Below the pieces are notes generated by a model. It did no database searches. It was given only the letters and a program-made list of their open reading frames with translations, and was not told the DNA's origin. 47,956 nt of DNA, from contig JAKAMR010000005.1 of assembly GCA_021812785.1 (NCBI GenBank), positions 1-47,956 on the forward strand, given 5' to 3'. Origin of the DNA: Nitrospirota bacterium (lineage in GTDB: Bacteria; Nitrospirota; Thermodesulfovibrionia; Thermodesulfovibrionales; JdFR-88). Positions 1-47,956 of this stretch are shown here, one piece after another; the stretch's first letter is position 1, and each line of letters opens with the position of its first letter. The position numbers were made by a program, and so were the translations under genes.

Positions 1-83
1 AAAGTAGAGCAGCCAGTCCCTGAATGAAGAGAAAAGGCAGAGATAAAAAAATCAAAGATTTACTGGTCCGGCCAGGCAGGATG

Positions 84-797
84 TTACTTCTTTATGATAA
101 AGTCTTTCTGAAGATACTCCTTGCTTAAGAAAATGGTCTTGCCCTCAAAAAAAATGTCGCCGTCCTTCTGCGCCTTGTTAAGTATCCTCGTAACGGTTTC
201 TCTGGTGATCCCGGTCATATCTGCTATGTTCTGATGGGTGAGCTTTATGTTCAGCATGGTGCCCTTTTCAGTGACCTGACCGTTCATGTCAGCAAGCATC
301 ATTAAAAGCGTTTTTACCCTTTGGGCGGCGTTGTTGAAGCTTAGTATCTGTATCCTCTCATATGCCCCCCTGATGCGCGCGCAAAAGATCCTGAGCAGCT
401 GCACAAGCACCTTGTTCTGGACAAAAAGAAGCGCGTAAAAATCATTTTTCGAGATTATTGCCACTTCGGAGTTCTCGATAGCCGCAACAGACGCCGGGAC
501 CGTCTTGCCGTCAATGAGCGACATCTCTCCGAAAAAGTCGCCTGAGCCGTGGAACGCCAGTATCGTTTCCCGCCCCTCCTCGGTCACCTGGAGCACCTTG
601 ACCTTGCCCGAAAGGATTATGTACATGTATTCGCTGGTGTCTTCCTCGTGCAGGATGACCTCGTTTTTTTTGAATTTTTTGACGCTGATCTTGCTGCTTA
701 TCTCGGCAAGCTCTGCATCAGAAAGCAGGGAAAACAGCTCTATGCTTTTAAGAGGAAGTAAGTTCACATTGCTATTATACATCTTTCTGCCGATCAT
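84..797 (-). CDS. Crp/Fnr-family transcriptional regulator
   Basis: A two-domain regulator of 237 aa, the usual size. Residues about 15-130 form a cyclic-nucleotide-binding-like beta-roll with the FGEMSL motif (89-94). A long helix follows, then a winged helix-turn-helix at about 185-215 (LTHQNIADMTGITRETVTR), which is typical of Crp/Fnr proteins. The Arg-Ser pair that holds the cAMP phosphate in E. coli CRP is not visible: the matching stretch reads KTVPASVAA, with Val/Pro in those positions. There is no N-terminal Cys cluster for an Fe-S centre as in FNR. The effector is therefore unknown. The ATG follows directly on the stop codon of the upstream ligase gene, so the two are probably co-transcribed. 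It may control the polysaccharide locus, but this is inferred from position only. Confidence 0.93.
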   Translation of the reverse strand: MIGRKMYNSNVNLLPLKSIELFSLLSDAELAEISSKISVKKFKKNEVILHEEDTSEYMYIILSGKVKVLQVTEEGRETILAFHGSGDFFGEMSLIDGKTVPASVAAIENSEVAIISKNDFYALLFVQNKVLVQLLRIFCARIRGAYERIQILSFNNAAQRVKTLLMMLADMNGQVTEKGTMLNIKLTHQNIADMTGITRETVTRILNKAQKDGDIFFEGKTIFLSKEYLQKDFIIKK

Positions 798-2144
798 TTA
801 CCGTATTTGCCTCTGTTGTTTTCCTGCCGCCAGCGACAATCCCAGGACCATGAAAAACAAAATGGCATTGGAGGGGATATGCAGGTTGAAATCAACCAGG
901 CTGTGCACGCCGATGGTGGCCAGTGAAGAAGCAAACCCCGCCTGCAGATAAGCACGTTTCCCTTCCCACTGGCGTCTGAAGGCCTCCCGCAGAACGGTAA
1001 AAATGAAAAAAATGCCGGTCAGAGTTCCTGCGATGCCTTCATCAAGCAGGAACTCAAGGTAATCGTTATGGGCGTGGTCCCAAAAGTGGTGAAGGCCTGG
1101 CGGATGGTAGAGCGTAAATACGTATTGGAATGTGCCAAGACCCGTCCCGAAAACAGGGAAGTCCCTGAAAGCCGCGAGCGTCCCCTTCCATGCCAGGACG
1201 CGCTGACTATCCGAGACGCCACCCGCTGAAAATCTTTCCATGAGAGGTGAGATCCCGGCATAAAGGACAAATGAGACAAGCGCTATGGCAAAAGCGGACA
1301 ATGACACAAATTGCCACTTTGAACGTCTTGTTTTTCTTTTCGAAAGCAGGATGGCTGAGAACATCGCAAGCCCCGCAATGAATGATATGACGCCGCCCCT
1401 TGAAAGAGTAAGGAAAACCGAAAAGGACATTATGACAGAGAAAAAGGCAAAGAGCGTTTTTTTCCAAGGCCTTCTTGAAGCCAGAGAGACCGCCAGCGAA
1501 AGGGGGACGATCATATTGATATAACCGGCAAAATGGTCCCTGTCCACGAAAGGTCCAAAAGGGGAGCCTCCATGGCTGAGAGCTCTTAACCAGTACAGTT
1601 TTCCATTGCCCGCAACGTTCTGGACCATGCCAAACAGGGCAAGCATGAAGCCAAAGCACGAAAGTGCCTTTAAAACGCCGGGCACCGCCCTTCCCTGTCC
1701 CGGCAACAGGGTGGCCATAAAAAAAACAGTAAGATAAACGATCAGCCTGGCCAAGGCCATCTCCGTGGGGAAAACGTATAATGAAATGCTGTGAAAAGAG
1801 GCCGCTGCGGGTGCAAGCGAAGTCAGACTGACCGTGCGCGGCTGCAAAAGCCCAAGGATGAAGGCAGGCAGAGGCACCATCTGGAACAGGGGATAGGCCA
1901 AAAGAGCCGAGGCAGCAAAAAAGACATCCCATGGCGCATCGGCGTTCAGCCCCGCGTTGAAAACGTTGGCCGCAAAAAAGGCGGCAGTCAAAGCGGCCAC
2001 CAGGGCCATGGCCCAGTATTCTACCGAACCGAAAAGCAGCGCGGAAAATGCCGCTACAATTACCAGCCCGGTGACGGCCGGGCCTGCTGCAACCCCCGCC
2101 TCCTTTTTCACTTTATACCAATCATATGAATGGAATCTGCCCAT
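798..2144 (-). CDS. O-antigen ligase/polymerase (Wzy_C family) membrane protein
   Basis: A polytopic inner-membrane protein of 448 aa with about ten or more hydrophobic segments. Two signatures place it in the O-antigen ligase (RfaL/WaaL, Wzy_C) family: GPFVDRDHFAGYINM at 197-211, and HFWDHAHNDYLEFLLDEG at about 353-370 in the large periplasmic loop. The His and Asp/Asn of the second motif are the conserved functional positions. A later HSLVDFNLHIPSN segment is also typical. Such enzymes move lipid-linked glycans to an acceptor or polymerise repeats; which of these occurs cannot be told from sequence. The ATG has a strong GGGGAGAG Shine-Dalgarno and overlaps the preceding TPR gene by 37 nt. 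Related ligases often carry a C-terminal TPR domain; here that part may be the separate upstream gene. It is one of three ligase/polymerase-like proteins in the window. Confidence 0.9.
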   Translation of the reverse strand: MGRFHSYDWYKVKKEAGVAAGPAVTGLVIVAAFSALLFGSVEYWAMALVAALTAAFFAANVFNAGLNADAPWDVFFAASALLAYPLFQMVPLPAFILGLLQPRTVSLTSLAPAAASFHSISLYVFPTEMALARLIVYLTVFFMATLLPGQGRAVPGVLKALSCFGFMLALFGMVQNVAGNGKLYWLRALSHGGSPFGPFVDRDHFAGYINMIVPLSLAVSLASRRPWKKTLFAFFSVIMSFSVFLTLSRGGVISFIAGLAMFSAILLSKRKTRRSKWQFVSLSAFAIALVSFVLYAGISPLMERFSAGGVSDSQRVLAWKGTLAAFRDFPVFGTGLGTFQYVFTLYHPPGLHHFWDHAHNDYLEFLLDEGIAGTLTGIFFIFTVLREAFRRQWEGKRAYLQAGFASSLATIGVHSLVDFNLHIPSNAILFFMVLGLSLAAGKQQRQIR

Positions 2145-3397
2145 ATCTCTCCCCTGATCCTGTTGTCAAGACTGGTGGAGGAGGACCTCCTGATCCCGAC
2201 GGTAACGGCTCTGCACGCCGGGGGCACCCGGAATTCAACCGATTTTTCCTCCCAGGGGTTCGTGCCCGTAACGGGCTCGGAGCTTTTGTCGAGTCCACGG
2301 CACTTGTACCCCTTGATTTCAAAAAAAATGCCGCTGTCTGAGGTTATCCCCGATGTCTTCAGGTATCCGGAAACAGCATAAGCATGTTTCGCTTCAACCG
2401 GGACTATCTGCCGCGCCAGGCATATGTCCGGGTTGGAAGTGCCATCGAATGACGCGCCCAGAGAATACCGTCCAGACCTCCTGACATTCCCATCCAGGAA
2501 TATGCTGACCCCTTTTGCCTTGCCGATCTTCCAGTCGAATCCTCTCTCAAGCGGCGGCAGATCGAACCCTCCATTCCATATCTGGCCTGACTTATGCAGA
2601 AATTTCAGTGATCCGAACGACAAAAATTCGTTCCAGACGGCCAGGGCGCGCATGAAGTGTCCCTTGTCTATAAGGAAACCGCAATATCCCAGGTAATCGC
2701 CTCGATCAGGTCCTGCCCGCCTCAGTTCAGACCATGCCGGCCCTGTGGCCTCCGTAAGGCCGGAATCCATGAGAAAGCTCAGCCATCGGCGCAGGAAGGG
2801 TTTTTCCTCCGGGACAAGGTTTTCCTGCAGGTACCTGGGGGCCAGCCCAAGTGTAACGCATAACGTATATACCTTCCGCTGCTCATCCGGCCTGATGCGT
2901 ATATATCTTTTCATCTGGGCCACAGCCCTGGATGTGTCGCCCGTCTGGAAGAGCAGCACCCCGGAGTCCCAGACGGCTCTTGGGTCGCCGGAGCTCCTGT
3001 GCAGGGCCTTTTCGAGCGCAAAATCCATCCGTAGCTTATCTCCCGCCTCGTCATAAACCCTGGCAAGAGAGAGCCATGTTTGCGCGTCCAGAGGGTTTTT
3101 AGACAGGGATTGCCTGTATAAGGCCGCGGCTTTCTGCAGGCCCACAGTCCCTGAAGCGTTCTGGTACAAACAGCCAAGCGCTCTGGAATACCTCGCATCC
3201 TCGCGGGTAATGGCCATGGCCGTAAAGATATCCCGGCTGCCATTGTCCTTCAGAAATCTTGACGCATAGAACTCCGAGACCGCGGGTCTTGCGAACGCGG
3301 CAAAGGCCATGACCGGAACGAGGGCCAAAAGCACCCTGGGGAGATCAAGCCTCAAGGCCGGTCTTTTTCTTTTTTCTTGTTTTCCGGCTGGCACCAT
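2108..3397 (-). CDS. Membrane-anchored TPR protein with C-terminal beta-sandwich (possibly carbohydrate-binding) domain
   Basis: A protein of about 429 aa. A basic N-terminus precedes one membrane segment (VLLALVPVMAFAAFARP). Next come several TPR-like repeats (for example KNPLDAQTWLSLARVYDEAG and DPRAVWDSGVLLFQTGD). The C-terminal ~150 residues look like a carbohydrate-binding-module-type beta-sandwich: FDGNVRRSGRYSLGASFDG, then a long run of beta strands ending WADSIHMIG. The protein probably sits in the inner membrane with the TPRs in the periplasm and partners the ligase it overlaps. The start is uncertain. ATG 3397 was chosen because ATG 3439 would lengthen the overlap with the kinase gene from 53 to 95 nt; neither has a convincing Shine-Dalgarno. 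The function is inferred from context; the family is not one I can name. Confidence 0.85.
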   Translation of the reverse strand: MVPAGKQEKRKRPALRLDLPRVLLALVPVMAFAAFARPAVSEFYASRFLKDNGSRDIFTAMAITREDARYSRALGCLYQNASGTVGLQKAAALYRQSLSKNPLDAQTWLSLARVYDEAGDKLRMDFALEKALHRSSGDPRAVWDSGVLLFQTGDTSRAVAQMKRYIRIRPDEQRKVYTLCVTLGLAPRYLQENLVPEEKPFLRRWLSFLMDSGLTEATGPAWSELRRAGPDRGDYLGYCGFLIDKGHFMRALAVWNEFLSFGSLKFLHKSGQIWNGGFDLPPLERGFDWKIGKAKGVSIFLDGNVRRSGRYSLGASFDGTSNPDICLARQIVPVEAKHAYAVSGYLKTSGITSDSGIFFEIKGYKCRGLDKSSEPVTGTNPWEEKSVEFRVPPACRAVTVGIRRSSSTSLDNRIRGEIWADSIHMIGIK

Positions 3398-5609
3398 TTT
3401 CTTCGCCGTTGTAATAATCGCTGTAATAATACGAGGCATATTTCAAGTCCGTTTGCTTCATGGCGTTCAGCACAACCCCGAATATCCTGGAATTGATGCT
3501 TGCGAGGGATTTTCTTGTCTGGTGGAGCGCCTCCCTGGTGGTCCGCCCTGTCCGGGCAACCATTATCACTCCGTCCACTGAGGCGCTCAGTATCAGGCTG
3601 TCGGAAAAACCGATGACCGGCGGGGAATCGAAGATTATAAAGGAGTATTCGGGCTCGATCTTTTGCAGCAACTCGCCCAGTCTTGGCGAATTCAGAAGGT
3701 CCGAGGCATTGGGCGTCCTCAGCCCTGCCGTTATTATGTCCAGGTTCTCCGTTGCCGTCTTTTGGATAAATCCTTCCTCGATCAGCGCCTGCCCTGTCAG
3801 GTAGCCCGAAAGGCCCTTTGAGTTCTCGACATCAAAAATCTTGTGGAGCTGTGGATTTCTCATGTCGGAGTCGATTATTATGCCTCTGCCCTTATAGGTG
3901 CGCGCCATCGTGACCGCCAGGTTTGCGCTCGTTGTTGTCTTGCCTTCTCCCTTCTGAGGGGAAGTGACCAGCATGAGCTTGGGGAACCTCCCCCCGGATG
4001 AGAACTGGATATACGTATTTATCGAGTTATAGGCTTCCACCAGGGCTATCTGTCCCTCGCCCGGTTCCGGCAGCCGTTTGTCGACGGCGGGCGTTTCAGT
4101 GCCAGCTGCGACATCGAATTCCGGGACAAGGCCCAAGCATGGGAGGGCCACGGACCTTTCCACATCTTCGGCATTTTTCACTGTGTTGTCGATGTAATCC
4201 ACGAAAAAGGCAAGTCCGATACCTCCAAGCGCCCCCACGAGGACCGCGGCGAGCAGGTCCCTGGTCTTCTTTGGTTCGTAAGGCATTTCGGGCGGCTTTG
4301 CGGCATCCAGCACCTGTATGTTGCTGGCTGTAAGGGTTGCGGTCACTCCTATTTCCTTCATCCTTTGCAGAAGACCGTTATAAAGCTCCTGGTTCGTCTC
4401 TGCCTCCCTCTTCAATATGTTGTACTGCACCATCCTGTCTTTCAGGTCCAGAGCCTCTTTTTTTGCCTGCTCATATGTGGCTGAGAGGACTTTCTCCTTT
4501 TCAAGGGCCGCCTCGTAGTTCATATGTATCGAGTCGCCGGCTTTTTTGACCTCATCGTTTATCCTTTTTTTAAACTGGTCCATCTGTCTCTTTATCTGTA
4601 TCATTCGCGGGTAGTCCGGGGTATAGTCAATCGAGAGCCTGGCGTACTGGGCCTCCAGCCCCGTGTAGTTGCGCATGAGCGACTGGATGAGAGGGTTGTT
4701 CATCACTTCGGGAGTGGACCAGGCCCCGCCTTTTTGCATCTGGTAATAAAGCGCTCCCTTGTCTATCCTTTCTGAGGTCGCCTGGATGAGCAGCGCCGAG
4801 ATCTGTTCCAGCCTGTTGGTTATTATGTCCGAGACTTGCCCTTTTGCTCCGTCCTTTCCCGGGCCGGTCAGGATAATGCCGTTTCGGGCGGCATAAGTGT
4901 TCAGGGCCTCCTCGCTTTTTTCCAGCCTGCCTTTTATGTCATCGAGCTGGCCTTCGAGCCAATCGCGGGCAAGGCGGGAAACGGCGAGTTTGCTTTCGGT
5001 ACTGTATCTTATGTACTGCCGGGCTATCTCGTTTGCGGCGCGGGCTGCCAGTACAGGGTCCGGATCATCGAAGCTGACCGAGATTATGCTGGAGTTCCTG
5101 ACCGGCCGTATGGTTATCCTGGAGCGGACCTTGTCAATAAGGTCAGGGGATATGTATCCGGGTTTTCCGGAAAGCTCTACCATGGAGCTGCGGATGGGCC
5201 CCCCGGCGGCTCCGGCAAACTCCGGTAGCCGGTCCAGCCGCATGGCACGAACCACGCGTTCAGATATCTTTCTGCTTTTAAGTATCTGATACTGCGTTTC
5301 GAAATATTCAAGATCGTCCTTCCGCTCTTCGTAAATGTCCTTGAAGGCCAGCACAGAGGGGGTCTCCCGTTCTATCCTGATAGTGGTCTTGGCGCGATAT
5401 ACAGGTTTTGCGAACAGGACCGCCATCAGGACGGTCACCACCACAAGGGTAAAAAAGGTCAGGACTATCCATTTTCTCCTGTGGAGGACGTAGAGGTAAT
5501 CCCTCAGGTGCTCTTTGTCCTGTGCCTGCACATCCGGGATGAGCGCGGTGGCAAGGCTTTTATGAATCCCGGAATCTTTATCTGCAGCGTGTCCGTTCCC
5601 GGCGCTCAA
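3345..5609 (-). CDS. wzc: Polysaccharide co-polymerase / BY-family tyrosine autokinase (Wzc-like)
   Basis: A 754-aa fused co-polymerase and kinase, the full length for Proteobacteria-type Wzc. A Wzz domain with transmembrane segments at about 47-67 and 452-470 encloses a long periplasmic coiled-coil region and a GNVR-type segment. The cytoplasmic kinase has Walker A TSPQKGEGKTTT (549-560), Walker A' GIIIDSDMRNP (576-586) and Walker B FIIFDSPP (657-664). The C-terminus carries a tyrosine cluster YASYYYSDYY (724-733), the usual autophosphorylation tail, then a very basic end. It controls chain length and export together with Wza. The start is TTG, overlapping the TGA of the wza-like gene (TTGA), and is preceded by GGAGGGGG, so translation is probably coupled. 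No matching tyrosine phosphatase gene is seen in the window. Confidence 0.95.
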   Translation of the reverse strand: MSAGNGHAADKDSGIHKSLATALIPDVQAQDKEHLRDYLYVLHRRKWIVLTFFTLVVVTVLMAVLFAKPVYRAKTTIRIERETPSVLAFKDIYEERKDDLEYFETQYQILKSRKISERVVRAMRLDRLPEFAGAAGGPIRSSMVELSGKPGYISPDLIDKVRSRITIRPVRNSSIISVSFDDPDPVLAARAANEIARQYIRYSTESKLAVSRLARDWLEGQLDDIKGRLEKSEEALNTYAARNGIILTGPGKDGAKGQVSDIITNRLEQISALLIQATSERIDKGALYYQMQKGGAWSTPEVMNNPLIQSLMRNYTGLEAQYARLSIDYTPDYPRMIQIKRQMDQFKKRINDEVKKAGDSIHMNYEAALEKEKVLSATYEQAKKEALDLKDRMVQYNILKREAETNQELYNGLLQRMKEIGVTATLTASNIQVLDAAKPPEMPYEPKKTRDLLAAVLVGALGGIGLAFFVDYIDNTVKNAEDVERSVALPCLGLVPEFDVAAGTETPAVDKRLPEPGEGQIALVEAYNSINTYIQFSSGGRFPKLMLVTSPQKGEGKTTTSANLAVTMARTYKGRGIIIDSDMRNPQLHKIFDVENSKGLSGYLTGQALIEEGFIQKTATENLDIITAGLRTPNASDLLNSPRLGELLQKIEPEYSFIIFDSPPVIGFSDSLILSASVDGVIMVARTGRTTREALHQTRKSLASINSRIFGVVLNAMKQTDLKYASYYYSDYYNGEENGASRKTRKKKKTGLEA

Positions 5610-6655
5610 GGCAGGCCCACCCCCTCCGGTCCAAAGTTTATGTATCCGTGCAGGGTATTTAAGATGCCGTAAAAGACCGCTTTGGCGCCGCTTGTCGGAA
5701 CGAGGATTATGTCGTTGCCGCAGAGCTTCACGTCTTTCTGCTTGCCTTTTATTATGGCGTTATAGTCAACTGTTAGAACCTCCCGTTTAGCCGGCCCACT
5801 GCCATTGTCCACGTTGGACCCGCCACGGACCTCCCTGTAAATCTTTATCCGGGACCTGTAGGCGTCCTTACTTAGTCCTTCAGCCATTGCAATGGCCTTT
5901 ACGAGAGTCGTGTCTTGCCGGAGCTGGTAAGCGCCCGGTTTCCGTACGCTGCCGTCAATGTATACCGTTCCTGCCCTTTGCACGTTTATGATGTCTCCGC
6001 TCCGCACGGGGACATCCAGCGCCAGGTCCCCCTTGTCAAGGAGTTCATCGAGGTCTACGATCATAGTTTTTGTTTTTTTGTTCCTTCCCCCTCCAGCTGT
6101 CCTCATGATAGTGCAGGTCTGTCCGGCCTGCCCGGTGAGCCCACCGGCCGCCGCAAGCATGTCGACCAGATTTTTTTGTCCTCTTATTACATAGACTCTT
6201 GGAAATCTGACTGCTCCCAGTACGCTTACTCTTTGGGACCTGTAGTTCTTTACCATCACGGAGACGAAAGGTCTTTTTATATAAACCAGCAGTTTCTGTG
6301 CTATCACCTTTTCCAGCTGGACAGGCGTCATCCCTGCAGCTGATATCTTCCCCGCCAGCGGGAGTTCTATAAGGCCTTGAGAACTTACGCTCACCGCCCC
6401 GCCGATGTCTGGCGAATGATAGACCCGGATATCCAGAACGTCGCCAGGGCCGATAACGTAATCCGCTTCACGGCCCGGGGTGTTTTGAATGGCAAGCATG
6501 GACAGGGCCTCCTGCAGACGGGCCTGACGGGCGCCTGCTTCATTCTTCGACCGCAGGGCCAGTTGATCACGCCTGACATCTCCGCTTCCGGAACATGCCT
6601 GAAGCATGCAGGCAATGACAAAGATAAAAATAATGAAAGGAGTTTTTAGCTTCAT
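5606..6655 (-). CDS. wza: Outer-membrane polysaccharide export lipoprotein (Wza-like)
   Basis: A 349-aa outer-membrane export channel subunit. A lipoprotein signal peptide ends in the lipobox LQAC (Cys about residue 21). A polysaccharide-export (PES) domain follows, with the typical YVIGPGDVLDIRVYHSP at about 65-81. Two SLBB-type domains come next: one around VLGAVRFPRVYVIRGQKNLV and one around YIDGSVRKPGAYQLRQDTTL. The order and length fit Wza-family proteins. The C-terminus lies next to the kinase gene, with which it overlaps by 4 nt. The upstream gap to the FecR-domain gene is 88 nt. It should form the outer-membrane exit for the polymer made by this locus. Confidence 0.95.
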   Translation of the reverse strand: MKLKTPFIIFIFVIACMLQACSGSGDVRRDQLALRSKNEAGARQARLQEALSMLAIQNTPGREADYVIGPGDVLDIRVYHSPDIGGAVSVSSQGLIELPLAGKISAAGMTPVQLEKVIAQKLLVYIKRPFVSVMVKNYRSQRVSVLGAVRFPRVYVIRGQKNLVDMLAAAGGLTGQAGQTCTIMRTAGGGRNKKTKTMIVDLDELLDKGDLALDVPVRSGDIINVQRAGTVYIDGSVRKPGAYQLRQDTTLVKAIAMAEGLSKDAYRSRIKIYREVRGGSNVDNGSGPAKREVLTVDYNAIIKGKQKDVKLCGNDIILVPTSGAKAVFYGILNTLHGYINFGPEGVGLP

Positions 6656-6743
6656 GCAACTTTTGCGATGGATTCCTAATTAAAAAGAAACAAGAATGAG
6701 AGAAAAATGAAAAAAAGACTGGATGGCATGGCAGCCATCATGT

Positions 6744-7523
6744 TCATGGTTGGGAAGGGCTAACAGATTGCTGCTGGTCCAAGCTTCCTCCTCCTCCCCC
6801 TCCTCCGCCCGCAGAACCAAGCGCCAGGCCTATTCCGGCAGCAGCAGCCACACCGCCGGCAACAAGCAGGATAGTGGAACCACCTCCGGAGACGCCCGGT
6901 GCCGGTGCCGGGTTTTTTGAGACTGCCGCCTCAATTTCAGCCTCGTCGAAAGCAGAGGGAGTTGCAAAATACCTGCCGTCCTCATGACTTACGACAATGG
7001 TCTGCCCGGTCCTCATGAAGATCAGGTTATGGCCGTCCGGGGCATATACGGCAAGACTGCCCGCTGCCGATCTTATGTACGTCTTTTTCCCCTGGCCCAC
7101 AAAACCTTTTGAAAGCGGGTCTGCTGTCATTTTTGAATTTGCCGTGTTTACCTGTAGCTGAGCGGACTGGGGAACGTCGTAAGCTATGGAACCCTGCTGT
7201 AACATAATCGAATATCCGCCAGCGGCCGACCCGATGGAGACTTCGGAGTGCTCCCCGACTTCTATCCGGGTGCCGTTTCTGGTAGTGATGGTCATTTTGC
7301 CCCTGACCGTACGGAGGACGGAACCGCTTGCCAGTGGGTAGGTTTTGTCCGAAACTGCGATCCACTTGCCAGAGAAGGTCTTCATACGGGAGGTCCCGAT
7401 CCCCCGTACCTGCCCTACCATGTCAAGCGGCGACTGTGCGGAATAGACAGTCTGGACAGCGAGAAAGAAAAACAGCGTTAAAAAAACAACGGCCGCATCG
7501 AGGACTTCATAATTTTTTTTCAT
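6744..7523 (-). CDS. FecR-domain secreted/surface protein with Gly-rich C-terminus
   Basis: A protein of 259 aa from ATG 7523, which has a good AAAGGTGG Shine-Dalgarno; longer in-frame starts would run into the upstream gene and were rejected. The N-terminus (MKKNYEVLDAAVVFLTLFFF...VYSA) is a signal peptide or anchor. Residues about 35-150 form a FecR-type domain (GSVLRTVRGKMTITTRNGT, then a SVSIG/GSIAYDVP pattern). Here it is likely a structural beta domain, because no sigma factor or TonB receptor is nearby. The C-terminus has one hydrophobic Gly/Ala segment (STILLVAGGVAAAAGIGLAL) followed by a run of glycines and a short Gln/Ser tail. Proteins of this type occur in polysaccharide export loci, but their role is unknown. 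It is cotranscribed with the initiating phosphotransferase upstream and the export genes downstream. Confidence 0.85.
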   Translation of the reverse strand: MKKNYEVLDAAVVFLTLFFFLAVQTVYSAQSPLDMVGQVRGIGTSRMKTFSGKWIAVSDKTYPLASGSVLRTVRGKMTITTRNGTRIEVGEHSEVSIGSAAGGYSIMLQQGSIAYDVPQSAQLQVNTANSKMTADPLSKGFVGQGKKTYIRSAAGSLAVYAPDGHNLIFMRTGQTIVVSHEDGRYFATPSAFDEAEIEAAVSKNPAPAPGVSGGGSTILLVAGGVAAAAGIGLALGSAGGGGGGGGSLDQQQSVSPSQP

Positions 7524-7569
7524 GTGCCACCTTTTTGTCTTTCGTCTTTTACGCGTTTTAAAATACAAG

Positions 7570-9141
7570 CTACTCTCCGATATGGAAAAAATCAAAGGAG
7601 CCACCATAGGACCATCCCCCTGGTCTGGCGTCTTTATTGGCTTTTTTCCGTTTAAATCTCCCGGAACCCCCCGCAACGGCACAGCCGGAGGGGTAAAAAG
7701 ATGTCCTGGCCAGGAACTGTGCGGTTTCTTCCGAAATGGCATGAACGAGGCCTGCGGCATGGGGGATAAGATCATCCCTGGCACAGACTGATATGGATAT
7801 CTGCCCTGGACAAAACGGGCTGTTTTCCTGGCAGGCAATAGGAAGGGAGACCGTGAATGAACTTCCAGAGGTTTGCCCTCCCGAATAAAGGAAGAAAGGT
7901 ATCTTGCCGGCAAGCGCATGCAGGACTATTTTCAGTTCGCTCAAATGGACCGAGACAGCAAGCTTTCCTATCTCGGACCAGAACGGCTCGAGGGAACTTG
8001 CCCTGGATGCATTTCTTCTGAACCTCCGTACGGCAAAATCACAATAACGTCTTTTTCTGCCGTGCCCCATGTTTTTGGCCATCTCTTTCGCGAAGGGTCG
8101 AAATTTTATATAGCCGAAGCCGCGCAGCCCAAGGATTGCTGAGGCAAGCAGCACGGCCAGAATACCCACCGGGCCTTCCGTTTTTGACATCAGCAGGCAT
8201 AACGATATTATCGCCACGTTCAGTGAATAAAGCACAAAAAGAGCTTTTTTCCCGGAAAGCCCCTTTTCCAGAAGTTTGTGGTGGATATGCTCTCTGTCCG
8301 CCATGCCCAGGGGAAGCCCCCTGTAATACCTCCTGAGGACGGCATAAAGCATATCCAGTACGGGCACGCTGAGTACCGCTATGGATACCATGCCCGATGC
8401 CAGCGTGGCGGCCCTGGAAAAGCGGGAAACGGACAGGCATGCAAGAACAAACCCGGTAAAAAGACTGCCTGAATCACCCATGAACACCGATGCCTGAGGG
8501 AAATTGTAGATCAAAAAACCGGCAAGGGCGCCTGCAAGGGTCATGCAGGCAAAGTCTCCATATGCTGTCAGTCCGCCGAAGGCAAAAAAGGCTGCAGATG
8601 CAAGAATTCCAGTCCCGGCCGACAGACCATCAAGACCGTCAATAAGGTTCATGGAGTTTGTCACTACCAGTATCCAAAAAATGGTCACAGGCAGGCTTAA
8701 CCATCGGAAAAAGTAAAAAACCCCATGACAGCTCCACGGTATGGCGACCCTTAGACCCGCGAAATATACGAGCAGCGCGGCCATGCTCTCCACAAGCAGC
8801 CTTGCCGCGATGCTCGACCCTTTTGTATCGTCGTAAAGACCGACAGCAAAAACGGCTGCGGAGGCAATGAGAATATACGGAAGCTCTCCTTGATATCCAG
8901 TAATTGCCAGCCAAAAAATCGCAGGCAGAAGAAAGGAGCAGAAAATCCCGGCGCCGCCAAGCCTGGGGACTATCCTGCCTGCCTCAGGGTGCCGGTCTGA
9001 TGCCAAGCCTCTTTGATTGCGGGCTCCCTGTCCGCCCCCCCCTGCTGCCAGGGAAAGTCTGCGGACGACAGGCACCGTCAGGGCTGAAACGGTGAATGAT
9101 ACAAACAAATATGGCAAATAGACGGTCAATCTGCCTGGCAT
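7570..9141 (-). CDS. WecA/MraY-like undecaprenyl-phosphate sugar-1-phosphate transferase with C-terminal extension
   Basis: The likely initiating enzyme. It moves a sugar-1-phosphate from a UDP-sugar to undecaprenyl phosphate in the inner membrane. About ten transmembrane helices occupy residues 1-340. Family motifs are present in order: GLYDD (101-105), NSMNLIDGLDGL (162-173), FMGDSGSLFTG (220-230) and the HIHH motif (285-288). WecA-type enzymes usually end at about 340-370 aa; this one has some 175 extra residues (345-523), hydrophilic at first and then mixed, with no motif I recognise. The true start is ATG 9141, with an AGGT Shine-Dalgarno 33 nt after the previous stop. It is the only initiating transferase seen; no PglC/WbaP-type transferase is present. 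Confidence 0.93.
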   Translation of the reverse strand: MPGRLTVYLPYLFVSFTVSALTVPVVRRLSLAAGGGGQGARNQRGLASDRHPEAGRIVPRLGGAGIFCSFLLPAIFWLAITGYQGELPYILIASAAVFAVGLYDDTKGSSIAARLLVESMAALLVYFAGLRVAIPWSCHGVFYFFRWLSLPVTIFWILVVTNSMNLIDGLDGLSAGTGILASAAFFAFGGLTAYGDFACMTLAGALAGFLIYNFPQASVFMGDSGSLFTGFVLACLSVSRFSRAATLASGMVSIAVLSVPVLDMLYAVLRRYYRGLPLGMADREHIHHKLLEKGLSGKKALFVLYSLNVAIISLCLLMSKTEGPVGILAVLLASAILGLRGFGYIKFRPFAKEMAKNMGHGRKRRYCDFAVRRFRRNASRASSLEPFWSEIGKLAVSVHLSELKIVLHALAGKIPFFLYSGGQTSGSSFTVSLPIACQENSPFCPGQISISVCARDDLIPHAAGLVHAISEETAQFLARTSFYPSGCAVAGGSGRFKRKKANKDARPGGWSYGGSFDFFHIGE

Positions 9142-9174
9142 TTTTTACCTGACTTTTCCCGCCTGAGCGGCGGC

Positions 9175-9957
9175 TTACAGGGCCTCCATCGGGGGGAGGT
9201 GCGGTCCTTTGGTTAGGAATTGCCCTATCTTCCTAAGCGGCTTTGCCGCCAGGGTGAACGGATATGGCTTCAGTCCATTGACCTTCCAGGCTTTTCTGTC
9301 CATCCTGTTGGCACGCAGCCGGTTTAAAATCGAGGCGTTGCTTTTTCCGCCGGTCCGCATCCTCACGAGCACGTGGGGTATATAGATGGCAGGCACTTTG
9401 TGTTTAAGCAGCAGCCTGAGCATCAGCTCGTAGTCAGCCGCGGTCCCGATGCCGGGATTGAAGATGCCGTATTTGCTGTATACCCGGCTTCGCACAAAAA
9501 ATGATGGATGCGGAGGCATCCAGCCAAGATAAAAGCTGTTTGCGCTGTACTGGCAGGATTTCCAATAACGGAACACTTTGTTCAAGTCGGTTTGATGGAC
9601 ATAGAGGAGGTCTCCATAACACGCATCGTAAGATGGGTCCACAAATGCCTCCCTTACCCGCTTCACCACATCAGGGGCTGCAAATACATCATCCGCGTTA
9701 AGAATGCCAATGATATCCCCGGTTGCCATCCCGATTCCCTTGTTCATGGCATCATATATCCCGCCATCGGGCTCGGATACGAACCGGGCTATCTGGGAGA
9801 GACGCGAGAGGACGATATCAATGGTGCCATCCGTGGATCCTCCGTCAACAACGATGTGTTCGACGCCGGCCCCCTGGGCCTTAACGCTGTCCAGACAGTC
9901 TTTTATCGTGTTTGCCGCATTGAGGGACACCGTGATCAGGGATATCTTCATATTCAT
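9175..9957 (-). CDS. Family 2 glycosyltransferase (WcaE-like)
   Basis: A 260-aa GT-A-fold transferase. The N-terminal pattern SLITVSLNAANTIKDCLDSV, VDGGSTDGT and SEPDGGIYDAMNKGI, followed by ADD at the metal-binding site, is the pattern of WcaE-type GT2 enzymes of colanic acid and similar loci. A conserved PPHPSFFVR segment follows. No membrane segment is seen, so it should act at the inner face of the membrane on lipid-linked intermediates. The first ATG forms an ATGA overlap with the preceding gene. A second ATG two codons on (9951) is better placed after GGGAA and may be the real start. Donor and acceptor are unknown. Confidence 0.93.
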   Translation of the reverse strand: MNMKISLITVSLNAANTIKDCLDSVKAQGAGVEHIVVDGGSTDGTIDIVLSRLSQIARFVSEPDGGIYDAMNKGIGMATGDIIGILNADDVFAAPDVVKRVREAFVDPSYDACYGDLLYVHQTDLNKVFRYWKSCQYSANSFYLGWMPPHPSFFVRSRVYSKYGIFNPGIGTAADYELMLRLLLKHKVPAIYIPHVLVRMRTGGKSNASILNRLRANRMDRKAWKVNGLKPYPFTLAAKPLRKIGQFLTKGPHLPPMEAL

Positions 9958-10871
9958 TTCCCAAACGGTTTCAAAAAAACGCTATGATGGGAAGGCAAAT
10001 GCCTGTCAAATTCTAAAAAAGATTTTTTTTGTTTTTTTTGACGTCTGAAAGACTTTGATATTTCCCTTTCGTACCGGCTCATGAAAAGGCACAGATCGAG
10101 ACCTGCCCGCCCGTCCAGGAACCCCCTTTTAAGGATAGACATATAGATGAGCCTCAAAAGCCACCTCGAAGGAAGATAGGGCCAGATGTGTTCTTTAACG
10201 GCCCTGCGCCTCTCAAGCGGATTGCCAAAAAATGCCGGCCTGAATCCTTTTTTCCCCTTTTCAGCTTCTTTGTCCGCCCCGCTCCATATGGCGTTAAGCA
10301 TTTCCGCTGCTTCAAGCTCGGCATAACGCAGGTGTTTTCTCCAAAGTTGCCTTCTGCCGCGCCTGTCCTCGTGGCGCATCTCTCCTTTAAGGTACCCTGC
10401 CTGGCCTTCAAGGAGCATGTGCTCATGCACCGAGCGCTCCTCGTACCGGGCCTTGCCACGCTGGAAGAAGCGGAGGTTCCACGAGGGATAATATCCACAG
10501 TGGCGGATCTTTTCCCCTTTCCAGACAAAAAATCTGTTTACATAAAACCCGGCATTCCTCGTGCGGGCTTTGCCCCTCGATATAGAAATAAGTTCGGCGC
10601 CGAGCTCTTCCGTGATCTGCTCGTCCGCATCCAGGATAAAGACCCAGTCCGTCCCTATTGGCAGGTTTGCGAGCCCCCAGTTTTTCTGGCTGGCGTATCC
10701 CTCCCATGCGTGGTAAAAAAAACGTGCGCCAAAATCCGCTGCAATTTTTCTTGTGCCGTCTCTGGAGCCTGAATCAAGTACGAAGACCTCATCTGCGAAC
10801 CGGCAGCTTTCAAGGGCAAAGGGCAGGTTCCTCTCCTCGTTCAGTGTCGGTATCAAGACTGATATGCTCAC
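9954..10871 (-). CDS. Family 2 glycosyltransferase (WaaE/KdtX-like)
   Basis: A 305-aa GT2 enzyme. Motifs are SVLIPTLNEERNLPFALES, LDSGSRDGT, then YASQKNWGL and FILDADEQI, the last carrying the DxD metal site. The later HCGYYPSWNLRFF and RSVHEHM segments are characteristic of the WaaE branch, which adds glucose to LPS core in enterobacteria. That does not prove the same sugar here. The C-terminal third is strongly basic with a hydrophobic helix (WLLRLIYMSIL), suggesting membrane association. The start is GTG, 4 nt after the previous stop, and no ATG lies nearby in frame. It is cotranscribed with the next GT2. Confidence 0.92.
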   Translation of the reverse strand: MSISVLIPTLNEERNLPFALESCRFADEVFVLDSGSRDGTRKIAADFGARFFYHAWEGYASQKNWGLANLPIGTDWVFILDADEQITEELGAELISISRGKARTRNAGFYVNRFFVWKGEKIRHCGYYPSWNLRFFQRGKARYEERSVHEHMLLEGQAGYLKGEMRHEDRRGRRQLWRKHLRYAELEAAEMLNAIWSGADKEAEKGKKGFRPAFFGNPLERRRAVKEHIWPYLPSRWLLRLIYMSILKRGFLDGRAGLDLCLFMSRYEREISKSFRRQKKQKKSFLEFDRHLPSHHSVFLKPFGK

Positions 10872-10875
10872 TTTT

Positions 10876-11703
10876 CTATATTCTCAGGCCCGGAAAGAAG
10901 CGGCGGGTGATCCCCCTTGCGGTCTGTTTGGCAATCTCTTTTGCGCCGGAATAGTTTTTATTTCCATGACCGGCAAGCCCCCGGAACCGGGGCTCTATCT
11001 GAAACCTGCAGCTGACTTTATCGCTTACCTCAAGCGGTTTAATTACCTTGTAATAATTGACCTCAAGCCCGAAATTCCCGTGCCTGTGATCTGATGCGAG
11101 TCCCCTCAGATGCTCCATGAAAAAATCCGGACGGAACACGATAAACCTGGTGTCGCAATAACGCCCGCAAAACGGCAATCCAAGCAGCTCATAAAATGCA
11201 TGGTCCCTGAGATCACATGAAATATCCACTGAAGGGGCGATCCGGTCCAGCAGCTTGTCCATGTTGATAAGAAATATCCTGCCCGTCATCTTGGCGACGT
11301 AACCGGACCCTCTTATGAGGCTTGAATGCTCAAGCGCGGCGGAAATAAGCTTGTGCTCACCGAACCCCTTCCCGAATTCCCGCGGGTAGCTGTTTTCGTC
11401 CATGGAAAGGAATTCAAGTTTTTTCCGGTGAGGATTGTCAAGCCCGGCCTCCCTGACCGCGTCAAGCGGCCACCCTGAATTGTCCGCAAAAACGATCTTG
11501 CCTATCCGCGGAAAATTCCTTACATAGAACGAGAAGGCTTTAACGTAGTCTGAAAGTCTCCCTGAAGGCGATGAAACGGCCCCGGGCATATTATTTGGGT
11601 TGACGGAGGCTGTGAGGAGGAGCACCGTCCGGCCGGCAATGTCTCCATTTTTTGACTGGGAGTTTTTTTCCATCTTCTGGCATGCCTTTTGGAATAACAG
11701 CAT
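10876..11703 (-). CDS. Uncharacterised protein of polysaccharide locus, possibly a GT-A-like transferase
   Basis: I do not recognise this 275-aa soluble protein with certainty. The first half reads like a Rossmann/GT-A start: TVLLLTASVNPNNMP, then KAFSFYVRNFPRIGKIVFADNSG. A conserved-looking core follows (GFGEHKLISAALEHS, then GYVAKMTGRIFLINMDKL). The pattern ADNSG, then GEHKLI, then KMTGR, is one I associate with unclassified proteins in O-antigen clusters, where a transferase role is suspected but not shown. The C-terminus is basic. ATG 11703 was taken as start; a TTG at 11721 is in frame but has no better ribosome site. It lies between an acetyltransferase gene and a GT2 gene with short gaps, so it probably acts on the same glycan. 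Confidence 0.8.
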   Translation of the reverse strand: MLLFQKACQKMEKNSQSKNGDIAGRTVLLLTASVNPNNMPGAVSSPSGRLSDYVKAFSFYVRNFPRIGKIVFADNSGWPLDAVREAGLDNPHRKKLEFLSMDENSYPREFGKGFGEHKLISAALEHSSLIRGSGYVAKMTGRIFLINMDKLLDRIAPSVDISCDLRDHAFYELLGLPFCGRYCDTRFIVFRPDFFMEHLRGLASDHRHGNFGLEVNYYKVIKPLEVSDKVSCRFQIEPRFRGLAGHGNKNYSGAKEIAKQTARGITRRFFPGLRI

Positions 11704-11742
11704 GGTCCGCTCAGCGCCCAATCCGCGATTGATTGCCTTTTT

Positions 11743-12315
11743 TCAAAAGTCTTTTTCTTTTTTCAGGCTGCGAGCTTTAATGAACTTTGCGGGATTGCCG
11801 GCAACTACGGCCATAGGGCTAACGTCCTTTATCACAACTGACCTCGCGCCCACTATCGCCCCATTGCCGATTCGCACCCCTGGTCCGATGAACGCATCCG
11901 TACAGATCCAGGCCTGGTCACCGATGATGATGCGAGGCTTAAGCAGCGGCAGACTGGGGCTGCCATAATCATGTGTGCCTGAGCAGAGGTGGGCTCGATA
12001 TGAGATCGTAGCCCTGGTGCCGATCGTCACTTTGCCCAGGTTATATATAAAGGCATGTTCGCCGATGGAAGACCAGTCGCCTACCTCGATGTTCCATGGC
12101 ATGTATATATGTGCCGTATTATATATATGCACCTCCCGCCCGATCCTGGCCCCGAATGCACGAAGCAGGGCCCGGCGCCAGCCAAAAAAGACCCGTGGGC
12201 TGAACCTGAAGAGGGGCAAGGCCAAAACTCCCCACAGCACCCGCTTGAACAGCTCGTGCCTTGAATACTTTACGGACCTCCTATTGGCCTCAATGTCCAG
12301 CTTTGTGCTTCCCAT
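11743..12315 (-). CDS. Left-handed beta-helix O-acetyltransferase (WcaF-like)
   Basis: A 190-aa hexapeptide-repeat acyltransferase. The N-terminal segment (KRVLWGVLALPLFRFSPRVFFGWRR) followed by repeats such as IGREVHIYNTAHIYMP, IEVGDWSSIGEHAFIYNL and IGTRATISYRAHLCSGTHD matches the WcaF branch. The His of GTHD is the expected catalytic base. The end, VVIKDVSPMAVVAGNPAKFIK, is standard for the family. It should put an acetyl group from acetyl-CoA on a sugar hydroxyl of the repeat unit. ATG 12315 was chosen because it gives the normal family length; it overlaps the upstream GT4 gene by 26 nt. A longer frame up to 12441 would lie inside that gene. Confidence 0.9.
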   Translation of the reverse strand: MGSTKLDIEANRRSVKYSRHELFKRVLWGVLALPLFRFSPRVFFGWRRALLRAFGARIGREVHIYNTAHIYMPWNIEVGDWSSIGEHAFIYNLGKVTIGTRATISYRAHLCSGTHDYGSPSLPLLKPRIIIGDQAWICTDAFIGPGVRIGNGAIVGARSVVIKDVSPMAVVAGNPAKFIKARSLKKEKDF

Positions 12316-13477
12316 GAAAAAAAACGAAGTCCGGCCTCTCTCCTTCTCCGCACAGCCACCTGTAGACCTCTGCCATTTGCCTGGCAATTTTATCCCATGA
12401 AAAATTTTCTGCCAGTTTTCGACCCCGAAGCCCCATTTCATTCCGCTGACTATCGGACAGGGCGATGGCCTCTCTCAGTGCCGCGGCAAGCGGCACTGCT
12501 CCGCTGTCTATCCACCAGCCGCAGCGTTTTTGGGCTATGGTTTCCCATGGGGTCCCCTTTGTGGTAATTACCGGGACGCCGCATGCCAGGGCCTCAGCCA
12601 CGGAAACTCCGAAATTCTCGGAATAGGAGGGCAGGACGAAAATATCGGCGTTGCTGTAAATACGCCACTTGTCCTCTTCAGGCACCATGCCGGTGAAAGT
12701 GAAATGTCCCTCCAGGCCTTCGGCTCTGATGGTACGCAGCACGGCATTCTTATGGTTTTGCTCGTCAGGGCCGGCTATTATGACACGCCAGCCCTGGGGA
12801 CGAAGAAATGACCAAGCCTTTACAAGGTCCAGCAGCCCTTTTTTGGGATTGATCCGGGACAGGAACAGCACCGTCCTTGCTCCTTCTTTCCTCCGGGGCG
12901 CTGAATGCGCCGCAAGAGGAAAGCTCACTCCATTTGGAATGATGGCGATGGGTTGGGTCAGTCCGATTGTCCGCAGGTCCTCGGCCTCCTGCGCCGATGA
13001 AGCGTGGAAACAGCTTACGGCCTCAAGATCACGCCGCTGGTAAGCTCGCATGGCCAGCTTCTTTTTCCAGCTCCTGTAGCCGAGCGACCATTTTGTTAGC
13101 ATCCCCCGGGGACTCAAAACCAGTGTTTTTTTCTGTCTTCTTGTGGTCCTTGCGGCGGCATGGTTTGTGGCCAGCCAAACGCCATTGTCATGGATCAGGC
13201 AGGGTCCTTCATGCATGCAGTTTCTTTCAAGTATGCGTCCGAAGGCGCGTGTCTGCAGCCACGGATGACTGCGAGAAATGAAAACGGTCTTAACCTGCCT
13301 GTTTGCAGGCATCAGCGGACGGCCAAAAGCCGGTCCTGCATCCAGGGTGACTATTTCCATTTTGTCGCCCATTCCGAGGTCCGCCAGCGAGGAGCTAAGT
13401 GCTGAAACCGTCCTTGCAGGCCCACCGCTTTCAGGCGTTAAAGAGGCTACGGTGAATATGATCTTCATTGTGCCCAT
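12290..13477 (-). CDS. Family 4 glycosyltransferase
   Basis: A 395-aa GT-B enzyme of the retaining GT4 family. The N-terminal domain starts IIFTVASLTPESGGPARTV, with the glycine loop for the donor, and has SPRGMLTKWSLGYRSWKK, typical of one exopolysaccharide subgroup. The C-terminal domain has IPNGV, SRINPKKGLLDLVKAW and the E-x7-E-type signature SENFGVSVAEALACGVPVI, which binds the nucleotide sugar. It is cytoplasmic or peripheral. It lies first after a 229-nt gap that holds a palindrome, so it may begin a new transcript or depend on read-through. Two ATGs four codons apart (13477, 13468) are possible; neither has a clear Shine-Dalgarno. Confidence 0.93.
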   Translation of the reverse strand: MGTMKIIFTVASLTPESGGPARTVSALSSSLADLGMGDKMEIVTLDAGPAFGRPLMPANRQVKTVFISRSHPWLQTRAFGRILERNCMHEGPCLIHDNGVWLATNHAAARTTRRQKKTLVLSPRGMLTKWSLGYRSWKKKLAMRAYQRRDLEAVSCFHASSAQEAEDLRTIGLTQPIAIIPNGVSFPLAAHSAPRRKEGARTVLFLSRINPKKGLLDLVKAWSFLRPQGWRVIIAGPDEQNHKNAVLRTIRAEGLEGHFTFTGMVPEEDKWRIYSNADIFVLPSYSENFGVSVAEALACGVPVITTKGTPWETIAQKRCGWWIDSGAVPLAAALREAIALSDSQRNEMGLRGRKLAENFSWDKIARQMAEVYRWLCGEGERPDFVFFHGKHKAGH

Positions 13478-13569
13478 GACAGGTGCTGGGAGCTCAGAGG
13501 GTTTTTATTTTTTCGGGTAAAACGATCTTAAAACCATTTTCCCAAGAAATATTAAGAAAGACTCTAATT

Positions 13570-13598
13570 CGTCATTCCGGGCTTAACCCGGAATCCAG
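13570..13598. repeat. REP-like intergenic palindrome
   Basis: A perfect inverted repeat, ATTCCGGG-CTTAA-CCCGGAAT, flanked by GTC and CCAG, lies in the 229-nt gap between the polymerase gene and the GT4 gene. The form cgtcattccgggcttaacccgg is a type widely scattered in Proteobacteria and related genomes as a repetitive extragenic palindrome. There is no T-run after the stem on the minus strand, so it is not a simple terminator. The rest of the gap holds a second weak stem (CGCC/GGCG near 13640) and no gene I can support. It marks a break between two transcription blocks. Confidence 0.6.
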
Positions 13599-13706
13599 CG
13601 ACCTTATTTAATTTTTTTAAAGTCACTGGCGCAGAAGCGGCTTTCGCCGTTATGGCGGACGTTACAGTAAATGCAATTTTGAGATTGGTTCTATTTAAAC
13701 AGTGGC

Positions 13707-15287
13707 TCACCGCGCCATGTGCCTGCTTTTAAGAAGGCTGATCAATACTGCGAAAAGGATTATGTCGTAAATGATATTCCCGAACACCAGGGAAAAGTCT
13801 GACTCTATGTTAGCCAGTCCTGTGAATATGAGCAGCCCTACCAAAAACCCACCCTCTCCGCCTTCAGGGTGGCAAAGCATTTCGTATATAGACCTGTAGA
13901 TCATGCCCATGATGAACATCCCGGCAGCAACCCCAAAGGAGCCAAAGTTGGCATACATCTCTATAAGTTGCGGGAAATTGAAGGAAGTGGTGGTGTCCGC
14001 GGGGGCCAGCAGGCCGTAACGGTGGCCGAACTGCTGGCCCAGTGTCTTTTCCGGCTTCCAGGGGAAGAGTATCCTTGGCAGAGGCATCCAGAGCAGGGAG
14101 AGGTAAGTCCTGCCCATCCAGTAGGGTATCCTCTCCGGCGTCATTTCCACAACATAGGCAAAGGGCACCACAAGGGACGTGCGCGCGGAAATGGCTGCAT
14201 ACTCCTTGCCATATGGTTCCACTCCTGCAAATGCCAGTTTCATAAAAATAAGACTCTTCTCTACCGGATTTTTATGCTCATATTGCCCTCCCCACGTCAG
14301 ATACCGGTACTCGTTCCTGGCGTTAAAAAAAAATAGGAACAGCACCAGGCCCGCAGTCATTTGCTTCCACGGTATCCTTCTTTTAAAATGCCAGGAAGCA
14401 AGTATCAAAAAGACAAATATAAGGAGGATTTGGGCCAGCGAGCCGGTTGACAGCCTGATGAGGAAGATGAGCGGCAGAAAAAGGCCCCAAAGGACAAGCC
14501 TTCCTCTGACTCCCAGATTGCCCCGCAACTGAAGTATATACAATATCCCTATCCCGAGCATGGACATCTGGGACATGAAATTTACCGTGGAGGCGTACCG
14601 CACTGGGATAAGTCCGTTCGATATGAAATTCACCGCGGCCCCGGCCAGAAAAAAAATGACCGCCCAGGCCTTTGCCTTGTGGGGGGCCCAGGAAATGCCA
14701 ATCTTGGGCAGATGCCTGCCAATGGCCCGCCCCGGGAACATGTAAAACGAAAGAAGGAGCATGACCAGGCCGGAGGCGGACAGCATCAGGGATTTGTCCA
14801 TTGCTTCCTTCGATACGGGTAAGTATCCGTCCTTTACGGAATATCCACTTAATAAAAAAAGCGGCAGAGCGTAATAGATACTGTAGATGATGCCGAACAG
14901 GGGAAGAAATGGTATCCCCTGCTCAGAGTTTCTGATATATAGAAAAGTGGGCAGGCAACCGGCCACTATGATGAAGGAGGCAATGACCCGCTCGGCAATC
15001 GTAGGGCCGGCAGGCGCAAACATGTTCAAGGCTGTTATAAGCATTGGAAGGCCAAGCAAAAGAAGATATGGGCTTTTGTTTTCAGTTGTGCCAGCCAGCT
15101 CACCTTGCGCTCTGTCCCCGCCTGCCGCCCGGAGGTGCACGGGCCTCGATAGCACTGCAACCATAAGAGATGGCAGCATGGCTGAGGACACCGCAAAAAA
15201 AAGCCTTCCTTCAACAACCAAGATGGCTGATATTAAAGCAAAGGCGGCAACGACCGCAAAGAAAGCCTTTTTTTTAGTGGGTGGCAT
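13707..15287 (-). CDS. Wzy-like oligosaccharide repeat-unit polymerase
   Basis: A 526-aa integral membrane protein with about 12 hydrophobic segments and one larger loop in the second half. The FNARNEYRYLTWGGQYEHKNP segment and the following loop look like the O-antigen polymerase family, which joins lipid-linked repeats in the periplasm. It lacks the HxxNxYLE motif of the Wzy_C/ligase proteins at both ends of the window, so it is a different class and the best candidate for the true Wzy of this locus. The ATG overlaps the GT9 gene by 14 nt. It is the last gene of its block before a gap with a palindrome. Function is from topology and context; Wzy proteins diverge strongly. Confidence 0.85.
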   Translation of the reverse strand: MPPTKKKAFFAVVAAFALISAILVVEGRLFFAVSSAMLPSLMVAVLSRPVHLRAAGGDRAQGELAGTTENKSPYLLLLGLPMLITALNMFAPAGPTIAERVIASFIIVAGCLPTFLYIRNSEQGIPFLPLFGIIYSIYYALPLFLLSGYSVKDGYLPVSKEAMDKSLMLSASGLVMLLLSFYMFPGRAIGRHLPKIGISWAPHKAKAWAVIFFLAGAAVNFISNGLIPVRYASTVNFMSQMSMLGIGILYILQLRGNLGVRGRLVLWGLFLPLIFLIRLSTGSLAQILLIFVFLILASWHFKRRIPWKQMTAGLVLFLFFFNARNEYRYLTWGGQYEHKNPVEKSLIFMKLAFAGVEPYGKEYAAISARTSLVVPFAYVVEMTPERIPYWMGRTYLSLLWMPLPRILFPWKPEKTLGQQFGHRYGLLAPADTTTSFNFPQLIEMYANFGSFGVAAGMFIMGMIYRSIYEMLCHPEGGEGGFLVGLLIFTGLANIESDFSLVFGNIIYDIILFAVLISLLKSRHMAR

Positions 15288-16398
15288 TAATTAAGTACGG
15301 TCCTGTTTTTTCGGGGTTTGTGCCAGTCAATATTTTTTGCGCAGCTTCAAGGACCTGGGCGACAGTGATCATACTTAGACAAAGGCCGCGATGAGTTACG
15401 CATTCTTCAAGCATGCAGCCGGCGCACTGGGTGGCATGACGCAATATTATGTGATTGTCTCCATAGGGAGCCCATTTGCCAGGCCGGTCTCTTGCGCTAA
15501 ACAGCGCCACGCAAGGCGTGCCGACCATGGCTGCCAAATGCATCGTACCCGAATCGTTTCCAATAAACCCGGCGCATCTTTCCAAAGCGGCCGCCGAGCC
15601 GTAAATCGAGAGCTTGCCGGCCAAATTACAGGCCCTTTCTCCCCAGGCCTGGCATAATTCGCGGCCTGTTTCCTCGTCCTCACTGGCCCCAAGCACAAGC
15701 AGATGAAGCTGCGGGAATTTTCTAAGCAGAAGTTTGCCAAGCTCGCAAAAGTTCTTGACTGGCCACTTCTTTGCCGGCATCCTGGACCCGGGCCCAATAG
15801 CCAGGAGTCTTTTCTCCTTCTCCCCGCGGCGGGCCAAAATGCCCTTAACCGCGGCAAGCCTTTGAAATCCTTCCCTTTTGCATTCAGGGACAGCAAGCCT
15901 GAAACCGGAGTCGGGTTCCCGGCCGCCCGCAATCCTGAGGAGGGTTTTCCACTCAGGCTCACATCGGTCCGTCCTGCAAGGTTCTCCTTCCGGATGGGGA
16001 GCGCTGAATAAGAAGCTCCTCCACGGCGGGCCATAGTAACTAGCCTTGTGGCTGGCAAGGTGTCTGAAGTAAAAAAAATCGCGGAAGGCCTGCCACCGGC
16101 TTCTCTTGGGCGACAGGTTGAATATATGCTCCGGCGAAAGCTTTCTGATCGTACGCGCAAGTGACAACCCGTTTTTTGCCATTTCCCGGACCGTCCCGCC
16201 TGGCGCATAAACTATCACTTCATCAAACCATCCGATTGGCCCCAGGACATCCCATGACGAGACACGATTTTTGCCATCGTCTGTCTGCCGGTTGGTCAGA
16301 AGCACAAACCGGTGGCATTGAAACCTCTTTTTTACCTCCAGGATGGCGGGCATCGAAACGAGCGTATCACCAAGCTGGCCCGTCCTGAAAATAAGCAG
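15274..16398 (-). CDS. Family 9 glycosyltransferase (heptosyltransferase-like), start codon unresolved
   Basis: A GT-B enzyme of the ADP-heptose:LPS heptosyltransferase family. The C-terminal domain has IGPGSRMPAKKWPVKNF, the GNDSGTMHLAAMVGTPCVALF signature and the CAGCMLEECVTHRGLCL end. The first ATG, at 16353, falls inside the conserved N-terminus. The codons directly upstream still read NLLIFRTGQLGDTLVS, which is the family's opening motif (R-x3-LGD). The reading frame is open back to 16464 but holds no ATG, GTG or TTG there. Candidate starts are CTG at 16396-16398, or ATT at 16450-16452, which has AGAAGG six bases ahead and overlaps the end of the CgeB-like gene. The span given covers what homology requires. 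A sequencing error is the main alternative. Confidence 0.88.
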   Translation of the reverse strand: MLIFRTGQLGDTLVSMPAILEVKKRFQCHRFVLLTNRQTDDGKNRVSSWDVLGPIGWFDEVIVYAPGGTVREMAKNGLSLARTIRKLSPEHIFNLSPKRSRWQAFRDFFYFRHLASHKASYYGPPWRSFLFSAPHPEGEPCRTDRCEPEWKTLLRIAGGREPDSGFRLAVPECKREGFQRLAAVKGILARRGEKEKRLLAIGPGSRMPAKKWPVKNFCELGKLLLRKFPQLHLLVLGASEDEETGRELCQAWGERACNLAGKLSIYGSAAALERCAGFIGNDSGTMHLAAMVGTPCVALFSARDRPGKWAPYGDNHIILRHATQCAGCMLEECVTHRGLCLSMITVAQVLEAAQKILTGTNPEKTGPYLINATH

Positions 16399-16444
16399 GT
16401 TTCTGGCTTTTTTGGTTTTTTTACCCTTTCGGGAATTCTTTTTG

Positions 16445-17455
16445 TTATAAATTTGCGGCCTTCTTTAACATATCCTTGATCCGGTCATGATTATTGTAAC
16501 CGCTTTTTACGCATCTCTTCCGCCCGCAGGCCGCTATCTTATCCCTCTGCCCGGGATGTGCGAGATAATAACGGACCTTGTCCAGCAATTCCTCATCGGA
16601 AGAAAAAAATTCCGCCTCCCTACCCTCCTCAAAAAGGCTTTGATGCTCTTCCGTACGCTCGGCAAGCATAAATCCGCCGCAGGCTGGTATTTCAAAAGTG
16701 CGTGTCGTACTAGTGTCAGGGACAAGCTTTGAAAGAAGTCCCAGGCAAATTTTTGCCGAGGAGATGGCCCTGGGATATTCTTCTCCCCAAATGCCGTCAC
16801 CCTGTACGCGCTGCGAGCACCACCGGGAAATGCGCGAATGCCGCACCCAGCCGGGGCCCCACACTTTTATACTGGTCTTTTTGAGCGCGGAGAGTGCTCT
16901 TATCCTGCCTGCATAATGACGTTCATAATGCCCGACAAAGGCGACATCGGAAGAAAGGCCTTGCGCTGGCTTGCGCGGATAAAAACGCGTTTTCTCATAC
17001 GCCTGGTGCGTCAAATGAATTCTTCTTGCTCCCATGCCCCGATACAGATCGACCTCAAAAGGCTTTGTGGTAAACAGAATATCGTATTTGGGAATGGACC
17101 CGGCAAAGTGGCGCGATTTATGAAATACCAGTGCTGCATCGGGTGTATAATGAATGACAGCGGCACCCGAGAGCCCTTTTATCCTGTCAATTGTATCAGG
17201 CCATATCCATCTTCCCTTGTCTATCCATATGTGGGATATCTTTCGCATTCCGTCGACGGACCGGCACAAGGCGCGATTAATGCCCGATACCAGCGGCCCG
17301 TAATTAAAACGGTTGGCCAGGCTTCTGGCGATCTTAGGCACATATTTCATACTTGAAACGTCAAAGGGGATGACCTCATGCCCCAGGCTTTCAAGGCACC
17401 GCATGCGGTCCAGGCAAGTGCCTCCGGTCAGATGGCCAACATAGAATATCTTCAT
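16445..17455 (-). CDS. CgeB-like glycosyltransferase (DUF3880/Glyco_trans_1_2)
   Basis: A 336-aa GT-B-like protein of the CgeB family. N-terminal half: KIFYVGHLTGGTCLDRMRCLESLGHEV, then IHYTPDAALVFHKSRHF and FTTKPFEVDLYR. C-terminal half: VAFVGHYERHYAGR, VWGPGW, then the conserved TTRTFEIPACGGFMLAERTE and a long helix ending ...YNNHDRIKDML. CgeB was named for a spore-coat glycosylation gene of Bacillus, but the family is common in polysaccharide clusters of Gram-negatives. It should add a sugar on the cytoplasmic side. The ATG has only a weak ribosome site. The end of this gene may carry the ribosome-binding site and start of the GT9 gene. Confidence 0.9.
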   Translation of the reverse strand: MKIFYVGHLTGGTCLDRMRCLESLGHEVIPFDVSSMKYVPKIARSLANRFNYGPLVSGINRALCRSVDGMRKISHIWIDKGRWIWPDTIDRIKGLSGAAVIHYTPDAALVFHKSRHFAGSIPKYDILFTTKPFEVDLYRGMGARRIHLTHQAYEKTRFYPRKPAQGLSSDVAFVGHYERHYAGRIRALSALKKTSIKVWGPGWVRHSRISRWCSQRVQGDGIWGEEYPRAISSAKICLGLLSKLVPDTSTTRTFEIPACGGFMLAERTEEHQSLFEEGREAEFFSSDEELLDKVRYYLAHPGQRDKIAACGRKRCVKSGYNNHDRIKDMLKKAANL

Positions 17456-17507
17456 CTGAGCTAGCTCTTGTACTTTTTAAAGGCGAAAAATCTTTTTCCC
17501 ACTCTGG

Positions 17508-18221
17508 TTACGTATTGATTGCCGGCATGCAGATGGAAGAAAGCCATGTCATCGGCCCCGGTCCCATTCTTTTTAACTTGAAGAAATCGTCTCCCCTGAG
17601 TACAAAGCCTCTCTTTGAGGAAGTTGCGCCAAGAAATCCAGCCTCCCTTACTTCTCTCATGACATCTTTGTTGTAATCGCCGTAGGGATAGCAGAAAAAA
17701 TCTACAGGGCTGCCGGTCCTGTCTTCGATCTCCAGCTTTGAGTCGAGGATTTCATCTTTCATGCGGGCAGCCGGTATCCTTGTCAGATGGGGATGCGTCA
17801 TCGTATGCGCGCCAAAGGTAACGCCGCCTGCAGAAAGTTCCTTTGCCTTTTGCCAATCAAGCAGGGGGCGTTTTCCATAACCGTTTTTGTATTTTGCGCT
17901 GTCCCACAGGTTCACACGCCCGGCAAGCCCCGAAACCATAAAGACAGTGGAAGGATATCCGTATTTTTTTAAAACAGGGAAAGCATTATCATAAAAATCC
18001 ATGTAGCCATCATCAAAGGTAAGACAGGCAAACCTTCCCCGTTTTTCTGTTCCGCCTGCAAACTCGAGTATCTCTTTAAGTGATACGACCCTGTACCCCG
18101 CAGCCTTCAGGCTCCACATCTGGAAACTGAACATTCGCTGACTTACATTAAGCCTTCGCGTTCGGGCGTCCACAGCAGGCCCTCCGACACTGTGACATAC
18201 GAGTATGCCCGCCCAGTTCAT
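17508..18221 (-). CDS. Polysaccharide deacetylase, NodB family (CE4)
   Basis: A 237-aa single-domain carbohydrate esterase 4. Motif 1 is TFDDGYMDFY with the catalytic Asp and metal Asp. Motif 2 is GAHTMTHPHL, giving the two metal His residues. Motif 3 is CYPYGDY, in place of the common RxPYG. No signal peptide is visible: the protein begins NWAGILVCHSVGG, so it probably acts in the cytoplasm on lipid-linked intermediates or is exported in another way. It would remove N-acetyl groups from an amino sugar. The ATG has AAGGG upstream. It sits 52 nt from the CgeB-like gene and 51 nt from the flippase gene. Confidence 0.92.
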   Translation of the reverse strand: MNWAGILVCHSVGGPAVDARTRRLNVSQRMFSFQMWSLKAAGYRVVSLKEILEFAGGTEKRGRFACLTFDDGYMDFYDNAFPVLKKYGYPSTVFMVSGLAGRVNLWDSAKYKNGYGKRPLLDWQKAKELSAGGVTFGAHTMTHPHLTRIPAARMKDEILDSKLEIEDRTGSPVDFFCYPYGDYNKDVMREVREAGFLGATSSKRGFVLRGDDFFKLKRMGPGPMTWLSSICMPAINT

Positions 18222-18272
18222 ATATAGGGCCCTTCGGGCTTACATCAAAAAAGGCCTGCGAGAAATGAAAGA

Positions 18273-19613
18273 TCAGCCAGCCCCCTTCAGCGCCTGCCTT
18301 GCCATGACGGCAGATACGGCAAGTTGAATCCCGAAATATACCGGCACCGCCATTGAGGCTCCCAGCAGCCCGTAATGGCAGATCATGGGTATTCCTGCTC
18401 CAAGACTAGCGGCGGCCCCTGCCGACTGAGCAAAGAAAACGCTCTTGGTCTTTTTGTAGGCGTAGCATATCTTCTCAAAAACATAACTTACAACAAGAAA
18501 TGCGTATCCGAGGGCGATCCATGGTATCAGATCGGCCCCGGCGCTGTATCTCCTTTCAAGCAGAAGACCTGCTATTTCCCGCCGCATAAGCGTTATAACC
18601 GCTACCAGGCAAAGACTGGCCAGTACTGTTGCGGAAAGCAGCGCGAAAAACGTCTTCTTTTCCCGAGCCTTGTCGCCCGCAGAGACAGCTTCAAAATAGA
18701 GTGGCCTCAATGTCTGTTCGATCACTCCGCCGGCCATAAGGAAAGGCCTGCTTACAAGACCATATGATGCAGAATATATTCCCACCTGTTCAAGACCAGA
18801 CAGCGCGCTTATTATATAGCGGTCGCCGAGCGACGCTATCCACCCAACTATGGCCATGGGTATTATCGGGATGGCATACCGCCTGATCTCATCCGGTAAG
18901 TTGGCTTTTTTTTCTTCCATTGTTGAGGGGGCGACCGCACGAGCGAGGCCTGATCCCTTCCGGAAATAAAAAAAGGCCAGTAACAAAAGAGAACCCGCAA
19001 GATAGCCCGACAGAACGGATCCGGTGGAGCTCCCAAAGACCAGAACCATTATGATCGCTCCCAAAAACCTTGCCCATGTGTCCGTTGCCAGCCAGACAGC
19101 CATAGCCTTTTGTCTTCTGCCTGCGTTCAGGAAATTTCGTTCCTTTGCCTTTACCGCGTCTACAACCAGCAGACCGCACAATGATGCCATTGCCATGAGG
19201 AAAGCAGTTTTTTCCCTGTACAGGAAAAATAAAAGAAGTCCTGCAGCGCCAACGACAGGAGAAAGCGCTTTGGCAGACCTGATCAAAAAGGAGTTTGTGA
19301 CCTCCCGCAGCAGCGGGACTTGCCCGTCTCTGGCCGCATCCGGATAGAACCTAAGGGCAGCCTCGATGAATGGGGCGCAAAATGTGGCCGTCAACAGAGT
19401 AGCCGTGCCAAGAAGAAGACTGACAGTTCCAAAAACATCGGGTCTTACGTATTGGGTCATAAGGCGCATACCTGCCAAAAACCCAGCTGCAGCAGCAAGC
19501 TGGCCAAGCGCAGTCCAGGCCCAGTCGCTCAATACACGGCCTTTTTCTCGGGATATACGGAGAACAAACGTTTTTAAGACTGGAATGGCTAAATCATTTT
19601 TTTTTAAAATCAT
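18273..19613 (-). CDS. Wzx-like polysaccharide flippase (MOP superfamily)
   Basis: A 446-aa membrane protein with about 12-14 helices and no large soluble domain. The start (DWAWTALGQLAAAAGFLAGMRLMTQYVRPDVFG) and repeats such as GVIEQTLRPLYFEAVSAGDK are typical of the Polysacc_synt/MATE-like flippases. It should turn undecaprenyl-linked repeats to the periplasmic face for the Wzy-like protein. ATG 19613 was chosen; a TTG at 19634 is in frame and also possible. A candidate promoter lies about 65 nt upstream. It probably starts the block that runs to the polymerase gene. Confidence 0.92.
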   Translation of the reverse strand: MILKKNDLAIPVLKTFVLRISREKGRVLSDWAWTALGQLAAAAGFLAGMRLMTQYVRPDVFGTVSLLLGTATLLTATFCAPFIEAALRFYPDAARDGQVPLLREVTNSFLIRSAKALSPVVGAAGLLLFFLYREKTAFLMAMASLCGLLVVDAVKAKERNFLNAGRRQKAMAVWLATDTWARFLGAIIMVLVFGSSTGSVLSGYLAGSLLLLAFFYFRKGSGLARAVAPSTMEEKKANLPDEIRRYAIPIIPMAIVGWIASLGDRYIISALSGLEQVGIYSASYGLVSRPFLMAGGVIEQTLRPLYFEAVSAGDKAREKKTFFALLSATVLASLCLVAVITLMRREIAGLLLERRYSAGADLIPWIALGYAFLVVSYVFEKICYAYKKTKSVFFAQSAGAAASLGAGIPMICHYGLLGASMAVPVYFGIQLAVSAVMARQALKGAG

Positions 19614-19677
19614 CGTATAGCTCTGAACCGTCAATAGAGATCCATTGGATAAAGAAAACAGGTCATTCTTGAGAGAT

Positions 19678-19705
19678 CTTTTATTTCAGGTCATTTTTTT
19701 GTCAA
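19678..19705 (-). promoter_or_regulatory. Candidate sigma70-type promoter upstream of flippase gene
   Basis: On the minus strand a perfect -35 box TTGACA (19700-19705) is followed after 16 bp by TAAAAG (19678-19683), four of six matches to TATAAT. It lies in a 239-nt AT-rich gap between the FG-GAP protein gene and the flippase gene, placed to give a leader of about 40-60 nt. The same gap also holds a run of T on the minus strand (near 19782-19799) after weak GC stems, which may help end the upstream transcript. This is inference from sequence match only. Confidence 0.4.
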
Positions 19706-19873
19706 AAAAACATGCCCCGGGCACTGCTCCGCCCCTTCAGTCCCATTTTTCTAAAAAGAAAAATCCGGCCTAAAGGGTTTTAATAAAAAATAAAAAAAAC
19801 TGTCAGGCCAAATCGTGTCTTTCTAACCGCAGGCATGTGCCTGGCTGCCACGCTAAACATACTTCGAAGCCAT

Positions 19874-21400
19874 TTATTTTTTTTGCCCTTTATTTTTCTC
19901 GATAGACTGCAACATATTTTTCAGGGCTTGAGCTGCCATATCCAATATCTTTTTTCTTTCTACGGGGGTAATGTTGCCATCATTTTTTGAACCCGGGCCG
20001 CTCATTGCGGTTTTTCCCTGGTAAAGCTGAATTGATTTGAGGACCTGCGGCAAATCGCGGTCTAGCGCCAGGAAAACTGGATCGGAGGAGACCGATGGCA
20101 AGATATGCAGTATTTCCCCATCCTGCAAAATTGCAATACCCTCTCCGTTATCAGTTACGCCGAACAGAGTTTTCATATAAGGAGCGATATTGTTCCAGTT
20201 TGGAGGCTGCAACGGGATAGAAAATGCATATGCCGAGTTTGCTAGTGAGCCGACAAGCGCAGTATCGCCATATGCACTGAGGGCAACGGAGACGCCAAAA
20301 TCGCCGTTTGCCGCCGCATCCGAGGCCGAAAGCACTTGCTTTTGCGTCCATATACCATCTTTGCTCGTGAATACATAAACCGCGCCTGCCCTGTCATTTT
20401 TACCGTTAGCGCCGACGAGGGCAGTATCGCCATCTCCACTTAAAGCCACTGACGTGCCAAATATTTCCTTGCCGGAAACCGTTAACTCCCGCTGCCATTT
20501 CCACGCAGTGCCGTTGCGCTTGAATACATATGCGGCGCCAGCACCCGCGTTTTTGCCTATGGCGCCGATAATGGCTGCGGTACCGTTTGAGTTCAGTGCC
20601 ACGGACCATCCGAATGCCTCCGGTTCATCGCTGACCGGGGGCGTCAGTTCCTGCTGCTCTTTCCAGGCCGTTTTACTGCGCCGGAACACGTATACCGAGC
20701 CGATCTGGCCGTTTTTCTCATATGCTCCGATAAGGGCGGTGCTCCCGTCCGCGCTTATTGCAACCGCAGAGGCAAACTCATCATATGCCGACGAATCGGG
20801 GTTGCTTAATTCCTGCTTCTGTATCCACCTTGAGCCGGTGCGCATGAAAACGTATGCCCGGCCATGAAAGGAATCCGCTGCAGGGGCTCCGATAATTACT
20901 GTGCCGCCATCGGCGCTTAGCGCCAATGAGAAACCAAAATTGTCACCTGCCGCTCCATCGGAGGCCTTGAGCTTCCGCTGCAGCTTCCACGAAGTCCCGG
21001 TGCGAGAAAATACGTATGCCGCACCGGCTTTCATGTCTTTGCCAATGGCCCCGACGATGGCCGTGCCGCCGTTTCCGCTTAACGCCACAGACCATCCGAA
21101 TGCCTCCTGTTCATTTCCGGACAAAGGCGACAATTCCTGCCGCTCTTTCCAGCCTGTCCCACCGCGCGTAAACACGTATGCCGCTCCGCATTGGTTTTTT
21201 TTCTCGTACGCACCTATGATTGAAATCCTGCCGTTTGCACTGACGGCAAGCGAAAAACCAAAATTAGCGCCTGGAGCACCCCCGGAAGCATTCAGTTTGG
21301 CCTTTTGCAGAAATTGGCAATTGGCATTTGCGGCGTGCAGGACAGGCAGCGCTAAAAATAAAAAAATAGCTGCCGCTCTGGAAAAGAGACCCCTCCGCAT
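19874..21400 (-). CDS. Secreted FG-GAP-like seven-bladed beta-propeller protein
   Basis: A 508-aa secreted protein. The start is ATG 21400, with GGGGG five bases ahead; a longer frame upstream has no signal peptide at its start. The signal peptide is MRRGLFSRAAAIFLFLALPVLHA, cleaved near Ala-Asn. Seven repeats of about 50-60 residues follow, each with the pattern FGxSVALSxxGxTALVGA, then GAAYVFxRxGxxWxxxQxL. This is the FG-GAP/integrin-alpha-like blade, and seven fit a closed propeller. The last ~130 residues differ: a WNNIAPYMKTLFGVTD segment and a charged helical C-terminus (NITPVERKKILDMAAQALKNML). Such proteins are extracellular binding modules; the ligand is unknown. It has its own transcript or follows weak read-through, because a terminator-like hairpin lies upstream. 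Confidence 0.87.
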   Translation of the reverse strand: MRRGLFSRAAAIFLFLALPVLHAANANCQFLQKAKLNASGGAPGANFGFSLAVSANGRISIIGAYEKKNQCGAAYVFTRGGTGWKERQELSPLSGNEQEAFGWSVALSGNGGTAIVGAIGKDMKAGAAYVFSRTGTSWKLQRKLKASDGAAGDNFGFSLALSADGGTVIIGAPAADSFHGRAYVFMRTGSRWIQKQELSNPDSSAYDEFASAVAISADGSTALIGAYEKNGQIGSVYVFRRSKTAWKEQQELTPPVSDEPEAFGWSVALNSNGTAAIIGAIGKNAGAGAAYVFKRNGTAWKWQRELTVSGKEIFGTSVALSGDGDTALVGANGKNDRAGAVYVFTSKDGIWTQKQVLSASDAAANGDFGVSVALSAYGDTALVGSLANSAYAFSIPLQPPNWNNIAPYMKTLFGVTDNGEGIAILQDGEILHILPSVSSDPVFLALDRDLPQVLKSIQLYQGKTAMSGPGSKNDGNITPVERKKILDMAAQALKNMLQSIEKNKGQKK

Positions 21401-21463
21401 ATTGACCCCCATTAAAAATTTCGCGGCCAATAACTCTGTATACTCCAAAATATCTGACTTTTC

Positions 21464-21496
21464 AACGGCATTTTTCAGGACAGAAAACATGCCGTT
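21464..21496 (-). other. Long hairpin in leader of the FG-GAP protein gene
   Basis: The minus strand can fold as AACGGCAT - G - TTTTC - TGTCCT - GAAAA - ATGCCGTT, 13 base pairs with one bulged base. It lies about 65-95 nt upstream of the chosen start codon. There is no T-run after it, so it is not a terminator. It may stabilise the leader of the mRNA or bind a protein; no known class fits. Confidence 0.4.
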
Positions 21497-21552
21497 CTCC
21501 CGGGTACGCATCATCGAGGCAAAAAATATACCGGCATGGGGTGCATGCCTTG

Positions 21553-21584
21553 GGCAAAAGGAGGGTGCCACTTATCGGGCACCC
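21553..21584 (-). terminator. Probable intrinsic terminator after the GAS-repeat lipoprotein gene
   Basis: A perfect 7-bp GC-rich stem, GGGTGCC (21563-21569) with GGCACCC (21578-21584), has an 8-nt loop. On the minus strand it is followed by TCCTTTTGCC, a short and imperfect U-tract. It begins 28 nt after the stop codon of the lipoprotein gene, where a terminator is expected. Confidence 0.55.
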
Positions 21585-21611
21585 CCCTTCCGGAACTGGC
21601 CTGAAAGAAGG

Positions 21612-23000
21612 CTAATGTATCATTATGTTATCGCTTGCAGGCACCGAAAGGCCCGGCAATATGCCCGCTGGTGCTCCAAAACCGCTTGAGCTTACCGGGA
21701 TCACAAGCAGAGCGCCGTTTGTATGGTCGCAAACCACGACATATTTCCCGTCAATAGTAAATCCGAGCGTTGTTATCTGGCCCAATGTCACGCTTGTGTC
21801 GCTGATGCTGTAGGACGGAGCGTAGAGCTGTCCCACCTGCGAAAGCGCTCCGGAAGCAACCCCCGAAAACATGAGGAGCCCATTGTCTGTGCCGACCACA
21901 GCCAGAGTGCCGTCTGGTGAAACCGCCACGGTATTGACTGTGTAGTCCACGCTTGTGGAATTTGACAGTACCGGGGTGCCGGGCAGTCCGGTCAGTAGAT
22001 TCACAGTGCCGCTTGTGCTATTTACAATATTAGTGATGACCACGGCACGGCTTGAATCTATGGGGCTGATGGCCATGCCGCCTCTGCCGTCAAACTCAGC
22101 ACTCGAAGTGCCAAGGCTGGGGATGTTTGCGGTCTGATTAAAGTCGCCGGGCTGAGGAGTACTGGAAGCGATGGAATAGACGGTAAGTCCGTTTGCGCCG
22201 CGCGCCAGAAGCACCTTGTCATCATTGGAGATGACGACGGCATTGCGGTAGTCCGGAATTCCGATGCCGCCCACTATCTGAGGGGTTCCGGAAAGAATGC
22301 CGGTAACCAGAACAAGATAGGTGTTATTGTCGAGAGAAACGACCGCCTCATCCCCGTTGCTGAGAATGGCTACCGAATCGCCGTCTACGCCATAGTTCGT
22401 GTTAAGCGTGTTGGCTGCAGACACCGTGCCGTTTTGTACCGAAAAATAATAAAGCTTATTGTTATAACCATCCATCAGGACACCCTCGGACCCGTCTGGA
22501 GTGAGCGCCGCGCCATCAAAATCATTTTCCCCGGAATAGCTTATTGAAGACATTGACGGTGTAGACAGCACATTGCCGTTTGAATCATAAATATGCACGA
22601 TCTGAAGGATGCTGGGAGAGTTTGTGATGGATTGTGCATCATCAGATGGATCGCTGGGAATAAGGACGAGTCCCTGGTCCCCCACGGAACCGCTGCTTTG
22701 CCCGGAAGATGTGGTGCTTCCGGATGTGCCTCCAGATGTGCCTCCAGATGTTTGGGATGTAGGAATAAATGGATTGCTAGGGGTGCTGGTAACAGATCCT
22801 GAATTGCTGCTGGATGCTCCCGATGCTCCCGATGCTCCCGATGCTCCCGATGCTCCCGATGCTCCCGATGCTCCCGATGCTCCCGATGCTCCCGATGCTC
22901 CGGTTGATCCACTACCGCCCGAGCCCCCACCGCAGCCTGTAAAGCCAATGGCAAAAATCATGCAAAAAGCCGGTATTAATATCTTTTTTAAGACTTTCAT
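21612..23000 (-). CDS. Lipoprotein with (Gly-Ala-Ser)n stalk and beta-propeller domain
   Basis: A 462-aa surface lipoprotein. The start is fixed by AAGGAGGGG four bases before ATG 23000. The signal peptide KVLKKILIPAFCMIFAIGFTGC ends in a lipobox (Cys about residue 23). Then come a Gly/Ser stretch, about ten Gly-Ala-Ser triplets, and more Ser/Gly/Thr linker (to about residue 105). The rest reads as YVTN-like propeller blades, such as LTPDGSEGVLMDGYNNKLYYF, ISNDDKVLLARGANGLTVYS, VSPDGTLAVVGTDNGLLMF and FTIDGKYVVVCDHTNGALLV. The collagen-like triplet has no Pro, so a true triple helix is doubtful; a flexible stalk is likelier. It is a single-gene transcript between two terminators. The role (adhesin, scaffold or binding protein) is inferred. 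Confidence 0.85.
   Translation of the reverse strand: MKVLKKILIPAFCMIFAIGFTGCGGGSGGSGSTGASGASGASGASGASGASGASGASGASGASSSNSGSVTSTPSNPFIPTSQTSGGTSGGTSGSTTSSGQSSGSVGDQGLVLIPSDPSDDAQSITNSPSILQIVHIYDSNGNVLSTPSMSSISYSGENDFDGAALTPDGSEGVLMDGYNNKLYYFSVQNGTVSAANTLNTNYGVDGDSVAILSNGDEAVVSLDNNTYLVLVTGILSGTPQIVGGIGIPDYRNAVVISNDDKVLLARGANGLTVYSIASSTPQPGDFNQTANIPSLGTSSAEFDGRGGMAISPIDSSRAVVITNIVNSTSGTVNLLTGLPGTPVLSNSTSVDYTVNTVAVSPDGTLAVVGTDNGLLMFSGVASGALSQVGQLYAPSYSISDTSVTLGQITTLGFTIDGKYVVVCDHTNGALLVIPVSSSGFGAPAGILPGLSVPASDNIMIH
22813..22902. repeat. 9-bp tandem repeat encoding Gly-Ala-Ser triplets
   Basis: Ten head-to-tail copies of gatgctccc (plus strand), nine identical and the last with a change at the final base. 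In the minus-strand gene each unit encodes one GAS triplet. Because the unit is a multiple of three, gain or loss of copies by slippage would lengthen or shorten the stalk without breaking the frame. The near-identity of the units, including third positions, points to recent expansion. Confidence 0.95.
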
Positions 23001-23360
23001 AATACCCCTCCTTAGGATGTAGTTATCTTTTGAACTGCTCCGGCACAGCAAAAATTTTATTACGCGCTTTTTTTTGTAACCTTCTTGCATTTGGAACAAA
23101 GGTGTGCCATTTCTGATTTAGCAAGCAATATACCTGGCCTGTTTTCGAGAGATGCATTTATCGGAAGGGCACACATAAGTAATTCAATAAAACGGACAGG
23201 CATGCATAAGAGTCTGAAAAAATTCATATTTTCAATTAAAGCCTGCCGCCGCATTTTGGCTTTCACTGCCAGGGGAAAAAAAGTTTGTTATAAGGTTTGT
23301 CTGTATAGAATGGAAACAATACCTGTTTACTTTTAATACAGGCCTGAATGTTAAATATAG
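23001..23360. other. Intergenic region between lipoprotein gene and upstream terminator
   Basis: About 360 nt between the start of the GAS-repeat lipoprotein gene and the terminator of the beta-helix gene. It must contain the promoter of the lipoprotein gene, but no clear -35/-10 pair stands out. An AT-rich stretch (rc: TAATAAAATTTTTG, near 23050) could hold a -10. A 68-codon minus-strand frame here (GTG at 23266) has no ribosome site or recognisable domain. A short GEMM-like string near 23255-23300 does not fold as a riboswitch. I see no RNA gene. Confidence 0.5.
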
Positions 23361-23395
23361 AAAAGGGGCGGCATCAAAAAGGCGCCGCCCCTTTT
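23361..23395. terminator. Strong intrinsic terminator after the beta-helix/Fn3 protein gene
   Basis: A perfect 12-bp inverted repeat, AAAAGGGGCGGC (23361-23372) and GCCGCCCCTTTT (23384-23395), with an 11-nt loop. On both strands the stem ends in a run of T, so it can act in both directions. It begins 17 nt after the stop codon of the beta-helix gene. Confidence 0.88.
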
Positions 23396-23411
23396 ACAGT
23401 TCAACAGGCGT

Positions 23412-25361
23412 CTAGTTAGTCTGGAAGCTGCCTGTCTGGCTTTGCACGGTATTTCCGGCGTTATCCTGTGCGACCACCTTCCAATAATATGTGGTCTTGC
23501 TGGACAACCCGGAGACCGTATAGCTCAATGCACCCGTACTGGGGCTTACGCTTGAAGCAGGGGAAGAAGACGAGGTCTGCGTGCCGGCGCCCCCTCCACC
23601 GCATGATGCCAAAAGCCCGGCAGCCATAACGCCGGCCAGAAGGAGCATGAGCAGCCTGCGCCTGCGTCTGATGCCCCCGGGGACGACAAGCCCGAACATA
23701 AACAGCGCGGCCGCGCCGCCACCCATCGCGTACATGCTGTTTTGCGCGGATGCCACCTGTATGGGGCTTGCATCCGAGAAGTCCGGTTTTTTACCGACGT
23801 AGAGCGTATACGTAACGGGAGCCGAGTCCTTGGAGGGGCTCCATTGGAACGTGACAGTGGTGCTGACTGTCTGCCCTTGCGATGGCGTCAGCAACTGGGG
23901 CGCCGTTACCTGCCCGGATGAGGTAGTTGATGCTGGTGCGGTTGTTGCAGTGGAAGCGTTGCTGATTGCAGGTGTCGAACCATATGATGAAGTGGTTGAG
24001 GTGGAACCTGTGGTTGTTGAAGTGGAGGCCGTTCCGGAAGTTGACGTTGCCCCCGCTGTCGATGAGGTCCCTGAAATCATCGATGTTGTTCCTGTAGTTG
24101 ACGTATAAGTTGTTGTCGTGCCGGTTGTCGGAGTGGATGTTGTTGATGTGGTTGTCGAAGTCGAAGTCCCGCCCGAGCCAGATGTGGACGATGTTGAGCC
24201 TGAGGTTGAAGTCGATGTAGAGATCGATCCTGATGTTGAAGTTGAGGTTGAAGTTGAGGTTGAAAATTCATATGCCCCGATATCGGGAGGGTTTGCCAGG
24301 GGGTTTCCGTTTGCATCATATGTTCTGCCGGACCACGCTGTGCCGGTGCCTATGGCCGGAGATGAAGATTGCAGGTAAAAATCAAGGGCAGCCGCGTCTG
24401 CAAATATTGAAGACGGGCTGGCGTTCAATATGTTTCCTGTCCCCGAGGCATCGGCACCCATGGTAGAGGCTGTGGTCAGGTTATAACTTGCAGTAAAGCT
24501 TTGGCCCGAGGGATATGAAGCCGCGCCCCCTCCCGGCATATAAAAAATGTTGTCCTCCACCAGCGCGTTTGTCATGGGCATATAAAGACCAAGCTGCCCT
24601 GTATTGTTAGGGTTTGTGGAGGCGAAAGTATTGCCTATTATATAAAGTCCTGTAACAGTTGGGTTAGCATGAGAATTATCATATATTTGAATATCCCACC
24701 CTCTATCGTTATCATAGGTGACATTGTTTATAACCGTAAGGTTAGAGAATGCACCAGTAGAACCCGCTTGCCCCTCAAAATCTATTCCATGATCGGCAGA
24801 ATATCCGTCGCTGCCACCACCTGAATCATGCACAACATTACTATCTACAATTATGTTAGATGCAAAATCAAAATCTATACCAGCGCATCCATTATTGCCG
24901 GTACCGTTTGCACCTACTGGGCCAATGTTATTGCCATAGATGGTAATATCATGAATTCCGTCCCTTCCAACAATGCCATCATATGCGATATTTTGCATCC
25001 TGAAATTCATTATATTTATGTAACTGGCACTAATAGCCACTGCATAGGAACCACCACCTGCATCAATAACAGCACCCCATTTATTTTGTGACTCGAAAGT
25101 TATAGGAGCACCGGACGAACCGCTGCGGCTTATGGTAAACGGAGAATAAGTACCGTTCTCTATAATGACCGAATCACCAGGATTCACAATGCTAGCTGCA
25201 TAAGATGGCGTACGAAAAGGAGAACTCTGAGAACCGTTGTTGTTGTCGCTTCCCGAGGTGGAAACATAGTAGGTGGCGGCATTTGCCTCTCCAATAAAGG
25301 AGGAAATGCCTAAAACCACTACTGCCAAAAGGAAAATAGGGAGGAAAAAACTCTTCTTCAT
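23412..25361 (-). CDS. Secreted right-handed beta-helix protein with Ser/Thr linker and interrupted Fn3-like domain
   Basis: A 649-aa secreted protein. Start ATG 25361 has AGAGAGG eight bases ahead. Signal peptide 1-28 (ends GEANA). Residues about 30-365 are a DUF1565/parallel beta-helix domain opening YYVSTSGSDNNNGSQSSPFRT and running through repeats like NIIVDSNVVHDSGGG. Residues 366-485 are almost only Ser, Thr and Gly. An Fn3-like domain starts at 487 (APQLLTPSQGQTVSTTVTFQW) and resumes at 611 (ALSYTVSGLSSKTTYYWKVV). Between these halves lies a foreign-looking block: a hydrophobic segment, five Arg (565-569), a second hydrophobic segment and a lipobox-like LLASC (Cys587) followed by glycines. 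No lyase or epimerase active site could be recognised. It sits alone behind a riboswitch and ends at a strong terminator. Confidence 0.88.
   Translation of the reverse strand: MKKSFFLPIFLLAVVVLGISSFIGEANAATYYVSTSGSDNNNGSQSSPFRTPSYAASIVNPGDSVIIENGTYSPFTISRSGSSGAPITFESQNKWGAVIDAGGGSYAVAISASYINIMNFRMQNIAYDGIVGRDGIHDITIYGNNIGPVGANGTGNNGCAGIDFDFASNIIVDSNVVHDSGGGSDGYSADHGIDFEGQAGSTGAFSNLTVINNVTYDNDRGWDIQIYDNSHANPTVTGLYIIGNTFASTNPNNTGQLGLYMPMTNALVEDNIFYMPGGGAASYPSGQSFTASYNLTTASTMGADASGTGNILNASPSSIFADAAALDFYLQSSSPAIGTGTAWSGRTYDANGNPLANPPDIGAYEFSTSTSTSTSTSGSISTSTSTSGSTSSTSGSGGTSTSTTTSTTSTPTTGTTTTYTSTTGTTSMISGTSSTAGATSTSGTASTSTTTGSTSTTSSYGSTPAISNASTATTAPASTTSSGQVTAPQLLTPSQGQTVSTTVTFQWSPSKDSAPVTYTLYVGKKPDFSDASPIQVASAQNSMYAMGGGAAALFMFGLVVPGGIRRRRRLLMLLLAGVMAAGLLASCGGGGAGTQTSSSSPASSVSPSTGALSYTVSGLSSKTTYYWKVVAQDNAGNTVQSQTGSFQTN
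23532..23741 (-). other. Inserted membrane/Arg-cluster/lipobox segment within the Fn3-like domain
   Basis: Codons for about residues 541-610 of the beta-helix protein. In order: MYAMGGGAAALFMFGLVVPG (hydrophobic), IRRRRR, LLMLLLAGVMAAGLLASC (hydrophobic, lipobox-like), GGGG and a Ser-rich stretch. The block resembles a protein-sorting tail (short motif, membrane helix, Arg cluster) joined to a lipoprotein signal, yet it is internal and splits a beta-sandwich. No PEP motif is present. Confidence 0.7.
23907..24266. repeat. Low-complexity Ser/Thr-coding region
   Basis: A stretch of about 120 codons, almost only Ser, Thr and Gly, forms the linker between the beta-helix and the Fn3-like domain. 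At DNA level it is built of variants of short units such as gttgaagttgag (plus strand), denser toward the beta-helix side. It could change length by slippage and could carry O-glycans. Confidence 0.75.
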
Positions 25362-25394
25362 CTGTGAACCTCTCTTTGCTATTTGAAGATTTGA

Positions 25395-25434
25395 AACAAA
25401 AAAGGCCTGTTTCCCTCGAAAGGGAAACAGGCCT
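25395..25434 (-). terminator. Riboswitch expression platform: intrinsic terminator
   Basis: A perfect 14-bp stem, 25421-25434 pairing with 25403-25416, closed by a UUCG loop on the minus strand and followed by TTTTTTGT. It lies between the GEMM aptamer and the ATG of the beta-helix gene, so it would stop transcription before the gene. The 5' arm contains CTGTTTC, which is exactly complementary to GAAACAG in the 3' strand of aptamer helix P1. That gives a possible antiterminator that cannot coexist with P1. Confidence 0.9.
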
Positions 25435-25475
25435 AATCCATCCATACCGAGATAAAACTCAGGCAGGTAAGCACT

Positions 25476-25558
25476 GTTTCTTCGGCAGCCCGGCTGGCCT
25501 TTTCAAGGCCCCGCGGCTTTGTGCCCCCTGGTCGCCCAAGGTTTACCTTTTCGGAAAC
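25476..25558 (-). promoter_or_regulatory. Cyclic di-GMP-I (GEMM) riboswitch aptamer
   Basis: On the minus strand the consensus elements appear in order. P1 is GTTTC (25558-25554) pairing with GAAAC (25480-25476). Then GGTAAACC (25547-25540) leads into a hairpin CCTTGG-GCGA-CCAGGG (25541-25526) with the required GNRA tetraloop. GGCACAAAGCCGCGGG follows, then a GGCC-TTGAAAA-GGCC stem and AGCCGGGCTGCCGA. The last block is the same as I recall for Geobacter GEMM RNAs. The base three positions before AAACC is G, which in the c-di-GMP class is the ligand-contacting G20; the cGAMP-sensing Geobacter variants have A there. I therefore infer c-di-GMP. It controls the beta-helix gene through the terminator downstream. 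Confidence 0.87.
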
Positions 25559-25892
25559 GTCGTACAGCGGAGAAAAAACTCAAAGATCTACGCCTTAAGG
25601 CACTAATATTTTAAAATTAAAAACTTTTAAAAAAAGTAACAGATATCACATTGATAAGCTTTTCAGGGGAAATCACGGGGAATCAAAGAAATAAAAGGAC
25701 GTATGGGACTTGGCTCGAAAAATCCAGGAGGGAACGGGTAATGACAAGAGAGCAAAAAATACCGCAAAGGCAGAAATGGCCGCAGTTCAGGCTGCAAGGC
25801 ACATGTTACGGCCCGGCTTTTTTTAAGAGGTCTTAATGGAAATTAGAAAGGTACGCGCTGAGGTGAGGATAGATGTGCTTGGTGGGACTGTC
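25559..25892. other. Intergenic region upstream of the riboswitch
   Basis: About 330 nt between the end of the ExoA-like GT2 gene and the aptamer. The part next to the aptamer is AT-rich on the minus strand (TTTTAAAATATTAG near 25600-25615) and contains the palindrome GCCTTAAGGC (25592-25601). The promoter of the riboswitch transcript should be here, but no clear -35/-10 pair is visible. No gene, RNA or terminator of the GT2 block could be supported. Confidence 0.5.
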
Positions 25893-26933
25893 TTATCTTG
25901 TAAGCGGAGCGTCCAGGATCTTTTTCTTTTTATCTTTTTTTAGCAGCACAAAATCAATAATGCCCTTCAAATATCCCAGACCGTAACTGAAATGGATAGT
26001 GTTAAAAACAACAAAGAATGGACCCAGGTAAACCATTCCGTGCCTTGACGAAAGCATGAACGAGAATGCCGCACTGCTTGCCTCGTAAGCCGCCAAAATA
26101 AAAAGGGACAGATAAATCATTTTTGGCGTTATAAGGCCAAGCGCCGTCCACAAAAAAAGATTTCCAACGAACAGGGCCGGGATCATTTGCCTCCAGGTAA
26201 GGAACGCGCCTATTTTTTGCGCAACTTTAACTTTGAAATAACCATATTGGAAATGCTGTCTCCAAAGCTTCTTTAAAGAGGGCCTCAGATGCAAATGAGA
26301 TTTTATTTCCGGGGAAAAAAATATTTTCCCGCCGCGTTTCAGAAGCCTGTAGTTGAATTCTTCGTCCTGGTCCCGCAGCAATTCTTCATCTATCATTCCA
26401 ATCTTGTTGAAAACATCTTTTTTGTAGACACAATACGGAAGGGTATCAGACACAAGTCCCGGCTTTTCCCTGTTCCTGTATCTCCTCCCTCCAGCCCCAA
26501 AAAATGAATCGGCTGCGATAGGGATGCTCCTGGCAAAGATTTTCTCACCGTCATTGATTGTGTTCAGCCTGCCGCCAACCGCATCAGCGCCTGTTTCCTT
26601 CAGTGCCGAAACGCTTTTTGAGAGAAAACCACTATCCAGCACTGCATGCGAGTTTATTATCGTGATAAGTTCTCCGGCGGAATTTTTTATGCCCGTGTTC
26701 ATTGCTGCCGGAGTGACCCTTTTTTTGTTATCCAGGACCTTGATGAACCCGTATTTTTTCGAATAGTCATTCAGGATGCGTTTGGTTGCGTCAGTGCTCA
26801 TTCCGTCAACCACCAGGACCTCCATCCTGTCTGTGGGGTACTTATTTGCGATTATCGAGTCCAGACAGTTTGCGATGTGCTTTTCCTCATTTCTGCAAGG
26901 TATTATTACTGAGATGAATGGTAATTTTTCCAC
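25893..26933 (-). CDS. Family 2 glycosyltransferase (ExoA-like) with C-terminal membrane helices
   Basis: A 346-aa GT2 enzyme. Motifs: FISVIIPCRNEEKHIANCLDSI, VVDGMSTDAT, PAAMNTGIKNSAGE and INSHAVLD, where the metal site is of the ExoA type. RDQDEEFNYRLLKRGGKIFF and RPSLKKLWRQHFQYGYFKVK then give the QxxRW-like acceptor region. Three or four hydrophobic segments fill the last 100 residues, so it is anchored in the inner membrane. ExoA adds a sugar in succinoglycan synthesis; the sugar here is unknown. The start is GTG, supported by CGGGAG eight bases ahead. It ends the long right-hand block. Confidence 0.92.
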   Translation of the reverse strand: MEKLPFISVIIPCRNEEKHIANCLDSIIANKYPTDRMEVLVVDGMSTDATKRILNDYSKKYGFIKVLDNKKRVTPAAMNTGIKNSAGELITIINSHAVLDSGFLSKSVSALKETGADAVGGRLNTINDGEKIFARSIPIAADSFFGAGGRRYRNREKPGLVSDTLPYCVYKKDVFNKIGMIDEELLRDQDEEFNYRLLKRGGKIFFSPEIKSHLHLRPSLKKLWRQHFQYGYFKVKVAQKIGAFLTWRQMIPALFVGNLFLWTALGLITPKMIYLSLFILAAYEASSAAFSFMLSSRHGMVYLGPFFVVFNTIHFSYGLGYLKGIIDFVLLKKDKKKKILDAPLTR

Positions 26934-26995
26934 CGCAGCGCTCCCGGATAATTTTTTATTTTTTTGTTTTTAGCATTTTTTTTAAGAATGCTCAA

Positions 26996-27721
26996 TCAGA
27001 TTACGTCCATCCATTGCAAGAACTTAAAAGATGGCTCAGGACCCTCAACTGCAAGACAAGCAGCATATCCCCTTCCTACGCTTATGCCGGTAAAAGACCA
27101 CCGTCCCTTCACGTTTGTTTCCAGCAGGTCGCGGCGCCCGGCAAACCCGGTGCCGATAGCCTTCAGATATGCCTCGTTTCGAGTCCAAGCCCTGAAAAAG
27201 GCCTTCTTCCTGATGTAACCCGGGGCCGGTTTAAGGCTCATGCCTTCTTCGGTCATTAAGAATTGTCCTGCAATTTCGGCAATTGAAGGGGCGGAAGAAA
27301 TGTATTCTATATCTACGCCTACTTTACGGTTCCGGGCAAATGCAAAAACCGCAAGGTCTTTTGAATGGGACACGTTGAAGCTGATCGTTTTTTCATTTGC
27401 TAGCTCAGGCTTTCCAAAGAGTCCGTATCTGAACCTCACTTTCCGCGGCTCCTCATTTAAATATCTCCCAATGATGGCCCTGAGTGTCCCGCGGGCGGCA
27501 ATAAAATTGGCGCTGTCCCGCTGAAAACGGAAGCAGCCTGCTCTTTGCAATTCATCTGATGACAGAGTTTGCCGCAGCATTTCCGTTTGCTCAGCAGGCA
27601 TTTGCAGGCTGGAGCGCCATACGTGCACTTCATCTTTTTTCCACTCGGGAAAGGAGGAAAAAAAAGACCATACGGGGAAAAGCTCCTTTTCAGAAGCAGG
27701 CACTGGCTGCATCAAGGTCAT
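26996..27721 (-). CDS. 4'-phosphopantetheinyl transferase (Sfp type)
   Basis: A 241-aa Sfp-family enzyme that moves phosphopantetheine from CoA to the Ser of carrier domains. Motifs: FNVSHSKDLAVFAF (NVSHS at 116-120), VGVDIE (135-139) with the metal-binding Asp and Glu, and WTRNEAYLKAIGTGF (from 179), where the common Lys before Glu is Asn, a variant I believe occurs in the family. ATG 27721 gives normal family length and overlaps the NRPS-like gene by 32 nt; a longer frame to 27844 lies within that gene. Its obvious client is the T domain of the gene it overlaps, so the two form a self-contained activation unit. Confidence 0.92.
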   Translation of the reverse strand: MTLMQPVPASEKELFPVWSFFSSFPEWKKDEVHVWRSSLQMPAEQTEMLRQTLSSDELQRAGCFRFQRDSANFIAARGTLRAIIGRYLNEEPRKVRFRYGLFGKPELANEKTISFNVSHSKDLAVFAFARNRKVGVDIEYISSAPSIAEIAGQFLMTEEGMSLKPAPGYIRKKAFFRAWTRNEAYLKAIGTGFAGRRDLLETNVKGRWSFTGISVGRGYAACLAVEGPEPSFKFLQWMDVI

Positions 27722-30407
27722 CTGCTGAAGCTCTGTTTGGTCTTCCGGTCCGCTGCTCAGGCCGGCTGCATTTCTTTTCATCTGCGTGGACCATGTCCAG
27801 GTAGTGGCCAAGCTCTTTGGTCCATATCCCGACATAGGGTTCATCCATCATGGTATGATGCACTGTCCCTTCAACTTCAGAGACGAATGTCCCCTTACCG
27901 CCAAATTTGCTCCAGAATTCTTTTCCACCGCTGTTCTCTCTCAGAAAAATAGCGGTCTTTCCGGGATAAGACCTGGCGGCATACCTTCCTGCCGTATAAA
28001 GACGATAAAAATCACGATAACGCCGCGGCACCGAATTGCCCATGGTGATGAGGCTGCGGCAGAAAAAGAAATTGATCTTTCCCATGGCGGATTGAAGGAT
28101 TACGCCTGATATATATGGAATTTTGCGAATGTTCAATAAAAGGGGGAGTTTCCTTCGCACATATCCGGCTTTGGTTTTTAATGGGGCATTGGGGGCAAGC
28201 GCGGCGTCAGCAGGGGGCATGCAATACGGAAGAGGCTCAATGAGGCAAAGCATTGATACCTCCTCCCCCTGCTTTATAAGCTGCTGAGCTATCTCAAGGG
28301 CCACCATCCCGCTGAAACAGTAGCCCCCAAGCAAATAGGGCCCCTTTGGCTGGACAGCCCTTATTTCATCCATGTGGTGTGCCGCCAGTTCTTCAACGGT
28401 ACGGAAAATTATGGGCTTGCCATAATCACCCTGAAGAATGATGCCGTGCACTGGGCGGCCGGGGCCAAGATATGGAGGACGGTAAGTGTTTATACCGATC
28501 CAGAAAAAAGGTTGTTTTGAGCCTCCTGACTGGACCATCACCGATGCAAACTCAGAGCGCGGCCCGTCTGCACGGAGGACTTTGGCCAACTGGCCTATCG
28601 TTGGCGACTGCAGTATAGCATTTACCGGCAGGGTCCTCCCCGTTTTTTTTCTTATCTCCGCTGCCAGCGCCGCTACAAGTAAGGAATGCCCGCCCAGGTC
28701 AAAAAAATTGTCAAACACCCCTGCCCGGTCTATCCTCAAGATTTTTTTCCAGATCCCCTCAAGCAGCTTTTCCTCAGGTGTGCGCGGTGGCAAATAATTC
28801 TCTTCTAGTTCGGAAATCCTGTAATCCGGGGGCGGCAGTGCCATGCGGTCCAATTTGCCGCTCAGGGTAAGTGGCAGTGCGTCAAGAAAGACGAACCGTG
28901 ACGGCACCATGTAATCTGGCAGCCGTTCTTTCAGTGAATTCCGAAGTTCACCTGGTGTTAAGGACTGGCCGTTATGGAGCACAATATATGCGGCCAGCAG
29001 CTTGCCTCCGTAAGAGTCATCACGTCCTGCCACGACTGCCTCTTTTACCGCCGGCAGCTCATTGAGCGCTTTCTCAACTTCGCTTATCTCGACCCTGTAT
29101 CCCCGCACTTTTACCTGCAAGTCCTTGCGGCCCAGATGAACCAGACATCCGTCCTTCTGCATATAACCAAGGTCGCCGGTTTTGTATGTGATCATATCTT
29201 CGTCACTGCCGTCACGCAGGAATGGAGATGGGCCCGGACCTTCTATCCTGTAATAGGACGAAGGAAGATACCGGCTTCTGACGGCAATTTCCCCCGCGCA
29301 GCCCGAAACAACCTCCCTGCCGTCCTCATCGAGTATCATCACCTGCATGTCTTCCACCTCATAGCCCGCGGGCACGGCCTCGCTGCTCACCAGCGTTTCG
29401 TGATCGCAAAAAAACTGCCGTATGATGTTCGTCTCAGTAGAAGCAAGAGACACATGAAAGATACAGCCCTTATGAAAATGCTTCTTGTAGATCTCCAGGT
29501 CGCTCTTACGGACGGCCTCGCCGGACAGCTTGATCAGCCGGAGTCTGGAAAAATCCTCGTTGCCTGTCAGTGAGGAAACGAGTTGGCGATATACCGAAGG
29601 GGCGAAGTGCAATATGGTTATCCCTTCCCTTGCCAGCCAACCGGCAATATTATCGATCCCATTTCTTTTAATGCTGTAGGGGTGCAGGGCCGCGCCATTG
29701 AGCAAGGCAACGAATATATTTGGCACCGACGCCGCGAAGCTGCAGGACCAGAGTAGAGATAGACGGTCATCGGAAGCGCAATGGAGCATATTGGTGCACC
29801 TCATGACATTATGAAGCACGTTCCTGTGGGTCTGGAACACCCCTTTTGGCACTCCGGTTGAGCCTGATGTAAAAATCAAATGGGCGGTTGCCGCCGGAGA
29901 GATCGGCAGATTCAGGTTTTCAGAAGAAAATTTCCTGCCAATCTCATCGGTGACCATAAGCCGCGAGGCGTCTGCACCCAGTCTGGAAGCGAGGCTTAAA
30001 TTTTTTTTATCGGTAAGAACGAGCCCGGCCCGTGACTCCTTGATGACGGAAGCGTTTTTTGCAGAAGGGAAGGATGTGTCCAAAACGACATAGGCTTTGC
30101 CTGCCTTCAATACCGCAAGCATAGCGGATATCAAGGGGGCACCGTGGTCAAGAAAAATGGCAACAGGCTCGGCGGAGAGCCCTCGCCTGTCAATTATTGC
30201 GCGCGCGGTCCGGTTGACCTTTCGATTTAAGGACTCATAGGTAAACTGCGCTTCATACGAACTTATGGCAATGTGCGATGGGTATTTGGCTGCCGTTTGC
30301 TCGAAACGGTCTGCAATGGATTGATTGATCTCGGACTTTTTGAATTTGGTGAACGGTTTGTCCGGCTCGACTCTCCGGTAAACTGGACAGGCCCTCTCCA
30401 GCTCCAT
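27690..30407 (-). CDS. Stand-alone NRPS-like enzyme: adenylation - carrier - thioesterase
   Basis: A 905-aa protein without a condensation domain. Adenylation domain about 25-525: A3 LIFTSGSTGVPKG (177-189), TGDLG (410-414), GRKDLQVKVRGYRVE (426-440), and A10 LTLSGKLDR with the catalytic Lys518. Carrier domain: FFDLGGHSLL with Ser575. Thioesterase about 632-875: GGYCFSG (694-700), in which the nucleophile is Cys697 rather than Ser, and a GTVHH motif (847-851) with the His. In the A4 motif FDAS is FAAS (224-227): the Asp that binds the alpha-amino group is Ala, so the substrate may not be an alpha-amino acid. It probably activates a carboxylic acid and passes it to the glycan or a lipid. Start fixed by AAGGAGG six bases ahead of the ATG. 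Confidence 0.92.
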   Translation of the reverse strand: MELERACPVYRRVEPDKPFTKFKKSEINQSIADRFEQTAAKYPSHIAISSYEAQFTYESLNRKVNRTARAIIDRRGLSAEPVAIFLDHGAPLISAMLAVLKAGKAYVVLDTSFPSAKNASVIKESRAGLVLTDKKNLSLASRLGADASRLMVTDEIGRKFSSENLNLPISPAATAHLIFTSGSTGVPKGVFQTHRNVLHNVMRCTNMLHCASDDRLSLLWSCSFAASVPNIFVALLNGAALHPYSIKRNGIDNIAGWLAREGITILHFAPSVYRQLVSSLTGNEDFSRLRLIKLSGEAVRKSDLEIYKKHFHKGCIFHVSLASTETNIIRQFFCDHETLVSSEAVPAGYEVEDMQVMILDEDGREVVSGCAGEIAVRSRYLPSSYYRIEGPGPSPFLRDGSDEDMITYKTGDLGYMQKDGCLVHLGRKDLQVKVRGYRVEISEVEKALNELPAVKEAVVAGRDDSYGGKLLAAYIVLHNGQSLTPGELRNSLKERLPDYMVPSRFVFLDALPLTLSGKLDRMALPPPDYRISELEENYLPPRTPEEKLLEGIWKKILRIDRAGVFDNFFDLGGHSLLVAALAAEIRKKTGRTLPVNAILQSPTIGQLAKVLRADGPRSEFASVMVQSGGSKQPFFWIGINTYRPPYLGPGRPVHGIILQGDYGKPIIFRTVEELAAHHMDEIRAVQPKGPYLLGGYCFSGMVALEIAQQLIKQGEEVSMLCLIEPLPYCMPPADAALAPNAPLKTKAGYVRRKLPLLLNIRKIPYISGVILQSAMGKINFFFCRSLITMGNSVPRRYRDFYRLYTAGRYAARSYPGKTAIFLRENSGGKEFWSKFGGKGTFVSEVEGTVHHTMMDEPYVGIWTKELGHYLDMVHADEKKCSRPEQRTGRPNRASADDLDAASACF

Positions 30408-30531
30408 TTCAGCCTCCTTCAGGCTATTTATTTGAAGATCATGCCCGTGTCAATGAACCGCAAAAAAGTCGTTCATACGCGGTAGCACCCATAAGGTGAC
30501 AGTCCGCATATTGAATGTTATTTAGCTTTTA

Positions 30532-31641
30532 TCAGAGAGACCGTTTTGTATTTTTTGTCCTTAGATAATCGGCCAGTGATTTTGCCGCTTTTTTTGGGGC
30601 CCCGATGGACGCTGCACTTTTTCTTGCCTGCGGTATTCCTTTTAGCCTGTAATCATGATTTGCGGGGTCTACGAATTCTGGCTCAACTCCGACTAAATTG
30701 CTTTTTATCTCTGAATTTAAGGGCGCTGGCCCGCACAGGAGAGCAATACCTCTTGAAGTTATATTATTTTCAATTGTAATCGGCGCCCCTTTGCCGGGGA
30801 AGATGGCACATCTGTTTGGCTTAAAAAAGATATTATTTCTGATCACCACATTCCTCTGTCCGCTCGCTATAAGTATCTGTCCCTGTCTGCCCGGATTTGC
30901 GCCTGCAAATGTGTTGTCATAGATATAAACCCTGTCAGCTGGCCCGCCATAAAGATGGACTTGCCAGCCAGCTCTGAAATCGTAAAGAATGTTGTTTCTG
31001 ATCACTATATCCCGGCCTCTTACATAGATGCCATGGTCCTGGTTATAGTCCTGGTCCGCGCCGCTGGGGAACCTGCCGACCGTATGAAGCACATTTCCGG
31101 CAATAACTATCCGCCTTGGCTGCCGCCCTATGAATATTGCGTCCGACCCATCGTCTCCAGGGGGCACTATCCTTCTGCCTATCGAATGTATCAGGTTGTC
31201 TCTAAGCTCTATGTCGTGGTCATCGCTGTTTAAAAAAAATCCGACACGGCAAAAACCCCTAAGCTGAAAGCCTTCAACCTTTATATAACCAACATCGTCG
31301 AATGACACCCCGTAATTAGTCGTATTACTGCCCCCGTCCAGTATAGCTCCCCATTTCTTCGCGGATTTAAAGGTTATCCATAGGTGAGCGGTCCCGCTCT
31401 GCCTTATCCTGACAAGGCTGCTCCTGGTAAGATCCACATAGAGGCCGTTTTCCACAATCACGGTATCACCGGGCCTCACATGGTTTGCGGCCTTTTGGAT
31501 GGTCCTGAAAGGCTGCTGTCTCGTGCCAGGGCCAAAATCGGAACCTGAAGGCGAAACGTAATATACTGCGGCCCTTACGGCCGGTGTTGTAATCTGAACA
31601 TAAAAAAGGACGAATGCCAGCACAAAAAGTGACTTTCTCAT
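30532..31641 (-). CDS. Secreted right-handed parallel beta-helix protein
   Basis: A 369-aa protein with a signal peptide (cleavage near TTPAVRA). It opens with the DUF1565 signature YYVSPSGSDFGPGTRQQPFRT, followed by NHVRPGDTVIVENGLY. Beta-helix coils such as DIELRDNLIHSIG, RIVIAGNVLHTVG, DIVIRNNILYDFRAG and NVVIRNNIFFK continue to about residue 320. The C-terminus is short and basic. It resembles the beta-helix half of the larger riboswitch-controlled protein but lacks the Ser/Thr and Fn3 parts. No catalytic residues of polysaccharide lyases or of mannuronan epimerases could be picked out. The ATG has AAAGGAG about 11 bases ahead, 16 nt after the previous gene. It may bind or modify the exported polymer in the periplasm. 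Confidence 0.9.
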   Translation of the reverse strand: MRKSLFVLAFVLFYVQITTPAVRAAVYYVSPSGSDFGPGTRQQPFRTIQKAANHVRPGDTVIVENGLYVDLTRSSLVRIRQSGTAHLWITFKSAKKWGAILDGGSNTTNYGVSFDDVGYIKVEGFQLRGFCRVGFFLNSDDHDIELRDNLIHSIGRRIVPPGDDGSDAIFIGRQPRRIVIAGNVLHTVGRFPSGADQDYNQDHGIYVRGRDIVIRNNILYDFRAGWQVHLYGGPADRVYIYDNTFAGANPGRQGQILIASGQRNVVIRNNIFFKPNRCAIFPGKGAPITIENNITSRGIALLCGPAPLNSEIKSNLVGVEPEFVDPANHDYRLKGIPQARKSAASIGAPKKAAKSLADYLRTKNTKRSL

Positions 31642-31657
31642 TGGTGAATAACTCCTT

Positions 31658-32866
31658 TCATCCAGCCTTATCGTTATCTGATCCCCCGTGAGCCAGGTCA
31701 GAGCCTATGGACACTTTCTTTTCCGTATTAGCGCTCACGTTAACAAGAGGTATTCCCCTGTAAAAATTCAGCATCTTCTTTTTTTCGCCCTCCCAGCTGT
31801 ATTGCTCGGCTATTGCTCTCCTGCCCCTCTGTCCCATCTGGCTTGCCGCTTCCGGATTAGAGGCCAGAAATTCAAGGGCATGGGCAATGTCCATTGGGTC
31901 ATAGGGATCGACACATATTCCGCACCCGCTTTTTTCAATTATTTGACGCCATAGCGGGAAATTTGAGGCTACAACCGGTAAGCCCGCCGCCATATACTCG
32001 AACATCTTTACCGGCAGGGAAGTGAGGAAATTCGGTTTAACGTGGAGACAGACAAGTCCGGCATCGAACCTGCTTAAATTCCCGACTACCTCGTGGTGCT
32101 GCTTCCATCCCGCAAACTTGACCTTTTCGCAGCCCTCTGTGGCCTCAATTTTTTTGCGGCAGCTTTCTGACTCAAAACGGCCGTAAACTGTCAGTTTGAT
32201 TTTCCGGTCAACCGCAGCAAGCGACCGTACCATCTCGAAGATGCCGCGCTCCTTATTGATGCCTCCGATATAAACGGCATTGAACTGGCCGTTTCCGCTT
32301 TTCAGTTTTTGCGGTCTGTCATTGAAATACGAAACAACGGGATAATTTTTTATGCAGATTGCACGCTTATGGAAAGAAAAATTTTGCAGTATGTCTTCCG
32401 TGGCTGTCATGACCCCGTAAAAAAACCTTGGGACGGTTTTTTCAATCTTCTTGAACAGGAAGGCCGCAGCGCGGGTAAGCCACCAGGGCATATCATCCCT
32501 GTAGCGTGTCTGTTTTTCATAATCTTCGTGCACGTCATAAATGACCTTGCCTCCTGTAACCGCGCCTAGTACGAGTGCGGCTATTATGAACTCGGGGTCG
32601 TGGAAATGATAGACATCCGCCTTATGCCTGACTGCTTTTACAAGGGCTTCCGCTACAGTTACAGTCAGTTTCCAGAGAAGCCCCCGGCTTTTGGAGATAG
32701 CCAAAAGCCGTACTCCGTCTATAGTCCCGCCATTGTCATGCTGGGCGATCAGGGCAACATCGAATTCACCACTGGCGGCCAGGGTCTTGCATTCCTTGTG
32801 AAAAATCCTGTTATCGAAGGCTATATGGCCGGTCGTTATATGGCATATCTTTGTTTTCGTTATCAT
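31658..32866 (-). CDS. Family 4 glycosyltransferase
   Basis: A 402-aa GT-B enzyme. It starts KICHITTGHIAFDNRIFHKECKTL, has VYHFHDPEFI and VIYDVHEDYEKQTRY in the first domain, and AVYIGGINKERGIFEMVRSL with LPVKMFEYMAAGLPVVASN in the second, the latter the E-containing donor site. This pattern is common for GT4 enzymes of polysaccharide loci that start with a dHED-type motif. ATG 32866 lies 7 nt after the previous stop; a frame from 32902 would overlap it. The C-terminal ~20 residues are polar and poorly conserved. Substrates unknown. Confidence 0.92.
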   Translation of the reverse strand: MITKTKICHITTGHIAFDNRIFHKECKTLAASGEFDVALIAQHDNGGTIDGVRLLAISKSRGLLWKLTVTVAEALVKAVRHKADVYHFHDPEFIIAALVLGAVTGGKVIYDVHEDYEKQTRYRDDMPWWLTRAAAFLFKKIEKTVPRFFYGVMTATEDILQNFSFHKRAICIKNYPVVSYFNDRPQKLKSGNGQFNAVYIGGINKERGIFEMVRSLAAVDRKIKLTVYGRFESESCRKKIEATEGCEKVKFAGWKQHHEVVGNLSRFDAGLVCLHVKPNFLTSLPVKMFEYMAAGLPVVASNFPLWRQIIEKSGCGICVDPYDPMDIAHALEFLASNPEAASQMGQRGRRAIAEQYSWEGEKKKMLNFYRGIPLVNVSANTEKKVSIGSDLAHGGSDNDKAG

Positions 32867-32873
32867 TGCAGTC

Positions 32874-34085
32874 TTATGACTCTCTTTGAAGCACCGATTC
32901 ATACATCGAGATCATTTTTTGTGCGTTTGTTTCCCATGTGAACTTCTCTTTAATGGCTTTTTGAGCCAGGGTGGCCATCCTTTTTGCGGTAGCGCCGTTT
33001 TTGAGAACAAAATCCATCGCTCCGGTCAACTCCGAAGTGTTTTTTGGCGCTACGAGAAGCCCGGTTTCTCCGGTTGTTATCACTTCCGGGATGCCGCCAA
33101 CACGTGTAGATATTACCGGCACCCCGCTTGCCATAGCTTCCAGGACCGCGTTTGGCAGACCTTCATGGTACGTAGGCAAAACAAAAAAATCGGCTGCGCC
33201 GTACCATTCCGGCATCTGCCGGCTTGGTACGCTGCCCGGCAAGCTTATGGCCCCGTTCAAATGACCGGACCTTGCAAATTTACTGATCGCCGCGTAATCC
33301 GGGCCGTCTCCAAGCATAACGAGATGTACGGAGCGATCCCTTTTACGGATATCATTGAAAGAATTTACAAGCTCATAAACCCCTTTAGCCTTCGCTATCA
33401 GTCCAACGAAAAGGAAGACTTTGCAGTTGTGAGGGATTTCAAGAGAAGACCTGATCCCGGATGCTCCCGTCCGGCTGTTAAAAAACCTTTCCTCGCAACC
33501 GTTATATATCACCTCTATGGGAACAGTCGGCTTTGCCAGCCTTTGTGCCTCTTGCCTTAGTGCCCCACTCACGCTTGTCAGGCCATCGGCATTTAAAAGG
33601 ACCTTTTTGGTCAATGCATAGGTTATCCTGTCAAAATTCGGATATAAGTTGATATCGCTGCCTCTCAGGCTGCATACAAGCGGCAAACGGTGCCTTTTGC
33701 TTATACGAAGACCAAGATATCCTTCGGGCGTAGCCATATGGGCGTGTATGATGTCAGGCCGAAAATCGGAGATGACGTAATCCAGCCGCCCGAGAATATT
33801 CGAATATATGCTGTAGCAGGACGGCAAATGGAACCACTGGCCTGGCAAATTGATATAGCGCGGGTAATGGACAGGAATCCCGTCAACCAGTTCAAAAGAT
33901 GGGACCCGGCCGTAATTTTTCCATTTGGGCCTGAACCACAGGGGCCTGGGCGCATACGGGACCGGGGCTGCAACTGTCACGCTGCATCCCGACTTTTGCA
34001 GGTATCTGGCCTGACTATGTATAAAAACCCCGTTATTTGGGTCATATCTGTTTGGATACATCATGGAAATCATCATTACCTTCAT
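32874..34085 (-). CDS. Family 4 glycosyltransferase
   Basis: A 403-aa GT-B enzyme with the classic GT4 layout: VMMISMMYPNRYDPNNGVFIHSQ, DIIHAHMATPEGYLGL and PLVCSLRGSDIN in the N-terminal domain. VIYNGCEERFF, FVGLIAKAKGVYELVNSF and the signature HEGLPNAVLEAMASGVPVI with GGIPEVI follow in the C-terminal one. It should transfer a sugar with retention of configuration. ATG 34085 was preferred over the TTG just before it. No clear Shine-Dalgarno. It is followed at 7 nt by another GT4 gene. Confidence 0.94.
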   Translation of the reverse strand: MKVMMISMMYPNRYDPNNGVFIHSQARYLQKSGCSVTVAAPVPYAPRPLWFRPKWKNYGRVPSFELVDGIPVHYPRYINLPGQWFHLPSCYSIYSNILGRLDYVISDFRPDIIHAHMATPEGYLGLRISKRHRLPLVCSLRGSDINLYPNFDRITYALTKKVLLNADGLTSVSGALRQEAQRLAKPTVPIEVIYNGCEERFFNSRTGASGIRSSLEIPHNCKVFLFVGLIAKAKGVYELVNSFNDIRKRDRSVHLVMLGDGPDYAAISKFARSGHLNGAISLPGSVPSRQMPEWYGAADFFVLPTYHEGLPNAVLEAMASGVPVISTRVGGIPEVITTGETGLLVAPKNTSELTGAMDFVLKNGATAKRMATLAQKAIKEKFTWETNAQKMISMYESVLQRES

Positions 34086-34147
34086 CAAAGCAGGTTTTTT
34101 CTTGCTTGCAGGGAGCTCAGCGGAACGGGAATAGTTGACATTTTAAA

Positions 34148-36073
34148 TTAAAAAGTCAGCAAATTTTGCGATTTGGATATGACCTTATCGATGAACATGA
34201 GGTGCCACAGTTCGAGGCATAAGAGCGCCCACAGCCTGTATGCATGATCCGCCTTTCCCTCCAAATGTTCCGTTACCAGGCGGCGAATAAAACCATGGTC
34301 AAAATAGCCCCTGCCGGCAGCCCTTTTGCCAAGCAGGATATCGTTGAGCAAAGCCCTCATTTCTCCTTTTTTGAACCAAAAGCCTATCGGTATTCCGAAT
34401 CCCCATTTTTTTCTGTAAATGGCGTCATGCGGGATAAAGCGTTGTGCCAGTTTCTTAAGCAGGTATTTCTGCCGTCCGTTTTTCATTTTGATCTCTGAGG
34501 GGATCTTCGCGGCAAACTCCATAAGTTCGTAATCCAGAAAAGGCGACCGCGCTTCGACGGAGTTCATCATTGTTGCCACATCAACCTTGGTCAGAAAATC
34601 ATTTGGAAGAAGAGTTTTAATGTCGATATAGAGCAGCCTTTCAACCTCATCCGTTCCGTCCGCACATTCCAGATGTGTCTCAAAAACCTTCACCGGGTCG
34701 TATTCTGCCAATTTCTGTTTAAAACCGGGCGTATACATTTCTTCTCTGAAGCTTCGCCCAAAGATCCCCCCAATGCTCAAACTGTCTTTAAAGCTGCCCC
34801 TGCCGTACTCTGTCAGGGTCTTGATCTTTCCCGAAGCAAGGCGCCTGCCAAGGGCAGCGGAGACTCCGCCTGCAAGCGCCGGCAACACACCGTTACGAAA
34901 AAATCCAGAAAAAAACTTTCGGTACCGCCACGCGTAATAATATGCCGCCGCCCTGCTGTACCCGCAAAATGACTCATCTCCCCCGTCGCCTGTCATCGCC
35001 ACCGTTACATGCTCTTTTGTCATCCTGGACACGTAATAAGTTGGGATCTGTGAAGAGTCGGCGAAAGGTTCTCCGTAGGCCCAGACTATCCCAGGCAGGA
35101 TGCGCAGGGCATCGGGCTCCACTATGAACTCATGATGATCGGTCGAATACCTTTGGGCTACCATCCGAGCGTATTTTAATTCGTTGTAGGATTCCTCCCG
35201 GACCCCCATCGAAAAAGTCTTTACGGGTGAGCCTGATATTGTAGCCATCAAGGCGACCACGAGACTTGAATCGACCCCGCCGCTCAAAAAAGAGCCCAGG
35301 GGCACATCGCTGATCATTCTGCGCTTCACTGCGGAAAAAAGCCTGTTTGACAGTTCCTCAATATATTCGTCTTCTGTCATTTTTATTTTAGAAGCGAAAC
35401 TGAGATCCCAGTATTCATGAAAGCTCGTCCCGCCCTTTTTAAAAATCGCATAATTTGCGGGCGGGATTTTTTTGATCTCCGTGAAGATCGATCGCTCCTG
35501 CGGTATACAGTAGGAATAAAGAAAATCATCGATTGCATGGAAATCCAGCGTAAGCTCTTTTTCATAGGAAAGAAAGATGGATTTGATGTCGGAGGAGAAG
35601 TATACCTTCCCGTTTTTCTCCATGTAGAAAAGAGGCTTTACTCCGACCCGGTCTCTAGCCAGGTAGAGCTCCTTTTTTTTCGAATCCCAGATCGCAAAAG
35701 CGTACATGCCGTTTAATTTTTGAAGAAGTCTGTTGATGCCCCATTCTTCATAGCCGTGAACAAGCACCTCGGTGTCGGTGAAAGAGCTGAAAACGTGCCC
35801 GCTTCGGACGAGCGCATCGCGCAGATCGGGGAAATTGTATATCTCGCCGTTGAACGTGATCCATACGGTTTTGTCTTCGTTGTGCATCGGCTGATGCCCT
35901 GCCGCCGAAATGTCTATAATGCTCAGGCGGCGATGGCCGAGTCCGATGTGCGGGGCAATGTATTTTCCTGCATCATCAGGCCCCCGTGTGACCATAACGT
36001 CCCGCATTTTCAGTAAGACGTCTTCGGCAATTTCCGGACGGGTCCTGTCATATATGCCGCATATACCGCACAT
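34148..36073 (-). CDS. asnB: AsnB-like glutamine-dependent amidotransferase (third of tandem set)
   Basis: A 641-aa two-domain protein. The Ntn glutaminase begins MCGICGIYD; the Cys that becomes residue 1 is the nucleophile, which fixes the start at ATG 36073 (GAGAGG ahead) rather than the TTG six bases before. Arg48/49, NGEIYN (75-80) and TDTE (99-102) complete the glutaminase site. The synthetase domain has the PP-loop SGGVDSS (264-270) and GDGGDE. Such enzymes in polysaccharide loci are thought to amidate a sugar carboxyl group (uronic acid) with glutamine nitrogen and ATP rather than make asparagine. Unlike the two genes before it in the transcript, it lacks the insert after GPDD, so it is a separate subtype. 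Confidence 0.92.
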   Translation of the reverse strand: MCGICGIYDRTRPEIAEDVLLKMRDVMVTRGPDDAGKYIAPHIGLGHRRLSIIDISAAGHQPMHNEDKTVWITFNGEIYNFPDLRDALVRSGHVFSSFTDTEVLVHGYEEWGINRLLQKLNGMYAFAIWDSKKKELYLARDRVGVKPLFYMEKNGKVYFSSDIKSIFLSYEKELTLDFHAIDDFLYSYCIPQERSIFTEIKKIPPANYAIFKKGGTSFHEYWDLSFASKIKMTEDEYIEELSNRLFSAVKRRMISDVPLGSFLSGGVDSSLVVALMATISGSPVKTFSMGVREESYNELKYARMVAQRYSTDHHEFIVEPDALRILPGIVWAYGEPFADSSQIPTYYVSRMTKEHVTVAMTGDGGDESFCGYSRAAAYYYAWRYRKFFSGFFRNGVLPALAGGVSAALGRRLASGKIKTLTEYGRGSFKDSLSIGGIFGRSFREEMYTPGFKQKLAEYDPVKVFETHLECADGTDEVERLLYIDIKTLLPNDFLTKVDVATMMNSVEARSPFLDYELMEFAAKIPSEIKMKNGRQKYLLKKLAQRFIPHDAIYRKKWGFGIPIGFWFKKGEMRALLNDILLGKRAAGRGYFDHGFIRRLVTEHLEGKADHAYRLWALLCLELWHLMFIDKVISKSQNLLTF

Positions 36074-36220
36074 GATCAACGCCTCTCTGTTTTCTGAAAA
36101 TTAGAGGAAAGTTTAGAATTTTCTAAAGGAATGGACGGTAATATCAGTGCTTTATCGTGAAATGCCGGTTTAGCAATGGGGAGCCGCTGCCACTCCATAA
36201 AAGATGGCCGCTCCGGTTTA

Positions 36221-38086
36221 TTAAAAAAGTGTATTTTTATTTACCTTGAGCCACTCTTCAAAGAGTTCGGCCCTGTTGTATTTGTTCATTGATCCAGGAG
36301 CGGCAAATCCGATCTTATCCCTGCGCCAAAGCACCTCATCGGGCAACAGTCCTCTCATGGCCAAACGTAACAGCCATTTGCTCCACCCGTTATGGAATTT
36401 ATACGAGGCTGGCACCGCAAATACATAATCGACCAGCCTGTAGTCGGTAAATGGCGTCCGCGACTCGATTGAAAAAGCCATGCTGTTTCTGTCCTCATAA
36501 TGTAGAAGCTGGGGCAGACTATATTTCATCTGATATGAATGGAGAACACCATTTAGATTAGGTACAAAAGAATGCATGAATTCCATTGGCATTCCGCAGT
36601 TTTTAGCCTTCAGTAAGTCCAGACTTTCCTTGATGAGTCTTTTTTTCCATGCCATATAAAAAAATGATTTTAAAGGACGCGGGCTCAAAAAGATAGGAAG
36701 CGATTTCATTTCCGAGAGCATTTGCTTGAAGGATCCGGCAGTCCTGGATACGCAGGCAGACTCTAAAAGCAGGCTTTTGATTTTCAATTTGCTTGCAAGC
36801 TGTGAAATGTAAGCGGCTCTGTAAACCGCGTATCCGCCAAAGACCTCGTCGCCCCCCTGGCCGTCCAGTATTACCCGCACATGATTGCTGGCTTCCTTCA
36901 TGACCTCCCACTGCGCATAGACCGAAGGGCCTCCAAATGGCTCATCCTGATGCCATATTACCTGCCCGATCTCTTTTTCCAGGCCCTCCGGCGAAGGGAA
37001 GACAAAATGGCTTTCCGCTTCAGTAAGAGCGTTAATTAACCCGGCAAAAAAAGTTTCATCAACGGGCTCATTTGGGAACGCGGCGGTAAATGTTTTTTGC
37101 CTGCTGCCTATCTGCTCCACCCCGATGCCTTCCTCTTTGAGAATCCTGTTGATTATCACCACAATCGAGGAACTGTCCAGCCCTCCAGAAAGACAGGTGC
37201 CTATGGGCGTATCGGCCCTTAATCTTATCCTGACTGAATCGAAGAGCAGTTCCCGTATGTCATCAGCGTAGCTAAGGGCCTGCCGGGCATTGTAATCTCC
37301 AACGGAGGCGTTGTGGGCCAATTCATAATATCTGCTGAACTTGAAATCAAAGGTCTTGAGATCGAAAACGAGATTGAAGCCCGGACTTATCTGACAGACA
37401 TCTTTATACATTGTCTCATGCGAGTGTTCCTGCAGATCGAAGGCCAGGAATTCAAAAATCCTGTCGGCATTTATGTCCCTGCTTAAATGAGGGGCCCTTA
37501 ACAGTGACTTTACTTCCGAGGCAAAAGCAAACATCTTAAGGTCCGGTTCATAATGATAGTAGAGAGGTTTTATTCCGTACCTGTCCCTTGAGATGAGAAC
37601 GATTTGCCTTTTCCTGTCATAAAGGGCAAATGCCCAGTCTCCATTGAAGAGCCTTACGCAATTCTCCCCCCATTCCTGGTAGGACGCAAGAATCACCTCG
37701 GTGTCGGAATTTGTCCGGAATTGGTGCCCCTTTGCCTTAAGCTCATCTCTCAGTTCCCTGTAATTGTATATCTCCCCGTTGAACACGATCCATATTGACC
37801 CGTTCTCATAACTCATCGGTTGATGTCCCGCGGCGGACAGATCGAGTATCGACAACCTTTTGTGCCCAAACAACAGGTTGACACGCTCGCTTGAAAGAGA
37901 AACATTTTTCCCTTTTTTGGCCAGGCTCTTTCCCGAATGAAATTCATAAATGGAATTGTTGGCCGTATTTGCGCCCAAATATCCCTCGTCATCAGGCCCC
38001 CTGTGGCTTAAAGCGGACAGCATATTGACGACCTGAGCCTGATGGCGCATTTCATCCATTGTCAGTATGCCGGCTATGCCGCACAT
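36221..38086 (-). CDS. asnB: AsnB-like glutamine-dependent amidotransferase (second of tandem set)
   Basis: A 621-aa protein with the same two domains. It starts MCGIAGILTM from ATG 38086 (AGAGGAG ahead); an in-frame ATG at 38134 would block the N-terminal Cys and is rejected. NGEIYN (103-108), SDTE (127-130), the PP-loop SGGLDSS (300-306) and the later DGQGGDEVFGG are intact, so both half-reactions should work. Residues about 38-70 are an insert between RGPDDEGYL and FGHKRLSILDLS that the third gene lacks; the first gene has a longer one. It is probably active on a carboxylated sugar or another acid of this pathway. The 147-nt gap downstream holds only a weak GAAAATT/AATTTTC stem. Confidence 0.92.
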   Translation of the reverse strand: MCGIAGILTMDEMRHQAQVVNMLSALSHRGPDDEGYLGANTANNSIYEFHSGKSLAKKGKNVSLSSERVNLLFGHKRLSILDLSAAGHQPMSYENGSIWIVFNGEIYNYRELRDELKAKGHQFRTNSDTEVILASYQEWGENCVRLFNGDWAFALYDRKRQIVLISRDRYGIKPLYYHYEPDLKMFAFASEVKSLLRAPHLSRDINADRIFEFLAFDLQEHSHETMYKDVCQISPGFNLVFDLKTFDFKFSRYYELAHNASVGDYNARQALSYADDIRELLFDSVRIRLRADTPIGTCLSGGLDSSSIVVIINRILKEEGIGVEQIGSRQKTFTAAFPNEPVDETFFAGLINALTEAESHFVFPSPEGLEKEIGQVIWHQDEPFGGPSVYAQWEVMKEASNHVRVILDGQGGDEVFGGYAVYRAAYISQLASKLKIKSLLLESACVSRTAGSFKQMLSEMKSLPIFLSPRPLKSFFYMAWKKRLIKESLDLLKAKNCGMPMEFMHSFVPNLNGVLHSYQMKYSLPQLLHYEDRNSMAFSIESRTPFTDYRLVDYVFAVPASYKFHNGWSKWLLRLAMRGLLPDEVLWRRDKIGFAAPGSMNKYNRAELFEEWLKVNKNTLF

Positions 38087-38208
38087 ATCAAAAAATTCTC
38101 CTCTGCAACACTTTTTTCTGACTTGCTGCCCCAATCATAAATCTGTAATCCATCCCTCCAGCACAAGATACCATTAATCTAAAAAAATACGCATTCCAAC
38201 CTGACACT

Positions 38209-40173
38209 TTAAAAGAACTTTTGCCCCCACTTTTCAAGGATATAAAAACGGAAAAAAATGTCGCTCTGATAAAAGGTTTTCCGGCCCAAATACCGGTCAA
38301 AACAATCCTGCAGTCTGTCCATCCGTACATATTGCTGTAGGAAGGTGGCATTCAAAAAAACCTTTTGTATTTCCTTGCTGATGCACTTCCGGAACCAATG
38401 GTCCTCTGGAGTAACGAAGCCCAGCTTGCTTTTTCTGAGGCGGATCTTTTCAGGCAGAATACTTACCATCGCATTTCTGAGAACGTATTTTGTCCAGCCA
38501 TTGCTCATTTTTTGAGAGAGCGGGAAAGAGGCAAGTCTCTCCACCAGTCTGTAGTCCAGATAAGGCAGTCTCGTTTCAACTGAAAATGCCATGGAATTTT
38601 TATCGCTATACCTGAGCAAGGCTGGCAGGCTGAACCTGAAAAGATCTTCCTTCATCCGGTTTCCGATATTCCCTCGGAAAACGAAATCTTCATCCTTATG
38701 TTTAAAGTTCCTGGTTACCGAATCCCTCATTAATGAATTCAGATTCAGGAAATTATTTCCGAGGCGCGAGTATTTCAGACCCTTTGTCAGGTTAAGCGTT
38801 TTCAGGACCTCAAGGGAAAGGAGGAATTGAAATATCTCCAGTGACTTTAAATATTTTCTTTTTTTAAGGAGGTCCAAAAAATAAAAAATGTAAAATTTCC
38901 TGTAGCCTGCCAATTGCTCGTCAGCGCCCTGGCCGTCCAACACGACTTTTACCCCTTTTTCATGTATCCGCCTCATTACACACCATTGGGCAAAAATGCT
39001 GCTTCCGCCAAAAGGCTCTTCCTGCTGCCATAATATACGGTCAACTTCGTCAATAAACGCGTTGTAGTCGGGAAAGACATAATTCCGCTCGACGCCGGTG
39101 TGTTCGACGACTGTTTCGATATAATCTCTCTCATCATAGGCCTTGTCCTCGAAACATGACGAAAAAGTCTGCAGCCTCGCAGGGTTCTGGCTTGCAAAAT
39201 CGGAGGATAGCAGCCCACTTGCGGCGCAGACTATTGCCGAGGAATCCAGCCCCCCGCTAAGGCATGATCCTACCGGGACATCACTTCTGAGCCTCAGCCT
39301 CACTGAATCCTTGAAAATGTCCAGGAATTCTTCAGCATAGACGGAATTTTCTGCGTTGCTGCCCTCTTCGTTTGTTATCTCAACGTCCCAGTATTGCCTC
39401 AAAACGGTCTGGCCTCGCACATTAATTTTCAAGTAACAGGCCTGCGGCAGCTTGCGGATACCGGAAAAAAATGTTTTATTTGTATGGTCCAGGTAGCCGT
39501 ACTTCAGGTAATCATAGATCAGAGCGTCATTTGGCGCTTGCCGGCCTATTATATCCGGATGCAGCAGCGACTTCATCTCTGAAGAAAAAGCAAATATCTG
39601 CGAGTCTAGATAATAATAGAAAGGCTTGACCCCAAGCCTGTCACGAGCACAAAAAAGCTCTTTCCTTTTTACGTCCCATATGCAAAAAGCCCACATCCCG
39701 TTGAATCTCTGCAGGCAGTCCTTTCCCCATTGTTCATAAGATTTTAAAATGACTTCCGTGTCAGAATCCGAATGAAAAAAGTGCCCCTTCCGCTCCAGTT
39801 CAATCCGGATCTCTTTATAATTGTAGACCTCGCCGTTAAAAACGATCCAAAGCGATTTGCTGCCATTGGACATCGGCTGGTGCCCAGCCGGTGAAAGGTC
39901 AAGTATCGACAGCCTTCTGTTTGCGAGGGCAAGACTGCTATACCCGTTTTTAATGCCGGTCAGATCTTTTCCCGGAGTATAATCAATGGCAGATTCATAG
40001 ACGATGTCTGGAGTGTCGCTGTCTCCGGCTATCTCGTAATGGCCGGAATTCATATTGCCGAACAAATAGCCCTCATCATCCGGCCCGCGGCGGGAAATGG
40101 CCTTGTTCATGAGCTTGAAAGTATCTTTGTTAATGGCCCCCTTGAATTTAAGGACGCCCGTTATTCCGCACAT
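38209..40173 (-). CDS. asnB: AsnB-like glutamine-dependent amidotransferase (first of tandem set)
   Basis: A 654-aa protein beginning MCGITGVLKF, with AGGAG about 8 bases before the ATG. Glutaminase residues NGEVYN (113-118) and SDTE (137-140) are intact, as are the PP-loop SGGLDSS (306-312) and DGQGADEQLAGY. A long insert of about 50 residues (38-85, GNMNSGHYEIAGDSD and on) separates GPDDEGYL from LANRRLSILDLS, as in the second gene but longer. The three proteins are clearly paralogues but have drifted far apart, so this is an old duplication with likely different acceptors. It lies just downstream of the ligase/polymerase gene. Confidence 0.92.
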   Translation of the reverse strand: MCGITGVLKFKGAINKDTFKLMNKAISRRGPDDEGYLFGNMNSGHYEIAGDSDTPDIVYESAIDYTPGKDLTGIKNGYSSLALANRRLSILDLSPAGHQPMSNGSKSLWIVFNGEVYNYKEIRIELERKGHFFHSDSDTEVILKSYEQWGKDCLQRFNGMWAFCIWDVKRKELFCARDRLGVKPFYYYLDSQIFAFSSEMKSLLHPDIIGRQAPNDALIYDYLKYGYLDHTNKTFFSGIRKLPQACYLKINVRGQTVLRQYWDVEITNEEGSNAENSVYAEEFLDIFKDSVRLRLRSDVPVGSCLSGGLDSSAIVCAASGLLSSDFASQNPARLQTFSSCFEDKAYDERDYIETVVEHTGVERNYVFPDYNAFIDEVDRILWQQEEPFGGSSIFAQWCVMRRIHEKGVKVVLDGQGADEQLAGYRKFYIFYFLDLLKKRKYLKSLEIFQFLLSLEVLKTLNLTKGLKYSRLGNNFLNLNSLMRDSVTRNFKHKDEDFVFRGNIGNRMKEDLFRFSLPALLRYSDKNSMAFSVETRLPYLDYRLVERLASFPLSQKMSNGWTKYVLRNAMVSILPEKIRLRKSKLGFVTPEDHWFRKCISKEIQKVFLNATFLQQYVRMDRLQDCFDRYLGRKTFYQSDIFFRFYILEKWGQKFF

Positions 40174-40280
40174 GATATTTACTCCTGTTTTTCAGGCATT
40201 TTTAGAAATCGGAATCATGGAACCGGGAAAATTCTAACAAGACTGATACATTACTATCGGCCTTCGGCAAAAAACCATGC

Positions 40281-41675
40281 TCAGAACTGCCTTTTACGCA
40301 ATCCCGCGCCTGCGTACTTCCCCGGAGAAATGTCCTCTCGCTCTGCAACTGCACTGGTTTTACCAAGGTTGTTATTGATCAGGACCATCATCCAGAAGAG
40401 CCAGAACGTCTTTTCCCAGAAAAAATCATCGAAAAAAGCCATAACGAGAAGGGCCCAAAATGCTGCCGTTAGCATGGTTCTGTCTTTCATGTCATACTGC
40501 CAGTTTGAACGGATAAGCGAGTAATGCCGCTTCAGACCCCAGAAAAAAAGAGCAATGCCGGCTATGCCGAGTTCTACGGCGAACTCCAGGTATATATTAT
40601 GAGAAGCCCTGTAAAAACCCTCGAACCCTGGTACATAATTGACAAATTTTGTATATGCGACCGGGAAATTGTCCAATCCCGCCCCCGTGAGCCAATATTT
40701 CTCCAGAGATTTTATTCCTACCCGCCAGATAGTGACCCGTCCGGCGCCACCGGTTGGAACGGCTTCCTGCCATCTTTCCATAAAAAAACGCATCATGAAC
40801 ATGACCATAGGCAAAGAGACCGCGGTAAAAAGAAGGCCGAGTGTAAATTTCCTCTTCGAAGAAAAGAGGAATATGGCAAAGATTATTCCTATCCCCAGCA
40901 TAGCAGCCCTTGAACCGGCCACTATTACACCAAATAGCATTGTAGCGAATGCAATGATCATAAAAATTTTTTTCCAGTCTAATTTTTTTCCGGTAAAGAG
41001 CATTTCTATGCAGATTGCTATCGGAATGAGCATGCAAAAACTGAGATTATTCGGATTTGTTTCCCGGTTTCCAAACATGAGGGTTGCGCGCTGGGTGTCC
41101 ATGCCGTAGAAATTGCCTTGGTAATAGGAATAAATGCAGAATATGGAGGCAAAAAAACCTCCAAGCAGAACAGCAACTTTAAGTGTGTCCCACTCCTTCC
41201 TCTCCGTGCCATAAAAAGAGACTATAAGATAAAAGGCCAAAAGGCCTAAGGCTGTAGGTATCCTTCTAAGAGTCAGTCCACGGTCGATTGCCCATACAAA
41301 AGTGGAGCTTGCATATAGCACCAGAACAGTCCAAAAAAAAACCACCTTGTTTGGACGGACGAAACGGTTCTCAAATGATCCTTTCAGCAAAAGGCTTAGC
41401 ATGGACAGAATTCCCACGGCCTTTGTCAGAGTGGTCCCAGTGCTGTGGCCCGTAAGGGACAAAACCGCATCAAAAGGGATCAGGAACGCGTACGCTCCAA
41501 AAGGAAAGATGAAGGGTCTCCTTACCGCCAGATACACAAGGAGGGGCATGGCGGGCAGTGCCGCCCAAAAAAATTTTCCGTCCACGATTATTTCCACGGC
41601 AGAGAAACAAAGCAGACACGCTAGCGCCACCCAAAGTGATTTTTCAAATTCATTCTTTCTAATGGCAAATGACAT
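40281..41675 (-). CDS. O-antigen ligase/polymerase family membrane protein
   Basis: A 464-aa protein with about 11-12 transmembrane segments. The family motif is in the large loop: GRVTIWRVGIKSLEKYWLTG, then GFYRASHNIYLEFAVELGIAG, the H-N-x-YLE form of the Wzy_C/RfaL signature. An earlier FGNRETNPNNLSF segment and VAGSRAAMLG are also typical. It is the second such protein in the window and quite unlike the one near the left end. ATG 41675 was chosen because GGGAG stands nine bases ahead; an ATG two codons upstream is too close to it. Whether it ligates or polymerises cannot be told from sequence. Confidence 0.9.
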   Translation of the reverse strand: MSFAIRKNEFEKSLWVALACLLCFSAVEIIVDGKFFWAALPAMPLLVYLAVRRPFIFPFGAYAFLIPFDAVLSLTGHSTGTTLTKAVGILSMLSLLLKGSFENRFVRPNKVVFFWTVLVLYASSTFVWAIDRGLTLRRIPTALGLLAFYLIVSFYGTERKEWDTLKVAVLLGGFFASIFCIYSYYQGNFYGMDTQRATLMFGNRETNPNNLSFCMLIPIAICIEMLFTGKKLDWKKIFMIIAFATMLFGVIVAGSRAAMLGIGIIFAIFLFSSKRKFTLGLLFTAVSLPMVMFMMRFFMERWQEAVPTGGAGRVTIWRVGIKSLEKYWLTGAGLDNFPVAYTKFVNYVPGFEGFYRASHNIYLEFAVELGIAGIALFFWGLKRHYSLIRSNWQYDMKDRTMLTAAFWALLVMAFFDDFFWEKTFWLFWMMVLINNNLGKTSAVAEREDISPGKYAGAGLRKRQF

Positions 41676-41807
41676 CTGCATTCTCTCCCGTGTGTGCTAT
41701 TTACAGAGATTTTAGTTATCAGAAGCCTCTCTCTAGCCTGGAATGTCCGGCACAAGCCCCGCCAGTCTCAGGAATGGATTCTGCTTTTGCGCATCCAGGC
41801 GCAATCA

Positions 41808-43142
41808 TTACCGTCCGCTTTTTTGCTTGGCCGGCTGAAATGATGCCACCTTATTCAATAATTTTGAATATTCCCCGGCTATAGCAAAATATGAATAGTC
41901 CCCGATCCTGTCGTTCGCATTGTAGCTGACTTCACCCTTGCTTATGAACTCGCGGTAATGCCTCATCAGGACCATTTCCAGCTGCATCTTGTCCGAGACG
42001 AAACAGCCAGCGCCCGTGTCCTCAAGCAGGTCCTTTACTATGCTGTTGGAGCGGCCAATTGCAATGATTGGCCGCATGGAGCCAAGATATTCAAACAGTT
42101 TGCCGGTATAGACGCCTTTTTCCCTTTCATCGTTCCATAATAAAAGCAGCAGCATCTGCGATTCCTTCTGTCTCCTAATGGCCTCCTCCCTGGGAACCGG
42201 TCCGGCCACTTTCACAACGTCACGCAAGTGATATTTATTGACGTCCCCGGTAAGCCATCCTTCATTCGGGCCGTAAAACACCACTTCTATCACGGACCTG
42301 TCTATTTTGTTTTTCTCTATCAGCCTGGCTATGGTTTCAAGCAGCATTGCCGGGTCTCTCTTGCCGTCGTAAAGAGTCCCTGTATAGGTTATGCTGAATT
42401 TTTTACTTAGAACGGACGTGACTTTTCTGAAATCGTCCGGATCAAATCCATTTGTGATGCACTGAACATCCTTGCCTCTGTGAAGGGACTCAAGGGTATC
42501 GGCCAGCGGACGGGAAACGGTGACCAGCGCGTCCGCATATGACAAGGTCTTCATCTCAAGATGGCGCTCCCAAAAACGTATTGCCGCGTACTTGCTGTAA
42601 TAATGGTTTTGTGTCCAAAGGTCGCGAAGGTCCGCTATCCAGGGCACCCCGTACTCCTGCTTCAGTTTTCTGGCTATCAGATGTGCCGTTACAGGATATG
42701 ACGTGCTTACGATTGCGTCGACCCTCGCTTTGCTCAAGAGACGGGACGCGGATTCGATTGCATACCCGTACCATCCGGCCTCCTGATCCGGATAGGCTAT
42801 GAGCTCTCTAAAAATTTTGATTGCGCGGCTCTTCCATGAATGGTAGCTGAAATTCTTCGTTAATTGTATCCCGATCTGCTGGTGCACACCTGCTCCAGGA
42901 CTAAAACCAAACAATTTTTTTATCCGCGCAATCCTGTCAGAATAATCTGTAGCTATCACATTAACGCCCTGTGGAGATGCGCCCGGGCGCTTTATGGTAA
43001 GCACTATGGGCTCCCATCCAAAATGGTGAAGATACTTGGCCAGCCCGCCAGACCGCTGCGAACCGGATATCTGCGCAGGAGGAAAATAAAACGCCATTAT
43101 AAGGACTTTTTTCGCCTTTTTGACCGGATTGAGTGCTATCAC
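41808..43142 (-). CDS. Glycosyltransferase, GT4-like
   Basis: A 444-aa GT-B protein of the group that begins VLIMAFYFPPAQISGSQRS, common in polysaccharide loci. The N-terminal domain has DAIVSTSYPVTAHLIARKLK and WIADLRDLWTQNHYY. The C-terminal one has CITNGFDPDDF, ITYTGTLYDGKRDPAMLLE and TGKLFEYLGSMRPIIAIG with the donor-binding Glu. The start is GTG (43142), 7 nt after the previous stop, with GAGGA about 12 bases ahead. Substrate unknown. Confidence 0.9.
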   Translation of the reverse strand: MIALNPVKKAKKVLIMAFYFPPAQISGSQRSGGLAKYLHHFGWEPIVLTIKRPGASPQGVNVIATDYSDRIARIKKLFGFSPGAGVHQQIGIQLTKNFSYHSWKSRAIKIFRELIAYPDQEAGWYGYAIESASRLLSKARVDAIVSTSYPVTAHLIARKLKQEYGVPWIADLRDLWTQNHYYSKYAAIRFWERHLEMKTLSYADALVTVSRPLADTLESLHRGKDVQCITNGFDPDDFRKVTSVLSKKFSITYTGTLYDGKRDPAMLLETIARLIEKNKIDRSVIEVVFYGPNEGWLTGDVNKYHLRDVVKVAGPVPREEAIRRQKESQMLLLLLWNDEREKGVYTGKLFEYLGSMRPIIAIGRSNSIVKDLLEDTGAGCFVSDKMQLEMVLMRHYREFISKGEVSYNANDRIGDYSYFAIAGEYSKLLNKVASFQPAKQKSGR

Positions 43143-43149
43143 CTGTTAT

Positions 43150-44097
43150 TCAGCGTCCTCTCGAAACGGCCTTCATCAACATGCCCGTCAGATTCGATGG
43201 CAGCCAACTGGCTGCCCATACCTTTAACCATCTCCTGTCGCGTGCGAATGGAAACTCATGCAACAGGAACCGCCTGGCCTCTTCCCCCTTGCCTTCTTGC
43301 ACCTGGGAAGCGGCATAAGAAATTAGGTAATCGCGGCTGCTTCTATCAAGAAAGTCAGCATATCGCGGATATTTTTCAGAAAGGCCGTGGAGGGTCTTTC
43401 CCATTTGTCGCGAACTGTCATTTTTTTTTGTGACTTTTGCGGTGCTGTCCGGCACATCTATCAGGCGATACAATGGAATGCCGCAAATGCCCACCCTGGG
43501 CTGCACGACAGCGCATCTCAGTATGAGTTCGGATATCTCTCCATACCTCATATTTTCATTGAATCCTGACAAGCTCTCAAACAGTGATCTTTTCATGAAC
43601 AGGCCATCGCTTGGCCAGCCTGAAACCGTCAACTGCCTGATCGCATCGTCAAACACCCTGCATCCTCTCACGATCATGGTGCCGTTTATGTCCTTCAGGT
43701 AATGCCGCGTGGTTTTCCCCTCCCTGTAATGATCGTATGCCGACATCATCCATTCGGCATTTTGTCCGCTCCATAAAAATTTGATTTCATTTTCAAGCTT
43801 GAATGGATAATAGCAGTCATCGGCGTCGATAAATGCCAGGTACTCCCCTGCTGCCGCATGTGCGGCCTTGTTTCGCGCTGCTGACGGGCCATGGTTTGAT
43901 TGACTTATTAACCTGATCCTTTTGTCATCAAGCGTAATGGCATCCGCGGACCCGTCGGTGGACCCGTCATCCACAACAATCAGTTCCCAGTTCTCGTACG
44001 TCTGGTTCACTATGCTCCTGATGGAGCGGGCGACATAAGGCCGTTTGTTATAGAGCGGCATTATAATGCTGACCAGAGGTCCGTTTTTCATTTGCAT
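43150..44097 (-). CDS. Family 2 glycosyltransferase
   Basis: A 315-aa GT-A enzyme with all common GT2 motifs: VSIIMPLYNKRPYVARSI, VVDDGSTDGS, NHGPSAARNKAAHAAAGEYL and FIDADD (DxD). The acceptor half has SGWPSDGLFMKRSLFESLSGF and a helical tail with a hydrophobic C-terminal patch (LKVWAASWLPSNLTG). It abuts the deacetylase gene upstream without a gap. Either of two ATGs (44097 or 44091) could start it, both after GGGA. Confidence 0.94.
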   Translation of the reverse strand: MQMKNGPLVSIIMPLYNKRPYVARSIRSIVNQTYENWELIVVDDGSTDGSADAITLDDKRIRLISQSNHGPSAARNKAAHAAAGEYLAFIDADDCYYPFKLENEIKFLWSGQNAEWMMSAYDHYREGKTTRHYLKDINGTMIVRGCRVFDDAIRQLTVSGWPSDGLFMKRSLFESLSGFNENMRYGEISELILRCAVVQPRVGICGIPLYRLIDVPDSTAKVTKKNDSSRQMGKTLHGLSEKYPRYADFLDRSSRDYLISYAASQVQEGKGEEARRFLLHEFPFARDRRWLKVWAASWLPSNLTGMLMKAVSRGR

Positions 44098-45465
44098 TTA
44101 ATCCCGCATTACGAGGTCATACAACTGGCTTTCTCGGGGATCGATAAACCTGGTATTGTGCCAGAGGATCACGAAATCTCCCTTAAAACGCCTGCATGTG
44201 TCCTTGATCTGCTTTATAAAGGAATACGCCTTGATGCCGGAGCCTAGTCCCATATAGCGCTCATCAATTACCGTGCATTCCATGATGATCAAAGGACGTT
44301 CCCTTAAATTGAGTGTCCTGCGTGAAAGGATATCGAACACAGGGTATTCAAAACATACACCGCATCTGAACCCAGAATAATCAGCATAGGACAATGTGGT
44401 GTCGTAATCCATACCCGCGCTTTCCAGACAGCTTGAGGTACCGGGAGTGTTCCAGCGCAGAAAATGCTGGCGGCTCATCCACCGCTCCTGCTCAACGCCT
44501 TCCTCGGCGCAAACCGCTTTCAGGATGTCCAGTTCCCTTTTCATCTGGCGCGGGTTGTCAAATGATCCATAACTGGAATGGAGACCGACATTATGTCCCC
44601 TCGCACGGATTTTTCCCATAAGCCTTCTTACCAGTCTGTGTCCGATATCATAGTCTCCGTCATACTCAGGCCGGCTGCGGTCCGTAATGAAGAGGAACGT
44701 GCCCTGAAGCCCGAATTTTTCATCCTCATCCATGATGTAGTCAAAAGTATTGTACACATCCAGACTCTCGCGGCCGTTTGCCGTTTTCAGCCACGAATTA
44801 AAATTCTTTAATGATGCGCTTGGATTCCTTCTCTTGATCAGATCCGCGCCAAATTGCCTGACAGCAACATACGGATTGTTGAGCGCATGCAGGAAAGGCG
44901 CGTCGACATCATGGGTGGCAAAAGTCCTGAATGTCCGTTCCTTCCTTCCCTGTCCGCATTTGAGGTGCTTTAGCAGGTTCCAGAGCATCTCGACGTACTC
45001 GTTTACAACCGGACGATGGAGAAAGCCCTGCTTGCAGGCCAGAGACGCGCAAGCCGGAAACCGGTCATGGCTGTCCCTGCTTTTGTTCACATATTCCTCC
45101 CACCTGGTCAGCATGAAAAAAGACGAGGCAAAAATGTCTACGCCACATATGATCCTGTCCCGCTCAACGCGCAGCTCACCATCCCCAAAAATGACAGGTA
45201 TGTCTTTTTGGGGATGGAATTCGCGCTCTAAAAAGGCCGTTTTTGCAGGAATAGCCCCCTCGACCAGATAGGTTGCATCCTTCACGAAATTCACGAAAAA
45301 ATTGTCTCTGACCAAAAGGCATTTTCCGTTTTCCAGCTTTATTTCATAATCCGGCGCTCCGCCTGTTATTATCCGGTACTCAAGCCCTAAAAACTCCGAA
45401 AACAGGATATTGATGCTGTATGCCCTTTCGGGTACAAAATTGTCCGGTATACGAATAGTTATCAT
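44098..45465 (-). CDS. DUF7033-like / polysaccharide deacetylase-like protein
   Basis: A 455-aa cytoplasmic protein. The N-terminal ~120 residues (ITIRIPDNFVPERAYSINILFSEFLGL) resemble the DUF7033 domain. The rest is a CE4-like barrel with FATHDVDAPF in place of motif 1 (the DVD supplies Asp), NVGLHSSYGSF in place of motif 2 and MSRQHFLRWNTP. The His pair of classic NodB enzymes is changed (HSSY), so the metal site may differ or activity may be lost. Such proteins are frequent in LPS and capsule clusters. ATG 45465 was taken as start; a TTG at 45534 is in frame but has no proper ribosome site. Confidence 0.85.
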   Translation of the reverse strand: MITIRIPDNFVPERAYSINILFSEFLGLEYRIITGGAPDYEIKLENGKCLLVRDNFFVNFVKDATYLVEGAIPAKTAFLEREFHPQKDIPVIFGDGELRVERDRIICGVDIFASSFFMLTRWEEYVNKSRDSHDRFPACASLACKQGFLHRPVVNEYVEMLWNLLKHLKCGQGRKERTFRTFATHDVDAPFLHALNNPYVAVRQFGADLIKRRNPSASLKNFNSWLKTANGRESLDVYNTFDYIMDEDEKFGLQGTFLFITDRSRPEYDGDYDIGHRLVRRLMGKIRARGHNVGLHSSYGSFDNPRQMKRELDILKAVCAEEGVEQERWMSRQHFLRWNTPGTSSCLESAGMDYDTTLSYADYSGFRCGVCFEYPVFDILSRRTLNLRERPLIIMECTVIDERYMGLGSGIKAYSFIKQIKDTCRRFKGDFVILWHNTRFIDPRESQLYDLVMRD

Positions 45466-45579
45466 TGGCTCCAGTCGCCTCCGGGTTCTCCTTGAGGACT
45501 GATGGTCAGCGTTTTTTGCCACATCAAAGGACAACCTTCAGCCCTTTTAAACAAATCCATTCAAATTAAAAAAAATTAT

Positions 45580-46536
45580 TTACCTCTTCAGGAGGAGTCG
45601 CATCAATTCCGTGGCTTGCCTGCGCAGCTTCAGGCTGCGGCTGTTCGTCTTCGATATCTCGAAATAAGGCTTCTGGGCCCCTCCGAAACTGCGGAAGAAC
45701 TCCTCGATCGGTTCGATCATCGAGCCTTCGAAATCATAAGTTTTGGTTACTTTCGAGGCGAATTTTATCGATTCCCACATGGCAAACGCATTTGCTCCGC
45801 TGCCCCTCAGCGCCGGATCGCCGCCCTGAAGCAGATTGTACATAGTGTGCGCATCATAGACACAAAAAAGACCGGTTTGCGGCCGCCCGTCCGGGCCAAA
45901 TGTTATAAAGATCTTCCTTGCCTTTTTATTGACGCAGGCTGAATTGAGCCTGCGAACAAAATATCTCGAAAAAGGCATGGACATTCCCTGCCTTACAAAC
46001 GTCATCTCGGTTAAGTCGAGGAAAGTCTCGATATCATCGGTATCGACTACCTTGACGCCTGCTTTTTTCGCCTTTCGTATCTTGTTCCTTATGTTGGACT
46101 TCATACCGTCCCAAACCGCCGCAAGGTCGGTGAGGTCTTCAATAACGTAGGTATAACGTGTCGTCTGTGTGAATCCGTTCCAGTAAAAGGGAAGCCAGTT
46201 CGTGATCGAATGATGAAACCGCTGATAAAAACTGTCATAGGCTGGCAGCTTCCGGATCAGCTCTTTCATCAGCTCCTTTTGGAGAGACATCTGGCTGGAC
46301 CGCTTTCCAAAAGCGGGTTTTATCCAGGGTCCAAGGGTCTGTGTTACCGCGGGCATGACCAGAGAGGTAAAACCTTTGTTTTCCTCGACTACATACGGGA
46401 ACCTGAGGAGCACTTCGTCTCCTCTCTTTATTGTGATCTCATTCCACCTGCCAGGCGCAACCGCATCAAGCCACCACGGCTGTTGGAACAGGGAATTGGC
46501 AAAAGGGACGCTGTCTGCGCCTGGATGCTTTTCCAT
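45580..46536 (-). CDS. FemAB/GNAT-like acyltransferase
   Basis: A 318-aa protein of the Acetyltransf_6/FemAB-like group. FQQPWWLDAVAPGRWNEITI at the start, then MPAVTQTLGPWIKPAFG, and the central MKSNIRNKIRKAKKAGVKVV (about 145-165) are typical. The second GNAT-like half reads GLFCVYDAHTMYNLLQGGDP and KTYDFEGSMIEPIEEFFRSFGG. Relatives add acetyl or amino-acid groups to sugars of surface glycans. With an aminotransferase 6 nt upstream, a likely job is to acylate the amino group that enzyme makes, though this is inference. No signal peptide; weak ribosome site. Confidence 0.88.
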   Translation of the reverse strand: MEKHPGADSVPFANSLFQQPWWLDAVAPGRWNEITIKRGDEVLLRFPYVVEENKGFTSLVMPAVTQTLGPWIKPAFGKRSSQMSLQKELMKELIRKLPAYDSFYQRFHHSITNWLPFYWNGFTQTTRYTYVIEDLTDLAAVWDGMKSNIRNKIRKAKKAGVKVVDTDDIETFLDLTEMTFVRQGMSMPFSRYFVRRLNSACVNKKARKIFITFGPDGRPQTGLFCVYDAHTMYNLLQGGDPALRGSGANAFAMWESIKFASKVTKTYDFEGSMIEPIEEFFRSFGGAQKPYFEISKTNSRSLKLRRQATELMRLLLKR

Positions 46537-46542
46537 ATTCTT

Positions 46543-47922
46543 TTAAATGGCGAGACCGTTCAGGAATCCGGTTATTTTTTTCAGCTCTTGCTCACCCAGG
46601 TACGGATGCACCGGAAGACTGAGCAGTCTACCGCCCAAAAGCTCGCTGTTTCGTAATCTGGAACGGTCGTAACGTAGCAGCCTGTCATACGTATAGCAAC
46701 GGTGTATGGGGTCGCTCCAGTTAAATATGCCGATTTCAAATCCTTTTTCCCTTGCCGAGGAGGAGATGAAAGAATTCGCATATCTGGTCCTGTTTAAAAC
46801 GGCGTACCTTATAAAGGCAGGTTTTTTCTCCTTGCTTATCAATGGTTGTCCGAATGCAACCGGGTCCAGGTTTCCGGCATAATATTGCACATTCCTGTCC
46901 CGGGCGGCCTTGCATTCACCGTAGTCCTTCAGGCATTCTGCGCCCACTGTGCTCCTCATTGAATTCATCAGCAGGTGGGGAGCATCTATTTTCTCCGGGC
47001 TGACCGGTCCAAAAACTGAGCGCGCACGGCCTGAAATACGGGAAACAAACCGTTTTATCGCGGACTCGGGCTTTTTTCCCGACAAATGTTTTTGCCGCAG
47101 ATAAGGCAGCACACGATCATGGAATTCGCCTTTGGACCCGGCAGATGCGCTTTCGACAAGCGAAAGCAGGCGCGGATCGTCCATTACGGCCCTTTTGCCG
47201 AAGTCGACCGGCAAAAAAACTTTTTCCGGATAAATATCATCGCCAGTCACGAAATGGTGCAGGATCAGTCCATAAACGAGCGGCTTTTCTCTTTCTAGAG
47301 GAACGCGTCTGTAATGGTCGAGGACTCCATGGGCCTTTTCAAGGAGGGTTTTATTGTTTATCACAAGCATTCCTCCGTCACCAGTCGAGAGCGGCTTGTC
47401 CACATCAAAACTGAAAAATGACATATCGCCAAAATTGCCTGTTTTTGTCCCGGCAAACTCTGCGCCAAGTGTGTGGGCGCAGTTTTCTATCAGGTAACAA
47501 CCGTGCCTCCGGACAATGCCTGTGATCTCTTCCATATCGCACGGGACGCCCAGATGGGTTACGATGATAGCCTTCGTCCTTCTGGTGATCGCTTTTTCGA
47601 TTTCAGGAGTGGAAATATTGAAGTCTTCCAGTCCGCTGTCAACAAGCACCGGCCGGGCACCCATTTCCAGTATTGCATCAATGACCACATGGAAGATGTA
47701 CGACTGCACTATTACCTCATCTCCCTCCCCTATGCCCAATATTTTCAGAGCCAACAGTAAAGCCGACCTGCCCCTGTCCACGGCGATGGCATTTGAGGCC
47801 CCAAGCCATGAGGCAAAGGCAGCCTCAAATTCCTTTATCGCCTGTCCGCCGGCAGCCGCCGAACAAGCCATGGCTTTCGATATTTTCTGAATGTCCAGAT
47901 ACGGCCTGATCCTGACTACCAT
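46543..47922 (-). CDS. DegT/DnrJ/EryC1/StrS-type PLP aminotransferase
   Basis: A 459-aa PLP enzyme acting on keto-sugar nucleotides. The cofactor site is clear: LIENCAHTLGAEFAG and SFFSFDVDKPLSTGDGGMLV, where the Lys of VDKPLSTGDGG forms the Schiff base. An early DRGRSALLLALKILGIG and VIVQSYIFHVVIDAIL also match. The family is usually about 370-400 aa; here some 70-80 extra residues lie between the PLP lysine region and the C-terminal domain (KVFLPVDFGKRAV to SVFGPVSPEKIDA). The ATG has GGAG nine bases ahead. It should make an amino sugar. It is the only sugar-nucleotide-modifying gene here. Confidence 0.92.
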   Translation of the reverse strand: MVVRIRPYLDIQKISKAMACSAAAGGQAIKEFEAAFASWLGASNAIAVDRGRSALLLALKILGIGEGDEVIVQSYIFHVVIDAILEMGARPVLVDSGLEDFNISTPEIEKAITRRTKAIIVTHLGVPCDMEEITGIVRRHGCYLIENCAHTLGAEFAGTKTGNFGDMSFFSFDVDKPLSTGDGGMLVINNKTLLEKAHGVLDHYRRVPLEREKPLVYGLILHHFVTGDDIYPEKVFLPVDFGKRAVMDDPRLLSLVESASAGSKGEFHDRVLPYLRQKHLSGKKPESAIKRFVSRISGRARSVFGPVSPEKIDAPHLLMNSMRSTVGAECLKDYGECKAARDRNVQYYAGNLDPVAFGQPLISKEKKPAFIRYAVLNRTRYANSFISSSAREKGFEIGIFNWSDPIHRCYTYDRLLRYDRSRLRNSELLGGRLLSLPVHPYLGEQELKKITGFLNGLAI

Positions 47923-47956
47923 TCCATATCTCCGCTCATTCCTTAACAGGGCCGAA

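Follow-up and report, generated by a model that had tools for sequence, protein, structure and literature searches.

A class-I c-di-GMP riboswitch as the probable OFF switch of a beta-helix gene in Nitrospirota, in a leader with boxA-like and Crp-type motifs

In a 47,956-nucleotide stretch of DNA from a Nitrospirota bacterium (the whole stretch analysed, hereafter the window), a class-I c-di-GMP riboswitch lies ahead of a gene encoding a beta-helix protein. The best explanation of the leader as a whole is that the riboswitch serves as a transcriptional OFF switch of this gene and that the leader is Crp-activated and boxA-bearing, a reading that we regard as likely. Read 5' to 3' on the minus strand, the leader comprises a degenerate Crp-type palindrome (25650-25635), a boxA-like motif (25588-25580), the aptamer (25558-25476), a linker and an intrinsic terminator (25434-25394), followed by the purine run AGAGAGG and the ATG at 25361 of a 649-codon gene. 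The transcript would probably begin at a promoter activated through the Crp-type site, and a boxA of the rrn type probably precedes the aptamer. With c-di-GMP bound, P1 would close and leave the 5' arm of the terminator free, the hairpin would form and RNA polymerase would halt before the gene; without c-di-GMP, the 3' strand of P1 (GAAACAG-U-GCUU) would pair with the 5' arm and polymerase would read through. Taken alone, the aptamer with its terminator belongs to a known class and is unremarkable within it. Its combination with boxA and a Crp site appears to be new as far as the searched library shows, the novelty being the conserved upstream pair of boxA-like and Crp-type elements that accompanies the terminator form of this riboswitch type. 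These upstream elements, the conservation of the module and a lipobox-bearing tail of the target go beyond a first-pass annotation of the window, which had proposed the aptamer, the terminator and the beta-helix target.

That annotation had named P1, a GNRA loop, CACAAAGCC and GCCGGGCTGCCGAA as marks of a GEMM-I aptamer that a search with RF01051 should recognize. All of them are found on the minus strand within 25395-25558, the loop being GCGA, and the covariance-model search upholds the identity with a match at 25476-25558 (-) of 63.7 bits against a cut-off of 35 (E 3.6e-12 in the whole 2.58-Mb genome). By the aptamer model and alignment, P1 is formed by 25552-25558 and 25476-25484 (25481-25482 bulged), P2 with its GCGA loop occupies 25526-25541 and P3 occupies 25487-25518. 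The base three before AAACC, read directly from the window, is G, the c-di-GMP type, as had been claimed. The contact bases are canonical, with G at 25547, A at 25520 and C at 25485, positions that we take to be the G20, A47 and C92 places. Since these places are canonical, c-di-GMP is the expected ligand, and by its sequence the aptamer is filed under canonical c-di-GMP-I. Beside the contact bases is a U-A pair, shared by 11 of 13 aligned leaders, the other two having U-G. The genome holds nine GGDEF matches.

The sister family c-di-GMP-I-GGC (RF03167), which may prefer another ligand, was considered as the true family of the aptamer since cmscan ranks it first and retains it, at 61.5 bits against a cut-off of 59. 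This assignment is improbable: the RF01051 score lies well beyond its own cut-off, and at the A47 place the window carries A, unlike the RF03167 consensus, whose G there we infer to be the defining trait of that family. The GGC variant was set aside on account of this A. A promiscuous or cGAMP-sensing aptamer is hardly probable either. While an A three before AAAC[C/T] does occur in some relatives, in 7 of the 93 aptamers fetched (the script found no anchor in 30), the cGAMP type was set aside on account of the G of the window, and in a Geobacter GEMM-Ib RNA an A20G change is described as switching selectivity from cGAMP to c-di-GMP (PMC6456294). The Geobacter cGAMP riboswitches share with the window their fold class, the control of surface-related genes and the occurrence of tandem copies, but they have A20 and ON control, whereas the window has G and an OFF layout.

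The terminator (25394-25434, minus strand) is built as first proposed, with 14 perfect pairs between arms at 25421-25434 and 25403-25416, a TTCG loop and a T tract at 25394-25402. Because the shuffles in the terminator scan also gave terminator-like sites (0.6 on average), that scan by itself proves little, and the stronger case comes from conservation in relatives. CTGTTTC in the 5' arm pairs exactly with GAAACAG in the P1 3' strand over 7 bp, another point on which the first-pass annotation was correct, and the pairing can be extended to 11 bp with one bulged base (GAAACAG-U-GCUU with AGGC-CUGUUUC). Folding and relatives place the strand common to P1 and the antiterminator at 25469-25480 (-), with 25476-25480 belonging to P1, in which GUUUC pairs with GAAAC. 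The leader thus shows the arrangement of a transcriptional OFF riboswitch, in which the P1 3' strand can capture the 5' arm of an intrinsic terminator. Since these strands are complementary, P1 and the antiterminator should be mutually exclusive, and the proposed OFF layout gains support from relatives that keep all three competing strands; the effect of the ligand is a prediction from sequence.

The estimated energies are -4.8 kcal/mol for a duplex of the outer P1 strands, -10.4 for the strand-arm duplex and -25.5 for the terminator hairpin. In minimum free energy (MFE) folding of a growing transcript, sampled in steps of 4 nt, lengths of 165-181 show the strand-arm helix and lengths from 185 on show the terminator. 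Since the terminator hairpin is far more stable than the antiterminator duplex, the switch would have to be kinetic. Cd1 of Clostridioides difficile is likewise described as a kinetic switch (PMC9262584), and it resembles the proposed switch of the window as a GEMM-I transcriptional OFF switch with an antiterminator that competes with P1 and a terminator compatible with the bound aptamer. The two differ in target and host, and a Crp-type site and boxA-like motif are added upstream in the order to which the window belongs.

Matches to RF01051 were found in 31 of 61 genomes (that of the window and 60 relatives), the window's genome having two copies besides the one described here, on contigs C79 and C55. 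From the 94 matches, 93 were fetched, a contig-end fragment (G039:C93) being left out, and 16 of the 93 were sorted by eye as window-like leaders, or type A. A 13-row alignment omits type-A leaders G027:C32, G027:C40 and G002:C23, and a covariance model (R1) was built from 13 type-A leaders. At E <= 1e-4, R1 finds hits, other GEMM-I types among them, in 80 of the order's 176 genomes; the type-A set was taken as the 53 matches of at least 79.7 bits among the matches listed, which come from 33 genomes in 7 families. By script, 43 of these 53 strong matches, again among those listed, have an intrinsic terminator, and the 10 in which the script found none are counted apart. GCCTGTTT is present in 35 of the 43 terminator-bearing leaders, with close variants in the other eight. 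Pairing of the P1 strand within the terminator arm reaches 7/7 pairs in 29 leaders, 6/7 in 11 and fewer in 3; in two leaders (G120:C98 and G128:C18) the script had set the arm short. With the linker allowed, a perfect 7-bp partner is found on the 5' side in 31 of 43 (shuffled mean 3.4, maximum 8) and one with at most one mismatch in 42 of 43 (shuffled mean 25, maximum 33).

Among the 13 aligned leaders, P2 shows both-sided pair changes at 3 of 6 positions; the P1 count is lowered by MAFFT, which displaced P1 by one column in 2 of the 13 rows. Between the P1 and antiterminator strands there is no covariation apart from G-U changes. Since these strands are conserved and do not covary, shared descent accounts for part of the counts: the 43 rows are related and are not 43 independent events, and the shuffles preserve dinucleotides but not relatedness. 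By its sequence, the aptamer-terminator module is conserved in the order.

Upstream of the aptamer, the boxA-like motif GATCTTTGA (25580-25588, minus strand) differs at one position from GTTCTTTGA, which was first spotted by eye in the initial type-A leaders and tested afterwards. Within 75 nt before the aptamer, GTTCTTTGA is exact in 12 of the 43 terminator-bearing type-A leaders (shuffle mean 0.03, maximum 1) and present with at most one mismatch in 24 (shuffle mean 0.9, maximum 4). For the 29 leaders outside the discovery set, these numbers are 8 and 17. At the same threshold, no copy was found in the 10 type-A leaders without a terminator or in 70 nt before the 77 other GEMM-I leaders, of which 28 have a terminator and some are second aptamers placed in tandem behind a type-A unit. 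Allowing two mismatches, 29 of 33 copies start 26-32 nt before the start of the model, and GATCTTTGA itself recurs in other leaders. Over the whole window, GTTCTTTGAAA with up to two mismatches is not enriched (19 found, 20.4 expected). The motif is mainly a feature of the window's order, since in other orders of the phylum only 2 of 15 leaders have it, both exact, and none further has it with one mismatch; these 15 include the near-identical L345 and L346 from one genome and also L355, whose leader is that of L137.

A boxA of the rrn type precedes 16S rRNA in two of six 16S leaders examined, as GTTCTTTGAAAA in a genome of the window's family (G008) and as GTTCTTTGACAA in G036, and the window copy is like the rrn boxA of its own lineage with one base different. 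The other four 16S leaders, two belonging to a single genome, lack a copy with at most one mismatch, and the window's own assembly gave no 16S match. Two more exact copies in G008 run into what we presume to be the starts of 16S and 23S rRNA. Rather than being a NusB-S10 site, the motif might be an upstream strand that competes with P1, since its UUCUUUG could form seven pairs, one of them G-U, with CGAAGAA on the P1 3' side. This explanation is unlikely, though it deserves more weight than the rival ligand assignments. Among the 33 copies, position 2 is T in 16, A in 9, C in 6 and G in 2, and position 8 is G in 29 and A in 4; these substitutions disrupt pairing with the CGAAGAA strand, which hardly varies, while a boxA tolerates changes at positions 2 and 8. 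Moreover, the helix is absent from the MFE structures of the window, and the same motif stands before 16S rRNA in the two relatives.

The Crp-type site TGTGATATCTGTTACT (25635-25650, minus strand) is palindrome-like and has two mismatches to TGTGAN6TCACA. With at most one mismatch, TGTGAN6TCACA occurs in 19 of the 43 terminator-bearing type-A leaders (shuffle maximum 1), in 4 of the 10 without a terminator and in 1 of the 77 other GEMM-I leaders, and 5 of the 15 leaders from other orders of the phylum have it as well (shuffle maximum 1). Outside the discovery set, the site is found in 8 of 29 leaders. In the window, its centre is 54 nt before the boxA-like motif, the same distance as in G002:C102 and G008:C4, with others ranging from 15 to 99. 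A candidate reader is encoded in the same locus at 84-797 (-), a Crp-family regulator with a cNMP-binding domain and a Crp helix-turn-helix. It contains ITRETVTRI, and E. coli CRP has RETVGR at the equivalent place. By virtue of this resemblance, the regulator may read TGTGA; the genome encodes two more Crp-family proteins.

Taken in order, a Crp-type promoter that turns expression on, an rrn-type boxA that loads NusB-S10 and a c-di-GMP riboswitch terminator that turns it off would form a cassette of this bacterial order in which rrn-type antitermination is coupled to a riboswitch. We put this forward tentatively, as a possibility that falls somewhat short of even. Since boxA is found only with the terminator form of the type, a Nus complex may govern the pausing, or the shielding from Rho, on which the ligand decision depends. 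NusB-S10 binds boxA in rrn and CRISPR leaders and in the E. coli suhB leader, which share with the window a boxA motif early in the transcript (PMC12691694 and PMC10931766); in the passages covered, no riboswitch follows the boxA. The NusB-S10 site of the window is putative. No riboswitch leader with a boxA was found in the one library searched. If functional, the pairing of boxA and riboswitch would offer a natural system for asking whether Nus complexes shape the decision time of a riboswitch.

The window copies of the two upstream motifs carry one (boxA) and two (Crp-type) mismatches, and a promoter scan found none of the sigma-70 type. Both facts could mean that the leader is a relic with degenerate copies and that the gene is perhaps expressed from elsewhere. 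There is little likelihood of this, as the aptamer, P1, antiterminator strand and terminator are intact and agree with the consensus of the type, and the boxA-like variant of the window is seen again in other leaders. The promoter result, like the 10 type-A leaders in which the script found no terminator, also weighs against the OFF-switch reading.

The target, P0001 (23412-25361, minus strand; 649 amino acids), starts at ATG 25361 and not at the mechanical ORF start of 25445. The earlier description of a beta-helix protein stands, with predicted export and anchoring added, while its placement on the outer surface is still conjecture. From sequence, profile, fold and AlphaFold analyses, it consists of a signal-peptide-like start, a Pel9A-like beta-helix (about residues 30-366), a Ser/Thr linker and a C-terminal Fn3-like domain (484-649; 23415-23912, minus strand) into which a hydrophobic segment, RRRRR and a lipobox (LLASC-GGGG) are inserted. 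In the PDB, the fold closest to the beta-helix is that of pectate lyase Pel9A (1ru4, E 5.5e-8), with alginate, GH136 and rhamnogalacturonan enzymes next; sequence profiles are led by xylosidase 3vst (2e-13, N-terminal part only) and 1ru4 (3.1e-13). In the AlphaFold model (mean pLDDT 73), the beta-helix and both Fn3-like halves are confident, and the linker and insert are poor. The C-terminal part resembles the lipo-invert anchor NF058595 of NCBIfam, with 37.6 bits in the genome search against a cut-off of 37, the whole protein scoring 33.4, below that cut-off; the same profile matches 5 of 14 control genomes below cut-off. The word "lipo-invert" is absent from the literature in the library searched. 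If the protein were cut at the lipobox, half of the Fn3-like domain would remain in lipidated form and might act as a split-domain anchor. The C-terminal domain has one homologue from a "Nitrospiraceae bacterium", and homologous tails also occur on FG-GAP and peptidase-S8-type proteins.

The window's family has seven type-A leaders. Five of them stand ahead of a gene for a beta-helix protein with a tail of this kind (the window, G005:C17, G008:C4 and G008:C35 twice), and contig ends truncate the other two. Outside this family, many targets of type-A leaders are, by sequence, Fn3-like or other exported proteins. P0001 sits in a long minus-strand polysaccharide run that encodes a flippase, an O-antigen-ligase/Wzy-like protein, chain-length and export proteins, many glycosyltransferases, three asparagine synthases and a deacetylase. 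A predicted anchored, sugar-lyase-like protein in a large polysaccharide locus would be tied to c-di-GMP in the off direction. It would be expected in free cells with low signal and silenced in biofilm cells with high signal, a pattern that would make sense for an enzyme trimming the matrix of its own cell.

The gene next to P0001 (21612-23099, minus strand) has a lipoprotein-like start and then a long GAS repeat with a collagen-like match below cut-off. The polysaccharide locus also holds, at 26996-30407 (-), an NRPS-like AMP-binding/PP-binding/thioesterase protein and a 4'-phosphopantetheinyl transferase. A second beta-helix protein of 369 amino acids (30532-31641, minus strand) is without a riboswitch match in the window. 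For the contig that carries the window (G000:C111), the listed length of 49751 is at odds with the placement of the window at 11245-59200.

Further kinds of GEMM-I aptamer occur in the genome and its relatives. Two other types in the genus are represented by L113 (G000:C79), L114 (G000:C55) and loci of the same family, with a terminator close behind; the script found no convincing ORF soon after aptamers of these types. Many relatives outside the window's family have another type with C-G for G-C beside the contact bases (AAAGCCAAACC with CGGAAAGC), and in this type the terminator is often absent. The aptamers with A three before the anchor, as in the cGAMP type, are those of L146, L178, L179, L182, L184, L185 and L126, and L157, from the same genome as A-bearing leaders, has aptamers with G or no anchor. 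L137 (G027:C40) and L355 (G402:C21) have an identical leader in genomes of different orders, perhaps through a shared or misbinned contig. In L133, L134 and L135 (G041 and G056), a type-A switch with its terminator has a second GEMM-I aptamer of another type within about 150 nt, and these tandem aptamers precede Fn3-like exported proteins, with outputs that are possibly different.
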